From an uncultured Allobosea sp. (lineage in GTDB: Bacteria; Pseudomonadota; Alphaproteobacteria; Rhizobiales; Beijerinckiaceae): a stretch of 64,000 nt of DNA. This document shows positions 1-64,000 of the stretch, one piece after another (the stretch's first letter is position 1; each line of letters opens with the position of its first letter). Where the stretch lies: NCBI RefSeq assembly GCF_945956895.1, contig NZ_CAMFJF010000009.1:62001-126000 (forward strand), written 5' to 3'. The position numbers and the translations under genes are program-made. A model generated the notes under the pieces. It did no database searches. It was not told the DNA's origin and was given only the letters and a program-made list of their open reading frames with translations.

Positions 1-172
1 CAAGGGGAGAGGGGATAGCTGACGCTTGTTTCCGCCGCATCGCCTACGCGTGAATGCTCATCTCTCGGCACCGACCATTGTTGCTACGGCCATCCCGCAG
101 GCAACGATCGTTCCTGCCAATTGCAATATTTGAAACTTTCAATTACTTTTCGCCGGCAGCGGAGGAATTTCG

Positions 173-1327
173 ATGCTGCAGGACATTGCCGATTTCGCGC
201 CCACGCTTGAGGCTTGGCGCCGCGACCTTCATGCCCATCCCGAAATCGCCTTCCAGGAATTCCGAACGTCGGATTTCGTCGCGAAGACGCTCGCCTCCTT
301 CGGCATCGAGGTGCATCGCGGGCTCGGCGGCACCGGGCTCGTCGGCGTCATCGAGGGCGCGGCGGAAGGGCCGGCCATCGGCCTGCGCGCCGACATGGAC
401 GCATTGCCGATGGACGAGGATACCGGGCTCGACTACCGTTCCACCACCAAGAACCAGTTCCATGGCTGCGGCCATGACGGCCATACCGTGATGCTGCTCG
501 CCGCGGCGCGCCATCTTGCCGCCAATCCACCGAAGCGGGGCAAGGTTCATCTGATCTTCCAGCCGGCCGAGGAGATCGGCCAGGGCGCCGAGCGGATGAT
601 CGCCGATGGCTTGTTCGAGCGCTTCCCCTGCTCCGAGGTCTACGCGCTCCACACCATCCCGCTCTATGAGGAAGGCACCGCCGCGGTGCGTCCCGGCCCG
701 ACCCTGAGCGGCACGACCGTGTTCGAGATCACGATCAAGGGCAAGGGCGGCCACGGCGCGGCGCCTCATACGACCAATGACCCGCTGCAGGTGGCGGCGC
801 GGCTGGCGACCGAGATCTCCTCGATCGTCGGCCGCCATGTCGACCCGATGCAGCCGGCCGTGATCAGCCTCGGCAAGCTTATCGCCGGCACGGCCTCGAA
901 CATCATCCCCGACTCGGCCGAACTCAGCGGGACGATCCGCACCTATGATCCCGAGACGGAGGCGCGCATCGTCGACAAGCTCGATGCGGCCTGCCGCGGC
1001 TTCGCGCTGCTATCAGGCTGCACGATCACCTGCACAAGGAAGGCGAATTGCCCGCCTTGCCTCAACGATCCTCGCGCCGCCGCGGCTGCAGCCGCCGCGG
1101 CGGGACAGGTTCTCGGCGAGGCCAATGTGCAGACCGACCTCACACCCCTGCCCTTCTCCGACGATTTCGCGCTGATGCTGCGGCAATGGCCCGGCGCCTA
1201 TATCTTCCTCGGCCAGCCCGGCGCGATGTGCCACCACCCGACCTTCGATTTCGATGACCGGCTGCTGCCGGTCGGCGCCAGCATCCTGTGCCGCCTCGTC
1301 GAGCGCCAGACCGGAGCCAACGCATGA
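173..1327 (+). CDS. M20-family amidohydrolase (hippurate hydrolase-like)
   Basis: A predicted cytoplasmic metal-dependent amidohydrolase that would cleave N-acyl amino acids or related amides. Of 384 residues, the usual length for the family. The metal-site signature is visible: ADMDAL, then HGCGHDGH around residues 96-103, then the EE pair in QPAEEIGQGA. The dimerisation-domain motif GGHGAAPH follows. The start is set by a strong ribosome binding site (GGAGG) just upstream of ATG 173. The stop codon overlaps the start of the downstream transporter (ATGA), so the two are translationally coupled; the transporter may import its substrate or export a product. The exact substrate cannot be read from sequence. 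Confidence 0.9.
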   Translation: MLQDIADFAPTLEAWRRDLHAHPEIAFQEFRTSDFVAKTLASFGIEVHRGLGGTGLVGVIEGAAEGPAIGLRADMDALPMDEDTGLDYRSTTKNQFHGCGHDGHTVMLLAAARHLAANPPKRGKVHLIFQPAEEIGQGAERMIADGLFERFPCSEVYALHTIPLYEEGTAAVRPGPTLSGTTVFEITIKGKGGHGAAPHTTNDPLQVAARLATEISSIVGRHVDPMQPAVISLGKLIAGTASNIIPDSAELSGTIRTYDPETEARIVDKLDAACRGFALLSGCTITCTRKANCPPCLNDPRAAAAAAAAAGQVLGEANVQTDLTPLPFSDDFALMLRQWPGAYIFLGQPGAMCHHPTFDFDDRLLPVGASILCRLVERQTGANA

Positions 1328-2619
1328 CCGCCGCCGCGATCCAGGGCGCCGAGCCGCGCTCCTCCGCCATGATCCGCCGTGCCGTGATCTCCTCGGTGAT
1401 CGGCAACGGCCTCGAATGGTACGACTTCCTAGTCTACGGCTTCTTTGCCACGATCATCGCGCAGGTCTTCTTCCCGACCTCCGATCCGCTGGTCTCGACA
1501 CTGCTCACAGCGGCGACCTTCGCGATCTCCTTCCTCGTCCGGCCGGCCGGCGGCGTACTGCTCTCGACCTATGCCGACCGCTTCGGCCGCAAGCCGATCC
1601 TGACGGTGATGATCCTGATCATGGGGTTCTCGACCGTGCTGATCGGCCTGACACCGGGCTATGCGGCGATCGGCATCCTCGCGCCGATCCTCGTCATCAT
1701 CGCGCGCATCCTGCAAGGCATCTCGGTCGGCGCCGAGTTCGCCTCCGCCACCGCCATGCTGGTCGAATATGCTCCGCCCGGCCGCAAGATGATGTTCGGC
1801 AGCTTTCAGATGTGCTCGCAGGCGCTGGCACTCGCGCTCGCGGCCTTCTCCGGCTACGCGCTGGCGACACTGCTCTCGCCCGCGGACCTGCAAGGCTGGG
1901 GCTGGCGCATTCCCTTCCTGCTGGGCTCGCTGATCACGCCGCTCGGCTTCTATATCCGCCGCTTCGTCGACGAATCCCCGGAATACGAGAAGGAGACCAA
2001 GCAGGGCGAAGGCCACACGCCCTTCCGCGCCGTGCTCGCAGAGCATCGCAACGCGCTGCTGCGCTGCTTCGGCATCATGATCCCCGGCACGGCCTCGAAC
2101 TATGTCTGGTTCATCTTCCTGCCGGGCTATGTCATCCGCCAGCTCAAGCTGCCCTTCACCAGCGCCATGCTGAGCTCGCTGATCGGCGGCATCCTGCTCT
2201 TCATCTTCGTGCCGATCATGGGCCATCTCGCCGATCGCTGGAGCGCCTTCCGCGTCTGGCTCGCGGGCATGCTGAGCTTCGCGCTGCTCTCCTACCCGCT
2301 GCTGGCCTATGTCGTGGCGGAGCCGAGCTTCGAGCGGCTTTTGACCGCGCAGGCGATCTGCGCGCTCTCGATCGCCGCGATCTGGGCGCCGACACCGGGC
2401 CTCCTCGCCGGCATGTTCCCGACGCAGGTGCGCTCGACCGGCATGTCGATCGCCTACAATGTCGTCGTGCTGCTGTTCGGCGGGCTCGCGCCCTTCACCC
2501 TGACCTGGCTCGTGGCCAAGACCGGTTCCGATATGGTGCCGTCCTATTACCTCCTCGCCTGCACGGCGTTGTCCCTGCTCGCGCTGAGCCTGGCGAACCG
2601 GAAGCGCACGCAAGGTTGA
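1324..2619 (+). CDS. MFS transporter, metabolite:H+ symporter (MHS) type
   Basis: Inner-membrane secondary transporter of about 431 residues with twelve predicted hydrophobic segments. The N-terminal motif GNGLEWYDFLVYGFFA is typical of the MHS branch (citrate, alpha-ketoglutarate and shikimate symporters), and the DRFGRKP loop is the MFS signature between helices 2 and 3. The ORF track starts it at 1288, but ATG 1324 is preferred because it overlaps the stop of the amidohydrolase gene (ATGA) and gives a normal MHS N-terminus. It probably moves the organic acid or amide handled by the upstream enzyme; the substrate is unknown. Confidence 0.88.
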   Translation: MTAAAIQGAEPRSSAMIRRAVISSVIGNGLEWYDFLVYGFFATIIAQVFFPTSDPLVSTLLTAATFAISFLVRPAGGVLLSTYADRFGRKPILTVMILIMGFSTVLIGLTPGYAAIGILAPILVIIARILQGISVGAEFASATAMLVEYAPPGRKMMFGSFQMCSQALALALAAFSGYALATLLSPADLQGWGWRIPFLLGSLITPLGFYIRRFVDESPEYEKETKQGEGHTPFRAVLAEHRNALLRCFGIMIPGTASNYVWFIFLPGYVIRQLKLPFTSAMLSSLIGGILLFIFVPIMGHLADRWSAFRVWLAGMLSFALLSYPLLAYVVAEPSFERLLTAQAICALSIAAIWAPTPGLLAGMFPTQVRSTGMSIAYNVVVLLFGGLAPFTLTWLVAKTGSDMVPSYYLLACTALSLLALSLANRKRTQG

Positions 2620-2632
2620 GCAAGGGAGCAAG

Positions 2633-3058
2633 ATGGCCCGCGACTCGTTCCTGACCTTCCGGCTCGATCAGTTGAGCCAGACCGCGATGGCGAAGGCCTC
2701 GCAGGTCTACAGGGAGCAGGTCGGCCTCAATATCCGCGAGTTGCGGGTGCTGCGGGCCATCGGCGACCAACCGGGCTTGTCGTCCCGGACCGTGTCGGAA
2801 GCGACCTTCATCGAGCAGACGCTGGTCTCGAAGCATCTGCGCAAGCTGGTCGATGCCGGCCTCGTCCAGCGCGCGCTGGAAAGCACCGATGCGCGGCGCG
2901 TGGCCCTGCACCTGACGGCGCAGGGCCACACCATCCGCGAAGAGGCCGACCGGCTCGGCGAGGATATGGAACGCGATTTCCTCTCCGTGCTGACGCCGGA
3001 AGAGCTCGACCTGTTCAACCGCTGCATCGACAAGCTGCGCCGCTGGGGCGCTCCCTGA
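2633..3058 (+). CDS. MarR-family transcriptional regulator
   Basis: Winged-helix regulator of 141 residues. The DNA-binding part is visible as NIRELRVLRAIGD followed by the recognition-helix region SSRTVSEATFIEQTLVSKHLRKL and the wing DARRVALHLT. It lies 13 bp after the transporter with a good Shine-Dalgarno sequence (AAGGGAG), so it is the third gene of the amidohydrolase-transporter operon. By analogy with other MarR proteins it may control this operon in response to its substrate. No obvious palindromic operator was found upstream of the first gene. Confidence 0.85.
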   Translation: MARDSFLTFRLDQLSQTAMAKASQVYREQVGLNIRELRVLRAIGDQPGLSSRTVSEATFIEQTLVSKHLRKLVDAGLVQRALESTDARRVALHLTAQGHTIREEADRLGEDMERDFLSVLTPEELDLFNRCIDKLRRWGAP

Positions 3059-3133
3059 ACCGGGAGCCGGCTTCCGCCAGCGCTCCGCCCATGGTTAGGT
3101 GCGCTCCCGCCGCGCCTGCCCTTTGAGTCCGCC

Positions 3134-4027
3134 ATGACGTCCGAATCCGGCTTTACCTCCCGCTTCGTCAGCGCCAGCGACGGGCTCAAGCTGCACTTTC
3201 GCGATTACGGCCCGCTCGCGGCAACTGCGCTGCCGGTGATCTGCCTGCCCGGCTTCGCCCGTACTGCCGCCGATTTCCATGAAGTGGCGCTGGCGCTCGC
3301 CGACGACGAGACCAAGCCGCGGCGCGTACTCGCGCTCGACTATCGCGGTCGTGGGCTCTCCGAATACGACAAGAACTGGAAGAACTACGATATCCGGATC
3401 GAGCTCGACGACCTCGTCCAGGTTCTGGTCGCGACCGGTACCGAGCAGGCTGTCTTCGTCGGCACCTCGCGCGGTGGCCTTTTGACCATGGCGCTGGCGG
3501 CGGCGCGGCCGGCCCCGATCCGTGGCGTCGTCTTCAACGATGTCGGCCCGGTGATCGACGCGCGCGGCCTGCTGCGCATCCGCGGCTATGTCGGCAAGCT
3601 GCCGGTGCCGCGCAGTTTCCAGGAGGGCGCGGAGATCCTGAAACGGCTCTCCGACCAGCAATTTCCCGCGCTGGGCGAGGTGGAATGGGAGATGATGGCG
3701 CGCCGCACCTGGACGGACCGCGACGGCGCGCTCAGGCCCGATTACGATGTCAGGCTGATGAAGGGGCTGGAGGAGCTCGATCTCGAGGCGCCGCTGCCGG
3801 TGCTCTGGACTTATTTCGACGCGCTCAAGGCCGTGCCGATGCTGGCGATCCGCGGTGGCAATTCCGACCTGCTGGCCGAGAAGACCCTGGAGGAGATGGC
3901 GGAGCGCCATCCCGATTGCGAGATCTACACCGCGCCCGGCCAGGGCCACGCCCCGCTGCTCGGCTCGAAGGACATGATCCGGCGGATCGCCAAGCTGATC
4001 GCCCGGGCCGAACGCCGCGCGGCCTGA
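3134..4027 (+). CDS. Alpha/beta-fold hydrolase
   Basis: Predicted cytoplasmic serine hydrolase of 297 residues. The order of motifs fits the fold: an oxyanion region near LPGFARTAADF, YRGRGLSEYD, the nucleophile elbow GTSRGG around residue 112, and the C-terminal histidine in GQGHAPLL. An aspartate for the triad is expected between them but cannot be assigned without alignment. It stands 75 bp after the MarR gene and may be separately transcribed. The ribosome binding site is weak, so the start is less certain. The substrate is unknown; homologues include esterases, lactonases and haloperoxidase-like proteins. Confidence 0.85.
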   Translation: MTSESGFTSRFVSASDGLKLHFRDYGPLAATALPVICLPGFARTAADFHEVALALADDETKPRRVLALDYRGRGLSEYDKNWKNYDIRIELDDLVQVLVATGTEQAVFVGTSRGGLLTMALAAARPAPIRGVVFNDVGPVIDARGLLRIRGYVGKLPVPRSFQEGAEILKRLSDQQFPALGEVEWEMMARRTWTDRDGALRPDYDVRLMKGLEELDLEAPLPVLWTYFDALKAVPMLAIRGGNSDLLAEKTLEEMAERHPDCEIYTAPGQGHAPLLGSKDMIRRIAKLIARAERRAA

Positions 4028-4033
4028 TCCGGG

Positions 4034-4792
4034 TCAGGGTTTCGGGCGCTTGGCCTTGGCCTTCTCCGTGGTAATCGCCGCGACATTGTCCTGCCCGCCC
4101 GAGCCGTCGTCGCGCGAGGTTTCGACCTCGCCTGCCTTGGCGCGCCTCGCGAATTCCGTCTCGGCCCCGGCCGCCAGCAGCTTGGCCTGCCCGACCCAGT
4201 CCTCGCGCTCGATCCGGCCGGGAAAGGCAAGGTAGCCGCCGACCCATTCGACATTCGCGGGCGTCCAGCCCGCGACCTGTTCGAAATGCCAGATGCCGAG
4301 GCCGTGCAGGCGCCCCTCGTTCTGCCGGCCGATGCCCTTGATGAGCTTCAGGTCATCGGGTTTGTCGTCGCGCGCGGTGATAAGCCCGGCCGGGCGCTGT
4401 CCGGGCAAGTCCGCCTCGTTCTCGACCGGCGGCAGTCCGGCTGCAGGCGGCGAGGCCAGCGGAGCGCTCGCGGCGACCGCTGCCTGCGGCGCCGTCACGG
4501 GCTCGGCAGCCGTCTGCGAAGCTCTCGGTTTGCGCAGGAGACCGGCGCAGACGCATCCGGCCCAGTAGACGGCCGTGAACAGCAGCGCCGTCTCGACCCA
4601 GGTCGCCGCCATGCCGTTCAGGAACTGGAGCCAGGTTAGCGCTGCACCGATTGCCCAGAGCACGGCGACAACGGTCCAGGCGCCGCTCCAGAACCGGGCC
4701 TTGCCGCCGTCATGGCTGATCCAGCCCATGGCGAAGCCCAGGCCGAAGGCGGCGAGCAGGAACCAGAGAAACTGGCTGGCGAGATAGAGCAT
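4034..4792 (-). CDS. Membrane protein with C-terminal helix-hairpin-helix-like domain
   Basis: A 252-residue protein. Three hydrophobic segments occupy about residues 1-27, 35-60 and 64-88. A proline/alanine-rich linker follows, then a soluble domain at about 150-215 starting DDLKLIKGIGRQNEGRLHGLGI, which resembles the helix-hairpin-helix-like tails seen in several alphaproteobacterial membrane and ribosomal-protein fusions. The start is well supported: GGAGG lies six bases before ATG and overlaps the TAG stop of the OmpA gene upstream, so the two are co-expressed. The function is not known. The pairing suggests an envelope role, with the soluble tail facing the cytoplasm. Confidence 0.75.
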   Translation of the reverse strand: MLYLASQFLWFLLAAFGLGFAMGWISHDGGKARFWSGAWTVVAVLWAIGAALTWLQFLNGMAATWVETALLFTAVYWAGCVCAGLLRKPRASQTAAEPVTAPQAAVAASAPLASPPAAGLPPVENEADLPGQRPAGLITARDDKPDDLKLIKGIGRQNEGRLHGLGIWHFEQVAGWTPANVEWVGGYLAFPGRIEREDWVGQAKLLAAGAETEFARRAKAGEVETSRDDGSGGQDNVAAITTEKAKAKRPKP

Positions 4793-4801
4793 GTCCGCCT
4801 C

Positions 4802-7144
4802 CTACTTCGCCACGGTGAACTGAACACGGCGATTCATCGCGCGCGCTTCCGGCGCCTCATACGACACGAGCGGGCGCGTGCTGCCATAGCCCTTGACCGC
4901 AAGCTTGCCGGGCTCGATGCCGCGCCGCACCAACTCGTCGCGCACGCGCAGGGCCCGGCGCAGCGACAGGTCCATGTTGTCGAAGCCGCGCCGCTCTCCG
5001 TCTCGGTTGGCATGTCCCTCGATGACGATCGGGGAACCCGGACACTTCTTCAGGATGGCCGCCGCCTCGCCGATGACGCGCTCGGTCGTGACATCGAGCT
5101 CGACGACCGAGGTCCCCTGGCCGAACAGCACCGTGTTGCGCCTGGTCAAGCCGTCGAGATCGTTCTGGCAGCTCGCAGGCGGGTCGACCACGCAGCCGGT
5201 CTGGCGCAGCTCCACGACCGCATCGACCTTGAAACCGGGCGGCAGGCCGGTAGCGGCGCTGGTCTCGACCTCGCTCTTGATCAGGTCGCGGCAGGTCAAT
5301 CCGCGCAGCGTGACACGGTCGTCCACCACCGATGCGGAGCCGAGGTCGAGGCGCAGCAGATCGGCGAGCACGGCGCGGGCCGCTTCGGCAAAGCCAGCCG
5401 GGGCACCGGGAACCAGCGTCGTCGCATCCTCGAAACGGCCCTTAAGAGGAGAATCCGCGACCAGAGCCTGCAACACTCCCTGCATCGCCTGATCGGGCAG
5501 ATATCCCGAGAGCCGCAGGCCGGTGCGGTCCGCCGATAGCGACAGGCCGTAAGGCCGCACGACGACGTTGTCCGGCATGGCAGCCAAGGCCAGACCGGCC
5601 GGAGCACGGCTCGCGAGAAGATCGCGCAAGGCCGCAAGGCTCGCGGCATCCGCCATCTCACCCGCGATTGCGAAAGCCTTCTCTCTGATCGACACCGACC
5701 CCGCCCGCAGCTTGGACAGCGCCTCCAGCGCAAAACCGGTGGAAGCCCGCAGGTCGAGCTCGGATCGCAGCGCCGGCTCGATCGCCGCAAGGTCCTCGAC
5801 GGACACTTCGCCGAAAATGCGGCGCGCCGTGGCCAGAACATCCCTGCGCACCGCCTCGTCCGGCAGCTTTCCGTTCAGGCGGACCCCCCTTTCGTTACGG
5901 GTCGCGCTCCACTCCAGCGGAACCGGCGCCACCGCGCGTGGGGCAGCCACCGATGCACCTGCCGGCGGGTTGGCGGCTGCGCCCTGCGGCGGCGCCGGCG
6001 CGGGCGCTGGAGCAGAACCTTCCGGCTTCGGCGAAGCCGGCAGGACATCGTTCAGGATCAATCCCGGCACCTCGGGCATCGGCACGACGACCGGCACCGG
6101 CGGCGGGGGCGCCGGAGGGCACTCGATCGTGGCGCGCGCGACCGAATCCGGGCCATCCATCTGGGCGATCTGCAGTCGCAAGGCCAAGCAGGCATCATAG
6201 GCCTGCGGCCCCCTTCCCGTCAGGGCGTAGTCCCCGCCGTCGAGCTCGGCCTTTCCGTCGCGCAGCCGCGCCAGATCCCCGAGGGCGCGCGTCACCTTCG
6301 CGAGGAAAGCCGAGGGCGCCCCGAGCGCCGGCTTCATCTCGTCGCGAAGGGCCGTCCCCGCACCGAAAGCCAGCCGCGCCGCCGCGAGAATCTGCTCGCG
6401 GGCCTCCCGATCCGGATAGAGGCCACGCATCACCAGCCCGCCGCCCGCCTCGTGTTCGACGCTCCAGCGATAGGGCGTCACGGTCGGAGGTTCGAGATCG
6501 CATTTGACCGCGCGGAAACCCGGACGTTCTGCGCGCGGCTGTGCAGCTTCCAGATCAAGGAACGAATCCGAACTGGCGGCTTTCCCCTCGATGCAGAAGC
6601 GGCCATCGTCGAGCGAGACCCGGCCGGAAGCCAGTTTCGGCAATTCGGCGAGCATCGCCACGGCCATCGCAGCAAAGCCCTCCGGCGCCCCAAAGGCGAC
6701 CGCCTGGCGATCATCGATCCGCAGGCCGGGCAAGGCTGCCGATGCCACCGCCGCGTTGGCCGCCGCCGTATCGAGATCCGGCACGAAGCCGCCGAGCGTC
6801 ACCATGTCGGATCGGCGGTTGGCGAACCAGGAATAGGGCTTCTGGGCAACGACCTGCGAGAGGCCGCCGAGCGTGCGGCGCACGCCAAACTCACCATGCA
6901 GGCGGGCCATCGCCTTGTTCGCGCCGTCGGAGGACAGGACCTCGCCGCCGATGGTGACATCCCGACCATCGACTTGAGCCACGATGGGGCGTGCGCCCGG
7001 CGCCGTGCCGGCAGCCGCCGCGACGGCCTGTTCGGCACGCAAGCCGACATCGCGCTCGATCGCGGTATCGAGCGCGAGATTTCCAGCTCCCCACAGCAAG
7101 CCCAGTGGGATCAGCCCCCAGAGCCAACGCGCCGGTTGAGACAT
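4802..7144 (-). CDS. OmpA-family envelope protein with four internal repeats
   Basis: A 780-residue protein. A single N-terminal membrane anchor or signal (about 5-25) is followed by a BON-like stretch, then four related units of about 95 residues at roughly 103-200, 224-321, 409-506 and 531-626. Each unit starts with an aromatic or leucine motif (PYSW, PYRW, LEWS, PYGL), contains a GxxPD or GxLPD turn and ends with an LxG strand. Units two and three are separated by a Pro/Ala-rich linker. The C-terminus (about 670-778) is an OmpA peptidoglycan-binding domain with IEGHANRDGERRGFDN and VKGYGSTRPL. It probably spans the periplasm and binds the cell wall. It is co-transcribed with the helix-hairpin-helix membrane gene. 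Confidence 0.82.
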   Translation of the reverse strand: MSQPARWLWGLIPLGLLWGAGNLALDTAIERDVGLRAEQAVAAAAGTAPGARPIVAQVDGRDVTIGGEVLSSDGANKAMARLHGEFGVRRTLGGLSQVVAQKPYSWFANRRSDMVTLGGFVPDLDTAAANAAVASAALPGLRIDDRQAVAFGAPEGFAAMAVAMLAELPKLASGRVSLDDGRFCIEGKAASSDSFLDLEAAQPRAERPGFRAVKCDLEPPTVTPYRWSVEHEAGGGLVMRGLYPDREAREQILAAARLAFGAGTALRDEMKPALGAPSAFLAKVTRALGDLARLRDGKAELDGGDYALTGRGPQAYDACLALRLQIAQMDGPDSVARATIECPPAPPPPVPVVVPMPEVPGLILNDVLPASPKPEGSAPAPAPAPPQGAAANPPAGASVAAPRAVAPVPLEWSATRNERGVRLNGKLPDEAVRRDVLATARRIFGEVSVEDLAAIEPALRSELDLRASTGFALEALSKLRAGSVSIREKAFAIAGEMADAASLAALRDLLASRAPAGLALAAMPDNVVVRPYGLSLSADRTGLRLSGYLPDQAMQGVLQALVADSPLKGRFEDATTLVPGAPAGFAEAARAVLADLLRLDLGSASVVDDRVTLRGLTCRDLIKSEVETSAATGLPPGFKVDAVVELRQTGCVVDPPASCQNDLDGLTRRNTVLFGQGTSVVELDVTTERVIGEAAAILKKCPGSPIVIEGHANRDGERRGFDNMDLSLRRALRVRDELVRRGIEPGKLAVKGYGSTRPLVSYEAPEARAMNRRVQFTVAK

Positions 7145-7360
7145 GCACAGCCCCCCGCCTGCGTGGACCCGAAGGTTTCACGCGGCACTCACGATTGGGA
7201 GCGCTCTCGGTTTTTCAAAGGCTTATCGAGCGATCCGCAGATATCGATTCAGCGAAGGCTCGGCGCCATTCCACTGACGGAACGGTCGCCGGAGCATTCA
7301 TGCGAGATCATGACCGAAGGCAATGGGGGGCCGTCAACAGCGAGACCGGACAACCCACAT

Positions 7361-7392
7361 AAAAAAGAAGCCCCGGGTTTCCCCGGGGCTTC
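7361..7392 (-). terminator. Rho-independent terminator of the porin gene
   Basis: A perfect 11-bp stem (GAAGCCCCGGG with its complement) with a four-base loop, followed on the minus strand by a run of six T. It lies about 20 bp after the porin stop codon, so it ends the porin transcript. Confidence 0.92.
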
Positions 7393-7414
7393 CTGACTAA
7401 AGATCGGAAACCGA

Positions 7415-8734
7415 TCAGAAGTCGCGCTGGATGCGCAGACGGCCGCTCCAGGCGTCGTCCGACTTGGTCATGACGCCGACCGGACGGCCAGCCGCCTGAA
7501 CGAAGTTCTTGACCCGGGCGTTGGCGTAGAGAATCTCGACGCCGATGTCGAGACCGGCAACCGGCGACCAGATCAGGTTCGAACCGACGCGCCACTCGAC
7601 CGGATCCAAGCCGACGGCGTTGACCGCGCCGATGCCGTTGGCGTAGTCCAGCTTCGAGTACGAACCATACACGGCCTGCCGGATCGTGGGGGTCCAGTAG
7701 TGCAGGAAGCCGGCGGTCAGGGCGTAGCCCTTGGTCAGCTTGACCGAGCCGAGCGTGTTGACGTTGGCGTCGGAGTTCGTGATCAGCAGACGGCCGACGT
7801 TCGTGTTGGCACCCCAGGTCGAGCCGGCGCTGTTGCCGCCGTAGCCGAGATAGGAGAGACCGCCTTCGGCGTAAGCAGCCTGCAGCCAGAGCTCGTCGCC
7901 AGCGGCGAGCATGGGCAGGTTGATCTTGACGCCGGCCTGCAGGGCGAAGCCGGTCTTGTCGCCCGAGCCGACGCCGACGCTGGCGAGGGTCTTGCGCTGG
8001 AACACGGCGCCCGACAGCTGAGCGGAGCCCCAGCCCTGAGCGACGTTCAACGAACCGACGAGATCCGGATAGTCCGAACCGCCCTGAACGAAGTTGCCGT
8101 TGGCGACGCGATGCTCGTTGGAGTCTTCGAGGGCCAGGGTGGCCGAGAAGCCGCCGCCGAAGGTGGCGGTGTAGGCGAGCAGATTGACGCCGTTGTCCGA
8201 GCCACGGATCGGGCCGTAGTTCAGAGCGTCAGCGTAGAAGTCGAAGAACGACTGCGAACGACCAGCGGTGATCGGGCCGAACTGGATGAAGGCACGATCG
8301 AGACCGACCGAGGTGCCGCCAGCGCCGCCCTGAGTGGCGGTGTACTGCGGGCCGGTCGAGTTCACGCCCTGGCCATACGAGCCGTTCGAGACGGTGGTGT
8401 CGACACGGACGAAGGTGCGCAGCGTGCCATAGGCAGTCTGGTTACGAGCGTCGATGTAGATACGACCGCGAGCGCGCATGCCGTACTGGTCCTGCGTGTC
8501 GAGGCCGATGCCGTTGAAGCGCTGCTGGACGAGGTACTCAGCGCGGACACGGCCGCCGACGCGGAGGCAGGTGTCGGTGCCCGGGATATAGAAGAAGCCG
8601 GCGCCGAAAGCGGAGCAGACACGAACGTATTCGACCGGAGCGGCCTTCCGCGAGGGAAGGTCGGCGGCCTGAGCCCCGGCGACCGCGGCGATGCCGGCGG
8701 CGGAACCGAGGAGGAGGCTCTTGACGAGCTTCAT
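7415..8734 (-). CDS. Outer-membrane porin, rhizobial porin_2 type
   Basis: General diffusion porin of 439 residues. A signal peptide ending AGAQA is followed by ADLPSRKAAPVEYVRVC, the conserved start of mature porins in Bradyrhizobium, Methylobacterium, Bosea and relatives. The body has the alternating aromatic/polar pattern of a beta-barrel and ends with a terminal phenylalanine (IQRDF), the outer-membrane assembly signal. A strong GGAGG site precedes the ATG. The gene is monocistronic: it has its own long leader and a strong terminator, as expected for one of the most abundant outer-membrane proteins. Confidence 0.93.
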   Translation of the reverse strand: MKLVKSLLLGSAAGIAAVAGAQAADLPSRKAAPVEYVRVCSAFGAGFFYIPGTDTCLRVGGRVRAEYLVQQRFNGIGLDTQDQYGMRARGRIYIDARNQTAYGTLRTFVRVDTTVSNGSYGQGVNSTGPQYTATQGGAGGTSVGLDRAFIQFGPITAGRSQSFFDFYADALNYGPIRGSDNGVNLLAYTATFGGGFSATLALEDSNEHRVANGNFVQGGSDYPDLVGSLNVAQGWGSAQLSGAVFQRKTLASVGVGSGDKTGFALQAGVKINLPMLAAGDELWLQAAYAEGGLSYLGYGGNSAGSTWGANTNVGRLLITNSDANVNTLGSVKLTKGYALTAGFLHYWTPTIRQAVYGSYSKLDYANGIGAVNAVGLDPVEWRVGSNLIWSPVAGLDIGVEILYANARVKNFVQAAGRPVGVMTKSDDAWSGRLRIQRDF

Positions 8735-9140
8735 TTGGTAACCTCCAAAAGAGTTTCGAGACCCTCGGGCTTCAGCCTGCCCCCCGCCCCAAGCTTTCTA
8801 GCCTGATCGCAGAACCTGCCTATTCCCGGTCTTTCGCCTGCGTCACCGACCTATTTCGGAGGCGAAGGCGAAAAACAGCGACCGGGAACGTCCCGACGCA
8901 TTCCCACCATACGAAAGGCGCCCCGCCGATCAACCACGATCATCCGCCCGGACCGGGGAATGGGGTGCTTTGGAAACCGGTGTTGCAAGGGAGCCACGCT
9001 TTGACCGGCGAAATTCACGAAGCATTAACTCCAACGGCACCGCACAACCGGTTTTTGCCTTGCAAAGACGGGGGAATCGCACCGCGGAGAACGGACCTCG
9101 GGTCGAATCTCTTCAGAGCCTGATTCCCGTCGGCACGGGC
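8735..9140. other. Intergenic region: porin leader and promoter region
   Basis: About 400 bp between the porin start and the tamB stop, with no convincing gene. ORFs crossing it on the plus strand are shadows of tamB. It must hold the porin promoter and 5' leader, with the GGAGG site next to the start codon, but I cannot place a -35/-10 pair with confidence. Confidence 0.6.
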
Positions 9141-12100
9141 TCAGTACTCCCACTCGGCTCCGATTCCGACGGCGGCGCTACCGTCCGCCCCGGTCTCGGC
9201 CTGGAGCTTCAGGCGCTTGGTCACGTCGATACCGACCGAGACGCCGCTGTCCTCCGGCTTGGAGCCGACCTTCACGCCCACAGAGATATTGTCGCTGATA
9301 TAGCGAGAGGCTCCGACCGTCGGCCCGCCCGCGCCCATCTGGATGTCGAGATTGTCGACGCCCAGAGACTTGCGCAGCCGCTCGAAGGTGTCGTCGCCGC
9401 CGCCGCCGGCGAATTGCGCCGCCGCCTGGGCGAGCTGCAAGGCCTGGAACGGCGAGAGCGAGCCCGAGGCACGGGCGAAGAGCAACCGCGACAGCACTTC
9501 GTCGGGCGGCAGCTCGGGCTGTGAGGTGAAGGCGAAGACCGGCTGATCGGCGGGGCCGCTGATGACGATCTTGGCCGTCACATCACCGGCGCTGGTCTGC
9601 GCGACGAAGTCGAGATCGGGAATCAATCCGCCGGCGAAAGTCAGCCGGCCGCGGCTGAAATCGAGCCGCTGGGTCAGGACGCTGAGCCGGCCGCGACGCA
9701 GTTCGAAGCCGCCGTCCAGAGCGGGCGCCGAGGAGGTGCCGCCGACGCGAATCTCGCCGCCGAGCTCGGCATCGATACCGCGGCCGCGGATGAAGACACG
9801 GGCAGGCGCGGAAACGGTCAGGGCAAGCGTCGCGTCGAAAGCCGGGGCGGGGCGGCCGCGCCCCTTGGCCATCTGCGCCCGGCGCGCTGCGGCGAGGCGG
9901 GCCGCCGCCGTGCCGCGCGCATTCGCATGCTTGATGCCATCGACCGGCCGGAGCGTGGCGGGCAGACGGTCCGGCACCGAGACCTCGAGCGAGGCGATGT
10001 CGATCCGGCCACCGAGACGCGGGCGTTGCGCCAGCGGGCCTGTGATCTCGAGATTCAGGCCGGCTACGGCCGTGACCAGGCCGCTCGACACCAACTGCGC
10101 GCGATCACCGCGGATACGGATAGTGCAGGGAAAGCCCGCGGCCGGATCGATCCGGACCTGGCCGCTCGCCGAGATGGTGCCGCCGTTCACGGTGCTCGCC
10201 GAGGCACGCTCGATCGTCAGGTTGTCGCCATTGGCGGCTATCCGCGCCTCGATGGCATTCAGGCGGATGCCTTGCAGGGCGTCGGTGAAGCTGCCGCCCG
10301 TCAGGGTCGCGTTGCCGCTGAGGCGCGGCGCGGCAGCGGTTCCGCCGGCGCGCATGTCGAGAGCGACCACGCCCGTGACGCGCTGTCCGCTTGCGCCGAG
10401 TATGGTGTTGGCGAGCGCGGCATCGACGCGGCCTTGCGCGGAAAGGTCGAGCGGGCCGCTGGCGTTGAGCGGCGCAGTGCCGCGCACCGTCAGGCTGGCG
10501 CCTTTGCCGGCGTTCACCGTGGCCGAGATACTGGCGGCAGCCCCCTTGAGCGTGCCCTCGCCCTGGATCTCGACGGGCGGCAGGCCGGCCTGGCGGGTTT
10601 CAGGCGTGACGAGCTGGGCGATCCTGAGCTTCCAGGGCCCCGAGAGGTCGCCCGGTCTGCCTTTGATCTGCGCCTCGGCATTCAGCGTGCCACCGAGCTT
10701 CAAGCTGGGAACCGCGATGCTCGCGGCGGAAAGCGGCACGTCCCGGGCGGCGAAGCGCAGGTCGAGCGCCTGCCCGGCGCGGCCATCGAGCGTCACCCGC
10801 CCCTTGTCGACCAGCAGGGCGAGATTGGCGATCTCGACGCCGGAGGCCGGAAAGCTGAACGCGGCGGGATTGGCGAGCGTGATCGCGCGCCCGTCGCGAC
10901 GCGCGTCGAAGGAGGCAAGTTCCAGCTTCAACGGCTCGCCCGGAACGAGGCGACCAGCGCCCTTCAGCGCGAAGCCGCGCGCATTGGCGCTGAGCGTGAA
11001 GGCGCTGGCATCAGGCGCGCCCTTCGAATCGAAGCGGATGCCGCTGATCGCCTCGCCGGCCGCGACGGCGCGGTCGATGGCGATCGCCGCATCGAGCATC
11101 GGGCGGCCGTAGATATCGCGGGCATTGGCGCGAGCATCGAGCTTGTCGATGGTCAGCGAAGGGCCGGCGAGTCGCGAGCCACGGGCGGTCAGGTCGATAT
11201 CCTGGCGACCGTCCGGCGCCGCCAGGATGATATCGGCATCGAGTTGGCCGCCGAGCTTGGTCAGCGCCAGCGCGGAGAGATCGTCGAGATTGCGGGCGGC
11301 AAGCGTCAGGCGGCCGGCGGCGCGGCTCGCCGTGTCGAGCGTCAGGCCGCCGTTCAAGCGGACGGAGCCGAGCGCGAAATCGAGCGTCGAGAGGTTCCAG
11401 CCGTCGTCGGGCTGGCGGGCGACGCGCAGCGAGCCGGTCGCCGGTTTGGAATCGACCTCGCCGGCCAAGGTGACGCTGGCATCGAGCGCGCCCTGCAGGT
11501 CCTTCGCGACGGCGTCGATGGTCAGGCGCGGAATCGGCCGGGCGAGCGCGGTCGCGTTAGCGACGGCGATGCGAGCGGTGGCATCGAGCTTGTTCTGCGG
11601 GCCGGTGATCCGGGCGGTGATATCGCCACGGCCGGACAGGCGCGGATCGGCGCGCTTGAGATCGGGCAGGTTCAGCGCGAGCTTCAGGTCGGATTCCTGC
11701 TGGCCGATCGAGCCGTCCGCGGTGAAGGCCGCATGCTGGCCGGCGACGCGCAGGCCGTTCACCGTGTAGTTGCCGGCAAGGGCATTAACGCGGCCGGCGA
11801 GCGTCAGGTTGCCGACGAGCAGGCGGTCGAGAGCGGCCTCGCCGGTGGCGAGCCGCTCGGCCTTGCCCGCGAGCGTCGCCGTGTAGTTGTTCTGGCGGGG
11901 CGTCGCGTCGAGATCGGCAGTGATATCCGCCCTGCCCGCGAGCGGGCGCCCGGCGAGACCGCTCAAGCGGGCGAGATCGGGCAGAACGGCTTTCAACTGG
12001 CCGAGCATGCGCGCCTGGCCGAGCTTGCCGCGATAGTCGAGCTCGATGCCGGAGAGCGCGAGCTTCAGCATCTCGAAATCGGCCGTAGCATCATCCTGCC

Positions 12101-13457
12101 CGGTGCCGCGCAAGGTGAAGGTGACCTTGTCGCCGACCGCGCGCATCAGTGCCTTGTCGGCCAGCACGATGCCGCTGGCCTCTCCGTCCGAGGTCAGGGC
12201 GATACGGGTGCCGGGCTCGCCGATCGTGCCGGTCGGCGTCGCGTTGAAGGAAAGAGCGAGCTTGCCAAATTGCCCCGCCGGTAGCTTGGCGTCGTTTGCG
12301 TCGAGCTTCGCGACGACGGTCGGTCCGGCCACCGGGCCGCGGATCGTCGCGTCGAAGGCGAGCTTGCCGATCTCGGTGCCGGACGCGACCGTGCGGCCAT
12401 CGGCATTGGGCCGGGCTGCCGCCGTGACGCGCAGGTCGAGCGTCTTGTCGGGATTGTAACGGCCGAGCACGTCGAGACGCGCCAGTGCCGAGACCAGCGC
12501 GAGATTGCGGATGTCGATGCCGCTATCGTCGCGGAAGCCGACCGAGCCGTCGAGGCGGGTGGAACCCGCGAAGACCGGAGCCACCGGCGGCGGCATCAGC
12601 CCTTCGATACGGGCATCGAGCGCGAGCGCGAGCTGGCGTTCGGCACCCGAGCGCGACAGCGTCGCGGAGCCGTCGGCACCGATCGTCGGACCGGCGGTGA
12701 AAACGAGGCTGGAGCGGAAGGCATCGAGCGGGCCGTCGCCAGTCACGTCGAGCTTGACCGGCGGCTCGCCGGGCAGGCCCGCGACCTTCGAGATCAGGCC
12801 ACCCGCCGGCTCGTCGAGCTTGGCCGCGAGCTGCAGGCGCGTGCTTTCGGGTACGAAGGACAGGCTGACGTCGAAAAGCCCGCCCATGTCGAGCCGCTTG
12901 GCCTCGAGCTTGAGGTCGAGCCCCTCGTTGGGTGGCCCCAGCCGGGCACCGCCGTTGGCGCTCAGCCGGGCGGCGACGCCGAGCACGGGTTCGCCGAGCG
13001 CCAGCTCGTTGAGCTGGAGCGCGCGGATGATGACCTTGAGCGGCAGCTCGGGCAGGATCGGCTCGTTGCTCGGCCGCGCCGTTCCGGCCGGCTGCGGCGC
13101 GGGCTTGCGCAGGATCTCGAGCTTGCCGATCTCGAGCCGGTCGACATCGAGCCGGCGCAGCAGCAGGGCGCTGCGGGTCCAGATCAGGCGGACGCGGTCG
13201 AGCCGCAGCCAGGCGCCGTCGCGGTCGGAGAGCACGATGTCGCGGATCTCGACATCGGAGGACAGCGCGCCGTTGACCTGGCCGATCGAGACCTGGCTGG
13301 TATCGCTCGACAAGACCTTGGAGATCAGGTCGGCGATGACGCCGCGATCGGTCTGGGCATTCTGGGCGAAGCCGCCGAAATGGGCCGAAAAGAGGAAGCC
13401 CGCCGTCATCAGCAGGGCGAACAACGCGAGACGGGGTATGGTGAGGATCCCGCGCAT
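9141..13457 (-). CDS. tamB: Translocation and assembly module protein TamB
   Basis: A 1438-residue inner-membrane-anchored periplasmic protein. It has an N-terminal signal anchor (about residues 8-28) and a very long region of short beta-strand repeats rich in Gly, Leu, Asp and Ala, as in the AsmA/TamB lipid-bridge family. The C-terminus carries the conserved DUF490 part, including FAFTSQPELPPDEVLSRLLF and a final SVGIDVTKRLKLQAETG strand ending in EWEY. It works with TamA in outer-membrane protein insertion and probably phospholipid transport. Its ATG overlaps the tamA stop by one base (TGATG), so it is translated from the tamA message. Confidence 0.93.
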   Translation of the reverse strand: MRGILTIPRLALFALLMTAGFLFSAHFGGFAQNAQTDRGVIADLISKVLSSDTSQVSIGQVNGALSSDVEIRDIVLSDRDGAWLRLDRVRLIWTRSALLLRRLDVDRLEIGKLEILRKPAPQPAGTARPSNEPILPELPLKVIIRALQLNELALGEPVLGVAARLSANGGARLGPPNEGLDLKLEAKRLDMGGLFDVSLSFVPESTRLQLAAKLDEPAGGLISKVAGLPGEPPVKLDVTGDGPLDAFRSSLVFTAGPTIGADGSATLSRSGAERQLALALDARIEGLMPPPVAPVFAGSTRLDGSVGFRDDSGIDIRNLALVSALARLDVLGRYNPDKTLDLRVTAAARPNADGRTVASGTEIGKLAFDATIRGPVAGPTVVAKLDANDAKLPAGQFGKLALSFNATPTGTIGEPGTRIALTSDGEASGIVLADKALMRAVGDKVTFTLRGTGQDDATADFEMLKLALSGIELDYRGKLGQARMLGQLKAVLPDLARLSGLAGRPLAGRADITADLDATPRQNNYTATLAGKAERLATGEAALDRLLVGNLTLAGRVNALAGNYTVNGLRVAGQHAAFTADGSIGQQESDLKLALNLPDLKRADPRLSGRGDITARITGPQNKLDATARIAVANATALARPIPRLTIDAVAKDLQGALDASVTLAGEVDSKPATGSLRVARQPDDGWNLSTLDFALGSVRLNGGLTLDTASRAAGRLTLAARNLDDLSALALTKLGGQLDADIILAAPDGRQDIDLTARGSRLAGPSLTIDKLDARANARDIYGRPMLDAAIAIDRAVAAGEAISGIRFDSKGAPDASAFTLSANARGFALKGAGRLVPGEPLKLELASFDARRDGRAITLANPAAFSFPASGVEIANLALLVDKGRVTLDGRAGQALDLRFAARDVPLSAASIAVPSLKLGGTLNAEAQIKGRPGDLSGPWKLRIAQLVTPETRQAGLPPVEIQGEGTLKGAAASISATVNAGKGASLTVRGTAPLNASGPLDLSAQGRVDAALANTILGASGQRVTGVVALDMRAGGTAAAPRLSGNATLTGGSFTDALQGIRLNAIEARIAANGDNLTIERASASTVNGGTISASGQVRIDPAAGFPCTIRIRGDRAQLVSSGLVTAVAGLNLEITGPLAQRPRLGGRIDIASLEVSVPDRLPATLRPVDGIKHANARGTAAARLAAARRAQMAKGRGRPAPAFDATLALTVSAPARVFIRGRGIDAELGGEIRVGGTSSAPALDGGFELRRGRLSVLTQRLDFSRGRLTFAGGLIPDLDFVAQTSAGDVTAKIVISGPADQPVFAFTSQPELPPDEVLSRLLFARASGSLSPFQALQLAQAAAQFAGGGGDDTFERLRKSLGVDNLDIQMGAGGPTVGASRYISDNISVGVKVGSKPEDSGVSVGIDVTKRLKLQAETGADGSAAVGIGAEWEY

Positions 13458-15469
13458 CAGAAGGCCTGCCCGACGCTGACATAGAGCGCGACCGGCTTGT
13501 CGCCCTTGCGCGGATTGAGCGGGGCGGCGATGTCGACGCGGATCGGCCCGATGCCGGTATAGTAGCGGAAGCCGAGACCTGCGGCCATCTGCAGCTTCTG
13601 CTTGCCGTCCGGCAGGCTCGATTCGAAGGCGGTGCCGGCATCGAAGAAGGGCACGATTCCGATCGTATCGGTGATCTTGATGCGTGCCTCGGCCGAGAGT
13701 TCCAGCAGGCTGCGTCCGCCGATGATCTGCCCGTACGGCCCGAGCGGCGACAGGCTGCGATAGGCATAGCCGCGCACCGAACCACCGCCACCTGCATAGA
13801 AGCGCCGCGTCGCCGGGATGTCGGCGAGGCTGGCGCCGGCGACCGAGCCGAAGCCGACACGGCCGGCGAGAACGTAACGGGCGTCCTCGTCGAGCGCATA
13901 ATAGGCGGAGACGGCCGCCTTGGTCTGGTAGATGCCGACCGTCGAGCCAAGGAAGGTCGGATAAGGCGCGAAGGAAGCAGCGGCCCGGAAGCCACGCGTC
14001 GGATCGAGCAGGTTGTCGGTGGAATCGTATTTCACCGAGAGGGGAATGCCGACGAGGGTGTAATCCACCTGCCCGAGCACGTCGCTGGTCTGGCCGCGCT
14101 CGACCTCGATCCCGGCCTGGACCGAGAAGGTATCGCTGAAGCGATGGCGGATCGCCGTGGTGGCGTTGGCGTAGCGAGCGGTGTAGCCGCCATAGCGGTT
14201 GAGGCCGACGCGCTCGCGCGTCGCGACGCCGTCGACCAGCAGGTCGTTGCGGCTGCCGCCAAGCGCCGGTTTCATAAAGCTGAAGGCGAAGCGGCCGCCG
14301 AGATCGGATTCCTTGAAATCGCCGAAGCGCTGGATCTTGGTGCCGTCGATGCGCGGGGCGAAGAAGATGCTCGCCTCCAGCCGCAGGCGCTCGGCCCCGC
14401 CAAACAGGTTGCGGTGCTCCCAGTAGGTCTTCACCGCCGGGCCGTCGATGGTCGAATAGCGGGCAGAGAAGCCGAGCAGGCGCTTGGGCCGCTCGGTCAC
14501 CTCGACGAAGATCGGCAGGTTGCCGGCGCCGTCGAGCTTGTCGCCCTCGCGGATGCGGACGGAACCCACAGCGGGGATCGTTGCGATCGAGCGGCGGGTA
14601 TCGGCCAGCGCCTTCGGCGAATAGGGATCACCCGGCTCGAGATAGATGAAGGAGCGCACGACCGCCGGCGGGATCTCGTCGGTCTGACCGATGGTGATGT
14701 CGCCGAAGCCGGCGAGCGGACCGGGCGCGAGCACATAGGTCACGTCCATGATGCCGGCGGCGTGGTCGACGACCGGGCGCAGCTCGACCACCTTGGCGAG
14801 CGGCCGCGATTGCGCGCGCATGTAATCGACCAGGGCCGCCTGCGCGGCCTTCAACGTAGCCGTGGTGGCCGCATCCCCAGCTTTCAGCCGGGAGACCTTG
14901 AGCGGATCGGCGATCGCCGGCGCCCCATCCTCGCCCTGCTCGACGACATCGATCCTGCGCAGCCCGAAGACCTTGCCGGGGCGGGCCTTGATCGTGATCG
15001 GCACGGCGTCCCGGTTGCGATGCGCTTCCAGAGCCCGGATCAGCGTCGCGTTGGGCTCCACGCCGAGCGTCAATGTCGTGCCGTCGACGACCATGGCGAG
15101 CTCGGCGTTGAAATAGCCCTGCGACCAGAGCGCATCGAGCATCGGGTTGAGATCGGTCGCCATCCGGCGCGACAGACTCTCGCCGTCGGGCGGGGCGTCC
15201 TGACGCAGGCGATAGAGCAGCGAGGCGTCCTGCAGCGAACGCGTCAACGCCTTGGCATCGTCGGCCTCGCCGAGATCGAATTCAAGCTTGTAGGGCAAGG
15301 CGGCAGCGCTCGGCGCCGGTGGCTCGTCCTTCTTGGCAAAGAGGCCGAACACGTCGAGCGACGACAGATCGAAAGCCCGGGCAGGTTCAGCCTGCAGGCT
15401 CAGCAGTGTGGCAAACGCACAGCCGCCGCTCAGCGCGACCGCATGCCCTGCCCTACGCCAAAACCGCAT
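13457..15469 (-). CDS. tamA: Outer-membrane assembly factor TamA (BamA/Omp85 family)
   Basis: A protein of about 670 residues with a signal peptide ending EPARA, POTRA domains in the N-terminal half and a 16-strand Omp85 barrel. The family motif VRGYAYRSLSPLG and the C-terminal strand ending YVSVGQAF are present. The ORF track begins at a GTG (15493), but ATG 15469 is chosen because GGAGGG lies just upstream and the signal peptide then begins normally (MRFWRR). It partners the overlapping downstream tamB. It may be transcribed alone with tamB from the short gap at 15470-15570. Confidence 0.92.
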   Translation of the reverse strand: MRFWRRAGHAVALSGGCAFATLLSLQAEPARAFDLSSLDVFGLFAKKDEPPAPSAAALPYKLEFDLGEADDAKALTRSLQDASLLYRLRQDAPPDGESLSRRMATDLNPMLDALWSQGYFNAELAMVVDGTTLTLGVEPNATLIRALEAHRNRDAVPITIKARPGKVFGLRRIDVVEQGEDGAPAIADPLKVSRLKAGDAATTATLKAAQAALVDYMRAQSRPLAKVVELRPVVDHAAGIMDVTYVLAPGPLAGFGDITIGQTDEIPPAVVRSFIYLEPGDPYSPKALADTRRSIATIPAVGSVRIREGDKLDGAGNLPIFVEVTERPKRLLGFSARYSTIDGPAVKTYWEHRNLFGGAERLRLEASIFFAPRIDGTKIQRFGDFKESDLGGRFAFSFMKPALGGSRNDLLVDGVATRERVGLNRYGGYTARYANATTAIRHRFSDTFSVQAGIEVERGQTSDVLGQVDYTLVGIPLSVKYDSTDNLLDPTRGFRAAASFAPYPTFLGSTVGIYQTKAAVSAYYALDEDARYVLAGRVGFGSVAGASLADIPATRRFYAGGGGSVRGYAYRSLSPLGPYGQIIGGRSLLELSAEARIKITDTIGIVPFFDAGTAFESSLPDGKQKLQMAAGLGFRYYTGIGPIRVDIAAPLNPRKGDKPVALYVSVGQAF

Positions 15470-15570
15470 CCGCCCTCCAAGCAACCCCCACACTCAAACA
15501 GTGCCCATGCCCGCCGCCATCATAGGCAGGCGACAGGCTCGCGCAATGCTCAAGGACTCGACCGTTCCTT

Positions 15571-16326
15571 CTAACGAAGCGTTAAGGTCACGGTCGCGAG
15601 AGGCGACAACCGGGTCACGACCTCGCCCTTGCCCGGCGAAAGCACACCGCCGCAAAGGCTGCCGGTGGTCACGATCTGCCCGGCCTTCAGGCTGCCGAGA
15701 TCGTCGCTCTGGCGGTTCGCCCAGGCGAGGAAGGGCGTCATCGGGTCCCCGTTTCCATGCACGGCCGGCTGGTCGTAAATCGTCACGCCATTGAGCGAGA
15801 TGAAGCAGCCGAGGCCGGTCAAGTCATCCAGCGCGGCGATGTCCATCTCCGGGCCGATGACATAGCCGCCATGGCCCATCGCGTCGGCGAGCCAGAGCGG
15901 GAAAGCGACATTGCCGGCCCAGTTGGCGAGGCGGCTCTCGACGATCTCGATGCCGAGATAAGCCTTGTCGCAGCAGGCGAGTAGTTCGGCGCGCGAATAG
16001 GCTTGAGCCGGGCGGAACGGCACGTCGCGCGCCAGCCGGAGCGCGAGCTCGATCTCGATGCGCAATTCCGCACCGATCGCCCCCTCATAGACATCGCCGG
16101 GCGCCAGATAGGGGCCAGGCATCAGGCCGGCGACCGCCGTGCCGTCCTCGGCGATGCCGACCTTCCAGCCGGCTTCGGGCAGGCCGAGCGCCTTGCCGAC
16201 CGCCGCCTGCGCGACGAGCCCCTCGGACAGGGTCGCCGGCACCGGCAGGCTCGCGATCTCGGCCAGCGAACGGTCGCGGCGGGCCTTCACCAGCGCATCG
16301 CGCACGGTCTCGACGGTGGTCGGCAT
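15571..16326 (-). CDS. 2-keto-4-pentenoate hydratase/fumarylacetoacetase-fold protein
   Basis: Predicted cytoplasmic enzyme of 251 residues that would hydrate a 2-hydroxy-dienoate, as in meta-cleavage of aromatics. Family features include GWKVGIAEDGTAV, the acidic metal-ligand region ELRIEIELALRLARDVP, and the C-terminal GSLCGGVLSPGKGEVVT, which resembles the family motif around the conserved SPG. The ORF track extends to 16479, but ATG 16326 follows an AGGACCTCCC purine-rich site and gives the normal N-terminus (MPTTVETVRDAL). No other aromatic-degradation gene is adjacent, so the pathway is unclear. Confidence 0.82.
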   Translation of the reverse strand: MPTTVETVRDALVKARRDRSLAEIASLPVPATLSEGLVAQAAVGKALGLPEAGWKVGIAEDGTAVAGLMPGPYLAPGDVYEGAIGAELRIEIELALRLARDVPFRPAQAYSRAELLACCDKAYLGIEIVESRLANWAGNVAFPLWLADAMGHGGYVIGPEMDIAALDDLTGLGCFISLNGVTIYDQPAVHGNGDPMTPFLAWANRQSDDLGSLKAGQIVTTGSLCGGVLSPGKGEVVTRLSPLATVTLTLR

Positions 16327-16465
16327 GGGAGGTCCTCTGCATCCGGACAGGCAAGCGTACAGGGTCCTGCTATCGCAGCCGGCCAGATGCGACAAGGCGG
16401 CTGAACGCACCGGCACCCGGCATACGGCCCATGGAACCTCACGGCGGCTTTGCGGTTCCCCGAGG

Positions 16466-16987
16466 ATGATCGAGATCACTCATCGTACTCGGCGGAGCCT
16501 TCTTCAGGGGCTCTCCGGGGTCGTTCTGTTCGGCTCCGCCGCCGCGGCACAATCATCTGTTCCGGCCGCCGAATTCGTGCGCCAGACCGCCACTGCCCAG
16601 ATGTTCGGCATGGAATCGGCGACATTGGCGCTGCACAAGAGCAGTTCACCCCTGATCAAGGATTTCGCGCATGACCTCGCCAGCCAGCAAGGTGCCGTGA
16701 CCAGCGGCCTGCGCCGCATCGTCGCGAAGCGCTCGGACATCGCCCTGCCCGACCGGCCGGACACGCGCCATCTCGACCTGCTGCGCGACCTCACCGACAA
16801 GCAGGGCGCGGCCTTCGACAAGGCCTATGTCGAGGCCCAGCGCAGCATGCATCACGAGGCGGTCCTGCTGATGGAGCGCTATGCCGGCGAGGGCGACGAT
16901 CCCGAGCTGAAAAGCTTCGCCGCGCAGTCGCTGCCGGTGTTCCGTGAACTCGACCGGAAGTCGCGCGCATTGCCGGTCGAGCCTTAA
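16466..16987 (+). CDS. DUF4142-type exported protein
   Basis: A 173-residue protein with an N-terminal twin-arginine-containing hydrophobic leader (RTRRSLLQGLSGVVLFGSAAAAQ), then an all-helical domain typical of DUF4142 with a ferritin-like four-helix outline. Matching segments are SPLIKDFAHDLASQQGAV and FDKAYVEAQRSMHHEAVLL. Most family members end in a histidine-containing helix after LPV; here the equivalent segment reads FRELDRKSRAL. The start is ATG 16466; the longer ORF from 16139 runs antisense over the hydratase gene. The function is unknown; relatives are linked to stress. Confidence 0.72.
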   Translation: MIEITHRTRRSLLQGLSGVVLFGSAAAAQSSVPAAEFVRQTATAQMFGMESATLALHKSSSPLIKDFAHDLASQQGAVTSGLRRIVAKRSDIALPDRPDTRHLDLLRDLTDKQGAAFDKAYVEAQRSMHHEAVLLMERYAGEGDDPELKSFAAQSLPVFRELDRKSRALPVEP

Positions 16988-17017
16988 GGTCCAGCCGATT
17001 TTCAGTGGCCCCGCGCC

Positions 17018-17113
17018 GTCATCCCGGGCTTGACCCGAGATCCATGCCAGAGCCCCTCCGGTCGAGGTTCAGGCATGGATCCCGGATCTACGCTTCGCTT
17101 CGTCCGGGATGAC
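17018..17113. repeat. Intergenic palindrome family, copy 1
   Basis: Begins GTCATCCCGGGCTTGACC and ends GTCCGGGATGAC, so its ends are inverted repeats. A second inner inverted repeat (GATCCATGCC with GGCATGGATC) is present. It lies between convergent genes. Confidence 0.85.
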
Positions 17114-17156
17114 CCGCATTTCAGGGCTCCGAGGGCCCTCCGCCCGCCCAGTACGC

Positions 17157-18422
17157 TCAGCCCTTCGAACAGCCTTCCGCCTCGCGCTCATAGACGGCGA
17201 GGAAGGCCTTGCCCATCAGCGAGGATTCACCATCGATCAGCTTGCGGAGCGTCGCGGCGCGGATGGCCTGGAGCCCAGGATCGTCCGGCAGCGCCGATGC
17301 CGCGAGCTCGGCCAATGCCACCGCGAGCCTGTTCTGCCCCTGCCCTGCCAGGGCTTCCGCACGCTCGGCCAACTTGCGGGCGCCGCCGGCGAGTTCGGCG
17401 AGTTCGGCTGCGAGTTCGGTCGTGCGGGCGGGCTTCAGATGGGCCGCGTTGCCGTCGAACCAGCCCGCGTAGAAATGATAGATGCTGCGGACCAAAAACT
17501 CCGGATCGTCGTATTTCGGCAGCAGATAGGGCTTGGCGAGATAGCTCGCTGGGACCTTGACCTTGTTCAGGACGTCTTCGAGCGTCGCGCCCGAATTCAT
17601 CAGCGTGAGCGTCTCGTGGACGAGATGCTCCAGCGCCTCGGCGCCGTCGCTGAGCATACGCGCGACACGCTCCGCTCCGAAGACGACGGGGCCGTGGCCA
17701 GGGATCAGGATGTCCGGCCTGAGCTCCTCCATGCGTCGCAACGCCTGCGCCCATTCGGCCGCAAAGCGCTGGACCTTGCGGGGATTGCCGGCATTGGGGA
17801 ACACCCAGATCACGAAATCGCCGCTCGCCAGCACGCGTCGTTCCGGCAGCCAGACGAAGGTCGCGTCATCCGTCTCGCCGCGACCATGGAAGAGTTCGAG
17901 CCGCTCTCCGCCGATCGTGAGCGACAGGGTGTCGTCATAGACCTCGTCGGGACGGCGCTGGCCGATCGGGTAGACATAGCCGGGCATGTTGAACTGCTGG
18001 CTCTGCACGAGGCTGTTGAAGCCGTGCGAGTCGATATAGCGCTGCATGCGCCGGGCGACATTGCGATGCGCGACGATGCGCGGGCGCGGCCATCCTCGCG
18101 CATCCGCCTCCTCGTCGATCACCTTGATGCCGCTGGTATGGTCGATATGGCCGTGCGTGAAGATCACGGTATGGATCGGCCCATCGTCCCAGGAGCGGAT
18201 GACATCGAGCGTCTGCTTGGCGGTGTCCGGCTTGGCCGTGTCGATCAGGACGAGCCCTTCGCGCGTGCGGATCGCCGTCACACTGCCGCAGAAATAGGTC
18301 GTGTGGACGGTGATGATGTTGTCGTCGACCTGCGTGATCGCGCCGTGCGAGACCGCAGCGGTCCATTCCTCCATCGCGGCGGAGCCATCCCAGAGGCGCT
18401 CGAACAACGGGTCCTGTTTCAT
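17157..18422 (-). CDS. MBL-fold hydrolase with alkylsulfatase-type dimerisation domain
   Basis: A 421-residue metallo-beta-lactamase-fold enzyme. The zinc motif is intact: THGHIDH at about 106-112, with further histidines in IPGHGPV. The C-terminal half (LEDVLNKVKVPASYLAKPYLLPKYDD) matches the dimerisation domain of SdsA1/BDS1 alkylsulfatases. It lacks the SCP2-like lipid-binding tail that completes the roughly 650-residue enzymes and has no clear signal peptide, so it may be a short cytoplasmic relative. ATG 18422 is chosen over 18461 because GGAGG lies seven bases upstream. The substrate is uncertain. Confidence 0.82.
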   Translation of the reverse strand: MKQDPLFERLWDGSAAMEEWTAAVSHGAITQVDDNIITVHTTYFCGSVTAIRTREGLVLIDTAKPDTAKQTLDVIRSWDDGPIHTVIFTHGHIDHTSGIKVIDEEADARGWPRPRIVAHRNVARRMQRYIDSHGFNSLVQSQQFNMPGYVYPIGQRRPDEVYDDTLSLTIGGERLELFHGRGETDDATFVWLPERRVLASGDFVIWVFPNAGNPRKVQRFAAEWAQALRRMEELRPDILIPGHGPVVFGAERVARMLSDGAEALEHLVHETLTLMNSGATLEDVLNKVKVPASYLAKPYLLPKYDDPEFLVRSIYHFYAGWFDGNAAHLKPARTTELAAELAELAGGARKLAERAEALAGQGQNRLAVALAELAASALPDDPGLQAIRAATLRKLIDGESSLMGKAFLAVYEREAEGCSKG

Positions 18423-18669
18423 GCGGGCTCCTCCGGCAAAGCCTCCCCTCTTTAGCACCATCGATCGCAGGCGACAGGCCCGCCTGTTCGCATGCTGACA
18501 GCCGGCGTCAGCGGCTCAACCGGCACCATCCCGGTAAAGCGGAAACGCCTGCCCCGCCCAGCCCCTTCGCCTCTGGACATCCCGCCCCAAAGCCCGGCAA
18601 GAAGCGGGCGGACGCTGCGGCCATCCAGGACCGCGCATGCGACAAGAAACGTCCGGGAGGAAACGGGAC

Positions 18670-19806
18670 ATGAAATCGCTTTGGGTCATGGCCGCCGCGC
18701 TCGGCGCCGCGCTCAGCCTGCCGGCGCAGGCGCAGGACAAGGTCAAGCTGATCGACGTCATCGAGTTGTCGGGCGCGGGCGCTGCCGCCGGCACCAACTG
18801 GAAGAACGGCGCCGACATGGCCGCCGCCGACATCAACGCCAAGGGCGGCATCCTCGGCAAGCCCGTCGAGATCGTCCATTACGACACGCAGACCAATCCG
18901 GGTAACACCCGCGCCGCCGTGCAGCGCGCCATCGACGAGAACGCCTATGCCATCCTCGGCCCGATCTTCTCAGGGCCGATCGGCGCCTCCATGCAGATCT
19001 CGCAGCGCGCCGAGATCGCCCAGATCGTCGGTGGCGAGGCGGCCGGCTTCACCCGCCAGGGCAACCCCTACATCTTCCGCACCTCGATCAGCCAGGCGGC
19101 GGCGATGCCGAAGATCGCCAAATACCTGAAGGACACCGTCAAGGCCGGCTCGATCGCCGTGGTCTGGGTCAATAACGACTTCGGCAAGGGCGGGCGCGAC
19201 ACCATCCTGCCCGAACTGGAGAAGGCCGGCATCAAGGTTACTGCCGACGTCTCCACCGAGCAGGGCCAGGCCGATTTCACCGCCGACGCGATCAAGGTGA
19301 AGAACGCCAATGCCGACGCCGTCTTCGTCTACCTGAATGAGGAGGAAAGCGCCCGCTTCCTGCGCGCCGCCAAGCAGCAGGGCATCACCAAGCCGATGAT
19401 CGGCGAGACCACCCTGCTCGGCGCCAAGGTGCTGGAACTCGCGGGCGATGCCGCCAATGGCGTCAAGGGCCATGTCGGCCTCTCGACGGATGCGCCGATC
19501 CCGGCCCTGCAGGATTTCGGCAAGCGCTATCGCGAGAAATACGGCTTCTCCTCCGATCATAACGGCGTGAAGGGCTACATGGCCGTGTTCATGGTGAAAT
19601 GGGCGACCGAGAAGCAGAAGAAGCTCGACAAGAAGGGCGTCGCCGACACGCTGCGCGGCGCAACCATCAAGGCGAGCGAGGAGCCGGGCATCCTGATGGA
19701 TACGGTGATCGAGCAGAACGGCGATCTCGACCGCGAAAGCTTCCTGGCCGAGGTCGTCAACGGCAAGCAGGTGATCAACACCACCCTGCCCCGGATCAAG
19801 CCGTAA
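18670..19806 (+). CDS. Branched-chain amino acid-type ABC transporter, periplasmic binding protein
   Basis: A 378-residue type I periplasmic binding protein. The signal peptide ends LSLPAQAQ, and the mature protein opens with DKVKLIDVIELSGAGAAAG. The motifs NDFGKGGRDTI and DAVFVYLNEEESARFL fit the LivK/amide-urea-binding superfamily. ATG 18670 is chosen over 18637 because GGGAGG lies upstream and the signal peptide is then normal. It heads a five-gene import operon. The ligand may be a branched-chain amino acid, an amide or an aromatic acid; this cannot be read from the sequence. Confidence 0.9.
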   Translation: MKSLWVMAAALGAALSLPAQAQDKVKLIDVIELSGAGAAAGTNWKNGADMAAADINAKGGILGKPVEIVHYDTQTNPGNTRAAVQRAIDENAYAILGPIFSGPIGASMQISQRAEIAQIVGGEAAGFTRQGNPYIFRTSISQAAAMPKIAKYLKDTVKAGSIAVVWVNNDFGKGGRDTILPELEKAGIKVTADVSTEQGQADFTADAIKVKNANADAVFVYLNEEESARFLRAAKQQGITKPMIGETTLLGAKVLELAGDAANGVKGHVGLSTDAPIPALQDFGKRYREKYGFSSDHNGVKGYMAVFMVKWATEKQKKLDKKGVADTLRGATIKASEEPGILMDTVIEQNGDLDRESFLAEVVNGKQVINTTLPRIKP

Positions 19807-19826
19807 GCAACCCGTATATCCTCAAC

Positions 19827-19923
19827 GTCATCCCGGGCGAGCAGCGCTCGACCCGGGATCCATCGAAGGGCGCGGCGTTCTACGATGGATCCCGGAACTC
19901 CGCTTCGCTGCGTCCGGGATGAC
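19827..19923. repeat. Intergenic palindrome family, copy 2 (inside the liv operon)
   Basis: Runs from GTCATCCCGGGCGAGC to GTCCGGGATGAC, with an inner GATCCATCG/CGATGGATC inverted repeat. It sits between the binding-protein and livH genes. Confidence 0.85.
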
Positions 19924-19969
19924 GCGCGCTGATTGAACACGAAACGCTCTCCAACCGAGCGCATATCGC

Positions 19970-20848
19970 ATGGCCGAATTCATCGCCTATCTCATCGCCG
20001 GCATTGCCACGGGCGCGATCTATGCGCTCGCCGCGATCGGCTTCACGCTGGTCTGGCAGACCTCGCAGACGATCAACTTCGCCCAGGGCGAGTTCGTCAT
20101 GCTGCCCGCCGTGCTGATCTTGCTCGCCGTCAAGCTCTTCGGCCTGCCGCTTTGGGCCGGCGGGTTGCTCGGCATCGCGGTCTTCCTGCTGATCTTCGGC
20201 GCGGGCTTCAAGCTCGTCGTCGTCGATCCGATGATCAGGCACGGCGTGCTGCCGCTCGCCATCGCCACCATGGCGCTATCGACCATCATGAAGGAAGGCG
20301 CCAAGGACGGTTTCTCGGCGGAGGCGCAGAGCTTCCCCTCGCTGGTGCCGACCGACATGATCAACCTGCTCGGCGCCTCGATCTCGCTCCAGCATCTCGC
20401 GATCATCGTCGTCGCCTTCGCGGCGATCGGCCTGCTGCAATGGTTCGTCGGCGGCACGCGGCTCGGCCGGCAGATGCAGGCGACGGCGCAGAACCCGACA
20501 GTGGCGCGCATCCTCGGCATCCCCGTCGAGCGAATGGTGCTGCTGACCTTCCTGCTCAATGCCGCACTCGCGGTCATCGCCTCGCTGCTGATCTCGCCGA
20601 TCTATCTGGCGAAGTTCTCAAATGGCGAGACCATCGGCCTGTTCGCCTTCATCGCGGCCATCGTCGGCGGCTTCAACCAGGTGCGCGGCGCGCTCGTCGG
20701 CGGCCTCCTGATCGGCGTCGCGGATTCGCTCGCCGCCGCCTATATCTCCACGCAATATCGGCTGGCCGTGCCGCTGGTGCTGCTCGTCGCCATCATCCTG
20801 GTCAAGCCGGAGGGGCTGATGGGCCGCAAGGAGGAGCGCCGCGTATGA
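19970..20848 (+). CDS. livH: Branched-chain amino acid-type ABC transporter permease LivH
   Basis: Inner-membrane permease of 292 residues with about eight hydrophobic segments. Family features include AIGFTLVWQTSQTINFAQGEF near the start, and the cytoplasmic coupling loop RLGRQMQATAQNPTVARILGI, which contacts the ATPases. It begins 163 bp after the binding-protein gene, the gap being filled by a palindromic repeat. Its stop overlaps the start of livM (ATGA). The ribosome binding site is weak. Confidence 0.92.
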   Translation: MAEFIAYLIAGIATGAIYALAAIGFTLVWQTSQTINFAQGEFVMLPAVLILLAVKLFGLPLWAGGLLGIAVFLLIFGAGFKLVVVDPMIRHGVLPLAIATMALSTIMKEGAKDGFSAEAQSFPSLVPTDMINLLGASISLQHLAIIVVAFAAIGLLQWFVGGTRLGRQMQATAQNPTVARILGIPVERMVLLTFLLNAALAVIASLLISPIYLAKFSNGETIGLFAFIAAIVGGFNQVRGALVGGLLIGVADSLAAAYISTQYRLAVPLVLLVAIILVKPEGLMGRKEERRV

Positions 20849-21849
20849 GCGCCCCTGCCGTCCAGAATTCCACAGCCTCTCGTCTCCCGGCCCGCCGGAT
20901 CGATGCCGCGCTGGTCGCGCTCGTCCTCGGTGCCGTCATCCTCTGGTTCGCACCGGTCGGGATGGGCCGCTACGGCACCTATGTCCTCTCGCTCTGGCTC
21001 GTCATGAGCATCGGCGTGATGGGGCTGAACCTCACCCTCGGCTATGCCGGGCAGAGCTCGCTGGCGCAGGCCGCCTTCACGGGGCTCGGCGCCTATGCCA
21101 CCGCGATCCTGACCACGAAATACGGGGTGAGCTGGTACGCCGCCTTCGCCCTTTCGGGCCTGCTGACCTTCGCGGTCGGCCTGCTCCTTGGTTTCCCGGC
21201 GCTCCGGGTACGAACACATTACCTCGCCTTCGTCACGCTCGCCTTCTCGACGCTGATCTGGCTGCTCATCCGCAACGAGCAGTGGCTGACCGGTGGCGTC
21301 TATGGCATCTCCAATATCAACCGACCCGATTTCTTCGGCATCAAGCTGTTCGGCGCGCTGGAGTTTCATCGCTTCGTCGTCGTCGTCACACTGATCCTGT
21401 CGCTGAAGCTGTGGTGGCTCGTCCGCTCGCCCTGGGGCCGCGCCTTCACGGCCTTGCGCGAGAACCCGGTCCGGGCCGCGAGCCTCGGCATCGATACCCG
21501 CGCCTACACGCTGCTCGCCTTCGCGATCGGCTCGGCCTATGGCGGCTTTGCCGGCTCGCTCTATGCGCCGCTGGTCGAGTTCATCGATCCCTCGCCCTTC
21601 TCGCTGTCGCAGAGCCTGTTCCTGCTGCTGATGGTGGTCGCAGGCGGCTCCGGCTATCTCCTCGGCCCCTTCGTCGGTGCGCTGCTCGGCGTCGTGCTGC
21701 CGGAATGGCTGCGCTTCGCCGGGTCGCTCTACCTGATCATCTTCGCAACGATCGTGCTCGCGCTCCTCGTCATCTGCCCGCAGGGCGTTTGCGGCCTGAT
21801 CGAACGCGGCTGGAATGCGCTCCGGCGCAAGACCGGAGGCGCGCGATGA
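20845..21849 (+). CDS. livM: Branched-chain amino acid-type ABC transporter permease LivM
   Basis: Second permease subunit, 334 residues. It carries LGYAGQSSLAQAAFTGLGAYATA, the LivM signature, and the coupling loop SPWGRAFTALRENPVRAASLGI. The ORF track begins in another gene at 19933; ATG 20845 overlaps the livH stop codon (ATGA) and follows GGAG, so it is the real start. Its stop overlaps livG in the same way, giving a tightly coupled H-M-G block. It forms the membrane channel with LivH. Confidence 0.92.
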   Translation: MSAPAVQNSTASRLPARRIDAALVALVLGAVILWFAPVGMGRYGTYVLSLWLVMSIGVMGLNLTLGYAGQSSLAQAAFTGLGAYATAILTTKYGVSWYAAFALSGLLTFAVGLLLGFPALRVRTHYLAFVTLAFSTLIWLLIRNEQWLTGGVYGISNINRPDFFGIKLFGALEFHRFVVVVTLILSLKLWWLVRSPWGRAFTALRENPVRAASLGIDTRAYTLLAFAIGSAYGGFAGSLYAPLVEFIDPSPFSLSQSLFLLLMVVAGGSGYLLGPFVGALLGVVLPEWLRFAGSLYLIIFATIVLALLVICPQGVCGLIERGWNALRRKTGGAR

Positions 21850-22589
21850 GCCCGGTCCTCGAAGTCCACGACCTGCACAAGGCATTCGGCGGCATCAAAG
21901 CGGTCAACGGTGTCTCGTTCTCGGTGCAAGAGGGCGAGATCCTCGGCATCATCGGCCCGAATGGCTGCGGCAAGTCGACCCTGTTCAACTGCATCCTCGG
22001 CCAGCTCGAGCCATCGCAAGGCGCGGTGAAGCTCGACGGCCTAGATGTCACCAACATGCGCCCGTCCGCGCTCAACCGGCTCGGCGTCAGCCGCACCTTC
22101 CAGCTGCTGCAGGTCTTCCCGGAACTGTCTGTGCGCGAGAACCTGATCTTGGCGGGCCAAGAACATCAAGGCTCGATGCTCGGCCGCCTGTTCGGCGCGA
22201 GCGATGCCGGACTGTCGGAGAAGGCCGAGCAGATGATCGGCTTCTTCAAGCTCGGCCATCTCGCGGACGCCAAGGCCGGCGGCCTCTCCTATGGCCAGCA
22301 GAAGCTGCTCGATGCGGCGATGGCCTTCATGGCCGGCCCCCGCCTCGTGCTGCTCGACGAGCCGGCCGGCGGCGTCAACCTCACCATGCTGGGTGATCTC
22401 AAGGAGCGTCTGCGCGCGATCAACGCCGAACAGGGCGCGACCTTCGTGGTGATCGAGCACAACATGGATTTCGTGATGTCGCTCTGCACCCGCGTGATCG
22501 TGCTGGCGGAAGGCAAGGTGCTGGCGGAAGGCACACCGGCTGAAGTGCGCGCCAATCCGGCGGTGATCGAAGCTTATCTGGGACACTAG
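21846..22589 (+). CDS. livG: Branched-chain amino acid-type ABC transporter ATPase LivG
   Basis: ATP-binding subunit of 247 residues. Walker A is GPNGCGKST, the signature loop is LSYGQQKLLD, Walker B is LVLLDEPAGGVN and the switch histidine is in VIEHNMDFVM. These are the normal LivG variants. ATG 21846 overlaps the livM stop. A palindromic repeat and about 120 bp separate it from livF. Confidence 0.92.
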   Translation: MSPVLEVHDLHKAFGGIKAVNGVSFSVQEGEILGIIGPNGCGKSTLFNCILGQLEPSQGAVKLDGLDVTNMRPSALNRLGVSRTFQLLQVFPELSVRENLILAGQEHQGSMLGRLFGASDAGLSEKAEQMIGFFKLGHLADAKAGGLSYGQQKLLDAAMAFMAGPRLVLLDEPAGGVNLTMLGDLKERLRAINAEQGATFVVIEHNMDFVMSLCTRVIVLAEGKVLAEGTPAEVRANPAVIEAYLGH

Positions 22590-22593
22590 GCAC

Positions 22594-22689
22594 GTCATGC
22601 TCGGGCTTGACCCGAGCATCTCAGGACGAGAAGGCGCCTCTTCCGGGATGAGATTCTCGGGTCTGCGCTACGCTTCGCCCGAGAATGAC
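22594..22689. repeat. Intergenic palindrome family, copy 3 (between livG and livF)
   Basis: Variant with GTCATGCTCGGGCTTG at the left and CGCCCGAGAATGAC at the right. It occupies nearly all of the livG-livF gap. Confidence 0.82.
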
Positions 22690-22710
22690 GCGGAAGGGAC
22701 GGAACGCGGA

Positions 22711-23448
22711 ATGACCACCCCCATCCTCGAACTCGACGGCGTGGTCGGCGGCTATGGCGCCATGACCATCCTGAACGGCACCTCGTTTGCCGTGAAGCGC
22801 GGTGCGATCACCACCGTGATCGGGCCGAACGGCGCCGGCAAGTCGACGGTGTTCAAGGCGATCTTCGGCCTCATCAAGCTGCGCGAGGGCCGCATCCGCT
22901 TCGACGGGCGGGACATCACCGGCTGGAACCAGCGCAAATTGCTCGAAGCCGGCATCTGCTATGTGCCGCAGGGGCGCAACATCTTCCCGGAGCTCTCGGT
23001 GCGCCACAATATCGAGCTCGGCACGGTCGCTGCCGGCTCGGGGATTACCGACATGCCGCAGCGGCTGGAGGCCGCGCTCGACCGGTTCCCGGCGCTTCGC
23101 GCCAAGGCCGGCCAACAGGCCTCGACACTCTCCGGCGGCGAGCAGAAGCAGCTCGAAATCGTGCGCGGCCTGCTGCTCGACCCCAAGCTCGTGCTGATCG
23201 ACGAGCCCTCGATCGGCCTCTCGCCTCTGATGGTGCAGGAGACCTTCGGTATCTTGAAGGACCTTCGTGCCAGAGGCGTCTCGATCCTGATGGTCGAGCA
23301 GAATGCCCGCTCGGCGTTGGAGATCTCCGACGAAGGGCTGGTGCTTGAACTTGGCCGCACCCGCATGCAGGGACCGGCGGCGGAGATTTTGGCCGATCCG
23401 CGCATCGGCCAGCTCTTCCTCGGCGGCACGCTGAGCGAGGTGGCCTGA
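22711..23448 (+). CDS. livF: Branched-chain amino acid-type ABC transporter ATPase LivF
   Basis: Second ATP-binding subunit, 245 residues. Walker A is GPNGAGKST, the signature is LSGGEQKQLE, Walker B is LVLIDEPSIGLS, and VEQNARSALEISD is the LivF-type switch region. The ORF track extends back through the repeat to 22597; ATG 22711 begins MTTPILELDGVVGGYG, as in other LivF proteins. It completes the transporter. Confidence 0.92.
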   Translation: MTTPILELDGVVGGYGAMTILNGTSFAVKRGAITTVIGPNGAGKSTVFKAIFGLIKLREGRIRFDGRDITGWNQRKLLEAGICYVPQGRNIFPELSVRHNIELGTVAAGSGITDMPQRLEAALDRFPALRAKAGQQASTLSGGEQKQLEIVRGLLLDPKLVLIDEPSIGLSPLMVQETFGILKDLRARGVSILMVEQNARSALEISDEGLVLELGRTRMQGPAAEILADPRIGQLFLGGTLSEVA

Positions 23449-23459
23449 AAAACCCCTTC

Positions 23460-23562
23460 GTCATTCCGGACAAGCCGCGAAGCGGCGCCGATCCGGAATC
23501 CATCGAAGGGCACCTCACTCTACGATGGATTCCGGGTCTGCGCTTCGCTTGCCCGGAATGAC
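23460..23562. repeat. Intergenic palindrome family, copy 4
   Basis: Left end GTCATTCCGGACAAGC, right end GCCCGGAATGAC, inner ATCCATCG/CGATGGAT. It lies between livF and the alcohol dehydrogenase gene. Confidence 0.85.
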
Positions 23563-23645
23563 GGCAAAGGATTGCGCCATTCCGCTTTGACAGCGGCGCC
23601 CTCTCCTGTCGGGATGGCGGCGGATACCGAGTCCGGAGCCCACCC

Positions 23646-24770
23646 ATGAAGATTCGCGCCGCCGTCCTGAACGCAAGCCCGGTTGTGGCGCCTTATGCGC
23701 AGAGCCGTCCGCTGCGGATCGAGGAACTCGACCTCGCGCCGCCCGGCCGCGACGAAGTCCTGGTCAGGGTCCGCGCTGCGGGCCTCTGCCATTCCGACCT
23801 CTCGGTGATCGACGGCAATCGCCCGCGCCCGGTGCCGATGGTGCTCGGCCATGAGGCCGCTGGTGAAGTCGTCGAAACCGGCGAAGGCGTCGATGACCTC
23901 AAGCCCGGCGACCGCGTCGTGATGGTCTTCGTGCCGTCCTGCGGGCATTGCGCGCCCTGTGCCGAGGGCCGCCCTGCCCTCTGCGAGCCCGGCAACGCCG
24001 CCAATGGCCGCGGCGAGATGCTCGGCGGCGGGCGACGGCTCTCGGTCGATGGCCAGCCAGTGCATCACCATATCGGTGTCTCCGCCTTCGCCGAGCATGC
24101 GGTGATCTCGCGCCGCTCGCTGGTCAAGATCGAGGCCGATATCCCGCATGAGATCGCGGCCCTGTTCGGCTGCGCCGTGCTGACCGGCGTCGGCGCAGCC
24201 GTGAACACGGCGCGGATCAAGGCCGGTGAGACCGTGGCGGTCGTCGGGCTCGGCGGCGTCGGGCTCTCGGCCCTGCTCGGCGCCATCGCCTGCGGCGCTT
24301 CGCGCGTCATCGCCGTCGACCTCGCGCAGGACAAGCTCGATCTGGCGCTGGCGCTCGGCGCGACCGATGCTTTCAAGGCCGATACGCCCGATGTGGTCGA
24401 GGCGATCAGGCAAGCGACCAAGGGCGGCGTCGACCACGGACTGGAGATGGCCGGCTCGGTCAAGGCGCTCGACCTCGCCTACCAGATCACGCGGCGCGGC
24501 GGCACGACGACGACCGCCGGCCTCGCCAACCCCGCCCATACGCTCTCGCTTTCTCCGGTCAGGCTCGTCGCGGAGGAGCGGACGCTGAAGGGGTCTTACG
24601 TGGGCTCCTGCGTGCCCTCGCGCGATATCCCGCGCTTCATCGAACTGTACCAGCGCGGGCGGCTCGCCGTGGACAAGCTCTGGACCAGCTCGGGCAGCCT
24701 CGACGAGATCAACGAGGGTTTCGCCGCTCTGCACGAGGGCCGCACGATCCGCCACATCGTCAGGATGTGA
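23646..24770 (+). CDS. Zinc-dependent alcohol dehydrogenase
   Basis: A 374-residue medium-chain dehydrogenase. The catalytic zinc ligand region GLCHSDLS and GHEAAGEV, and the structural zinc cluster CGHCAPCAEGRPALC, are all present. The Rossmann motif VVGLGGVGLSALLGA follows, then VIAVDLAQDKLDLA for the NAD ribose. The gene has a GGAG site before ATG and is separated from livF by a repeat, so it is probably an independent unit. The substrate is not predictable. Confidence 0.88.
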   Translation: MKIRAAVLNASPVVAPYAQSRPLRIEELDLAPPGRDEVLVRVRAAGLCHSDLSVIDGNRPRPVPMVLGHEAAGEVVETGEGVDDLKPGDRVVMVFVPSCGHCAPCAEGRPALCEPGNAANGRGEMLGGGRRLSVDGQPVHHHIGVSAFAEHAVISRRSLVKIEADIPHEIAALFGCAVLTGVGAAVNTARIKAGETVAVVGLGGVGLSALLGAIACGASRVIAVDLAQDKLDLALALGATDAFKADTPDVVEAIRQATKGGVDHGLEMAGSVKALDLAYQITRRGGTTTTAGLANPAHTLSLSPVRLVAEERTLKGSYVGSCVPSRDIPRFIELYQRGRLAVDKLWTSSGSLDEINEGFAALHEGRTIRHIVRM

Positions 24771-24940
24771 GGCGCCTCCCCCAGCGCTTGCGCCAGAAAT
24801 GATTTCTCTGATCCGCCAAGGGCATGGCGCCCGTTCATGACAGGCCGATTCAACCTGAGCCAGCATCCGAACAGATTCGCTTCCCCTCGCTCCAGAGAGG
24901 CAAGTGGAAGCGCCCGATTCGAGCTTTCCGGAACCTCGCC
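24771..24940. other. Intergenic region before the CoA-transferase
   Basis: First part of a 371-bp gap (24771-25141). Apart from repeat copy 5 at 24941-25033 I see no gene, RNA or clear promoter in the gap; ORFs crossing it are chance frames. Confidence 0.5.
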
Positions 24941-25033
24941 GTCATCCCGGACAAGCTGCGCAGCAGCGCCGATCCGGAATCCATCGTGGAGTCCTGCGCT
25001 CTACGATGGATCCCGGGGCAAGCCCGGGATGAC
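24941..25033. repeat. Intergenic palindrome family, copy 5
   Basis: Left end GTCATCCCGGACAAGC, right end GCCCGGGATGAC, inner ATCCATCG/CGATGGATC. It is in the gap before the CoA-transferase gene. Confidence 0.85.
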
Positions 25034-25141
25034 GGGGTAGTTCCGGGAAAACGCGGCACCGCATAGCGGCGCCGCGCCAGAATCTATTTGACTCGGCCGT
25101 GCCCGACCGCTCTTCCTCTCCCGCCTATCGAGGGAATGCCG

Positions 25142-26287
25142 ATGTCGAATGCGCTGGAAGGTATCGTCGTGGTCGCGCTGGAGCAGGCGGTGGCTGCGCC
25201 GGTCGCGAGCTGCAAGCTCGCCGATGCCGGCGCGCGCGTCATCAAGCTGGAGCGGCCGGAAGGCGATTTCGCGCGCGGCTATGACGGCTTCGCCAAGGGG
25301 CAGTCGTCCTATTTCGTCTGGATCAACCGGGGCAAGGAATCCTGCCGGGTCGACCTGCGACGACCTGATGACCTCGCGCTGGTCGAGACGATGATCGCGT
25401 CAGCCGACATCTTCATCCAGAACCTGGCGCCCGGCGCCGCCGACCGGCTCGGGCTCGGTAGTGCGACGCTCCGGCGGCGCCATCCGCGGCTGATCACCTG
25501 CGACATCTCGGGCTATGCGTCGGGCACGCCGCATGAGCGGCGCAAGGCCTATGACCTGCTGATCCAGGCGGAATCGGGCTTGTCCGCCATCACCGGCACC
25601 GCCGATTCCGGTCCCTCGCGCATCGGCGTCTCGATCGCCGACATCGCCACCGGACAGGCGGCCTATGCCGCGATCCTCGAAGCGCTGCTGAAGCGGGCGC
25701 GGACCGGCGAAGGCTCGGCGATCGCGCTCTCGCTGTTCGACACGCTGGCCGAGCTGATGAACGTGCCTTATCTCACGCGCCGCTATGGCGGTATCGAACC
25801 GGCGCGAGTCGGGCTCGCCCATCCTTCGATTGCGCCCTATGGCGTGTTCTCCCTGCTCGACGGCGAGGTGCTGGTCTCGATCCAGAGCGAGCGGGAATGG
25901 CAGGTCTTCGCCCGCGACGTGCTGGAAAGCCCGGAACTGGCCGGCGATACGCGTTTCGCCTCCAATGTGCTGCGGGTGAAGGAGCGCGCCCTGCTCGACG
26001 ACGAGGTGCAGGCGCGGCTCGGCCGACGCCGTTTCGCGGATGTCGCTGCCGCACTCGATCGCCATGCGATCGCCTATGGCACCGTCTCCACCGTCGGTGG
26101 GCTGATCGACCACCCGGCCGCGACGACCCTACCCGTCCCGACGCCCAATGGCCCAATCGAGGTGCTGGCTCCTTCGGCCGTTGTCGATGGCCAGCGCGTC
26201 GCGATGCGGCCGGTGCCGTCACTCGGCCAGCACGATGCGGCGTTGCGCGCCGAATTCTCTCGCCAGACCGAAGCGAAGCAAGCCTGA
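25142..26287 (+). CDS. Class III (CaiB/BaiF) CoA-transferase
   Basis: A 381-residue enzyme that moves CoA between a carboxylic acid and an acyl-CoA. Visible family features are VAAPVASCKLADAGARVIKLERPEGDFAR near the N-terminus, LITCDISGYAS, and the segment GVSIADIATGQAAYAAILEAL. ATG 25142 is chosen because GAGGG lies about seven bases upstream; ATG 25136 is too close. A MaoC-type hydratase follows after 25 bp. That pairing resembles itaconate- or mesaconate-CoA metabolism (Ict plus Ich in Pseudomonas), but no citramalyl-CoA lyase is adjacent. Confidence 0.85.
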   Translation: MSNALEGIVVVALEQAVAAPVASCKLADAGARVIKLERPEGDFARGYDGFAKGQSSYFVWINRGKESCRVDLRRPDDLALVETMIASADIFIQNLAPGAADRLGLGSATLRRRHPRLITCDISGYASGTPHERRKAYDLLIQAESGLSAITGTADSGPSRIGVSIADIATGQAAYAAILEALLKRARTGEGSAIALSLFDTLAELMNVPYLTRRYGGIEPARVGLAHPSIAPYGVFSLLDGEVLVSIQSEREWQVFARDVLESPELAGDTRFASNVLRVKERALLDDEVQARLGRRRFADVAAALDRHAIAYGTVSTVGGLIDHPAATTLPVPTPNGPIEVLAPSAVVDGQRVAMRPVPSLGQHDAALRAEFSRQTEAKQA

Positions 26288-26312
26288 GCGGAACGACCAA
26301 GGAAAGCCCCTC

Positions 26313-27167
26313 ATGAGCATCGATATCGCCCAACTTGCCTCCTGGACCGGCAAGACCGAGGAGGCGCAGGACGTGGTCACGCCGCGTCTCATGCAGAGCT
26401 TCGCCGCCACCTTCGGCCGCCATCTCGCGCCGCACGGTGCGGGCGAGGCGCCGTTGGCGCTGCATTGGTGCCTGGCGCCGCCGATCTCGGACATCGGGGC
26501 TTGCGGACCTGACGGTCATGCCGCCAAGGGCGAGTTCCTGCCGCCGGTGCCGCTGCCGCGGCGGATGTGGGCCGGCGGACGGATCGAGACGCTGTCGCCG
26601 CTGCGCGAGGGGGATCGCGTCATCAGGCATTCCCGCATCGGCGACATCGCCTACAAGGAGGGGCGCAGCGGCCCGCTCTGCTTCGTCGCCATCCACCATG
26701 ACTATGCGACGGAGCGCGGCGTCGCCCTGCGCGAACGGCACGACATCGTCTACCGCGAGGCGGCGCAGCCCGGCGCATTAGCGGCCGGGGCGCCCGGACC
26801 GGCGAGCGATGGCGAGCCTGCCGATCTCATCTGGGAGGTCGAGGCAAGCCCGCTGCTGTTGTTCCGCTACTCGGCGCTGACCTTCAACGGCCATCGCATC
26901 CACTACGATTTTCCCTATGCGACGGGGACGGAGGGCTATGCCGGGCTCGTCGTGCACGGGCCGATTCAGGCGACATTGATCGCCAACATCATCTCGACGC
27001 TGACGGAGGGCGCACCGATCCGGCTCGACTATCGGGGCTTGAGCCCGCTCATCGCCGGGGACGTCTTCCGGGTGAAAGCGAAGCGGCAGGCCGATGGCAG
27101 CGTCCGGGGCTGGACCGAGGGCGTCGACGGGCGGGTGCGCATGGAAGGCTTCCACCGCGCGGGGTAA
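26313..27167 (+). CDS. MaoC-family hydratase (mesaconyl/itaconyl/3-methylfumaryl-CoA hydratase-like)
   Basis: A 284-residue double hotdog protein. The C-terminal half has the hydratase motif FRYSALTFNGHRIHYDFPYA, where the Asn-His-Tyr arrangement fits the family, followed by GYAGLVVHGPIQATLI. This layout matches the C4-acyl-CoA hydratases Meh and Ich rather than crotonase. The ORF track extends back to 26148, but ATG 26313 follows AAGGAAAG and is 25 bp after the CoA-transferase. The two probably act in sequence: CoA activation and then hydration of an unsaturated dicarboxylate. Confidence 0.82.
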   Translation: MSIDIAQLASWTGKTEEAQDVVTPRLMQSFAATFGRHLAPHGAGEAPLALHWCLAPPISDIGACGPDGHAAKGEFLPPVPLPRRMWAGGRIETLSPLREGDRVIRHSRIGDIAYKEGRSGPLCFVAIHHDYATERGVALRERHDIVYREAAQPGALAAGAPGPASDGEPADLIWEVEASPLLLFRYSALTFNGHRIHYDFPYATGTEGYAGLVVHGPIQATLIANIISTLTEGAPIRLDYRGLSPLIAGDVFRVKAKRQADGSVRGWTEGVDGRVRMEGFHRAG

Positions 27168-27196
27168 CGCCTGTCGATTTCACTCCGAACCACGCC

Positions 27197-27292
27197 GTCA
27201 TCCAGGGCTTGACCCGGGGTCCATTCCGGAGCGCCTGCCATCAGGGTTCAGGCATGGACCCCGGATCTCCGCTGCGCTGCGTCCGGGATGCC
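27197..27292. repeat. Intergenic palindrome family, copy 6
   Basis: Left end GTCATCCAGGGCTTGACC and right end GTCCGGGATGCC, slightly decayed at both tips. It lies between the convergent hydratase and GST genes. Confidence 0.82.
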
Positions 27293-27341
27293 CCGCGTCT
27301 CAACTCGAAACGCAGCAAATCATCGTTTCAGCGTTGGCTCT

Positions 27342-27968
27342 TCAGGCCGGCGCGACGAAAGGCTGGGATATCTCGCCGAAAACCGGAAGCGCTTCCAGCC
27401 CCGCAGCATGAGCCGCGAGCGCCGGTATCCCAGCGGCATCGACCAGCCCCGGATGCGCCTCGCTGATGAAGCGCAGCGCCACTGCCGCCGCGATATCGGC
27501 ATGGCCCAAGGTCTCGCCGAACCAATAGGACGTGGTGCGGCCGGCACGGTCGCGCTCCAGCGCGGCGAGCGCCGACAGGATCTGCCCGCTGCAGCGCTCC
27601 GCCCAGACCGCGGAGACCTGCTCGTGCAGGCGCAACTCGTAAAACAGGCTGACGGCCTTCTCGGCCGCCCCCATCGCGAGCGCGACGACGAAGAAGGTCC
27701 GCCGCCGAGCCAAGCCGCTGCGCGGGCAGAGCGCGCGCTCCGGCCCGGCGAGATCGTCGAGCGCATCGATCATGCCGGCGCTGTCGATGAGCACCTCGCC
27801 ATCGTCGAGCACCAGGGTCGGCACGCGCATCAGCGGGTTGAACGCACGGACCTTCTCGCCATCGGCGAAGACGGACCAGGGCCGGTGCTCGAATGGCAGG
27901 CCGTAGAGCGCGAGCGTGATGCCGACGCGGCGGACGAAGGGGGAGTCATACTGGCCGATCAGGATCAA
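27342..27968 (-). CDS. Glutathione S-transferase family protein
   Basis: A 208-residue cytoplasmic protein. The thioredoxin-like N-terminal domain (IGQYDSPFVRRVGITLALYG) includes the cis-proline motif RVPTLVLDDGEVLIDSAGMI, where the Glu/Asp-Ser pair that binds glutathione is replaced by DSAG. The C-terminal helical domain contains the family pattern LGHADIAAAVALRF. It has no partner genes close by, and the substrate is unknown. Confidence 0.87.
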   Translation of the reverse strand: MILIGQYDSPFVRRVGITLALYGLPFEHRPWSVFADGEKVRAFNPLMRVPTLVLDDGEVLIDSAGMIDALDDLAGPERALCPRSGLARRRTFFVVALAMGAAEKAVSLFYELRLHEQVSAVWAERCSGQILSALAALERDRAGRTTSYWFGETLGHADIAAAVALRFISEAHPGLVDAAGIPALAAHAAGLEALPVFGEISQPFVAPA

Positions 27969-28081
27969 CGCGGTCTCCGTTCACCATCTTTCGAATGTCG
28001 GGCTAGCCGGGCATCTTCCCTGTGTCACCGCCGCGCCGCAATGCTAACGTCCTGTCCCGCAGCGCATAGCGGGAGCCGGCC

Positions 28082-30037
28082 ATGGCACAGGATCATCGTC
28101 TCAACCGTCGCGAGACGCTCAAGGCCGGGGCCGCGATCGCCGCCTGCGCCGCCCTCCCCGGAGCGGCCGCCGCGCAGGCCCCGGCGAAGCTGAAGCTGCG
28201 CGTGCTGGAGACCACCGATCTCCACGTCAATGTCGTGCCCTACGACTATTTCCGCGACGGCTCCGACGATACGGTCGGCCTCGCCAAGACCGCGAGCCTG
28301 ATCAAGGCCGCCCAGGGCGAGGTCAAGAACAGCCTGCTCTTCGACAATGGCGATTTCCTGCAGGGTTCCTCGCTCGGCGACTACATCGCCTACAAGAAGG
28401 GGCTGAAGGCCGGCGAGACCCATCCCATGCTCGCGGCGATGAACGCCCTGCCCTATCTCTGCGGCACGCTCGGCAATCACGAGTTCAATTACGGGCTGGA
28501 ATTCCTCGACCATGGCCTCGCCAAGGCCGAGTTCCCGATGGTCTGCGCCAATGTCGAACGCATCGGGGGCTATCCGCTGGTCGATCCCTGGCGCCTGTTC
28601 GAGCAGAGCTTGGAGGACGAGACTGGCGCCAGACATGTGCTCAAGATTGGCGTGATCGGCTTCGTGCCGCCGCAGATCATGCAATGGGACAAGGGCAATC
28701 TCGACGGCAAGATCGTCGCGACCGACATCGTCGACGCCGCCGAGAAGCACATGCGGGACCTGCTCGACGCCCAGCCCGATCTCGTCATCGCACTCTGCCA
28801 TTCCGGCATCGCCGGCGGAACGCGGCGCGGCATGGAGGAGAACGCGGCGCTGCACCTGTCGAAGGTCGACGGCATCGACGTCATCCTGACCGGCCACCAG
28901 CATCTGGTCTTTCCCGGCGGGAAATCCTTCGACGGCATCGCCGGCGTCGACAACGTCAAGGGCTCGCTCAACGGCAAGCCGGCCTGCCAGCCCGGTTTCT
29001 GGGGCTCGCATCTCGGCATCATCGACCTCGAGCTGGAAAAGCGCGGCGAGCGCTGGACGATCGCCGATTTCAAGGTCGAGGCGAAGCCGATCTACGAGCG
29101 CACGCCCGATCGCAAGATCGTGCCGAAGGCCACGGCCGAGCCGGCGATCCTGGCTGCAGTCAAGGCCGACCACGAGGCGACGCTGGCCTATATGCGCGAA
29201 CCGGTCGGCAGTACGGCCGCGCCGATCAATTCCTATTTCGCGCTGGTGGCGGACGATTCCTCGATCCAGATCGTCGCCGAGGCGCAGATCGCCTATGCCA
29301 AGCCGCTGATGGCGCAGACGCGCTGGAAGAACCTGCCGATCCTCTCGGCGGCCGCACCGTTCAAATCGGGCGGGCGCTCCGGCCCTTCATTCTACACCGA
29401 CATTCCCGCCGGCCCGCTGGCCCTGAAGAACATCGCCGATATCTATCTCTACCCGAATACGGTGCAGGTCGTAAAAGTCAGCGGCTCTGACGTAAAGGAA
29501 TGGCTGGAGCGTTCCGCCGGCATCTTCAACCGCATCGACCCCACCAAGAGCGACGAACAGCCCCTGATCAACCCCGCCTTCCCCGCCTTCAATTTCGACG
29601 TGATCGACGGCGTGACCTATCGGATCGACGTCACGCAGGCCTCGCGCTACGACAATGACGGCAAGCTCGTCGCAGCCGAAGCGCACCGCATCCGCGACCT
29701 CGCCTTCGCGGGCCAACCGATCGACGAGAAAGCGGAATTCCTTATCGTCACCAACAACTACCGCGCTGGGGGCGGCGGCAATTTCCCGGGCACGAAGACG
29801 ACGGTGGTGCTGGAAGCACCCGATCTCAACCGCGACGTGATCGTGCGTCATATCCTGGGCAAGAAGACGATCGACCCGAAAGCCGACGGCAACTGGACGC
29901 TCATCTCCTTGCCCGCCAGCGTCAATGCAACCTTCCTGACCTCGCCCGCGGCCGCCGGCAAGCTGCCTGCCGATCTGAAGGCGGAACCGGCCGGAGACGG
30001 ACCGGAAGGTTTCTCCAAGTACCGGCTGCGCGGCTGA
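28082..30037 (+). CDS. cpdB: 2',3'-cyclic-nucleotide 2'-phosphodiesterase/3'-nucleotidase
   Basis: A 651-residue periplasmic enzyme that would recover phosphate and nucleosides from nucleotides. A Tat-like signal (NRRETLKAGAAIAACAALPGAAAA) precedes a calcineurin-like domain with TTDLHVN, DNGDFLQGS, GNHEFNYG and GHQH metal-ligand motifs. The C-terminal 5'-nucleotidase domain contains NNYRAGGGGNFPG, which contacts the base in this family. The length matches CpdB. It is a single gene transcribed away from the GST gene. Confidence 0.9.
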   Translation: MAQDHRLNRRETLKAGAAIAACAALPGAAAAQAPAKLKLRVLETTDLHVNVVPYDYFRDGSDDTVGLAKTASLIKAAQGEVKNSLLFDNGDFLQGSSLGDYIAYKKGLKAGETHPMLAAMNALPYLCGTLGNHEFNYGLEFLDHGLAKAEFPMVCANVERIGGYPLVDPWRLFEQSLEDETGARHVLKIGVIGFVPPQIMQWDKGNLDGKIVATDIVDAAEKHMRDLLDAQPDLVIALCHSGIAGGTRRGMEENAALHLSKVDGIDVILTGHQHLVFPGGKSFDGIAGVDNVKGSLNGKPACQPGFWGSHLGIIDLELEKRGERWTIADFKVEAKPIYERTPDRKIVPKATAEPAILAAVKADHEATLAYMREPVGSTAAPINSYFALVADDSSIQIVAEAQIAYAKPLMAQTRWKNLPILSAAAPFKSGGRSGPSFYTDIPAGPLALKNIADIYLYPNTVQVVKVSGSDVKEWLERSAGIFNRIDPTKSDEQPLINPAFPAFNFDVIDGVTYRIDVTQASRYDNDGKLVAAEAHRIRDLAFAGQPIDEKAEFLIVTNNYRAGGGGNFPGTKTTVVLEAPDLNRDVIVRHILGKKTIDPKADGNWTLISLPASVNATFLTSPAAAGKLPADLKAEPAGDGPEGFSKYRLRG

Positions 30038-30156
30038 CGGCGCGGCACGGGCGGCAAGCTATAATTTGTCGGCGAAACCTCCGAAGCGACATACAGTTCT
30101 TTAATAGATTTTTAGCGAGGATAGCAGGCACGCCAGACGACCAGCAGACATAGATA

Positions 30157-32112
30157 GTGACGGGACGCCTGATGATCGTCGACGTTCATGAGAACGACAG
30201 CGCGATGAAATCGGAGCTTGTGGCAGCGCTCTATGCCACGCCCGGAACGATCTTCATCGGCACCGTCACGGTTGCGGCGGTCATGGCTGCGAGCGGACTT
30301 CTGACGGGCGATCTCGCCTTCCACGCGATGGCCGCGATCATGGTCGCGCTCGGCGTGTTCCGCTATCTCTCGCACCGCTACTACAAGGGTATCCATCTCG
30401 CCTCGGCCAATGAGAGCCAGATCGGCACGCTGGAAAATCTCGTCATGGCCGGCGCCTGGTCGACCGCAGCCCTGATCTCGGGTTTCGGCAGCTATGCCAT
30501 CCTGCGCTACCCCTACGAACCCGTCGCGGCGCTGGCGATCGCCCAGACGATCGGCTATCTCGCCGGCATTTCCGGACGCAACAGCTCGCGGCCCGTGATT
30601 ACCCGCGTGCAGGTGCTGGCGGCTGCAACGCCTTTCACCCTCGCCCTGCTTTGGACGCGGGACCCGGCCTATCTGGTGATCGGGCTCTCGGTCCTACTCA
30701 CCACCGTCCTGACCTTCTCCAGCGCCCAGGTGATTCACGAAATCTTCCTCGCCCGGCTGCGCACGATGCGCGAACTGGAGCATCTGGCCGTCAACGACAC
30801 GATCACGAGCCTGTACAACCGCCGCGGCTTCATGCGGGAAATCCGGCAGATGGCCGCCTCCGGGCTTCCGGTCACGCTGATCTCGATCGATATCGACCGC
30901 TTCAAGAGCATCAATGACAGCCTGGGCCACGATATCGGCGATGCGCTGCTGCAGGGCTTCAGCGAGACGCTGATTACCGAGCTCGGCGCCGGCGATATCG
31001 CCGCACGCACCGGCGGCGACGAGTTCATGGTCGCGACCCCGCGCGATGCCGAGAGCGCGAGCGCGCTCGCCGCCCGCCTGGTCATGATGCTCGCGAGCCA
31101 ACGCGTCATCGGCGGCCGCCACATCACCGCCACGGCCAGCATGGGCATTGCGCCGGCCGGCTGCGCTGCCTCGATCGACGAGGCCCTGAAATGCGTCGAT
31201 ATCGCCCTCTACCGGGCCAAGCTCGACGGGAGGAACCGTTTCGTCATGTATACCGACGCCATTCGCAACGAGCATGAAGACGGCGTGGCACTGGAAACGG
31301 AGCTGCGCGACGCCATCCGCCGCGGTGAGTTCGAACTCCACTTCCAGCCGATCTACAACCCGCGCTCCGGCACCGCGACCATGGCGGAGGCGCTGCTGCG
31401 CTGGCGGCACCCGCGGCGCGGCATGGTCAGCCCCGAGATCTTCATCCCGCTGGCCGAACGGACCGGCCTCATCACCGTGCTCGGCTCCTGGGTGCTCGGC
31501 GAGGCGATCCGGACGGCCTTGTCCTGGCCGCGCAGCGTCGGCGTCAGCGTCAATGTCTCGGCCCGCCAGTTCGACCATGGCCATGACATCGTCGGTGTCG
31601 TCGAGGCGCTGCTCAGGATGAGCGGCATCGAACCGCAGCGGCTCACGATCGAGATCACCGAGAGCTCACTGATCGACGATCCCGACCATGTCGTGTCCCG
31701 CCTCGTCGCGCTGCGCGCGCTCGGCGTGCGGATCGCGCTCGACGATTTCGGCACGGGCTATTCCTCGCTCAGCTATCTCGCGCATCTGCCGATCGACACG
31801 ATCAAGATCGACCAGGCCTTCACCCAGGAGATCGGTACCTCGCGCAAGGCGGATTCGCTGATGAACGCGATCGCCCAGCTCGCGCACGACCTGAAGCTGC
31901 GCCTGATCATCGAGGGTGTGGAGACGCAGGAGCAGCTCACCGTCATCGAAAAGCACGCCGTCCACGGCATTCAGGGCTATATCTTCGCCCGGCCGATGAC
32001 AGCGGCCGATTTGCTGCCCATGATCGGCAACCGTGTTCCCACGGGGCGGATGGGGTCGGCGCGCTCGCGCTCCGGCTCGCGCAAGCCGGGCCGCTACAGT
32101 CAGGTCGCCTGA
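30157..32112 (+). CDS. Membrane GGDEF-EAL cyclic-di-GMP protein
   Basis: A 651-residue regulator of cyclic-di-GMP. The N-terminal half has about six hydrophobic segments (residues 28-200) with no large periplasmic domain. The diguanylate cyclase domain has an intact GGDEF motif at about 286-290. The EAL domain keeps the EALLRW signature, DDFGTGYSSLSYL and IEGVETQEQ, so both activities look possible. The ORF begins at GTG 30157; ATG 30172 is an equally plausible start. A TATAAT box occurs near 30060 but has no clear -35. The sensor half resembles that of the chemoreceptor at 38972. Confidence 0.88.
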   Translation: MTGRLMIVDVHENDSAMKSELVAALYATPGTIFIGTVTVAAVMAASGLLTGDLAFHAMAAIMVALGVFRYLSHRYYKGIHLASANESQIGTLENLVMAGAWSTAALISGFGSYAILRYPYEPVAALAIAQTIGYLAGISGRNSSRPVITRVQVLAAATPFTLALLWTRDPAYLVIGLSVLLTTVLTFSSAQVIHEIFLARLRTMRELEHLAVNDTITSLYNRRGFMREIRQMAASGLPVTLISIDIDRFKSINDSLGHDIGDALLQGFSETLITELGAGDIAARTGGDEFMVATPRDAESASALAARLVMMLASQRVIGGRHITATASMGIAPAGCAASIDEALKCVDIALYRAKLDGRNRFVMYTDAIRNEHEDGVALETELRDAIRRGEFELHFQPIYNPRSGTATMAEALLRWRHPRRGMVSPEIFIPLAERTGLITVLGSWVLGEAIRTALSWPRSVGVSVNVSARQFDHGHDIVGVVEALLRMSGIEPQRLTIEITESSLIDDPDHVVSRLVALRALGVRIALDDFGTGYSSLSYLAHLPIDTIKIDQAFTQEIGTSRKADSLMNAIAQLAHDLKLRLIIEGVETQEQLTVIEKHAVHGIQGYIFARPMTAADLLPMIGNRVPTGRMGSARSRSGSRKPGRYSQVA

Positions 32113-32162
32113 CACGCCCCGGACGCAGACGACCGCGCGAGCCGGAGGCCCAGAGGCTGCTG

Positions 32163-33203
32163 ATGCAACGCCCGAACTATCCGAGCGGGAAGGATCTGCT
32201 GAGCGCGGACGCCGTCTCGCGCTTCGATCTCGACGACATCATCGAGCGTGCCGAGCGGCATCTGCATGAGGAAGAGCTCGAAAAGGCCGGCCTGCCCCTG
32301 CCCGAACAGCCGCCGGCCCCGCGCCGCCGGCCCAAGGTCATCGCCACCCTGTTCGACCAGCGCAGCACGCGCACGCGCCTCGGCTTCCAGACCGCGGCTG
32401 CCCGGCTCGGCCACCAGTCGATCGACGCCTATGACACCGATCGCAGCCGGATGGGCACGGCGACGGGCGAATCGATCGAGGACCACATCCACACGGTCGA
32501 GCTCTATAGCGACCTGCTGATCGTGCGCTCGCATATGGAGGACATGCCCTATCGCGTCGGGCGCCTGAGCTATCTGCCGGTCATCAATGCCGGCAACGGG
32601 GCCGACGAGCATCCGACCCAAGCCCTGGTCGACATCTTCGCCATCCGCCAGATGCGCGGCCCGATCGAAACTCTCAGCATCGCCCTGTCGAGCGATTCGC
32701 GGGCGCGCTTCGCGATCTCCTTCGTGAAGATGCTGCGCCTCTCGCCGCCGAAGCGTTTCACGCTGTGCTGCCTGCCGAACACCCCGATCAACCCGGCAAT
32801 GCGCGAAGCGATGACCGTCCTCGCCGATCTCGGCACACAGGTCGGCCTCGTCCACGACATCCGCCATACGCTCGACCATGACGTGCTCAGCATCCAGATG
32901 CAGGACATGAGCAAATTCGCCCACGCGTCCCTCGGCAACGAGGCCGTCGACAAGGAAAAAGAGAGCGAACCCTTCACCCTGACCGCCCGCAAGGTCCTCG
33001 ACGCCCGCTCAGACACGTTGATCCTCAACCCCCTTCCGCGCTTCTCGGAGCTCGACACCTCATGCGACAGCCTCCCGAACGCAGGCTATTTCCGCCAGGT
33101 CCAGCTTTCCGTGCCGATGCGAATGGCCATCCTGGAGCGCATGTTGCTGGGAATACCCTGGACGGGACAAGCCGAGGGTTTCCGGCCTTCCTCGGGTGGA
33201 TGA
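32163..33203 (+). CDS. Aspartate/ornithine carbamoyltransferase family protein, divergent acceptor site
   Basis: A 346-residue transcarbamylase. The carbamoyl-phosphate site is intact: STRTR at 68-72, Arg122, HPTQ at 150-153, Arg182 and LPR at 291-293. The stretch YFRQV also fits PyrB. However, the segment that binds the aspartate carboxylates in E. coli PyrB (TRVQ, with Arg229 and Gln231) reads QMQD at 245-248 here, and the mobile 80s-loop lysine also appears to be lost. This is therefore unlikely to be the pyrimidine-pathway enzyme. The acceptor is unknown. Its stop overlaps the start of an EamA transporter (ATGA). Confidence 0.85.
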   Translation: MQRPNYPSGKDLLSADAVSRFDLDDIIERAERHLHEEELEKAGLPLPEQPPAPRRRPKVIATLFDQRSTRTRLGFQTAAARLGHQSIDAYDTDRSRMGTATGESIEDHIHTVELYSDLLIVRSHMEDMPYRVGRLSYLPVINAGNGADEHPTQALVDIFAIRQMRGPIETLSIALSSDSRARFAISFVKMLRLSPPKRFTLCCLPNTPINPAMREAMTVLADLGTQVGLVHDIRHTLDHDVLSIQMQDMSKFAHASLGNEAVDKEKESEPFTLTARKVLDARSDTLILNPLPRFSELDTSCDSLPNAGYFRQVQLSVPMRMAILERMLLGIPWTGQAEGFRPSSGG

Positions 33204-34105
33204 GCGCCTACCTCGTCTCGTATCTCGCGATCGCCCTCTCCATCCGCCTTCTCGCCGGCTATCTCACCGTCATCGAAATCGGCCTGCTGCGCTCGGTCGG
33301 CAGCCTGGCCATCGCAGGCTCGGCCGTCTGGGCGGGTGGAGCCGAAGAGCGCCGCAAAATCCTGCCGGCGAAACTGCGCGAGGATATCGCCCGCAGCGTG
33401 CTGCATCTTGCCGGCTCTCTCGCGCTGATCTGGAGCCTGGCCCATCTGCCCCTGGCGCTCGTCACCACCATCGAATTCTCCGGCCCGCTCTTCGCGGCCC
33501 TGCTGCTGTTCCTGGCCTTGCGCCGCAGGCCCGGCACCGGCCCGGCGGTCGGGCTTGTCGTGCTCGCGACCGGCATCGGGCTCCTGGTGTTCAGGCTGAA
33601 CGCGGTGCCCAATAGCGACCTCGCCATCGCCATCGGCGCGGTTGCAGTGCTAACCACGACCAATCTCATGCTGGCGCGGCTGGCGGCACAGCGCAGCACG
33701 CTCTCCATCGTGCTGCTGATGCACGCAATCCAGCTGCCGCTCTACCTGCTGCTCTGGTTCTTCGTGCCGGAGCAATGGTCGCCGCCGTCACAGCCTTACC
33801 GGCTCGCCTTCGCATTGCCGGAACTTGCCGTGATCGGCGGAACGGTGCTGGCGCTGATCGTTGGCGGTTTCGTCTCGCAGGCCGCGCTCGCCAATGCCTC
33901 GCGCCACGCTTCGCCGCTGCAGCTGTGCAGCGCCGACACCCTGCGCGTGCCGCTGATCACGCTCGCGGCCTATCTGCTGCTGGCAGAGCTGCCGCCGGCG
34001 GAACTTTGGCTACCGGGGCTCTGGGTTCTCTGCGGCGTCGTCATCACCAGCCTGCCGACGACAGTCGGCAGGAAGCTGCGCCCGGAACAGGCCGAGCGCG
34101 GCTGA
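33200..34105 (+). CDS. EamA/DMT-family transporter
   Basis: An inner-membrane protein of about 301 residues with ten predicted hydrophobic segments in two EamA repeats, of the RhtA/threonine-homoserine exporter type. Segments such as HLPLALVTTIEFSGPLFAALLLF match this group. ATG 33200 overlaps the carbamoyltransferase stop codon, so the pair is translationally coupled. That suggests the transporter exports the enzyme product or a related metabolite; this is inference. Confidence 0.85.
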   Translation: MSAYLVSYLAIALSIRLLAGYLTVIEIGLLRSVGSLAIAGSAVWAGGAEERRKILPAKLREDIARSVLHLAGSLALIWSLAHLPLALVTTIEFSGPLFAALLLFLALRRRPGTGPAVGLVVLATGIGLLVFRLNAVPNSDLAIAIGAVAVLTTTNLMLARLAAQRSTLSIVLLMHAIQLPLYLLLWFFVPEQWSPPSQPYRLAFALPELAVIGGTVLALIVGGFVSQAALANASRHASPLQLCSADTLRVPLITLAAYLLLAELPPAELWLPGLWVLCGVVITSLPTTVGRKLRPEQAERG

Positions 34106-34114
34106 ATCTGGACT

Positions 34115-34852
34115 TCAGGGCGCGATCTCGAAGATCACGTTGACCTGCGTCCGGTAGGTGTTCTCGCCGCTCGCCAGCGGCACGGACGCGTCGCTGGCTG
34201 CCATGCGGACCGCGCCGCCATAGGGCATCGGGCGCGGCATGCTCGACTGCTCCTCGATCGAGAGGATCTTGCCCAGCTTGACCTCCGCCGCCTCGGCCAG
34301 GGTCTTGGCACGCGCGATCGCATCGGCGACCGCACGCTTGCGTGCCTCGGTGAGCGTCGGCTTCATGTCGTCCTTGACGAAGGCGATGCCGCCGCCCTGG
34401 TTGACGCCGAGTCCGACCGCCTTGTCGAGGATGCCGCCGGCATCGGCGAGATTGCGGACCCGGACGGTCAGCGCATTGCTGACGCTGTAGCCGGTGATCT
34501 TCGGTTCGGCGGCGCGATCCTTGCCCGGCTGGGCATAGCGCGGCTGGATGCCGAGGCCCGAGGTCTGGAGATCGCGCTCGGCGACGCCGGCCTCCTTCAG
34601 GGCCGCCAGCACCTGCTTCATCGCCTCGTTGTTGGCCGTCAGAGCGGCCCGCGCCGTCTCGGCCTCGCGCAGGACGGTGAGGTTGAGGATCGCCATGTCC
34701 GGCGCGACGCTGACCTCGCCTTCCCCGATCACACTGATGCGCGGCGAGGAACGCCGGCCGGCATCCTCCTGAGCCGTGGCGGAGGTAACCGGGAGCATCG
34801 CGGCGGCGATCAGGGCGGCTCCGGCCAAAGCGGGGACGAAGAGGTTGGACAT
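34115..34852 (-). CDS. SIMPL-domain (DUF541) periplasmic protein
   Basis: A 245-residue exported protein. The signal peptide ends VTSATAQ, and the SIMPL domain starts ISVIGEGEVSVAPDMAILNLTV, the classic opening of the family. It contains AKTLAEAAEVKLGKILSIEE and ends with VNVIFEI. Family members are linked to oxidative stress resistance and to membrane-associated signalling, but no biochemical role is fixed. Two ATG codons occur in a row; the second (34852) has better spacing from AGGAG. It converges with the EamA gene. Confidence 0.85.
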   Translation of the reverse strand: MSNLFVPALAGAALIAAAMLPVTSATAQEDAGRRSSPRISVIGEGEVSVAPDMAILNLTVLREAETARAALTANNEAMKQVLAALKEAGVAERDLQTSGLGIQPRYAQPGKDRAAEPKITGYSVSNALTVRVRNLADAGGILDKAVGLGVNQGGGIAFVKDDMKPTLTEARKRAVADAIARAKTLAEAAEVKLGKILSIEEQSSMPRPMPYGGAVRMAASDASVPLASGENTYRTQVNVIFEIAP

Positions 34853-34999
34853 CATGGCTCCTGCAAATTCTGCGGCGAACGGCCGTCACGATGCCAAAGC
34901 GCCCGATGATGTCGAAATTATCACGAGGCAGTGGCGATCGAGGCTATGCTGCCTGTCAGGCTCGTCGACGCCCCTTCCCTCTCAACGATCGAGGCGATC

Positions 35000-35335
35000 G
35001 TGATCATTGCTCAGCGCGTGTTGACCTATGCCGTTCCGGGAAACGCATGTGACGTCATGATCAGCCTATGCGCTCCTGTACGCGGCGAGCGCGAGTGGAG
35101 CTGCGCTTACGAGATCGTTTGGCCCGGCGAACCACGCCGCGGCTTCGGCTACGGCGTGGACGGAGCGCAAGCACTCCTGCTCGCGCTTCAGGCCATCGGC
35201 ACGGAGATCTATACCAGCAACCATCACCGCTCGGGCTGGCTGTATTGGGAACAACCCGGCCAAGGCTACGGCTTCCCCGTACCGTCAGCGATCCGCGATC
35301 TGCTCGTCGGTGAAGATGCCCGCCTTTACGGCTGA
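35000..35335 (+). CDS. DUF6968-like hypothetical protein
   Basis: A small soluble protein of about 111 residues. The ORF track begins at 34931, but GTG 35000 is preferred because GAGG lies five to six bases upstream and the protein then opens VIIAQRVLTYAV, as in family members. Aromatic-rich strands (WSCAYEIVWPGE, GFGYGVDGAQALLLALQAIGTEI) and the tail SGWLYWEQPGQGYGFP are characteristic. The function is unknown. It ends two bases from the mcd stop codon, and the two genes converge. Confidence 0.65.
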   Translation: MIIAQRVLTYAVPGNACDVMISLCAPVRGEREWSCAYEIVWPGEPRRGFGYGVDGAQALLLALQAIGTEIYTSNHHRSGWLYWEQPGQGYGFPVPSAIRDLLVGEDARLYG

Positions 35336-35337
35336 GG

Positions 35338-37026
35338 CTATTCCTCGACCAATCGCCGCGCGATGACCTGCGCCTGAATCTCGGCCGCGCCCTCGAAGAT
35401 GTTGAGGATGCGGGCGTCGCAGAGCACGCGGCTGACCGGATATTCCAGCGCGAAGCCGTTGCCGCCATGGATCTGCAGGGCGTTGTCGGCCGCCGCCCAG
35501 GCGACGCGGGCGCCCAAGAGCTTGGCCATGCCGGCCTCGAGGTCGCAGCGCCGGTCGGCATCCTTCTCGCGGGCGGCGAAATAGGTGAGCTGGCGGGCGA
35601 TCAGGATCTCGGCCGCCATCATCGCCAGCTTGTCGGCGACGCGCGGGAAGGCGATCAGCGGCTTGCCGAACTGGATTCTTTCCTGCGCGTAGCGCAACCC
35701 CAGATCGAAGGCCGATTGCGCCACGCCGATGGCGCGCGCCGCCGTCTGGATGCGCGCCGCCTCGAAGGTCTGCATGAGCTGCTTGAAGCCCTGGCCGGGC
35801 ACGCCGCCGAGCAGGTTCTCGGCCTTCACTTCGAAACCGTCGAAGGCGAGCTCATATTCCTTCATGCCGCGATAGCCGAGCACCTCGATCTCGCCGCCGG
35901 TCAAACCTTCGACCGGGAAGGGATCGGAATCGCTGCCCCGCGGCTTCTCCGCGATCAGCATCGAGAGCCCCTTGTAGCCCGGCTCCGACGGGTCGGTGCG
36001 CACGAGCAACGTCATGATGTCGGCGCGGACGGGATGGGTGATCCAGGTCTTGTTGCCATGGACCTTCCAGATTGCTTCAGCCCCCTCGCCCTCCTTCACT
36101 GCCTTGGTGCGCAGCGAGGCGAGGTCCGAGCCGGTATTGGGCTCCGTGAAGACGGCCGTCGGCAGAACCTCGCCTGAGGCGATCTTCGGCAGCCACTGCT
36201 CCTTCTGCTCGGGCGTGCCGCCGCAGAGGATCAGCTCGGCCGCGATCTCCGAGCGGGTGCCGAGCGAGCCGACCCCGATATAGCCACGCGACAGCTCTTC
36301 CGAGACGACGCACATCGAGACCTTCGACAGGCCCATGCCGCCGAATTCCTCGGGGATGGTCAGGCCGAAGACGCCGAGCTCGGCCATCTTCTCGACCACC
36401 GGCATCGGGATGTACTCGTTCTCCAGATGCCATTCATGGGCGTGGGGCGTGACCTCGACGGCGCAGAAGCGACGCATCTCCGAGCGGATCGCCTCCAGCG
36501 TCTCGTCGAGGCCGGGATCGCCGACGCTGTGAGAACCATCGCTCTGGCTGAACAAAGCAACGAAGCGGGCGCGGTTCTCCGGGGTGTTGCCCTCGGCGAT
36601 CAAGGCCTCGGCAGCGTCCGAGCAGGCGGCGGCGACGGCCTTCTGCGAGAGGCCGAGCGCCGGCAGCCGGAGGATCTCGCCCTGGCTCATCGGAATGCCG
36701 CCAAAGATCTGGGCGGCGTATTCGCCGGCGCCGATGCGCAGCGCGTAGTCCTCGACGGCGCCGTAACGGCCTTCCGCCTCGAGGCGCTCGCCATAGGCCT
36801 TGAGCTCGCGCAAAGCGGTGACATAGGTCGCGAGCCAGGACAGGCCGTGAGCCGCGTGCTGCTCAGCCTCCAGCCGGACAGAGGAGATGCGGCCCTCGAC
36901 CAGCACCTTCTGCCGCACCGCGGCAACGGCCTCCTGGAACAGGGTCTCGAAGCCGGGCAGCGCCGCCGCGATCAACTCGATCGCATTCACGCGATTCTCA
37001 GCCTTTGCGGCCGTATTGGCGTTCAT
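35338..37026 (-). CDS. mcd: (2S)-methylsuccinyl-CoA dehydrogenase, acyl-CoA dehydrogenase family
   Basis: A 562-residue flavoenzyme that would oxidise methylsuccinyl-CoA to mesaconyl-CoA in the ethylmalonyl-CoA pathway. The roughly 160-residue N-terminal helical extension (AIELIAAALPGFETLFQEAV and on) distinguishes Mcd from ordinary 380-residue acyl-CoA dehydrogenases. The core has FTEPNTGSDLASLRT, GNKTWITHP and ALQIHGGNGFALEYPVSRV. ATG 37026 gives a normal Mcd N-terminus; the longer ORF to 37731 is antisense noise. The ccr gene 3.5 kb away belongs to the same pathway. Ordinary long acyl-CoA dehydrogenase is the alternative. Confidence 0.8.
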   Translation of the reverse strand: MNANTAAKAENRVNAIELIAAALPGFETLFQEAVAAVRQKVLVEGRISSVRLEAEQHAAHGLSWLATYVTALRELKAYGERLEAEGRYGAVEDYALRIGAGEYAAQIFGGIPMSQGEILRLPALGLSQKAVAAACSDAAEALIAEGNTPENRARFVALFSQSDGSHSVGDPGLDETLEAIRSEMRRFCAVEVTPHAHEWHLENEYIPMPVVEKMAELGVFGLTIPEEFGGMGLSKVSMCVVSEELSRGYIGVGSLGTRSEIAAELILCGGTPEQKEQWLPKIASGEVLPTAVFTEPNTGSDLASLRTKAVKEGEGAEAIWKVHGNKTWITHPVRADIMTLLVRTDPSEPGYKGLSMLIAEKPRGSDSDPFPVEGLTGGEIEVLGYRGMKEYELAFDGFEVKAENLLGGVPGQGFKQLMQTFEAARIQTAARAIGVAQSAFDLGLRYAQERIQFGKPLIAFPRVADKLAMMAAEILIARQLTYFAAREKDADRRCDLEAGMAKLLGARVAWAAADNALQIHGGNGFALEYPVSRVLCDARILNIFEGAAEIQAQVIARRLVEE

Positions 37027-37106
37027 GGTCTTCGACCCTCCCTTTGTTGCGACGCAGCATAAGAGGAGATCAAGCGAAACCGAAACCCTCCTTTTTGGGG
37101 AGAAGC

Positions 37107-37988
37107 CTATTTGCGGCTGGCGAGCACGACGCCGACGATCGTCACGGCCATGCCGCCGATCTGGAGCGGGGTCAACGTTTCCCCGAAGAGCAGCCAGGCC
37201 TCGACCGCGACGAGGGCCGGGACAAGATAGAGGAAGGTGACGATGCGCGAGACCTCGCCGCGCCGGAGCATGTAGAAATAGAGCCCGATACCACCCAGCG
37301 AGAGCACGACGGCCGACCAGGCGAGGACCAGCCACATGGTCAGGTTCCACTCGATCCGCATCGGCTCGAAGGCATAGGCGAAGGGCAGGACGACGAAGCA
37401 GGCCGCGACATACTGGATCGCCGTCACCGTGCGCAGGTCGCCGGTGGAGATGTGCGTCTTCTGGTAGAAGGAGCCGAAGGTCACCGAGAACATGCCGATC
37501 ACGTTGATCAGGATCGGCCCGAGGACGCCCCAGAGCGCCGCAGGCTCGACCCCGGCCAATTGCGGCTCCAGCACCAGGGCGATGCCGACGAAGCCGCAGA
37601 GGATGCCGAGCCAGCGGATCGGGGAGATGCGCTCTCCGAGCAGCGCAGGCGCGAAAAGTGCGGTCAGCACCGGCTGCAGACCGGCGATGAGCCCGGAAAT
37701 ACCCGCCGGCAGACCATGGCGCACCGCCCACCAGACGCCGCCGAGATAGATGCCGTGCAGCAGGACGCCGGAGACGGCGGCATTCCGCAAGGCGCGCCTG
37801 CTGCGCGGCCAGGGCGCGCCCGTCGCCAGCGCCAACAAGGAGATGATGAGCGCCGCGCTGGCAAAGCGCACGACCAGAAAGGTCAGGGCATCGGCATAGC
37901 GGGCCGAATAGCCGGCGACAACCCAGCCCGAGGACCAGAGAAAGGTGAAGATAAGCGGGATCGCGCGCAGGATGAAAGGCGAGGACAT
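37107..37988 (-). CDS. EamA/DMT-family transporter
   Basis: An inner-membrane protein of 293 residues with about ten hydrophobic segments and two EamA repeats. The start FLWSSGWVVAGYSARYADALTFLVVRF is typical of the group. The second repeat includes SRIVTFLYLVPALVAVEAWLLFGE. ATG 37988 is chosen because it begins at the first membrane helix; the ORF track extends to 38372 through unrelated sequence. It lies upstream of mcd on the same strand with an 80-bp gap. The substrate is unknown. Confidence 0.85.
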   Translation of the reverse strand: MSSPFILRAIPLIFTFLWSSGWVVAGYSARYADALTFLVVRFASAALIISLLALATGAPWPRSRRALRNAAVSGVLLHGIYLGGVWWAVRHGLPAGISGLIAGLQPVLTALFAPALLGERISPIRWLGILCGFVGIALVLEPQLAGVEPAALWGVLGPILINVIGMFSVTFGSFYQKTHISTGDLRTVTAIQYVAACFVVLPFAYAFEPMRIEWNLTMWLVLAWSAVVLSLGGIGLYFYMLRRGEVSRIVTFLYLVPALVAVEAWLLFGETLTPLQIGGMAVTIVGVVLASRK

Positions 37989-38091
37989 CGGAACCTGAAG
38001 CCGCCGGGCTTTGTCGTCTCTAGCGCCGATCGGCAGTCGCAGACAGAGCGCCAACGCGCCCTGCCCATGCTCCCATCGGGATGGCCATGCC

Positions 38092-38751
38092 TCAATCGCG
38101 ATCGGGCGCGCCCGGCGGGAACAGCTTGCGGAAGGGCCTGGCTTCCTCGACAGCACGCGCAAAGGAAGGCCGCGCCAGCAAGCGGGTCCGGTAGGCGCGC
38201 AGGTTCCCGAAGGTCTCGCCGATCTCGTGAACCCAGTCAGCATAGAACAGCGACGGCGCCGCCGCGCAATCAGCCAGGCTGAAGGCGTCGCCGCAGGCCC
38301 ATTGCCGCCCGGCCAAGGCTCCGTCGAGCCAGCGATAGACGTCGTCCAGCTTCTCGTGCGCTCTGGCAACACTATAGGGATCCCGATCGTCGGCCGGGCG
38401 CAGATGGTCGAAGACGATCGCCTGCATCGGCGTCATCACGTAATTGTCGAAGACGCGATCCATCATCCGCATCTCCAGCGCCTGCTTCGCATCGGCCGGC
38501 ACCAGCCGAACCGCTCCGGGATGAAACAGGTCGAGATGCTCGATGATGACGCTCGACTCGAAGACGGGCGCCTCGCCATCGACAAGCACCGGCATCTTTT
38601 TCATGGGCCAGAGCCTGGCCCATTCGGCGCCGGCTTCGGGATCTTCCGGCCCGAGTTGGCGATAGGCGAAGGGTGTCGCGTTCTCGTAGAGCGCCACCAG
38701 CACTTTTTGACAATACGACGAGAAGGGATGGGCGTAGAGCGTGAGTGACAC
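38092..38751 (-). CDS. Glutathione S-transferase family protein
   Basis: A 219-residue protein with a thioredoxin-like N-terminal domain (LYAHPFSSYCQKVLVALYEN), the cis-proline motif KKMPVLVDGEAPVFESSVIIEHL with an intact Glu-Ser pair for glutathione, and a helical C-terminal domain with FSLADCAAAPSLFYADW. GTG 38751 is preferred over ATG 38811 because AGGAG lies six bases upstream and the protein starts at the first strand. The substrate is unknown. It may be co-transcribed with the EamA gene downstream. Confidence 0.86.
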   Translation of the reverse strand: MSLTLYAHPFSSYCQKVLVALYENATPFAYRQLGPEDPEAGAEWARLWPMKKMPVLVDGEAPVFESSVIIEHLDLFHPGAVRLVPADAKQALEMRMMDRVFDNYVMTPMQAIVFDHLRPADDRDPYSVARAHEKLDDVYRWLDGALAGRQWACGDAFSLADCAAAPSLFYADWVHEIGETFGNLRAYRTRLLARPSFARAVEEARPFRKLFPPGAPDRD

Positions 38752-38971
38752 GGGTTTCTCCTGCACGCGCCTCGATGACACACGCATAAATAAACTGATT
38801 GCATATTGCAATCAGATTTATCAACGCCGCTTTCCACTCCAGGAGCCGAGCCCCCGGCACCGCGTGGACCGCCGCAATCGTTAACGAAAAGCACCAAGCG
38901 GCACTGACGCTTCGTCAACCAATCCTCAACACGGCTCGCGCAGTGTCTTTCGCGATTGAACGTTCTGTGCG

Positions 38972-40558
38972 ATGCTCCACGAATCTTCCTCCCTCCCCGT
39001 CGAAAACCCACTGCTGCTGAACAGCGAGCATGAGGGCTTCGCTACCTTCGCGCGAAACGCGCTCGCTTCGGCGATCCTGAACTTCGCCGCCGTCGTCGCC
39101 GTAGCCGCCTTGCTGTGGCGCCCCGACCGCGTCCCCATGCTGATCGGCTGGGTTGCAGTGACGGCCGCCTATTCGCTGTCGATGGGGCTCGACATCGCCG
39201 CCTGGCGCAGCAGGCTCTATGAACGCTCGCCATGGCCGATGCGGATCGTGCATCTGCGCGCGCCGATACTGGGGTTGATCTGGGGGGTGCTGCCCTGGGT
39301 CGCCGGCGCGACCATGGATCCCCGCGAGAATGTCGCCATCGGCTTCGTCATCGCCGGCATGATCGCCAGCGGCATGACACGCTTCGTCGTCGTGCCGCGC
39401 GCGGCGCTGATCTACGGCGTCACGCTCGGCGCGACCTCGGTTCTGTCCTTCGCCCCGTTTTCCAGCAGCACCGCCATCACGGTGGCGATTCTGCTCGCCC
39501 TCTATCTTGTGTTCATGACCCGCCACGTCACGGCCTATGGCGCAACGCTCGCGGAAGCCGTGCGCGGCCGCAACGCCGCGGTCGAAAGCAGCCGGGAGCG
39601 CGCCCAGCTCCAGCAAAGCGCGCTTGCCGAACGCGACGAGACGAGCCGTCGGCACGGCGAACTGATGGAGGTCGTCACAGCCTTCCGCCGGTCGATGGCC
39701 GGTTTCCAGGACGTCGTCCGGCGCGAGACACAAGGCATCGCCGCCAGCGCGGCGTCGCTCTCGGGCACCGCCAGAACGACGGCCACCCAGGCCGACGCAG
39801 CGCGCAGCGCAGCCGCGAGCGCCAACGGCGAGATCGATGCCATCGCAGCAAGCACCGGCCATCTCAACGACGCGATCGCGCTGATCGGCGAGCGGACCTA
39901 TCGCGCCGGGGCCGTGATCAGCGACACCGTCTCGATCAGCGCCACCGCAATGAGCGACATCGCCCAGCTCTCGAGCGTAATGCAGGGCATCACCGGCATC
40001 GTCGAGATGATCCAGGCGATCGCCGGGCGCACTAATCTGCTTGCCCTGAACGCGACGATCGAGGCCGCGCGCGCCGGTGAGGCCGGGCGCGGCTTCTCGG
40101 TCGTCGCGGCCGAGGTCAAGGGCCTGGCGGCGCAGACAGCCGAGGCCAGCAACGAGATCATCACCAGGATCGGCGCGATCGGCGCCTCGACCGCCAATGT
40201 GACGCGATCGATCGAGGCGATCCGGCAGGCCGTGCTCGACGTCCACGAGGTCACGCACGCCATCGTCTCGGCTGTCGAGGAGCAACGGGCATCGACCGCC
40301 GCCATGTCGAGCAACATCGATTCCGCCGCGGACCACAGCCGCCAGGCGACCGAGCGCGTCGAGCAGGCCTACAATGCCGTCGGCGAGACGAAGACCGAGA
40401 TCGAGAAGGCCCGCCAGGCCGCCGAGATCATGGCCGAGGTGGCGGGGTCACTGACAACCTCGGTCGAAGCGTTCCTGCGCCGCATGGAAGCGGTGAACGC
40501 GCGGGAACAGCCGCCTGAGGCACCTCAGCCCGTCAAAGCCTCCGCGACATCCTCATAG
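38972..40558 (+). CDS. Methyl-accepting chemotaxis protein with six-helix membrane sensor
   Basis: A 528-residue chemoreceptor. About six hydrophobic segments (residues 30-190) form the input with no large periplasmic domain. A coiled coil follows, and then the signalling hairpin with the nearly invariant tip [26 protein letters not shown]. No standard HAMP is obvious. It would report to CheA/CheW; no che genes are nearby. Its 3' end overlaps the converging ccr gene by 34 bp. The ribosome binding site is weak, so the start is moderately certain. Confidence 0.87.
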
Positions 40559-41796
40559 GTCCTGAGGCCCGTGCGCGGCGCATAGACCAGCACGGACATG
40601 TTGCCCGGCGCGTGCTCGTTCTTCCACATCTTGTGATGGGCAAGCGGGATCTTGTCCCAGGGGAAGACCTCGGACATGCAGGGGTCGATGCGCCGGTCTA
40701 TAACGAACTGGTTGGCGGCACTCGCCTGCTTGAGATGGGCGAAATGCGAGCCTTGCACGCGCTTCTGCCGCATCCAGACATAGCGGGCGTCGAAGGTGAT
40801 GTTGAAGCCCGAGGTGCCCGCGCAGAACACCACCATGCCGCCGCGCTTGGCGACGAGGCAGGAGACCGGGAAGGTCGCCTCGCCCGGATGCTCGAAGACG
40901 ATGTCGACATCCTTCTTGCCGGTGATGTCCCAGATCGCCTTGCCGAACTTGCGGGCCTCCTTGGTCCACTCGTTGTATTCGGGCGAGTTCACCTTGGGCA
41001 TCTGGCCCCAGCAGTTGAAGTCCTTGCGGTTGATCACGCCCTTGGCGCCGAGACCGAGCACGTAATCACGCTTGGTCTCGTCCGAGATCACGCCGATCGC
41101 GTTGGCGCCGGAGGCAGCGCAGAGCTGGACGCCGAAGACGCCAAGGCCGCCGGAGGCGCCCCAGACGAGGACGTTGTCGCCGGGCTTGATGGTGTGGGGG
41201 GCGTGGCCGAAGAGCATGCGATAGGCGGTGGCCAGCGTCAGCGTGTAGCAGGCAGCCTCCTCCCAGGCGAGATGCTTCGGCTTGTGCATGAGCTGGCGCG
41301 ACTGGACGCGGCAGAACTGAGCGAAGGAGCCGTCCGGCGTCTCGTAGCCCCAGATGCGCTGGGTGGCCGAGAACATCGGATCGCCGCCATTGCACTCCTC
41401 GTCGTCGCCGTCGTCCTGGTTGCAATGGACGATGACCTCGTCGCCGACCTTCCAGCGCTTCACCTTGGAGCCGACGGCCCAGACGATGCCGGCGCAATCG
41501 GAGCCGGCGACGTGGAACGGCGCCTTGTGGACATCGAAGGGCGAGATCGGCTGGCCGAGACCGGCCCAGATGCCGTTGTAGTTGACACCGCCGGCCATCA
41601 CGAGGAGCAGAACCTCCTCCTCGCCGATCGACCATGTCGGCACGACCTCGACCTGAAAGCTCTCCTGCGGCGCCCCGTGGCGCTCGCGCCGGATCGCCCA
41701 GGCATACATCTTCTCCGGGACATGGCCGAGCGGCGGCAATTCGTCGAGCTCGTAGAGATCCTTGAGCGGCTTCACGGCGGCCTGCGACTTCGACAT
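40525..41796 (-). CDS. ccr: Crotonyl-CoA carboxylase/reductase
   Basis: A 423-residue NADPH-dependent enzyme that reductively carboxylates crotonyl-CoA to ethylmalonyl-CoA, the signature step of the ethylmalonyl-CoA pathway for C2 assimilation. Characteristic segments are [69 protein letters not shown] for NADPH, and [20 protein letters not shown] 41796 follows AGGGAG and yields the normal N-terminus; the ORF track starts upstream at 41889. Together with mcd it argues for acetate or C1 growth through this pathway. Confidence 0.93.
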
Positions 41797-41996
41797 GGTC
41801 GTCTCCCTGCTCTCTTCCGTCGTTGCCCAACCCGGAGATCGTCGGCGGAATGGGACGCCGATCATGCACCATATGCTGCGCTGCGCCATTAACCTAAGGA
41901 ATCACGCCGCAGCGCAACACCTCTTCTTCGGGGCGCTTGCGCTTTGTTCATCGTTTGCCACGATGCTGGCGGCCTGTGCGGCACCGAGGAGAGAGG

Positions 41997-42299
41997 ATGC
42001 CCGGTCTGCTGAAGATGGTCGGCCTGCCCGACATGCCTTTGCTGTCCGTGATGCTCGTCATCACGATGATCATGCTGGGCGCGGCGCTGCTCGGCTGGCT
42101 CGCCGACCTGCTGCTCGACGACAGCGGCTTCGGCACGATGTTCAACACCGGCATCTTGCTGGTGGGCGCCTTCATCGGTGCCTGGCTATGGCACCGCTAC
42201 GGCGTCCCGACGCGCTTTCCGGCCGAGGCCGTCCGCGCAGCGATCGCGACGGGCTCGGGCCTGCTGCTGCTGATCAGCCTTGCCGTGATCCGGCCCTGA
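41997..42299 (+). CDS. Small integral membrane protein
   Basis: A 100-residue protein with three hydrophobic segments (SVMLVITMIMLGAALLGWLADLLL, FNTGILLVGAFIGAWLW, IATGSGLLLLISLAVI). The arrangement vaguely resembles transglycosylase-associated/GlsB-type small membrane proteins, but I do not recognise a family. ATG 41997 is chosen over 41937 because GAGAGG lies directly upstream. It is divergent from ccr and converges with the PLP enzyme, ending three bases from that gene's stop. Confidence 0.7.
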   Translation: MPGLLKMVGLPDMPLLSVMLVITMIMLGAALLGWLADLLLDDSGFGTMFNTGILLVGAFIGAWLWHRYGVPTRFPAEAVRAAIATGSGLLLLISLAVIRP

Positions 42300-42302
42300 G
42301 GG

Positions 42303-43235
42303 TCAGCCGTCAAGCCGGGCGGCGTAGCTGTTCAGGTATTTCATCCCGGTATCGCACATCAGCGTGACGATGGTCGCGCCTGAGCCGAGGCGCTCCGCGA
42401 GGCGCAAGGCGGCCGTGACATTGCCGCCGGTCGAGGTACCCGCGAACAGCCCCTCCTCCCGCGCCAGGCGCAGCGCCATCGCCGTCGCCTCGGCCGTCGA
42501 GACCGGCTCGATGGCATCGACGAGATCGGCCCGCCAGAGGGGTACGACATAGCCAGCGCCGATGCCGTCGATCTTGTGCGCGCCGGTCGGGCCGCCCGCC
42601 AGCACCGCGGATTCGGCGGGCTCGACCGCCATCAAGGCGATCTTGGGATCGCGCCGGAGCAACGCCTCGCCCGTCCCGCGCAATGACGCGGCCGTGCCGA
42701 CGCTCTGGACGAAACCGTCGATCCGGCCGCCCATCTGCTCCCAGATCTCGTCCGCCAGCCGGTCATAGGCCGCGAGCTGGTCGGTGTTGCGCATCTGGTC
42801 GGTCCAGAAGGCGCCCGTCTCGGCCGCGATGACGCGGGCGGCCTCGATCATATCCTTGGTCAGCTTCTCGGTCATGCGGCCGGATTCGCTGGGGATGATC
42901 GTCAGTTCGGCTCCGAGCAGGCGCATATGAGTGAGTTTTTCACAAGCGAAGGCGTCGGAGGTGACGATGTGCAGGCGGTAGCCCTTCACCGCACAGACCT
43001 GCGCGAGCGAAACGCCAGTGCTGCCGCCGGTATATTCGACGACGCTGCCGCCGGGTTTCAGACGCCCGTCGCGCTCGGCCGCCTCGATCATCGCAAGCGC
43101 CATCCGGTCCTTCATACTGCCGGTCGGGTTCTCGCTCTCCAGCTTCAGTAGAATGCGCGCGCCATTCGCCGGCACAACCCGGCGCAGCGGCAGAAGCGTC
43201 GTGCCGCCGATACGGCTCAGGATGTCGATGGGCAT
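42303..43235 (-). CDS. PLP-dependent cysteine synthase-fold enzyme
   Basis: A 310-residue fold-type II PLP enzyme. Lys42 in NPTGSMKDR is the expected Schiff-base lysine. The substrate-binding loop, TSGNT in CysK, reads TGGST here (69-73), and the phosphate-cradle loop is SVGTAAS. It is therefore a member of the family with an altered acceptor loop, and O-acetylserine sulfhydrylase activity should not be assumed. It is transcribed divergently from a MarR gene across a 35-bp palindrome, so it is probably regulated by that protein. Confidence 0.85.
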   Translation of the reverse strand: MPIDILSRIGGTTLLPLRRVVPANGARILLKLESENPTGSMKDRMALAMIEAAERDGRLKPGGSVVEYTGGSTGVSLAQVCAVKGYRLHIVTSDAFACEKLTHMRLLGAELTIIPSESGRMTEKLTKDMIEAARVIAAETGAFWTDQMRNTDQLAAYDRLADEIWEQMGGRIDGFVQSVGTAASLRGTGEALLRRDPKIALMAVEPAESAVLAGGPTGAHKIDGIGAGYVVPLWRADLVDAIEPVSTAEATAMALRLAREEGLFAGTSTGGNVTAALRLAERLGSGATIVTLMCDTGMKYLNSYAARLDG

Positions 43236-43255
43236 AGTGGATTCTCAGTGGGTAA

Positions 43256-43290
43256 TTACATGTATATACAATTATTGTATCTGCATGTAA
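43256..43290. promoter_or_regulatory. 35-bp near-perfect palindrome, candidate MarR operator
   Basis: Left arm TTACATGTATATACAAT, one central base, right arm ATTGTATCTGCATGTAA. The arms are reverse complements with two mismatches in 17. It is strongly AT-rich in a GC-rich genome and lies in the 68-bp gap between the divergent PLP-enzyme and MarR genes, where a MarR dimer or two dimers would block both promoters. Confidence 0.85.
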
Positions 43291-43303
43291 ATTCCGATTC
43301 GCC

Positions 43304-43759
43304 ATGATGGAGACAAGCGGATTGCGTGAGGAATTGCGGGCACTGGCTGCCGGCTGCGCGGGCCTGAGCCTGCGCCACGCCGCGCGCCGCGTGACGCTGC
43401 TCCACGACGAAGCGCTCAGGGACAGCGGCCTCAGCCTCGCCCAGGTCGGACTGATGGCGCTGATCGCGACGAGCGCGGACGACCGCATGACCGCGCTGGC
43501 GGCACGGGCCGGGCTCGATCCCTCGACGCTATCGCGCAATCTGAGAGGGCTGGAACGCGACGGGCTGATCGAGATTGCAACGGTGGAAAAGGATCTGCGG
43601 CGCCGCGCCGTCTGGCTGACGGAGAGCGGGCTCAGGCGCCTTCACGGCGCGCTACCGGCCTGGCGTGCAACCCAGGCCCGGATCGCGGAGCTTTTTCCGG
43701 CCGATCTGCTGGAACGGATCGCAACGGCGAGCGAGAAGCTTGGCGGAAAGGAAGACTGA
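43304..43759 (+). CDS. MarR-family transcriptional regulator
   Basis: A 151-residue winged-helix regulator. The recognition region is DRMTALAARAGLDPSTLSRNLRGLERDGLIE and the wing is KDLRRRAVWLTESG. It starts 13 bp after the palindrome at 43256-43290 and is divergent from the PLP-enzyme gene. Local control of both genes is likely, with a ligand related to the enzyme substrate; that ligand is not known. Confidence 0.88.
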   Translation: MMETSGLREELRALAAGCAGLSLRHAARRVTLLHDEALRDSGLSLAQVGLMALIATSADDRMTALAARAGLDPSTLSRNLRGLERDGLIEIATVEKDLRRRAVWLTESGLRRLHGALPAWRATQARIAELFPADLLERIATASEKLGGKED

Positions 43760-43795
43760 AAGCTGGATTCTGATGTGCTTCTCCGGAACCACATC

Positions 43796-43940
43796 GTCAT
43801 TCCGGGGCTTCGCGCAGCGAAGAGCCCGGAACCCAGAACCGATGCCATTTCCAAAAAGCCGCGCCCCGGTCGTCGCCCCACTTCACGACGGCATCGGCTC
43901 TGGATTCCGGGCTCAGGCCTACGGCCTGCCCCGGAATGAC
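43796..43940. repeat. Intergenic palindrome family, copy 7 (long variant)
   Basis: Left end GTCATTCCGGGGCTTCG, right end GCCCCGGAATGAC. At 145 bp it is longer than other copies, with a different central section. It lies between the convergent MarR and ubiG genes. Confidence 0.8.
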
Positions 43941-43969
43941 AGCGTGGCACCGGGCGAAATCAACAGGTA

Positions 43970-44731
43970 CTATCCTCGGCCGCCCCGGCTGGCGGCGAGC
44001 ATGTAGTTCACGTCCATGTCGCGCGAAGCGCTCCAGCGGCCGGTCAGCGGATTGAAGACCACGCCGGTCTGCGTCCCCAACGCGAAGCCGTTGCCTTCGA
44101 TGGCGCCGCCAAGCTCGGCTGGCGTCACGAATTTCTCCCAATCATGCGTACCCTTCGGCAGCCAGCGCAGCACGTATTCCGCACCGACGATCGCCAGCGC
44201 ATAGGATTTCAGCGTGCGGTTGAGCGTCGCCATCACCAAGAGGCCGTCCGGCTTCACCGCCGCGCAGCAGGCGGCGATGAAGGCATCGACATCGGCGACA
44301 TGCTCGACGACTTCCATGGCGAGCACGATGTCGAAGCGCTTGCCGGTTTCGACGACCGCCTCGATCGTCTCCTCGCGATAGTCGATCGAAAGCCCGCTCT
44401 TTTCGGCATGGCTAAGCGCGACCGCGACATTGGTCGGGGCGGGATCGAGGCCCGTGACCTGCGCGCCCAGTCGCGCGAGCGGTTCGGACAGCACGCCGCC
44501 ACCGCAGCCGATATCGACAAGGCTCAAGCCGTCGAGGGCGCGCATCTTCTTCGGATCGCGGCCGAAATGGGCGCAGGCCTCGTCGCGGACAAAGGCGAGC
44601 CGGACCGGATTGAACTTGTGCAGGACGGCCATGGGGCCCTTCGGATCCCACCAGTCGCGCGCGATCGCATCGAAGCGGGCGACCTCGGCCGGGTCGATCG
44701 TCGAGCCTGTGCGCTGGGTCGCAGCCGCCAT
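43970..44731 (-). CDS. ubiG: Ubiquinone biosynthesis O-methyltransferase UbiG
   Basis: A 253-residue SAM-dependent methyltransferase that carries out the two O-methylations of ubiquinone synthesis. UbiG features include FDAIARDWWDPKGPMAVLHKFNPVRLAF, the SAM motif LVDIGCGGGVLSEPLARLGA, MEVVEHVADVDAFI and LRWLPKGTHDWEKFVTPAEL. It is divergent from lysC with about 135 bp between the starts. Peripheral membrane association is usual for the family. Confidence 0.93.
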   Translation of the reverse strand: MAAATQRTGSTIDPAEVARFDAIARDWWDPKGPMAVLHKFNPVRLAFVRDEACAHFGRDPKKMRALDGLSLVDIGCGGGVLSEPLARLGAQVTGLDPAPTNVAVALSHAEKSGLSIDYREETIEAVVETGKRFDIVLAMEVVEHVADVDAFIAACCAAVKPDGLLVMATLNRTLKSYALAIVGAEYVLRWLPKGTHDWEKFVTPAELGGAIEGNGFALGTQTGVVFNPLTGRWSASRDMDVNYMLAASRGGRG

Positions 44732-44866
44732 GAACCAGTCCTTCGCTTATGCGATGCCGCATTGACACCGCGCCTGTCGCCCGTCATCTACACCCGCCCC
44801 GCTGCAAGTGCGAGGGCGAGTTTTCGACCCGGTGTCATAGCCGGGGCAGCTATCGAAAAGACCGTC

Positions 44867-46105
44867 ATGGCCCGTCTGGTGATGAAATTCGGCGGCACCT
44901 CAGTCGCCACTGTCGAGCGGATCAAGAACGCGGCGCGCCACGTCAAACGCGAGTTCGACGCCGGCCATGAGGTCGCGGTCGTGGTCTCCGCCATGTCGGG
45001 CAAGACGAACGAACTCGTCGCCTGGTGCAAGGAGGCGTCGCCGCTCTTCGACCAGGCCGAATACGACACCGTCGTCGCCTCGGGTGAGCAGGTCACCTCC
45101 GGGCTGATGGCGATCGTGCTTCAGGAGATGGGCCTGCCGGCGCGCTCCTGGCAGGGCTGGCAGATCCCGCTCTACGGCTCCGACGCGCATGGCTCGGCCC
45201 GGATCGAGAGCGTCGACGGCGCCGGCATCCTCGCCGGTTTCGACCGCAATCGCGAGATCGCGGTCTGCTCCGGCTTCCAGGGCGTCAATCCGCGCACGCA
45301 CCGCATCGTGACCCTCGGCCGCGGCGGCTCGGACACCAGCGCCGTGGCGCTCGCCGCCGGCCTCAAGGCCGACCGCTGCGACATCTACACCGATGTCGAC
45401 GGCGTCTACACCACCGATCCGCGCATCGTCCCGAAGGCGAAGCGCATGGACAAGGTCTCCTTCGAGGAAATGCTCGAAATGGCCTCGCTGGGTTCGAAGG
45501 TGCTGCAAGTGCGCTCGGTCGAGATCGCCATGACGCAGCGCGTGCCGACCTATGTGCGCTCCTCCTTCGACGACCCCGAAAACCCCAATCCTGGCACCCT
45601 CATCTGCGACGAGGACGACATCGTGGAACAGCAGATCGTCACCGGCATCGCCTTCTCCCGGGACGAAGCCCAGATCACCCTCCGCCGCGTGGCCGACAAG
45701 CCCGGCGTCGCCGCGGCGATCTTCGGCCCGCTCGCCGATGCCAATATCAATGTCGACATGATCATCCAGGTCGTCTCGGACGACCAGGCGACGACCGACA
45801 TCACCTTCACCGTGCCGACGGCGGACTACGAGCGCGCCAAGACGCTGCTCGAGAGCAAGCACGACACGATCTCGTACCAGGAGATCCAGGGCGCGACCGA
45901 CGTGGTGAAGATCTCGGCGATCGGCGTCGGCATGCGCTCGCATGCCGGCGTCGCGGCGCGCGCCTTCCGGGCGCTGGCCGAGAAGGGCATCAACATCCGC
46001 GCGATCACCACCTCCGAGATCAAATTCTCGGTGCTGATCGACGCCGCCTATACCGAGCTCGCGGTGCGCACGCTGCATTCGCTCTACGGGCTCGACGCCG
46101 CCTGA
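44867..46105 (+). CDS. lysC: Aspartate kinase
   Basis: A 412-residue enzyme for the first step of the lysine, threonine and methionine pathway. It begins MARLVMKFGGTSVATVERI, has GRGGSDTSAVALAAGL in the kinase domain, and ends with two ACT domains (ITLRRVADKPGVAAAIFGPLA and ISAIGVGMRSHAGVAARAF) for feedback inhibition. The length matches the monofunctional LysC type. ATG 44867 is used; the ORF track extends back through ubiG. No obvious leader peptide or riboswitch was seen. Confidence 0.94.
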   Translation: MARLVMKFGGTSVATVERIKNAARHVKREFDAGHEVAVVVSAMSGKTNELVAWCKEASPLFDQAEYDTVVASGEQVTSGLMAIVLQEMGLPARSWQGWQIPLYGSDAHGSARIESVDGAGILAGFDRNREIAVCSGFQGVNPRTHRIVTLGRGGSDTSAVALAAGLKADRCDIYTDVDGVYTTDPRIVPKAKRMDKVSFEEMLEMASLGSKVLQVRSVEIAMTQRVPTYVRSSFDDPENPNPGTLICDEDDIVEQQIVTGIAFSRDEAQITLRRVADKPGVAAAIFGPLADANINVDMIIQVVSDDQATTDITFTVPTADYERAKTLLESKHDTISYQEIQGATDVVKISAIGVGMRSHAGVAARAFRALAEKGINIRAITTSEIKFSVLIDAAYTELAVRTLHSLYGLDAA

Positions 46106-46135
46106 GGCACATGCCTCGGCGCCAATTCAAGAAAC

Positions 46136-46226
46136 GTCATGCTCGCCCTTGTGGCGAGCATCCACGCCTTGAACACTGGGTTCGATGGCGGAAGACGTGG
46201 ATGGTCGGGACAAGCCCGACCATGAC
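46136..46226. repeat. Intergenic palindrome family, copy 8 (divergent)
   Basis: GTCATGCTCGCCCTTG at the left and CAAGCCCGACCATGAC at the right. It is a diverged member that keeps the terminal GTCAT/ATGAC inverted ends. It lies after lysC. Confidence 0.65.
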
Positions 46227-46274
46227 GAGATGCTAAATCGCTTTGCGGGCTTCAGACCCTTCGCTCACGCGATT

Positions 46275-46562
46275 TCAGATAAAAATGAACATCCACGTCA
46301 GCATATGAAGTCCGATGAGAGCATAGCTCCCAAGAAGCATCGGATAAAGCCTATGCTCTTTTATCGGGTCTAGCATACGCGATTTTTCACGCAACGACCT
46401 GGTAATTCTGATTGGAATTCCCCCGAGTGCAATCAGAACGACATCAAGGGACGTAAGCGAGAAGTCCTTTCCGACTTTCTTGGCGACGTGGAACAACAAC
46501 CAAATCAAGACGATCAAAACAATAAGCGCCGCGATACCTCCGAGGAGAGTTGCCACCTTCAT
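46275..46562 (-). CDS. Small membrane protein, AT-rich orphan
   Basis: A 95-residue protein with an N-terminal hydrophobic helix (LLGGIAALIVLIVLIWLLFHVA) and a second at the C-terminus (YPMLLGSYALIGLHMLTWMFIFI), separated by a basic stretch. I recognise no family. The coding sequence is clearly richer in A and T than its neighbours and uses codons such as ATA and TTG freely, suggesting recent acquisition. A weak GAAGAAG site precedes the ATG. It lies between repeat copies 8 and 9. Confidence 0.65.
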   Translation of the reverse strand: MKVATLLGGIAALIVLIVLIWLLFHVAKKVGKDFSLTSLDVVLIALGGIPIRITRSLREKSRMLDPIKEHRLYPMLLGSYALIGLHMLTWMFIFI

Positions 46563-46650
46563 CTTCTTCGACTCGAATTATTTGACGCGCGCCGCAATTG
46601 AACAGAAACGCATGTGAATTCTCAGCGCAAGTCTCCCTGCCCTCTCCGAC

Positions 46651-46692
46651 ATGAGATTCCCGAGTCAGAGCTTCACTCCGCCCGAGAATGAC
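46651..46692. repeat. Intergenic palindrome family, copy 9 (half element)
   Basis: Only the right half is present, ATGAGATTCCCGAG to GCCCGAGAATGAC, closely matching the right half of copy 3. It lies just after the RND pump gene. Confidence 0.65.
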
Positions 46693-46708
46693 GGTCGGTT
46701 GATGGTGT

Positions 46709-49700
46709 TCACTCCGCCGGGTGCGTGACCGGCGGCGGCGCGTGCTTCGTGCCTCGGATAGAGCCGCCGAGCTTCACCAGCCCTTCCGAGAGCCTGTCCA
46801 TGTAGAGGAACAGGACGGGCGTGATGAACAGCGTCAGCACCTGCGAGATCATCAGGCCGCCGACAACGGCGATGCCCAGCGGCTGGCGCAGTTCGGCGCT
46901 GGCGCCGGCACCGAGCGCGATCGGCAAGGTGCCCATCAGCGCCGCCAGCGTCGTCATCAGGATCGGCCGGAACCGCATCACACAGGCCTTGTGGATCGCC
47001 TCCTGCGCCGATAGGCCCTCGCGCCGGAGCACCAGCGCCACGTCGATCATCATGATCGCGTTCTTCTTGACGATGCCGATCAGCATCAGAAGGCCGATGA
47101 TGGCGATGACCGAGAGCTCGAGGTCGAAGAGCCTGAGCGCGCCGAGCGCCCCGACCGCCGCGGACGGCAAGCCGGTCAGGATCGTCAGCGGGTGGATGAA
47201 GCTCTCGTAGAGGATGCCGAGCACGATGTAGATCGTCAGGATGGCGCCGGCGATCAGCAGGCCCTGGTTGGCCAGCGAATCCTGGAAGGTCTTGGCCGTG
47301 CCGGCGAGCGTCGTCGTGATCGACTTCGGCAGGCCGAGCCCATCCTTGATCGCCTCGATGCGCAGGACGCTGTCGCCGAGCGCGACGCCGGCCGGGAGGT
47401 TGTAGGAGATCGTCACCGCAGGAAGCTGGCCGAGCTGGTTGACTGTGAGCTGGCCGGCCGTGCGCTCGATCCGGGCGATGGCGCCGAGCGGCACCAGCGT
47501 GCCGCCCTTTGTGCGGACACGGATGGCGTTCAGGCGCTCGGGGGTCCAGTGCTCGTTGGGATTGAACTCGACGACCACCTGATAGCTGTCGCCGGCCGTG
47601 TAGATCGTCGAGACCTGACGGACGCCGAAGCCGGAATAGAGCGTCGAGCGCAGAATATCGGAGCCGATGCCGAGCGCATTGGCCTTGTCGCGATCGATGA
47701 CGACGGTCGCCTGCAAGGCGTTGTTCTGCAGGTCGGTGGTGACGTCGGCGAAGACCGCGCGGTCACGGCTCATCGCATCGGCCAGGCGCAGGGCCCAATC
47801 GTTCATCAGCGTCTGGTCGAGCCCTTGCACGACGAGCTGGTACTGGCTCTTCGAGGAGCGCGCGCCGATGTTCAGGTTCTGGACGGGAACCATGTAAGTG
47901 TTGATGCCCGCCACCTGACTGAGATCGCGGCGCAGCGAGCCGAGGACCTGCTGCAACTTGGGGCGCTCGTCCAGCGGCTTCAGCTCGACGAAGAGGCGCC
48001 CGGAATTGAGAGCGCTGCCGCCTCCGCCATTGCCGCCGACCGACGAGGCGACATGCGCGACATAGGGCGACTTGCGGAAGATGTCGGCGACCTCGGACTG
48101 AAGCTTCAGCATCGCGTCGAAGGAAATGTCCTGCCGCGCCTCGGTCGAGACCTGGAGCTGGCCGATATCCTCCTGCGGGAAGAAGCCCTTCGGCGCGCTC
48201 TGCAACAGCCAGACGCTGCCGCCCATGGTCAGGAAGAAGGCGAGCAGCATCAGCGGCTGGAAGCGCAGGCAGAATGTCAGCCCGGCGTCATAGCCGGCGA
48301 GCAGCTTGTCGAAGCCCTTCTCCAGCAGGCGGCCGAGCGCGTTCTCCTGATGATGCTCGGAATAGCCCGAGAGCAGGCGCGAGCAGAGCATCGGCGTCAG
48401 CGTCAGCGAGACGAAGGCGGAAGCCAGGATCGAGACCGTCACCACCACGGCGAATTCGTTGAAGATGCGGCCGATGACGCCGCCCATCAGCAGCACGGGG
48501 ATGAAGACCGCGACCAGCGAGAGCGAGATCGAGATGATGGTGAAGCCGATTTCGCCCGCGCCCTTCAGCGAGGCCTCGTAGGCGGAGAGGCCGTCCTCCT
48601 CCATATGGCGGACGATGTTCTCGAGCATGACGATGGCATCGTCGACGACGAGGCCGACCGAGAGCGTCAGCCCCAGCAGCGAGATGTTGTCGATCGAGAA
48701 ATTGAGCATGTACATCACCGCCAGCGTGGCGATGATCGAGATCGGCACCGCGACCGCCGGGATGAAGGTCGCCGCGATCCGGCGCAGGAAGACGAAGATC
48801 ACCATGATGACCAGCGCGATGGTCAAGAGCAGCGTGAACTGCACGTCCTCCACCGCCTGACGGATCGAGGTCGAACGGTCGTTCAGCAGCGAGAGCGAAG
48901 CTGCCGCCGGCAACTGGGCCTGGAAGGTCGGGATCATCGCCTTGACGCGATCGACCACCTCGACGGTGTTGGCGTCGGGCTGGCGCTGCACGGCGAGCAC
49001 GATCGCCGGCATGCCGTCATAGGTGCTGCGGGTCTGGGTGTTCTCGACCGAGTCGATCACCTTGGCGACGTCGCCGAGCCGGACCGGCTTGCCCGAGCGC
49101 GTGGTGATGATGACATTGGTGAACTGGGCGGCATTGGCGAGCTGCGTCTGCGCCTGGATGGTGAGCTGCTGCGCCGTGTTCTGGAGCGTGCCGACCGGCG
49201 TATTGGCGTTGGTCGCGGTGATCGCGGCCTGCAATTCGTCGAGGCCGATACCGCGCGCGGCGAGCGCCGTCGGATCGATCTGGATGCGCACCGCATATTT
49301 CTGGCTGCCCCAGATCAGCACCTGCGCGACGCCGTCGACCGTGGAGAGCGCCGGCGAGATCACCTGCTGGGCGAAGGCGTCAAGCTGCGAGAGCGGCACC
49401 ACGTCGCTCTTCAGTGCCAGCAGGATGATCGGCGCATCGGCCGGGTTCACCTTGCGATAGCTCGGCGGCGTCGTCATTTCGATCGGCAATTGCCGCTGGG
49501 TGCGGGTGATCGCGGCCTGCACGTCGGCAGCGGCGGCGTCGATATTGCGGTTCAGCACGAACTGGATCGCGATCGAGGTCGACCCCTGCGAGTTGATGGT
49601 CGAGATCGAGTCGATGCCGGCAATCGTGCCGAACTGCTTGATCAGCGGCGTCGCGATCGAGGTCGCCATCGTGTCGGGCGAGGCGCCAGGCAGCTGCGCC

Positions 49701-49843
49701 GAAACGTTGATCACCGGGAACTCGGCGCGCGGCAGGGCCGCGACCGGCAGGAAGCGCCAGGCAAAGAGCCCCGCCAGAACCAGCGAGACCGACATCAGGA
49801 TGGTCGCGACAGGATGGCGGATGCAGAAGCCGGAGACGTTCAT
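46709..49843 (-). CDS. RND efflux pump permease (HAE1, MdtB/MdtC-like)
   Basis: A 1044-residue inner-membrane proton-driven exporter. It has the twelve-helix RND layout: a first helix followed by a large periplasmic domain, the transmembrane block with GLVVDDAIVMLENI carrying the proton-relay aspartates, a second periplasmic domain, and the final helices with GILYESFIHPLTILTGLPSA. Its ATG overlaps the adaptor stop by four bases. With the adaptor and MarR regulator it forms a drug-efflux operon. An outer-membrane channel is not encoded here and would be shared. Confidence 0.93.
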   Translation of the reverse strand: MNVSGFCIRHPVATILMSVSLVLAGLFAWRFLPVAALPRAEFPVINVSAQLPGASPDTMATSIATPLIKQFGTIAGIDSISTINSQGSTSIAIQFVLNRNIDAAAADVQAAITRTQRQLPIEMTTPPSYRKVNPADAPIILLALKSDVVPLSQLDAFAQQVISPALSTVDGVAQVLIWGSQKYAVRIQIDPTALAARGIGLDELQAAITATNANTPVGTLQNTAQQLTIQAQTQLANAAQFTNVIITTRSGKPVRLGDVAKVIDSVENTQTRSTYDGMPAIVLAVQRQPDANTVEVVDRVKAMIPTFQAQLPAAASLSLLNDRSTSIRQAVEDVQFTLLLTIALVIMVIFVFLRRIAATFIPAVAVPISIIATLAVMYMLNFSIDNISLLGLTLSVGLVVDDAIVMLENIVRHMEEDGLSAYEASLKGAGEIGFTIISISLSLVAVFIPVLLMGGVIGRIFNEFAVVVTVSILASAFVSLTLTPMLCSRLLSGYSEHHQENALGRLLEKGFDKLLAGYDAGLTFCLRFQPLMLLAFFLTMGGSVWLLQSAPKGFFPQEDIGQLQVSTEARQDISFDAMLKLQSEVADIFRKSPYVAHVASSVGGNGGGGSALNSGRLFVELKPLDERPKLQQVLGSLRRDLSQVAGINTYMVPVQNLNIGARSSKSQYQLVVQGLDQTLMNDWALRLADAMSRDRAVFADVTTDLQNNALQATVVIDRDKANALGIGSDILRSTLYSGFGVRQVSTIYTAGDSYQVVVEFNPNEHWTPERLNAIRVRTKGGTLVPLGAIARIERTAGQLTVNQLGQLPAVTISYNLPAGVALGDSVLRIEAIKDGLGLPKSITTTLAGTAKTFQDSLANQGLLIAGAILTIYIVLGILYESFIHPLTILTGLPSAAVGALGALRLFDLELSVIAIIGLLMLIGIVKKNAIMMIDVALVLRREGLSAQEAIHKACVMRFRPILMTTLAALMGTLPIALGAGASAELRQPLGIAVVGGLMISQVLTLFITPVLFLYMDRLSEGLVKLGGSIRGTKHAPPPVTHPAE

Positions 49844-51033
49844 GAGCGTGCGCCTTCCGCAACCGGCGTGGCCTGCGGCGGCTTCTCGCCCGTCGCCGCC
49901 CGCTCACGCACCTGCGTGCCCTGCTTCAGGCGCATCTGGCCGTCGGTGACGACGCGCTCGCCCGGCGCGATGCCCTCGGCCACCGCCGTGCGGTCGCCGT
50001 CGCTGAGCGCGACCTTGATCTGCCGGAGATCTACGGTCGAATCCGGCTTCACGACGAAGACATAAGGCCCCTTCTGCCCCGTCTGCACCGCGACGGTCGG
50101 GATCACCGCGACGCCGGACAGCGTCTCCGGGATGATCTCGACATCGACATATTGCCCCGGCCAGAGGGTGAGATCGTCATTGGCGAACGCGGCCTTGGCG
50201 GTGATCGTGCCTGAGGTGATGTCGACGGTGGAATCGACGAAATTGAGCTTGCCCTCGGCCGCCGGGCGGCCGGAATTCGGCACCCGCGCCGTTACCGGCA
50301 CGGGCTTGGCCGCGGCGAGCGCGCCTTGCAAGGTCGGCAGCTCGCTCTCCGGCAGAGCGAAGGAGACACGCAGCGGCCTCATCTGGGTGATGGTGACGAG
50401 GCTGGTGCCGCTGTTGTTGCCGGTGGCATTGACGAGGTTGCCGGGCGTGACCTGCACCGAGCCGGCGCGGCCGTCGATCGGTGCGGTGATGCGGGTATAG
50501 CCGAGCTTGAGCCGGTCCGCGTCGAGCGTCGCGTGATCGCCCTGGATGCTGGCGGCGGAGCTCTTCTCGTCGGCCGTCGCCTGGTCGACCTGCACCTGCG
50601 TGCCGGCATTGCGGGCCAGGAGCTGCTTGTAGCGCTCGAGATCGGCGAGATTGCGGGTATGCGTCGCCTCGTCGCGCGCCAGCATCGCCTCGTCCTTGGC
50701 GATCTGGGCCTTGATATCACGATCGTCGAGGGTGAAGAGCAGGTCGCCGGCCTTGACGAACTGCCCGTCGACGACGTTCTGGGTCATGATCTGGCTGTCG
50801 ATGCGCGAGCGCACGAGGACGCTCGCCGGCGTCTCGACAAAGCCGATGGCGTGCTTGCGCACCGGGAAATCCGCCTGCAGGGCAGGCGCCGAGATCACCG
50901 AAACCGCCCCGCCGTCACCCCGGCCGCCGCGCGCGGTTTGCCCGCCTTCCGGCGCATGCGTGCGCCAATACCAGACTCCGCCCGCAGCAAGGCCGGCGAT
51001 GACGACGCCGATGACCAATCCTGAACGCTTCAT
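49840..51033 (-). CDS. RND efflux periplasmic adaptor (membrane fusion protein)
   Basis: A 397-residue adaptor joining the pump to an outer-membrane channel. It has an N-terminal membrane anchor (LVIGVVIAGLAAGGVWYW) with no lipobox cysteine, split biotinyl-lipoyl halves (VRSRIDSQIMTQNVVDGQFVKAG and KLGYTRITAPIDGRAG), a coiled-coil hairpin between them, and a beta-barrel domain. It lies 15 bp after the MarR gene and overlaps the pump gene. Confidence 0.92.
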   Translation of the reverse strand: MKRSGLVIGVVIAGLAAGGVWYWRTHAPEGGQTARGGRGDGGAVSVISAPALQADFPVRKHAIGFVETPASVLVRSRIDSQIMTQNVVDGQFVKAGDLLFTLDDRDIKAQIAKDEAMLARDEATHTRNLADLERYKQLLARNAGTQVQVDQATADEKSSAASIQGDHATLDADRLKLGYTRITAPIDGRAGSVQVTPGNLVNATGNNSGTSLVTITQMRPLRVSFALPESELPTLQGALAAAKPVPVTARVPNSGRPAAEGKLNFVDSTVDITSGTITAKAAFANDDLTLWPGQYVDVEIIPETLSGVAVIPTVAVQTGQKGPYVFVVKPDSTVDLRQIKVALSDGDRTAVAEGIAPGERVVTDGQMRLKQGTQVRERAATGEKPPQATPVAEGARS

Positions 51034-51048
51034 TGTCTGTCCACTTGC

Positions 51049-51519
51049 TCAGGCAGCATGGCCGGCCGAAGCCGGGGCCTTGTCTTCGGTTCGGGTTCGG
51101 GTCTGCTCGCGGATCGCGGAGAGCGTACCGAGCGCCGACAGGATCGATTCTTCGTCGACATCGCCCAGCACTTCGTGGGCGATCTCGGTCCGCACGGCAT
51201 CGAGATCATCGACCAGCGCCCGGCCTTCCGGCGTGAGGTAGAGGCGATAGGCACGGCGATCGGTGGGGTCTTCGCGCCGCTCGATCAGGTTCTGGCTCTG
51301 GAGGCGATCGAGCAGACGCGCGAGCGAGATCGGCTGCAGATCCATCTGCTCGGCGAGCGCGGCCTGATTGAGCCCCTCCTGCCGCCGCAAGCGCGACATC
51401 ACCCCCCATTGCGCCCGCGTCGTGCCGTGCTGCCGCGCCCGCTGCTCGACATAGGTCCGCAGCAGCCGCGAAGTTTCGACGAGCTGGAATACGAGTTCCC
51501 GCCGCAGGGGTCGCTTCAT
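51049..51519 (-). CDS. MarR-family regulator of the efflux operon
   Basis: A 156-residue winged-helix regulator. The segment GLNQAALAEQMDLQPISLARLLDRLQSQNLIERREDPTDRRAYRLYLT shows the helix-turn-helix and wing. It is the first gene of the operon with the adaptor and pump, so autoregulation is expected, with induction by pump substrates. A small palindrome (TAAGCCTGCTTA) about 20 bp upstream is a candidate operator. Confidence 0.9.
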   Translation of the reverse strand: MKRPLRRELVFQLVETSRLLRTYVEQRARQHGTTRAQWGVMSRLRRQEGLNQAALAEQMDLQPISLARLLDRLQSQNLIERREDPTDRRAYRLYLTPEGRALVDDLDAVRTEIAHEVLGDVDEESILSALGTLSAIREQTRTRTEDKAPASAGHAA

Positions 51520-51540
51520 GATTCACAGGTCCCCAAACCG

Positions 51541-51552
51541 TAAGCCTGCTTA
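51541..51552. promoter_or_regulatory. Candidate operator palindrome upstream of the efflux MarR gene
   Basis: TAAGC-CT-GCTTA is a perfect 5-bp inverted repeat, 21 bp before the MarR start codon on the minus strand. The position fits an autoregulatory site. The short length means chance is possible. Confidence 0.4.
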
Positions 51553-51564
51553 TCATATGTGCGA

Positions 51565-51780
51565 TTACGGCAATTTGACGAGATATTTGTGCAGCGCACA
51601 CGCAAAGGTGAGAGCCCTCAGGCGCGGGAAGACGGACTTGAGCTCCGCAGCCGGGTGTTCTTCGAGGAAGGCCGTCACGCCCTCGTGGAAATCGGCGGCA
51701 GCGGCCGCCGCGCGGAAGGCGTCGCGCTCCGCGTGGCGAACTTGCGGGCCCGCGCAGAACATCGCGAGGTGCATCTGCAC
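51565..51780 (-). pseudogene. Enoyl-CoA hydratase C-terminal remnant
   Basis: A 71-codon frame whose middle reads AFRAAAAAADFHEGVTAFLEE, closely resembling the C-terminal signature of crotonase-family proteins (…DFxEGVxAFLEKRxPxF). No crotonase-like sequence lies upstream in any frame, so it looks like the eroded 3' end of a gene. It fills much of the 360-bp gap between the MarR and oxidoreductase genes. Chance resemblance is the alternative. Confidence 0.4.
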
Positions 51781-51879
51781 GCATCGGGCATCGCGTTTGC
51801 GCGAGGGCCACTGGCCTTGGCCGCGCGGCGGCTTCTAGACTGTGCGGGAAACCTGCTCCTTCCGAGACCCTGTCCCACC

Positions 51880-52971
51880 ATGAGCCAGCTCTTCAGCCCC
51901 TACCAGCTCGGCAGCCTGACGCTCGCCAACCGCATCGTCATCGCCCCGATGTGCCAGTATTCGGCGCAGGATGGCTGCGCCACCGACTGGCACACCATCC
52001 ATCTCGGACATCTCGCGCTGTCAGGCGCCGGCCTCCTGATCATCGAGGCGACGGCCGTCGCGCCGGACGGGCGCATCAGCCCGTTCGATCTCGGCCTCTG
52101 GTCCGACGAGACGGAGGCCGCGCTCGGCAAGGCGCTCGATGCCGCCCGCCGCTGGTCCGACATGCCGATCGCGATCCAGCTCGCCCATGCCGGCCGCAAG
52201 GCCTCCCTCGCCCAGCCCTGGAAAGGCGGAGGCCAGCTCGGCCTCGATCAGGGCGGCTGGACGGTCGAGGCACCCTCCGCGATCGGCTTCGAGAACTATC
52301 CCCGTCCGCCGCGCGCCCTCACCAAGGATGATATCGCACGGCTCGTCGAGGCGTTCGCGGATTCGGCGCGCAGGGCCGTGCGGCTCGGCTTCGCGGCGAT
52401 CGAGCTCCATGGCGCGCATGGCTATCTGATGCACCAATTCCTCTCGCCGTTCTCGAACAAGCGCGAGGACGAATATGGCGGCTCGCTGGAGAACCGGATG
52501 CACTTCCCGCTCGCGGTGCTCGATGCGGTGCGGGCCGTGGTGCCGGCGGACTATCCCGTCGGATTCCGCATTTCCGGCACGGACTGGGTCGAGGGCGGCT
52601 GGGACATCGAGCAGAGCATCACCTTCGCCAAAGCGGCGCAGGCGCGCGGCGCCGATTTCATCGACATGTCCGGCGGCGGGCTATCGGCCACACAGAAGGT
52701 CCCGCTCGGCCCGAGCTATCAGGTGCCCCTGGCGCGTGCCATCAAGCAGGCGACCGGCATCACCACCATGGCGGTGGGTCTCATCACCGAGGCCGAGCAG
52801 GCCGAGGCGATCATCGGCACGGGCGAGGCCGATCTCGTCGCGCTGGCGCGTGGCATCCTCTACAACCCGCGCTGGCCCTGGCATGCTGCAGCGCAGCTCG
52901 GCGCCACCGTCAAGGCGCCTAACCAGTATCTGCGCTCGCAGCCGCGGCAGTACTCCAAGCTGTTCGCCTGA
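51880..52971 (+). CDS. NADH:flavin oxidoreductase, old yellow enzyme (YqjM type)
   Basis: A 363-residue FMN enzyme that reduces activated C=C bonds. Visible features are NRIVIAPMCQYSAQDG with the cysteine typical of the YqjM subgroup, QLAHAGRKAS, ELHGAHGYLMHQFLSPFSNKR, and the FMN-phosphate region EADLVALARGILYNPRWPWHAA. ATG 51880 begins MSQLFSPYQLGSLTLANR; the ORF track extends upstream over the crotonase remnant. The physiological substrate is unknown. Confidence 0.92.
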   Translation: MSQLFSPYQLGSLTLANRIVIAPMCQYSAQDGCATDWHTIHLGHLALSGAGLLIIEATAVAPDGRISPFDLGLWSDETEAALGKALDAARRWSDMPIAIQLAHAGRKASLAQPWKGGGQLGLDQGGWTVEAPSAIGFENYPRPPRALTKDDIARLVEAFADSARRAVRLGFAAIELHGAHGYLMHQFLSPFSNKREDEYGGSLENRMHFPLAVLDAVRAVVPADYPVGFRISGTDWVEGGWDIEQSITFAKAAQARGADFIDMSGGGLSATQKVPLGPSYQVPLARAIKQATGITTMAVGLITEAEQAEAIIGTGEADLVALARGILYNPRWPWHAAAQLGATVKAPNQYLRSQPRQYSKLFA

Positions 52972-52991
52972 ATTTTCCATCCCCGCTTCCG

Positions 52992-53096
52992 GTCATCCCG
53001 GGCGACCGGAGGGAGACCCGGGATCCATGCCTGAACCTTTCCGGCATTAGCTCAGGCATGGATCCCGGATCTCCGCTTCGCTCCGTCCGGGATGAC
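52992..53096. repeat. Intergenic palindrome family, copy 10
   Basis: GTCATCCCGGGCGACC at the left, GTCCGGGATGAC at the right, with inner GATCCATGCCTGA/TCAGGCATGGATC inverted repeat. It fills the gap before the carboxypeptidase gene. Confidence 0.87.
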
Positions 53097-53141
53097 TCAG
53101 TGTAGTGTCAAGCCTGATAGAATTCCCGGAGACGCCGAAAC

Positions 53142-54635
53142 ATGACCGCCTATTCCGACCTCACCGCCCATTTCGGCCGAATCGCCGCGCTGTCGAACGC
53201 CATCGGCATCCTGCAATGGGACAACGACGTGATGATGCCCAAGGGCGCAGCCGAGACGCGGGCCGAGAGCATGGCCCTGCTGCATGTCATGCGCCACGGC
53301 CTCGCGACGGATACCCGCGTCAGTGACTGGCTCGGCGAGGCCGAGAGCGACGGCAACCTCGGCGTCTGGGAGAAGGCGAACCTGCGCGAGATCCGGCGCG
53401 TCTGGACGGTCGACACCGCCCTGCCCTCGGAGCTGGTGGAAGCGTCGAGCAAGGCGGTCTCGGCCTGCGAGATGCGCTGGCGGCAGGCGCGGGCCGATGC
53501 CGATTTCTCCGGGCTCCTGCCCTATCTCGCCGAGGTCTTGAATCTGCAGCGCCAGATCGGCCGGGCCAAGGGCGAGAAGCTCGGCCTCTCCGCCTATGAC
53601 GCGCTGCTCAACGATTACGAACCCGGCGGCCGTTCCGCCAAGATCGATGCGCTGTTCGACGATCTCGCCGCCTTCCTGCCGGGCTTCACGCAGGAGGCCA
53701 TGGCAGTGCAGGCGCGTCGACCGGCGCTGCCTACGCTGGAAGGCCCCTTCGCCGCCGAGACGCAGCGAGCGCTGGGCCTCAAGTTCATGGCGGCGCTCGG
53801 CTATGATTTCGAGCGCGGCCGGCTCGACATCTCGACGCATCCGTTCTGCGGCGGCGCCGACAATGATGTCCGCATCACCACGCGCTATGACGAGGCCGAT
53901 TTCACCAAGGCGCTGATGGGCGTGCTGCACGAGACCGGCCACGCGCTCTACGAGCAGGGCCGGCCTCAAGCGCATCTCAACCAGCCGGTCGGCGCCGCGC
54001 GCGGCATGAGCCTGCACGAGAGCCAGTCGCTGTTGATGGAGATGCAGGCCTGCCGCTCGCGTCAGTTCCTCGCCTATGCCGCGCCGCTGATGCGCGAGAG
54101 TTTTGGAGGTGTGGGACCGGCCTGGGAAACCGAGGCGATGTGGCGGCGCTACACCCGCGTCGAGCCCGGTTTCATCCGCGTCGATGCCGACGAGGTGACC
54201 TACCCCGCCCATGTCATCCTGCGCTACCGGCTGGAAAAGGCGCTGATCGCCGATGAGATGCCGCTTGCCGAGCTGCCTGCCGCCTGGAATGCCGGGATGA
54301 AGTCCCTGCTCGGCGTCACCGTGCCCAACGATCGGCTCGGCTGCCTGCAGGATATCCACTGGCCGTCCGGCGGCTGGGGCTATTTCCCGACCTATACGCT
54401 GGGCGCGATGACCGCGGCCCAGATCTTCGACGCCGCCTGCAAGGCGGAAAGCTCGATCCTGCCCGGCATCGGCAAGGGCGACTTCAGCCCGCTGGTCGGC
54501 TGGCTGCGCGTCCATATCCACGGCAAGGGCTCGCTGCTCCCGACCGACGACCTGCTGACCGAAGCGACCGGCCGGCCGCTCGACGCCTCGGTGTTCAAGG
54601 CGCATCTGCGCCGGCGCTATATCGACGAGGTTTGA
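53142..54635 (+). CDS. M32-family metallocarboxypeptidase
   Basis: A 497-residue zinc carboxypeptidase of the Thermus/Bacillus type, mainly helical and cytoplasmic. The zinc site HETGH is in VLHETGHALYEQGRP, with the downstream glutamate in LHESQSLLME. The family segments HPFCGGADNDVRITTRYDE and GLGLAT-like start (LSNAIGILQWDNDVMMP) are present, and the length is standard. It would trim C-terminal residues from peptides. It is probably monocistronic. Confidence 0.92.
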   Translation: MTAYSDLTAHFGRIAALSNAIGILQWDNDVMMPKGAAETRAESMALLHVMRHGLATDTRVSDWLGEAESDGNLGVWEKANLREIRRVWTVDTALPSELVEASSKAVSACEMRWRQARADADFSGLLPYLAEVLNLQRQIGRAKGEKLGLSAYDALLNDYEPGGRSAKIDALFDDLAAFLPGFTQEAMAVQARRPALPTLEGPFAAETQRALGLKFMAALGYDFERGRLDISTHPFCGGADNDVRITTRYDEADFTKALMGVLHETGHALYEQGRPQAHLNQPVGAARGMSLHESQSLLMEMQACRSRQFLAYAAPLMRESFGGVGPAWETEAMWRRYTRVEPGFIRVDADEVTYPAHVILRYRLEKALIADEMPLAELPAAWNAGMKSLLGVTVPNDRLGCLQDIHWPSGGWGYFPTYTLGAMTAAQIFDAACKAESSILPGIGKGDFSPLVGWLRVHIHGKGSLLPTDDLLTEATGRPLDASVFKAHLRRRYIDEV

Positions 54636-54769
54636 GCACCCTTATTTTATTTATTCGAAACAAAGGCTTAGATCATAGTTTCATGCCGATCGGCCATGCA
54701 CCTTTCAGGCTTGCATCAAGACCCGCGAAGCGGGATGTCCGAGAGGACCTCCCGCTTCGGTGACCGATC

Positions 54770-55084
54770 ATGACCCAGACCAAGCCCGCCCCCCGCATCG
54801 CCATCACCTATTGCTCGATGTGCAACTGGATGCTGCGCTCGGCCTGGCTCGGGCAGGAGCTGCTCTCGACCTTCGGGCAGGATCTCGGCGAGGTCGCCCT
54901 GATCCCGCGCACCGGCGGGATATTCCAGATCCATTACGACGGCGAATTGATCTGGGACCGCAAGGTCGATGGCGGCTTCCCGGATTCCAAGGTGCTGAAG
55001 CAGCGCGTGCGCGACCGGCTCGACCCCGAGCGCAGCCTCGGCCATGTCGACGGCCACACGATGTCGGCCGAGGCTGAGAGCTGA
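54770..55084 (+). CDS. SelT/SelW/SelH-family (Rdx) redox protein
   Basis: A 104-residue thioredoxin-like protein. The redox motif near the N-terminus is CSMC in ITYCSMCNWMLRSAWLGQEL, a plain cysteine form of the CxxU site in eukaryotic selenoproteins. The segment ALIPRTGGIFQIHYDGELIWDRK and the FPDSKVLKQRVRDRL tail are diagnostic. The role is unclear; glutathione-linked redox function is proposed for the family. A 7-base tandem repeat covers the stop codon. Confidence 0.88.
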   Translation: MTQTKPAPRIAITYCSMCNWMLRSAWLGQELLSTFGQDLGEVALIPRTGGIFQIHYDGELIWDRKVDGGFPDSKVLKQRVRDRLDPERSLGHVDGHTMSAEAES

Positions 55085-55094
55085 GAGCTGAGAG
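55074..55094. repeat. Three tandem copies of CTGAGAG across a stop codon
   Basis: CTGAGAG is repeated three times without mismatch. The TGA stop of the SelW-like gene is inside the second copy. Seven is not a multiple of three, so copy changes could shift the frame after the stop region. Confidence 0.8.
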
Positions 55095-55121
55095 CGCTCT
55101 CTGCCGTCGCAATACTCCGTG

Positions 55122-55233
55122 GTCATCCCGGACAAGCGGCGAAGCCGCGCCGATCCGGGATCCATGCCTGAACCTATTTCGGAAGCGCTCCGGAATGGAT
55201 CCCGGGTCTCCGCTTCGCTACGCCCGGGATGAC
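55122..55233. repeat. Intergenic palindrome family, copy 11
   Basis: GTCATCCCGGACAAGC at the left, GCCCGGGATGAC at the right, inner GGATCCATGC and GGAATGGATCC. It lies between the convergent SelW-like and thiE genes. Confidence 0.86.
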
Positions 55234-55238
55234 AGCGT

Positions 55239-55853
55239 TCAGGCTGTCGCCGCGTGCTTCCGCGTCGCCGCAACCCAGGCCTTCAACCGACCCTCCGGGT
55301 CGGCGTTCAGCGTGATGTCGGTCACAGCCGCGACGATATCCGCGCCGGCCTCAAACACGCCCGGCGCCCGCTCCAGCGAGATGCCGCCGATGCCGACGAG
55401 CGGCAGGTCGCCGATGCGGCGCTTCCATTCGCCGAGCCGTTCCAGCCCCTGCGGGCCGAAGCGCATCTGCTTCAAGATCGTCGGATAGACCGGGCCGAGC
55501 GCGACATAGTCGGGCTTCGCCGCCAGCGCCCGCTCCAGCTCCGGCTCGTCATGGCTGCTGATGCCGAGCTTGAGGCCAGCCTTGCGGATCGCGCCGAGAT
55601 CGGCCTCGTCGAGATCCTCCTGGCCGAGATGGATGAAGTCGCAGCCTTCGGCGATGGCGATTTTCCAGTAATCGTTGACGACGAGCACGCAATCGGCCGC
55701 GGCGCAGAGCGTCTTCGCCCGCGCGATTTCGCGGGCGACCTCGGTCTCGGGGCGATCCTTGACGCGCAGTTGCACCAGTTTGACGCCGAGCGGCAGCATC
55801 CGCTCCAACCAGTCGGCGCTGTCGAAGATGGGATAGAACGGATCGAGCTTCAT
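55239..55853 (-). CDS. thiE: Thiamine phosphate synthase
   Basis: A 204-residue TIM-barrel enzyme joining the thiazole and pyrimidine phosphates to give thiamine phosphate. ThiE features are LVQLRVKDR, CVLVVNDYWKIAIAEGCDFIHLGQEDLD, and the phosphate-binding VGIGGISLERAPGVFEAGADIVAAVTDI. It is the last gene of thiOSGE, 14 bp after thiG. Confidence 0.92.
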   Translation of the reverse strand: MKLDPFYPIFDSADWLERMLPLGVKLVQLRVKDRPETEVAREIARAKTLCAAADCVLVVNDYWKIAIAEGCDFIHLGQEDLDEADLGAIRKAGLKLGISSHDEPELERALAAKPDYVALGPVYPTILKQMRFGPQGLERLGEWKRRIGDLPLVGIGGISLERAPGVFEAGADIVAAVTDITLNADPEGRLKAWVAATRKHAATA

Positions 55854-55867
55854 GCGTCAGCGGTCTT

Positions 55868-56638
55868 TCAGGCCAGGAAGGCTTTGCCCATCACGGGCGT
55901 GGAGGGAGCGGCCATGTCGCGCGCCTCGATCGGCTGCGCGGCGAAAGCCTGGCGGCCGGCGCGGATGGCGAGGACGAAGGCCTCGGCCATCGCGGCGGGA
56001 TCGCCAGCCTTGGCGACGGCGGTGTTGAGCAGGATGCCGTCATAGCCCATCTCCATCGCCTGCGCGGCATGCGAGGGCAGCCCGATACCGGCATCGACGA
56101 CGAGCGGCACATCCGGGAAATGCTGGCGCATGCTGCGCAGGCCATAGGGGTTGTTGAGCCCCCTGCCCGATCCGATCGGCGCGCCCCAGGGCATCAGAAC
56201 CTCGCAGCCGGCATCGAGCAGCCGCCCGCCGACGACGAGATCCTCGGTCGTGTAGGGAAAGACCTTGAAGCCGTCATCGGCGAGGATGCGGGCGGCCTCG
56301 ACCAGCGCGATCACGTCGGGCTGGAGCGTGTCGTCCTCGCCGATCACCTCGAGCTTGATCCAGTCGGTGCCGAAGACCTCGCGCGCCATCTGCGCGGTGG
56401 TCACCGCTTCCTTGACCGTGTGGCAGCCGGCCGTGTTCGGCAGAACCTTGACGCCGAGCTCGCGGATCAGCGCCCAGAAGGCCTGCCCCGCGCCGCCGGA
56501 CGATTCCCGGCGCAGCGAGACCGTGACGACCTCGGCGCCGGAGCGCTTCACCGCCTCGGCCAGGATCGCGGGCGACGGATATTGCGCCGTGCCGAGAAAC
56601 AGCGGGTTCTGCGGCTCGAAGCCATAGAACGATGCCAT
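55868..56638 (-). CDS. thiG: Thiazole synthase
   Basis: A 256-residue TIM-barrel enzyme that forms the thiazole ring from deoxyxylulose phosphate, dehydroglycine and ThiS thiocarboxylate. Family segments are [49 protein letters not shown] with the catalytic lysine, [15 protein letters not shown] and [33 protein letters not shown]. It is one base from thiS. Confidence 0.95.
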
Positions 56639-56639
56639 C

Positions 56640-56837
56640 TCAGCCTCCTTGCATCGGCGCGACGATCTCGATGCGATCGCCCTCGCTCAGGGCCGTCTCC
56701 GCGCGCTTGCGGGCCGGCACGAAATCGCCGTTCACCGCCGTCGCGACGATGCGGCCGCTGAAGCCCAGCTCGGCCAGCGCCTCGGCCAGCGTCTTCGCGG
56801 CAACGGTCTGGGGCGCGCCGTTAAGCAGCAAGGTCAT
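56640..56837 (-). CDS. thiS: Sulfur carrier protein ThiS
   Basis: A 65-residue ubiquitin-fold carrier that ends in the essential Gly-Gly (APMQGG), which is activated as a thiocarboxylate to deliver sulfur to Thi[30 protein letters not shown] is a typical ThiS core. The start overlaps thiO by 17 bp, indicating coupled translation. Confidence 0.95.
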
Positions 56838-57843
56838 GCAGCATCTCCGGTGTCGCTTGCGGGCTCAGCGCCGCCTCCGTCGCCATCCGCGCCAGGGCGG
56901 GGCTGAGCAGGAAGCCATGACGATAGAGCCCGTTGACATGGATCACCCGGCCTCGACGCGTCAGCCGCGGCAGGTTGTCGGGAAAGGCGGGGCGGGCATC
57001 GGTGCCGATCTCGACCACCTCCGCCTCGGCGAAGGCCGGATGCAGCGCATAGGCCGCGCCGAGCAGTTCCAACATGGCGCGGGCGGAAATGCGGCGGCGC
57101 TCGCCGCTCTCGATCATGGTCGCGCCGACCATGAACAGCCCGTCAGCGCGCGGCACGATGTAGAGCGGGATGCGCGGATGCAGCAGCCGGACCGGCCGCG
57201 ACAGGCTGATATCGTCACTGCGCAGCAGCAGCATCTCGCCCTTGACGCCGCGCAACTCCGGCAGGACATCGCGCGCCGTGAGCCCCCGGCAGTCGAGGAC
57301 GATATCGGCGTCGAGATCCGCCGGCTCAACGGCGCTGCTGAAATGGATCGCTGCACCGTTGGCGACAAGCCGCTCGGCCAACGTGGCGATCGTCTTGCGT
57401 GGGTCGAGATGCGCCTCGCCTGCGAAGAACAGGCCGCGCGAGAAGCGCCCGGCGAGATCGGGCTCGATCCCGGCGATGGCATCGCCGTCGATCTCGTCGA
57501 AATGGCTAGTGCGCTGGCCGAAGCGTCGCAATTCCGATCGATCCCGGCTCGGAGCAACAACAAGCGTGCCGTTGCGCGCGACACCACCGGCATGGCGCTC
57601 CCACCAGTCGGCCGCCTGCTGGCCGAGCCGGACCACCGGCTCCTCGGCGCTCTCGCCCTCACACCAGGGCGCCAGCATGCCGCCGGCAAACCAGGAACAG
57701 GCCCCGGCGCCGATGCGCGGGCCGCGCTCATGGACGGTGACGTGAGCGCCACGCGCCACCAGTTCGGTCGCACAGGCCAGGCCGACGACGCCGGCGCCGA
57801 CCACCGCGACGTTCAGGCCAGACTGAAGGCGTTTCGCCGTCAT
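56821..57843 (-). CDS. thiO: Glycine oxidase ThiO
   Basis: A 340-residue FAD enzyme that oxidises glycine to the imine used by ThiG. The FAD Rossmann motif NVAVVGAGVVGLACATELVARGAHVTVHE opens the protein, and the C-terminal NGLYRHGFLLSPALARMATE is the second FAD contact. ATG 57843 is chosen; the ORF track extends into the riboswitch. It heads the operon and is controlled by the TPP riboswitch upstream. Confidence 0.92.
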   Translation of the reverse strand: MTAKRLQSGLNVAVVGAGVVGLACATELVARGAHVTVHERGPRIGAGACSWFAGGMLAPWCEGESAEEPVVRLGQQAADWWERHAGGVARNGTLVVAPSRDRSELRRFGQRTSHFDEIDGDAIAGIEPDLAGRFSRGLFFAGEAHLDPRKTIATLAERLVANGAAIHFSSAVEPADLDADIVLDCRGLTARDVLPELRGVKGEMLLLRSDDISLSRPVRLLHPRIPLYIVPRADGLFMVGATMIESGERRRISARAMLELLGAAYALHPAFAEAEVVEIGTDARPAFPDNLPRLTRRGRVIHVNGLYRHGFLLSPALARMATEAALSPQATPEMLHDLAA

Positions 57844-57846
57844 GCT

Positions 57847-57865
57847 CTTCCCTGCTCCCGGGAAG
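57847..57865 (-). promoter_or_regulatory. Hairpin covering the thiO Shine-Dalgarno sequence
   Basis: On the minus strand CTTCCC, a seven-base loop and GGGAAG form a perfect 6-bp stem. The GGGAAG arm is the ribosome binding site, three bases before the thiO ATG. This is the expected form for a riboswitch expression platform acting on translation. Confidence 0.65.
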
Positions 57866-57906
57866 GCAGCGGCCTGGGGCGCGAACGAGATGTCTGCGAG
57901 CCGAAG

Positions 57907-57990
57907 ACCGTTCCCTTCGCCGGCATTACCCGGATCAGGTACGATGGGTTGGCGCGAACCACGCCTCTCAGCCTTTCGGCACCCCAACGG
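57907..57990 (-). promoter_or_regulatory. TPP riboswitch (THI element)
   Basis: The minus strand shows the consensus blocks in order: GGGGTGCC, GCTGAGAGG, then ACCC, and GTACCTGATCCGGGTAATGC followed by CCGGCGAAGGGA. It is about 65 bp before thiO and would switch off thiOSGE when thiamine pyrophosphate is abundant. Confidence 0.96.
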
Positions 57991-58175
57991 ACGGCTTCAA
58001 TCTAATGACTGCGCCGGGCAGGAGCAAGGCGAACTGGCGCAGAGCTCCCTTGCAGCAGCCTTCAGTCGAGCCGCCGCCCCCTTCCGCCGTCTCGCTCACT
58101 CCATGAGCGATGGAGTGCTCTACGACCGTCGCGGCACGCATTCACAAGCATGGCAAAGGAAGTTGCCGACAAGGC

Positions 58176-58205
58176 TTGTCAAACGGCTCTGCAATCAGGC
58201 ATAGA
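58176..58205 (+). promoter_or_regulatory. Putative promoter of tRNA-Ser
   Basis: TTGTCA and CATAGA, spaced 18 bp, end ten bases before the tRNA. The -10 match is modest. The rest of 57991-58175 shows no gene. Confidence 0.35.
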
Positions 58206-58215
58206 GCCTCTCGCC

Positions 58216-58306
58216 GGAGACGTGGCCGAGAGGCTGAAGGCACTCGTTTGCTAAATGAGCATACCCCACAAGGGTATCGAGGGTTCGAATCCCTCCGTCT
58301 CCGCCA
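58216..58306 (+). tRNA. tRNA-Ser (anticodon GCT)
   Basis: Acceptor stem GGAGACG pairs with CGTCTCC, the anticodon loop TTGCTAA gives GCT inside a CTCGT/ATGAG stem, a long variable arm (CATACCCCACAAGGGTATC) is present as in all serine tRNAs, and the T arm contains GGTTCGAATCC. The CCA end is encoded. The integrase gene begins about 100 bp downstream, so the 3' end is the likely phage attachment site. Confidence 0.97.
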
Positions 58307-58311
58307 CTTCC

Positions 58312-58337
58312 CTTCAAGCCTCTGAAATCCCTTGAAG
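58312..58337. repeat. Inverted repeat in the attachment region
   Basis: CTTCAAG and CTTGAAG, separated by 12 bases, directly after the tRNA. It could be an integrase or excisionase site. The position next to the tRNA end supports an att role but not a specific one. Confidence 0.45.
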
Positions 58338-58338
58338 A

Positions 58339-58360
58339 CCGTTGATACACAACGGCTTTT
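58339..58360 (+). terminator. Possible tRNA-Ser terminator
   Basis: CCGTTG, loop ATACA, CAACGG, then CTTTT. The 6-bp stem is perfect but short. It may instead be part of the attachment region. Confidence 0.4.
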
Positions 58361-58371
58361 CCCATACCTCT

Positions 58372-58391
58372 GCTACAAAGTTTGCTACAAA
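58372..58391 (+). repeat. Direct repeats GCTACAAA, candidate integrase arm sites
   Basis: GCTACAAA occurs twice at 12-bp spacing just before the integrase start codon. Paired short direct repeats next to a tyrosine integrase are typical of arm-type binding sites. Confidence 0.45.
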
Positions 58392-58413
58392 ATCGCCTCT
58401 GGCAGAGGGTTTC

Positions 58414-60132
58414 ATGGCCGGCAAAATCAGGAACCTGCTCCCGCGTAATGGGCGCTATTATGCTCGCCTTACCGTCCCTGCTTTGCTTCGTCCGATCGTC
58501 GGTAAGCGCGAACTGACTGAGCCCCTGGGAGCCGACCGGACTGTCGCGATTCGCCTGCTATCATCTGCGATTCATCGCATGCAGATGGAATTGGATCAGG
58601 CCCGCGACCGCGTGGCTGCCCTTAGCCCTTCCGCACCCTCCCGGCGTCGCCCCATGAGCGTGCGGCAGATGGCCCTTGCCCACTTCGACCGCGAGCTTCA
58701 GCGCGACGACACAGCCCGCAGCCTGCCGAACGGCTATGACCCGGCGCATGAGGCGAAATTCCGCCCGACCTACTATTACGCGCTCAAGCGTGCCGCGAGC
58801 GGCGGCGCCGAGGACGACGAGCTTGCCGCCCTAATCCAATGGGCTGTTGACGAGTTCGCGAATGATGGTAGCCCCGTCCCTGCAAAAGGCACCGAGGAAT
58901 GGCGCTCTCTCGCCCGGATGCTCGCCGGCGTGAAGGCTGAATCGATTGAAAATCAGAACCGCCGCGACCGTGGGGAAGCGGACGCCCCGCCAAAGCACCC
59001 AATGCTGATCCCGGCGACGGAACTGCCCTCGACAACCGCCGATCCTTTGCGCGTCCGCATCATCAGCCCGGACAGCGCGAAGGCCCTCTCCGTCGTCCTG
59101 TCGGCGATGATGACAGAGAAGCAGGGCAAGCCCGGCACCGTCTATGAGTATGAAGTCGCCGTGCGCATGTTCGAGGAATTCCTAGGCGAGGCGAAGCCGG
59201 CCTATCGGATCACTCGGCAGGATGTCCTGGCCTACAAGAACGCCCTGCTCGAAACGCCCGCAAACTACACCAAGCGCTTCCCCGACAAGACGCTCCCCGA
59301 GACGATCCGGCTCAACAAGGCACGGAAAGAGCCCTTCCCTACACTCAACGCCACAACCATCAACGACAAATGGCTATCCCGGCTGAGCGCGCTTCTGACA
59401 TGGTGCGTCAACAACAGCGTCATTCCCGACAACCCGGCGAAGGGCGTGCGCGTGGATCAGAGCAACCGCGACCCTGACGACGACCGCGACTATTTCCGCG
59501 ACGCCGACCTTCAGAAGATATTCGCGGCGCCCCTGTTTGATCCCTCGCCAAAGCTGACGGAAAAGCGTTGGGCGCTGCTCATAGCGCTCTACTCCGGCAT
59601 GAGGGCATCGGAGATCGCCCAACTTCGCCTCGATAGCATCAGCGAAGTTCGCGGCGTGCTGGCATTCGCCGTGGAAGAGAAGACGAAGAACAAACAGTCG
59701 CGGCGGCTGGTCCCGGTGCACCGGACGCTGCTCGCGCTCGGCCTGCATGACCGCATCGCTCAACTGCGGAGGAACGGCACCGACCGCCTGTTCCCCGATT
59801 GGTTCCGGGATGGGCAAGCCATGATGCAGAGCGCGGAAGGAAAGAAGCGCGCCGTAAACCAGCCCTACAGTCAGTTTATCCCGCGCTGGTTCAATCGCAC
59901 CTATCTCCCGAAGGTCGGCATTCACGACCAGAACAAGGTATTCCACTCGTTCCGGCACACTTTAAAGACGGCACTAAAGCTCGCCGGCGTGCCCAAATCG
60001 GTTCGCGATGAGATCGCAGGGCAGGATGATCGCTCGGCTGGCGCCGGCTACGAGCACGAAACCTCGCTCGACGTGCTGAAGGAGGCTCTTGACCGTGTGG
60101 CCTATGATTTGCCGGAACTTAAGGCAACGTAA
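58414..60132 (+). CDS. Tyrosine-type site-specific integrase
   Basis: A 572-residue recombinase that would insert the element at the tRNA-Ser gene. The N-terminus (RNGRYYARLTVPALLRPIVGKREL) is of the DUF6538 type found in many alphaproteobacterial integrases. Catalytic motifs are visible: Arg in LYSGMRASEIAQLRL, the HxxR motif HSFRHT, and a late tyrosine in GAGYEHETSLDVL. ATG 58414 follows AGAGG and is chosen over 58342. It is long for the class because of an extended N-terminal half. Confidence 0.92.
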   Translation: MAGKIRNLLPRNGRYYARLTVPALLRPIVGKRELTEPLGADRTVAIRLLSSAIHRMQMELDQARDRVAALSPSAPSRRRPMSVRQMALAHFDRELQRDDTARSLPNGYDPAHEAKFRPTYYYALKRAASGGAEDDELAALIQWAVDEFANDGSPVPAKGTEEWRSLARMLAGVKAESIENQNRRDRGEADAPPKHPMLIPATELPSTTADPLRVRIISPDSAKALSVVLSAMMTEKQGKPGTVYEYEVAVRMFEEFLGEAKPAYRITRQDVLAYKNALLETPANYTKRFPDKTLPETIRLNKARKEPFPTLNATTINDKWLSRLSALLTWCVNNSVIPDNPAKGVRVDQSNRDPDDDRDYFRDADLQKIFAAPLFDPSPKLTEKRWALLIALYSGMRASEIAQLRLDSISEVRGVLAFAVEEKTKNKQSRRLVPVHRTLLALGLHDRIAQLRRNGTDRLFPDWFRDGQAMMQSAEGKKRAVNQPYSQFIPRWFNRTYLPKVGIHDQNKVFHSFRHTLKTALKLAGVPKSVRDEIAGQDDRSAGAGYEHETSLDVLKEALDRVAYDLPELKAT

Positions 60133-60220
60133 CGTTAGAAGCGGCTCAGCCAGCGATGACCCGCTTTCCTAATCGTGATTTGACGCTAAAAGGCAACGAC
60201 TACGCACGGAGCCCTGACCT

Positions 60221-60847
60221 ATGAATTCGGCCCTTGAGTTCGTTTCACAGAATATTGGCGTGATCGGCGGATGGACCGCCGTTTTCACGGTTTTTTGCGG
60301 CATCACTGCGTGGGTTGCGAATTTTGTAGCCAATCGCAGCATGGAAAAACACAAATCTACGTTAAACTCCGACCTGGAAACGCACAAATCTTCACTTTCT
60401 CAAAAAACTGAAGCATTGAAATCGGAGCTTAATCAGAGCGCAGAGCGACTTAAACTTGATCTGAAGAAACAAGAGATCATCTTTAACAAAGAAATTGATT
60501 GCTTTTCTGCATTCGCAAAATTAAGGAGATCTGTTTTTCCGAAAGCAAATTACCCTGATTACGATTCCTATGATGCCAGCGTCGATATAAATGACAATCT
60601 TTTCAAGATTGAACAATTGATTGAAGATTTTGAAATATCCCATGGAGTCGCCTTGCGAGAAGACGCCAGAATTATGCTAGAGAGCTGCAAACAGATTTGT
60701 TCAAATTACAAATTTGAACGCTTTGACAACCCAGAAAGAACGTTGTCAAAGCAGGCCGAAGAAGGTGCTTTCGAACTTATGCGGAAATTGACCGAAGTCG
60801 AATCAGCCATGCATCGATCGATTAAAACTTGGGATGCACCTAAGTAG
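60221..60847 (+). CDS. Membrane-anchored coiled-coil protein, prophage cargo
   Basis: A 208-residue protein I do not recognise. It has one N-terminal membrane helix (VIGGWTAVFTVFCGITAWVANFVA), then a long charged coiled coil (about residues 42-90, with repeats such as HKSTLNSDLETHKSSLSQKTE), then a helical domain. The gene is much richer in A and T than its flanks and has its own terminator-like hairpin, so it is probably a separately expressed accessory gene. Membrane anchor plus coiled coil is seen in superinfection-exclusion and defence proteins, but the function is unknown. Confidence 0.75.
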   Translation: MNSALEFVSQNIGVIGGWTAVFTVFCGITAWVANFVANRSMEKHKSTLNSDLETHKSSLSQKTEALKSELNQSAERLKLDLKKQEIIFNKEIDCFSAFAKLRRSVFPKANYPDYDSYDASVDINDNLFKIEQLIEDFEISHGVALREDARIMLESCKQICSNYKFERFDNPERTLSKQAEEGAFELMRKLTEVESAMHRSIKTWDAPK

Positions 60848-60868
60848 GATTTTGATCCTAATTTCTAT
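60845..60868 (+). terminator. Terminator-like hairpin after the cargo gene
   Basis: TAGGAT, loop TTTG, ATCCTA, followed by an AT-rich tract AATTTCTATT. It starts at the stop codon. The stem is perfect but weak. Confidence 0.45.
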
Positions 60869-60898
60869 TGCTCCGCGATTCCATGTGTGAGACAATTC

Positions 60899-60918
60899 TT
60901 CACCGTTAAATTGGTGAA
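60899..60918 (+). repeat. Hairpin at the portal ribosome binding site
   Basis: TTCACC, eight-base loop, GGTGAA. The right arm overlaps the GAAGG Shine-Dalgarno sequence of the portal gene, so it could reduce translation or be a protein-binding site. Confidence 0.4.
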
Positions 60919-60927
60919 GGTTGAGTT

Positions 60928-62166
60928 GTGTTCCGCGAGTTAGTCGGCAGCGTAAGGAAGTCACTCGGATTTCAGTTCGACCGGAAGGCAATCCCAGCTT
61001 CTGATCCTGCGTTCTCTGAGCTATTCGGCGCGCTGCCGACTGCCTCCGGTGTTTCGGTTACTCCGCATACCGCCCTTCGCGTCCCGGCTGTCTTTCATGC
61101 GATCAGGCTGATCTCTGAGAACGCCGGCTCAATCCCGTTTAAGGTCTATCGCGACGGCAGCAAGGAAGCCGCGAAGGATCACCCCGCCTATCGGCTCGTC
61201 CACAATCGCGCCGCCGACCATCTCAGCGCTGCCCAGTTCCGCACGGACCTGACTTGGGACGCGCTGCTTCATGGTGCTGGCTTCGCGCAGGTGATCCGCA
61301 CCGATGATGGTCGCCCGTATGCGTTCCGATATCTGCCGCCCGGCACCTGCCGTCGCGAGATCGATGATTTCGGCGAGCCCTATTTCATCGTCACGCTGAA
61401 GGATCGCCGTCAGGTCCGGCTCTCTACTCGTGATGTGCTCTATCTGCCGGCGCCCGGTTACACCTCGCCCGTCAACCTCGGCAGGGAGGCTATCGGCGTT
61501 GCGATGCTCTTGGAGCGTCACGCCGCCAAGTTCTTCGGCTCTGGCGCCCGCCCGTCCGGCGTCCTCTGGAACGAGAACAAGGTTCCAGACAATGACAAGG
61601 GCAGCACTGTCGTCGGCAACATGCTCGCCGATTATCGCAAGGCCTTCCTCGGCGAAGGAGATTCCCGGCCGCTGATCCTTCAGGGCGGCTGGCGCTACCA
61701 GGCCGCGACGATGAACAGCACCGACGCGCAGTTCATCGAAAACCGCGTTGAGCAGACCCGCGAGATTGCCCGCCTCTTCGGCGTCCCGCCGACCATGCTT
61801 TTCGACCTTTCGGACGGCACCTACGCCAACACCGAGCAGATGGAAGCCAGTTTCCAGCGCGTTGCGCTTCGGCCGTGGCTCGACCGCTGGCAGGACGCCT
61901 ATGCGACCGTGCTGCTCACCGAGGACGAGCAGGACGAATTCTACATTGAAGCCGTCATTGACGACCTTCAGCGCGCCGACGCGAAGGCCAAGGCGGAAGT
62001 CTTCAGCAAGCATCGCGCGGCCGGCAACGTCACCGCGAATGAGGTTCGCGCCACTATGAACATGCCGGCCCTGCCGGGTGGTGATGTGCTGGCGAACCCC
62101 TTCACCACGACCGGCGACACCGCCGGCAGCAATGACAACCCCGACACCGGAAAGGACGCCGCTTGA
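60928..62166 (+). CDS. HK97-family phage portal protein
   Basis: A 412-residue portal monomer; twelve would form the DNA-entry vertex of the capsid. Family features are SVTPHTALRVPAVFHAIRLISENAGSIPFKVYR, the GREAIGVAMLLERHAAKFFGSGARPSGVL segment and IARLFGVPPTMLFDLSDGTYANTEQMEASF. It starts at GTG with GAAGG seven bases upstream. Its TGA overlaps the TTG start of the next gene. No terminase gene precedes it, which is unusual. Confidence 0.94.
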   Translation: MFRELVGSVRKSLGFQFDRKAIPASDPAFSELFGALPTASGVSVTPHTALRVPAVFHAIRLISENAGSIPFKVYRDGSKEAAKDHPAYRLVHNRAADHLSAAQFRTDLTWDALLHGAGFAQVIRTDDGRPYAFRYLPPGTCRREIDDFGEPYFIVTLKDRRQVRLSTRDVLYLPAPGYTSPVNLGREAIGVAMLLERHAAKFFGSGARPSGVLWNENKVPDNDKGSTVVGNMLADYRKAFLGEGDSRPLILQGGWRYQAATMNSTDAQFIENRVEQTREIARLFGVPPTMLFDLSDGTYANTEQMEASFQRVALRPWLDRWQDAYATVLLTEDEQDEFYIEAVIDDLQRADAKAKAEVFSKHRAAGNVTANEVRATMNMPALPGGDVLANPFTTTGDTAGSNDNPDTGKDAA

Positions 62167-62525
62167 GCGACGTTACGACCGTCGCATTCTTCGGCGACGC
62201 AGAGCACTCCTTTGCACTGACGCCATGGGCGCAGCTTGAACTTGAGAAGCTAACCGGCATCGGCATGGGCGCGCTGTGTCTTCGGCTTCCGCAGGGCGAT
62301 TTCCGCATTGTCGAGATCGTCGAGACCATCCGGCTCGCGTTGATCGGTGGCGGTATGGCTCCGCAGGCTGCCGCACATCTTGTCGAGACCTACGCCAAGC
62401 CCCGCCCCATCGGCGAGACGTTCCCGCTCGCGGTTCGCATCCTTTACCGGCTCTGGAATGGCAAGGACCCGGAGTCCGAAGCCGAGGGCCAGGACGACGA
62501 CCCGCTCATGGTGTCCGATGTCTGA
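62163..62525 (+). CDS. GTA-gp10-like phage protein (tail assembly chaperone family)
   Basis: A 120-residue protein. It resembles the family called GTA-gp10/Phage_TAC_11: FALTPWAQLELEKLTGIGMGALCLRL, then IVEIVETIRLALIGGGMAPQAAAHLVETY and RPIGETFPLAVRILYRLWNG. It starts at TTG overlapping the portal stop codon and overlaps the protease gene by eight bases, so it is translated within the head-gene cluster. In gene transfer agents this gene normally lies in the tail region after the capsid, so its position here is odd. Confidence 0.78.
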   Translation: MSDVTTVAFFGDAEHSFALTPWAQLELEKLTGIGMGALCLRLPQGDFRIVEIVETIRLALIGGGMAPQAAAHLVETYAKPRPIGETFPLAVRILYRLWNGKDPESEAEGQDDDPLMVSDV

Positions 62526-63012
62526 GCGCCTTGAGATCAAGGCCGTGCTCTCGATCGACGACGCCGGCACCATCACCGGGAACGCATGGCCTTTCGGCAG
62601 CGCTGATAGCGTCGGAGACATCATCACCAAGGGCGCCTTCAACATCCTCGGCGAAGACACGCCGATGCTGCTTCAGCACGATCCCGGCCAGCCTGTCGGC
62701 ATCTGGAACGAGATCACCGAAACTGCTGACGGCCTTCAGGTGAAGGGGCGCCTCTTCATTGAGGAAAGCCAGCGCGCCCGCGCCGTCCGCTCCATGGTGA
62801 AGAGTGGCCTCATCTCCGGCCTGTCCATTGGCTTCCGCCCCATCGAGGCGAAGCAGCGCGGCCGGAACCGCATCATTTCCAAGCTCGACCTCTTCGAAAT
62901 CTCTGTCGTCCGCAATCCGGCCCATCCCAAGGCCCGGATCACGAACGCCAAGGACGCCACGGCTGCCATTGCCGAGGCAATCAACCGCGCCGCCGTGGCG
63001 CTCAATCCCTGA
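62518..63012 (+). CDS. HK97-family prohead protease
   Basis: A 164-residue serine protease that trims the capsid protein during head maturation. ALLWNHD-type region reads MLLQHDPGQPVGIWNEI, giving the histidine. The serine motif is KSGLISGLSIGFRPIEAK, and the segment DLFEISVVRNPAHPKARI matches family ends (EISVVxxPAxxxA). ATG 62518 overlaps the previous gene by eight bases; the ORF track start at 62347 is too long. It precedes the capsid gene in normal HK97 order. Confidence 0.92.
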   Translation: MSERLEIKAVLSIDDAGTITGNAWPFGSADSVGDIITKGAFNILGEDTPMLLQHDPGQPVGIWNEITETADGLQVKGRLFIEESQRARAVRSMVKSGLISGLSIGFRPIEAKQRGRNRIISKLDLFEISVVRNPAHPKARITNAKDATAAIAEAINRAAVALNP

Positions 63013-63022
63013 AAGGACCAAC

Positions 63023-64000
63023 GTGAACAACCTCGCCCATATTGAACTGAAGTCCGACGACGCCGACAACGTGCCGGCCGATGTCGCTTCGGCGCTCGCC
63101 AATCTGACGAGTTCCGTGGACGCCCGCCTCAAGGCTATCGAGACGAAGAGCGACGCCCGCCTCGACAAGCTGGAAGCCAAGGCCAATCGCCTGCCGGCTT
63201 CGAACGACAATCAGGCCGAGGACGCCCTCGAAACCAAGGCGTTCAGCGACTTCCTGCGCACCGGCCAGATTGACCAGAAGGCCCTGACGGTCGCGAACGA
63301 TGCGCCGGGATATGTGCTCGCGCCGGAAGAGACCACGAGCGAGTTCATCCGCAACCTTGTCGAGTTCTCCCCGGTGCGCGCGATCGCGGACGTGAAGTCT
63401 GCCGGCTCGCACACCGTCATCCTGCCGAAGCGCCTTTCGGTCACGAATGCGAAGTGGAAGGGCGAAGCCATCGCGTCGGAAGCGTCCGAGCCGACCTTCG
63501 GCGAGATGGAAATCGCCATCAAGGAGCTGAACACCCACGTCGATATCAGCAACTGGCTTCTGGAGGACGCGCAGAACGTCGAGTCCGAGGTTCGGCTTGC
63601 GCTCGCCGAGGACTTCGGCGCCAAGGAAGGCACCGCCTTCGTCAACGGCAGCGCCGCCGCCGAGCCGAAGGGCTTCATGACCGAAGCCGGCATCGCACAG
63701 TCCCTCAACGGCCATGCGACGAACCTGTCGGCCGATGCGCTGATCTCTCTCATGTATGCCCTGCCGGGCGTTTATCGCAGCCGTGGCACTTGGGCCATGA
63801 ACGGCTCGACGCTTGCGACCATCCGCAAGCTGAAGGACGGCAACGGCAATTACCTGTGGCAGCCCAGCTATCAGGCCGGCCAGCCCGAGACGATCCTCGG
63901 CCGCCCGGTTGTCGAGCTGATCGACATGCCGGACGTTGCCGCCAACGCTTTCCCGGTCATCTTCGGCGACTTCAAGGCCGGCTATCGCATCTATGACCGG
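63023..64000 (+). CDS. HK97-family major capsid protein (partial, runs off window)
   Basis: An open frame from GTG 63023, with AAAGGA upstream, to the window edge (326 codons, no stop, so absent from the ORF track). The first part (about 1-65) is a delta-like charged scaffold helix (DARLKAIETKSDARLDKLEAK), probably removed by the protease. The body has GYVLAPEETTSEFIRNLVEFSPVRAIADVKS, AKEGTAFVNGS (FGAKEGTAFVNGS) and LGRPVVELIDMPDVAANAFPVIFGDFKAGY, typical of HK97 capsids. Confidence 0.93.
   Translation, partial: MNNLAHIELKSDDADNVPADVASALANLTSSVDARLKAIETKSDARLDKLEAKANRLPASNDNQAEDALETKAFSDFLRTGQIDQKALTVANDAPGYVLAPEETTSEFIRNLVEFSPVRAIADVKSAGSHTVILPKRLSVTNAKWKGEAIASEASEPTFGEMEIAIKELNTHVDISNWLLEDAQNVESEVRLALAEDFGAKEGTAFVNGSAAAEPKGFMTEAGIAQSLNGHATNLSADALISLMYALPGVYRSRGTWAMNGSTLATIRKLKDGNGNYLWQPSYQAGQPETILGRPVVELIDMPDVAANAFPVIFGDFKAGYRIYDR

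Follow-up and report, generated by a model that had tools for sequence, protein, structure and literature searches.

Does the interval between the integrase and portal genes of an integrated element hold a genuine cargo gene, and what might its product do? We analyzed a 64,000-nucleotide stretch of DNA, hereafter the window, in which an initial annotation had described an AT-rich gene at this position as a separately transcribed accessory gene (moron) of a prophage.

A foreign gene between integrase and portal

The interval at 60133-60927 measures exactly 795 bp, from the integrase stop (60132) to the portal start (60928), and contains a single long open reading frame (ORF) on the same strand as both flanking genes. 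The features of the region are as follows.

58216-58306, + strand: tRNA-Ser(GCT), presumed integration site, directly followed by the integrase gene (ARAGORN)
58342-60132, + strand: tyrosine integrase, open frame from 58342 with a likely ATG at 58414 (Pfam Phage_integrase, 7e-10; PHROG integrase, 4e-34)
60221-60847, + strand: cargo gene for a membrane-anchored repeat-stalk protein of 208 aa (ORF, Shine-Dalgarno sequence, composition, and relatives L002, L045, and L046)
60928-62166, + strand: portal protein, with which the structural operon begins (Pfam Phage_portal, 5.7e-80)

The cargo ORF starts with ATG, with GGAG located 9 nt upstream, and an ORF of at least this length arose in 8 of 5,000 Markov simulations of the interval (P ~0.002). 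Its GC content is 0.41 and its GC3 0.44, compared to 0.62 and 0.75 for the integrase and 0.63 and 0.77 for the portal, a composition unlike that of its neighbors, as is typical of morons. The cargo gene is a genuine gene, and the AT-rich gene first proposed here is confirmed, in an interval bounded exactly by integrase and portal.

The integrase-portal interval is a cargo slot

We surveyed the same position in related elements by scanning IMG/VR with the portal, which yielded 9 and then 72 loci, to which the window, a congener (G462), and G299 were added. Counts refer to the 61 loci in which an integrase could be placed upstream of the portal. The gap between the two genes was 82-141 bp in 38 of these (empty) and 316-1,545 bp in the other 23 (filled), although the 61 loci are not all independent, as L116-L119 and L121 hardly differ from one another and one insert is common to L079 and G462. 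Roughly a dozen unrelated ORFs, in either orientation, occupied the filled slots, and some inserts had no clear gene. The cargoes included the following.

G462 and L079, − strand: protein of 434 aa
L091: two membrane helices plus a charged helical stretch
L088 and L105: multi-helix membrane proteins
L077: GGDEF/PilZ protein
L087, − strand: HNH-like protein (by eye)

No PADLOC model matched among nine slot cargoes scanned, nor did one match the G462 cargo, and profile comparison detected no homology between the cargo protein and two slot cargoes of similar layout. The integrase-portal position is thus a true cargo slot with turnover, usually of one gene. Since 38 slots are empty and 23 are filled with unrelated genes, the designation of the gene as a moron is supported: with its foreign composition and the turnover at this hotspot, it is an acquired accessory gene.

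The cargo protein is rare and has few relatives

Searches with the cargo protein matched no curated family, no solved fold, and no isolated phage; nothing significant came from searching the PDB by sequence and by fold, and no close relative was present in IMG/VR, 50,697 phages, or 72,556 plasmids. Profile searches did not identify it as a known structural, holin, or packaging protein, any of which would have contradicted the original assignment. Matches to DUF1664, ZapG, apolipoprotein, and spanins were rejected as a generic likeness of a membrane helix followed by a repetitive helix. PADLOC 2.0 contained no full-length defense model for the protein; its best matches, gop (E 0.0029) and PDC-M40C (E 0.0052), were both partial, in agreement with the earlier statement that the gene could not be linked to a described defense family.

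Three convincing relatives were found, each aligning with the cargo protein along its whole length at 28-31% identity over the alignment: in Roseisalinus antarcticus (L045), in a Paracoccus metagenome genome (L046), and in G145 (L002). The protein is rare: with a profile search included, 298 genomes from its order gave a single match besides the cargo protein, and 385 from its class gave none. The Roseisalinus gene lies in a prophage, on a contig that is also catalogued as viral in IMG/VR, and was the sole match in an IMG/VR profile search. It has terminase genes on one side and a DNA methylase gene on the other, beyond which lie restriction genes of the GmrSD type and of type I; its product had no close relative in the phages or plasmids searched. 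The G145 gene is located behind an AAA ATPase gene and adjoins a probable transposase gene (by eye), and the neighbors of the Paracoccus gene, whose product matched no model in a PADLOC scan, are metabolic genes. These three differing settings fit an accessory gene.

A fourth candidate, L044 from G1130, is doubtful, its similarity being confined to the helix and stalk. Behind it (L150, 9191-11523) is an ORF of 185 aa with an RNNLFH stretch that by eye resembles a HEPN nuclease motif; this ORF had no match in Pfam.

A single membrane helix with an 11-residue-repeat stalk

Three parts can be distinguished in the cargo protein.

60254-60322, + strand: codons of a single membrane helix, approximately residues 12-34 (hydropathy)
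60344-60475, + strand: codons of four 11-residue repeats, residues 42-85 (offset-11 self-identity; 11-column gap relative to the relatives)
60566-60829, + strand: codons of the C-terminal helical part, residues 116-203 (AlphaFold helices 116-144, 147-162, and 172-203)

Within residues 42-85, 14 of 44 positions were identical at an offset of 11, compared to a shuffle mean of 3.7, and none of 5,000 shuffles reached this value. Alignment with the three good relatives placed a gap of exactly 11 residues inside the repeat region, where the relatives have one repeat fewer, and the stalk therefore seems to change length by single repeat units. By contrast, a hydrophobic periodicity of 3.4-3.8 residues was not significant, since 13% of shuffles matched it, and a classical heptad coiled coil is accordingly not demonstrated. 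Of the membrane helix and long coiled coil read from the sequence at the outset, the single helix stands and the coiled coil is better described as a repeat stalk. The AlphaFold model (mean pLDDT, 75) consists of one helix spanning residues 4-104 plus the three shorter C-terminal helices, with poor definition of the links between helices. No basic residues precede the membrane helix and several follow it, a charge pattern which suggests that the stalk and C terminus are cytoplasmic.

The hairpins downstream belong to the portal operon

The initial annotation had taken a hairpin after the stop codon as the mark of a separately transcribed gene. The region after the cargo stop does contain two hairpins and folds better than its shuffles (z, −3.1).

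60845-60860: palindrome TAGGAT-TTTG-ATCCTA, which includes the cargo stop codon and is operator-like (recurrence in L003; similar palindromes in empty elements)
60897-60920, + strand: hairpin just upstream of the portal, its 3′ arm containing the likely portal Shine-Dalgarno sequence (varying yet pairing stems; fold)

A terminator scan flagged neither hairpin, and no sigma70-like promoter was found upstream of the cargo gene on the + strand. The promoter and terminator of its own that would characterize a moron were thus not seen in these consensus scans, which are weak tests. As no promoter-like site was found on the + strand, read-through from the integrase is as likely as a separate cargo promoter.

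An exact copy of the palindrome lies at L003 18942-18958, beyond the element's last small gene, and a copy with 3 mismatches at 18380-18396, upstream of that gene; in L003 the pattern was found 3 times against an expectation of 0.04. Similar TCCTA/TAGGA palindromes often occur in the integrase-portal interval of empty elements, where a conserved promoter-like stretch, GATTC...TGAGACAAT, comes next and then a second hairpin immediately ahead of the portal start. Across elements this second hairpin has about ten different stems, all of which still pair, and a hairpin score attained by 11% of simulated sequences was attained by 56% of loci. Because similar palindromes and pairing hairpins are also present in cargo-free elements, both hairpins belong to the control region of the portal operon; the one after the stop codon is no terminator of the cargo gene, and its reading as a mark of separate transcription is not upheld. 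The hairpin before the portal, which would bury the likely Shine-Dalgarno sequence, looks like a translational control of the structural operon, and the palindrome at 60845-60860 may serve as an operator. We also note that TAGGA-N6-TCCTA palindromes occur around both the portal control region and the last small gene, the latter possibly encoding a DNA-binding protein (by eye).

The carrier resembles a capsid-forming satellite

The carrier occupies 58342-64000 of the window and extends in L003 to about 18855. Its genes are, in order, integrase, cargo, portal, GTA-gp10-like, protease, capsid (assigned from its position and its likeness across elements rather than from a profile), HNH, connector, completion protein, TerS, TerL, HK97-gp10-like, tape measure, and a small gene. 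No attR for the window tRNA was found up to the contig end. The G462 element (L034, L151) is 18.7 kb long and bounded by a 26-bp repeat of a tRNA-Thr end; close to the attR of this complete element is an accessory-looking gene with an N-terminal membrane helix (L151, 3215-3895, − strand), perhaps marking a second cargo site. Among the IMG/VR portal loci, 54 are on contigs of >12 kb (median length, 16.2 kb).

No lysis or replication family was recognized in 27 further proteins scanned, mostly located after the tape measure in relatives, nor were tail-fiber genes recognized in the carrier family. The portal has ~30-32% identity to the best isolated-phage matches listed and 46-63% to IMG/VR elements, and we found no description of this compact family in the literature searched. 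Rather than the ordinary prophage originally supposed, the carrier is a compact (~14-19 kb) capsid-and-packaging element that resembles capsid-forming satellites. The ~70 IMG/VR loci form a candidate satellite family, with a tape-measure gene that is unexplained.

Possible functions of the cargo protein

Our best guess, a tentative one, is that the protein is a membrane-anchored slot cargo acting against competing phages from a compact satellite-like element. We favor this because of the analogy to P2/P4 hotspots and the restriction-gene company of one relative, which make antiphage protection plausible. In such a scheme, the protein would be made in cells carrying the element and anchored in the inner membrane by its single N-terminal helix, the stalk of 11-residue repeats holding the small helical domain in the cytoplasm. 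It would probably oligomerize through the stalk and, at the membrane, block phage DNA entry (superinfection exclusion); alternatively, once triggered, it might damage the membrane (abortive infection). We counted in favor the slot turnover, foreign composition, membrane helix, repeats, helical model, and basic residues behind the helix, as well as the location of one relative by restriction genes (Roseisalinus) and of another behind an AAA ATPase gene (G145). Counted against were the lack of a trustworthy defense-model match, of a close phage or plasmid relative, and of a visible promoter, and the setting of the Paracoccus relative amid metabolic genes.

The gene might instead serve the element's own cycle, for instance by detecting or impeding a helper phage at the membrane or by affecting the timing of mobilization, as would suit a satellite-like carrier and a position beside the structural-operon control region. 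Most related elements have an empty slot, however, so the gene is dispensable for the core cycle, and relatives also occur outside such elements; we regard this role as unlikely. Rarity, AT richness, and the failure to find a promoter would also be consistent with a recently acquired passenger that is without benefit to the element and is being lost. Against this, the 208-codon frame is intact, the Shine-Dalgarno sequence, membrane helix, and repeats are preserved, and the relatives are conserved over their full length, and a mere passenger is thus unlikely. Alteration of the host, e.g., interference with division or the envelope, is suggested by a general layout shared with ZapG (YhcB), a single N-terminal membrane helix with a helical stalk, and by weak ZapG matches (Pfam, E 0.039; NCBIfam, E 0.013). 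These matches score far below the curated cut-offs (14.4 bits versus 33.5 and 15.4 versus 150), other stalk proteins match equally weakly, and unlike ZapG the cargo protein has 11-residue repeats and an extra C-terminal part, making this explanation quite improbable.

An N-terminal membrane helix with a helical stalk, together with a weak Rz-like match (E 0.036), could also point to a lysis protein, either an inner-membrane spanin or a holin. Spanin stalks are periplasmic, whereas the charge flanks here suggest a cytoplasmic one; the scan of downstream genes revealed no lysis family, and thus neither the partner nor the endolysin expected near an Rz-like spanin, and the cargo gene is optional. 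We consider a lysis function extremely unlikely. A membrane toxin of a toxin-antitoxin or abortive pair, similar to P4 Gop (gop-beta-cII), would agree with gop as the best PADLOC match and with a membrane-type protein encoded in a satellite hotspot, comparable to the one in which P4 gop sits (PMC9122126). This match is limited to the helix and stalk (residues 8-76, corresponding to profile positions 28-90 of 126), so that full-length similarity is lacking, and the cargo protein is longer than Gop, with repeats and a C-terminal part. Moreover, the slot has room for one gene and hence none for a beta or cII partner, and we judge a Gop-like toxin very unlikely.

Comparison with satellites and P2/P4 hotspots

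By itself, the antiphage candidate is one more uncharacterized cargo gene of an ordinary kind, encoding a new protein. The slot is more important than the gene: it is a defined site that can be located via the adjoining portal, and many short unknown genes could be gathered there. It also draws attention to a family of small capsid-encoding elements without a close portal match among isolated phages. Speculatively, and with some doubt on our part, the slot of this carrier family, which has no isolated phages to represent it, may hold a store of single-gene antiphage proteins not yet described, several of which would act at the membrane; the cargo protein would be the first known of a new kind that relies on an 11-residue-repeat stalk.

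Capsid-forming satellites encode capsid and packaging genes and depend on a helper for tails (PMC10690885). Like the capsid-forming PICIs, the carrier is compact and encodes an integrase, capsid, portal, protease, connectors, terminases, and HNH. It differs from them in having tape-measure, tail-terminator/tube-type, and chaperone-like genes, where PICIs of this type have no tail genes, and in the position of the portal directly after the integrase.

Slots comparable to the integrase-portal slot in P2/P4 carry validated antiphage systems, whose membrane proteins are considered suicide effectors (Rousset et al. 2022, PMC9122126). The slot differs from P2/P4 hotspots in its integrase-portal location, in its carrier, and in usually holding one gene, often being empty, and containing no recognized known system. 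As in those hotspots, it is a small high-turnover locus between two conserved genes, with unrelated contents that include some membrane proteins, and its cargoes could be tested jointly against phages, as for P2 and P4.
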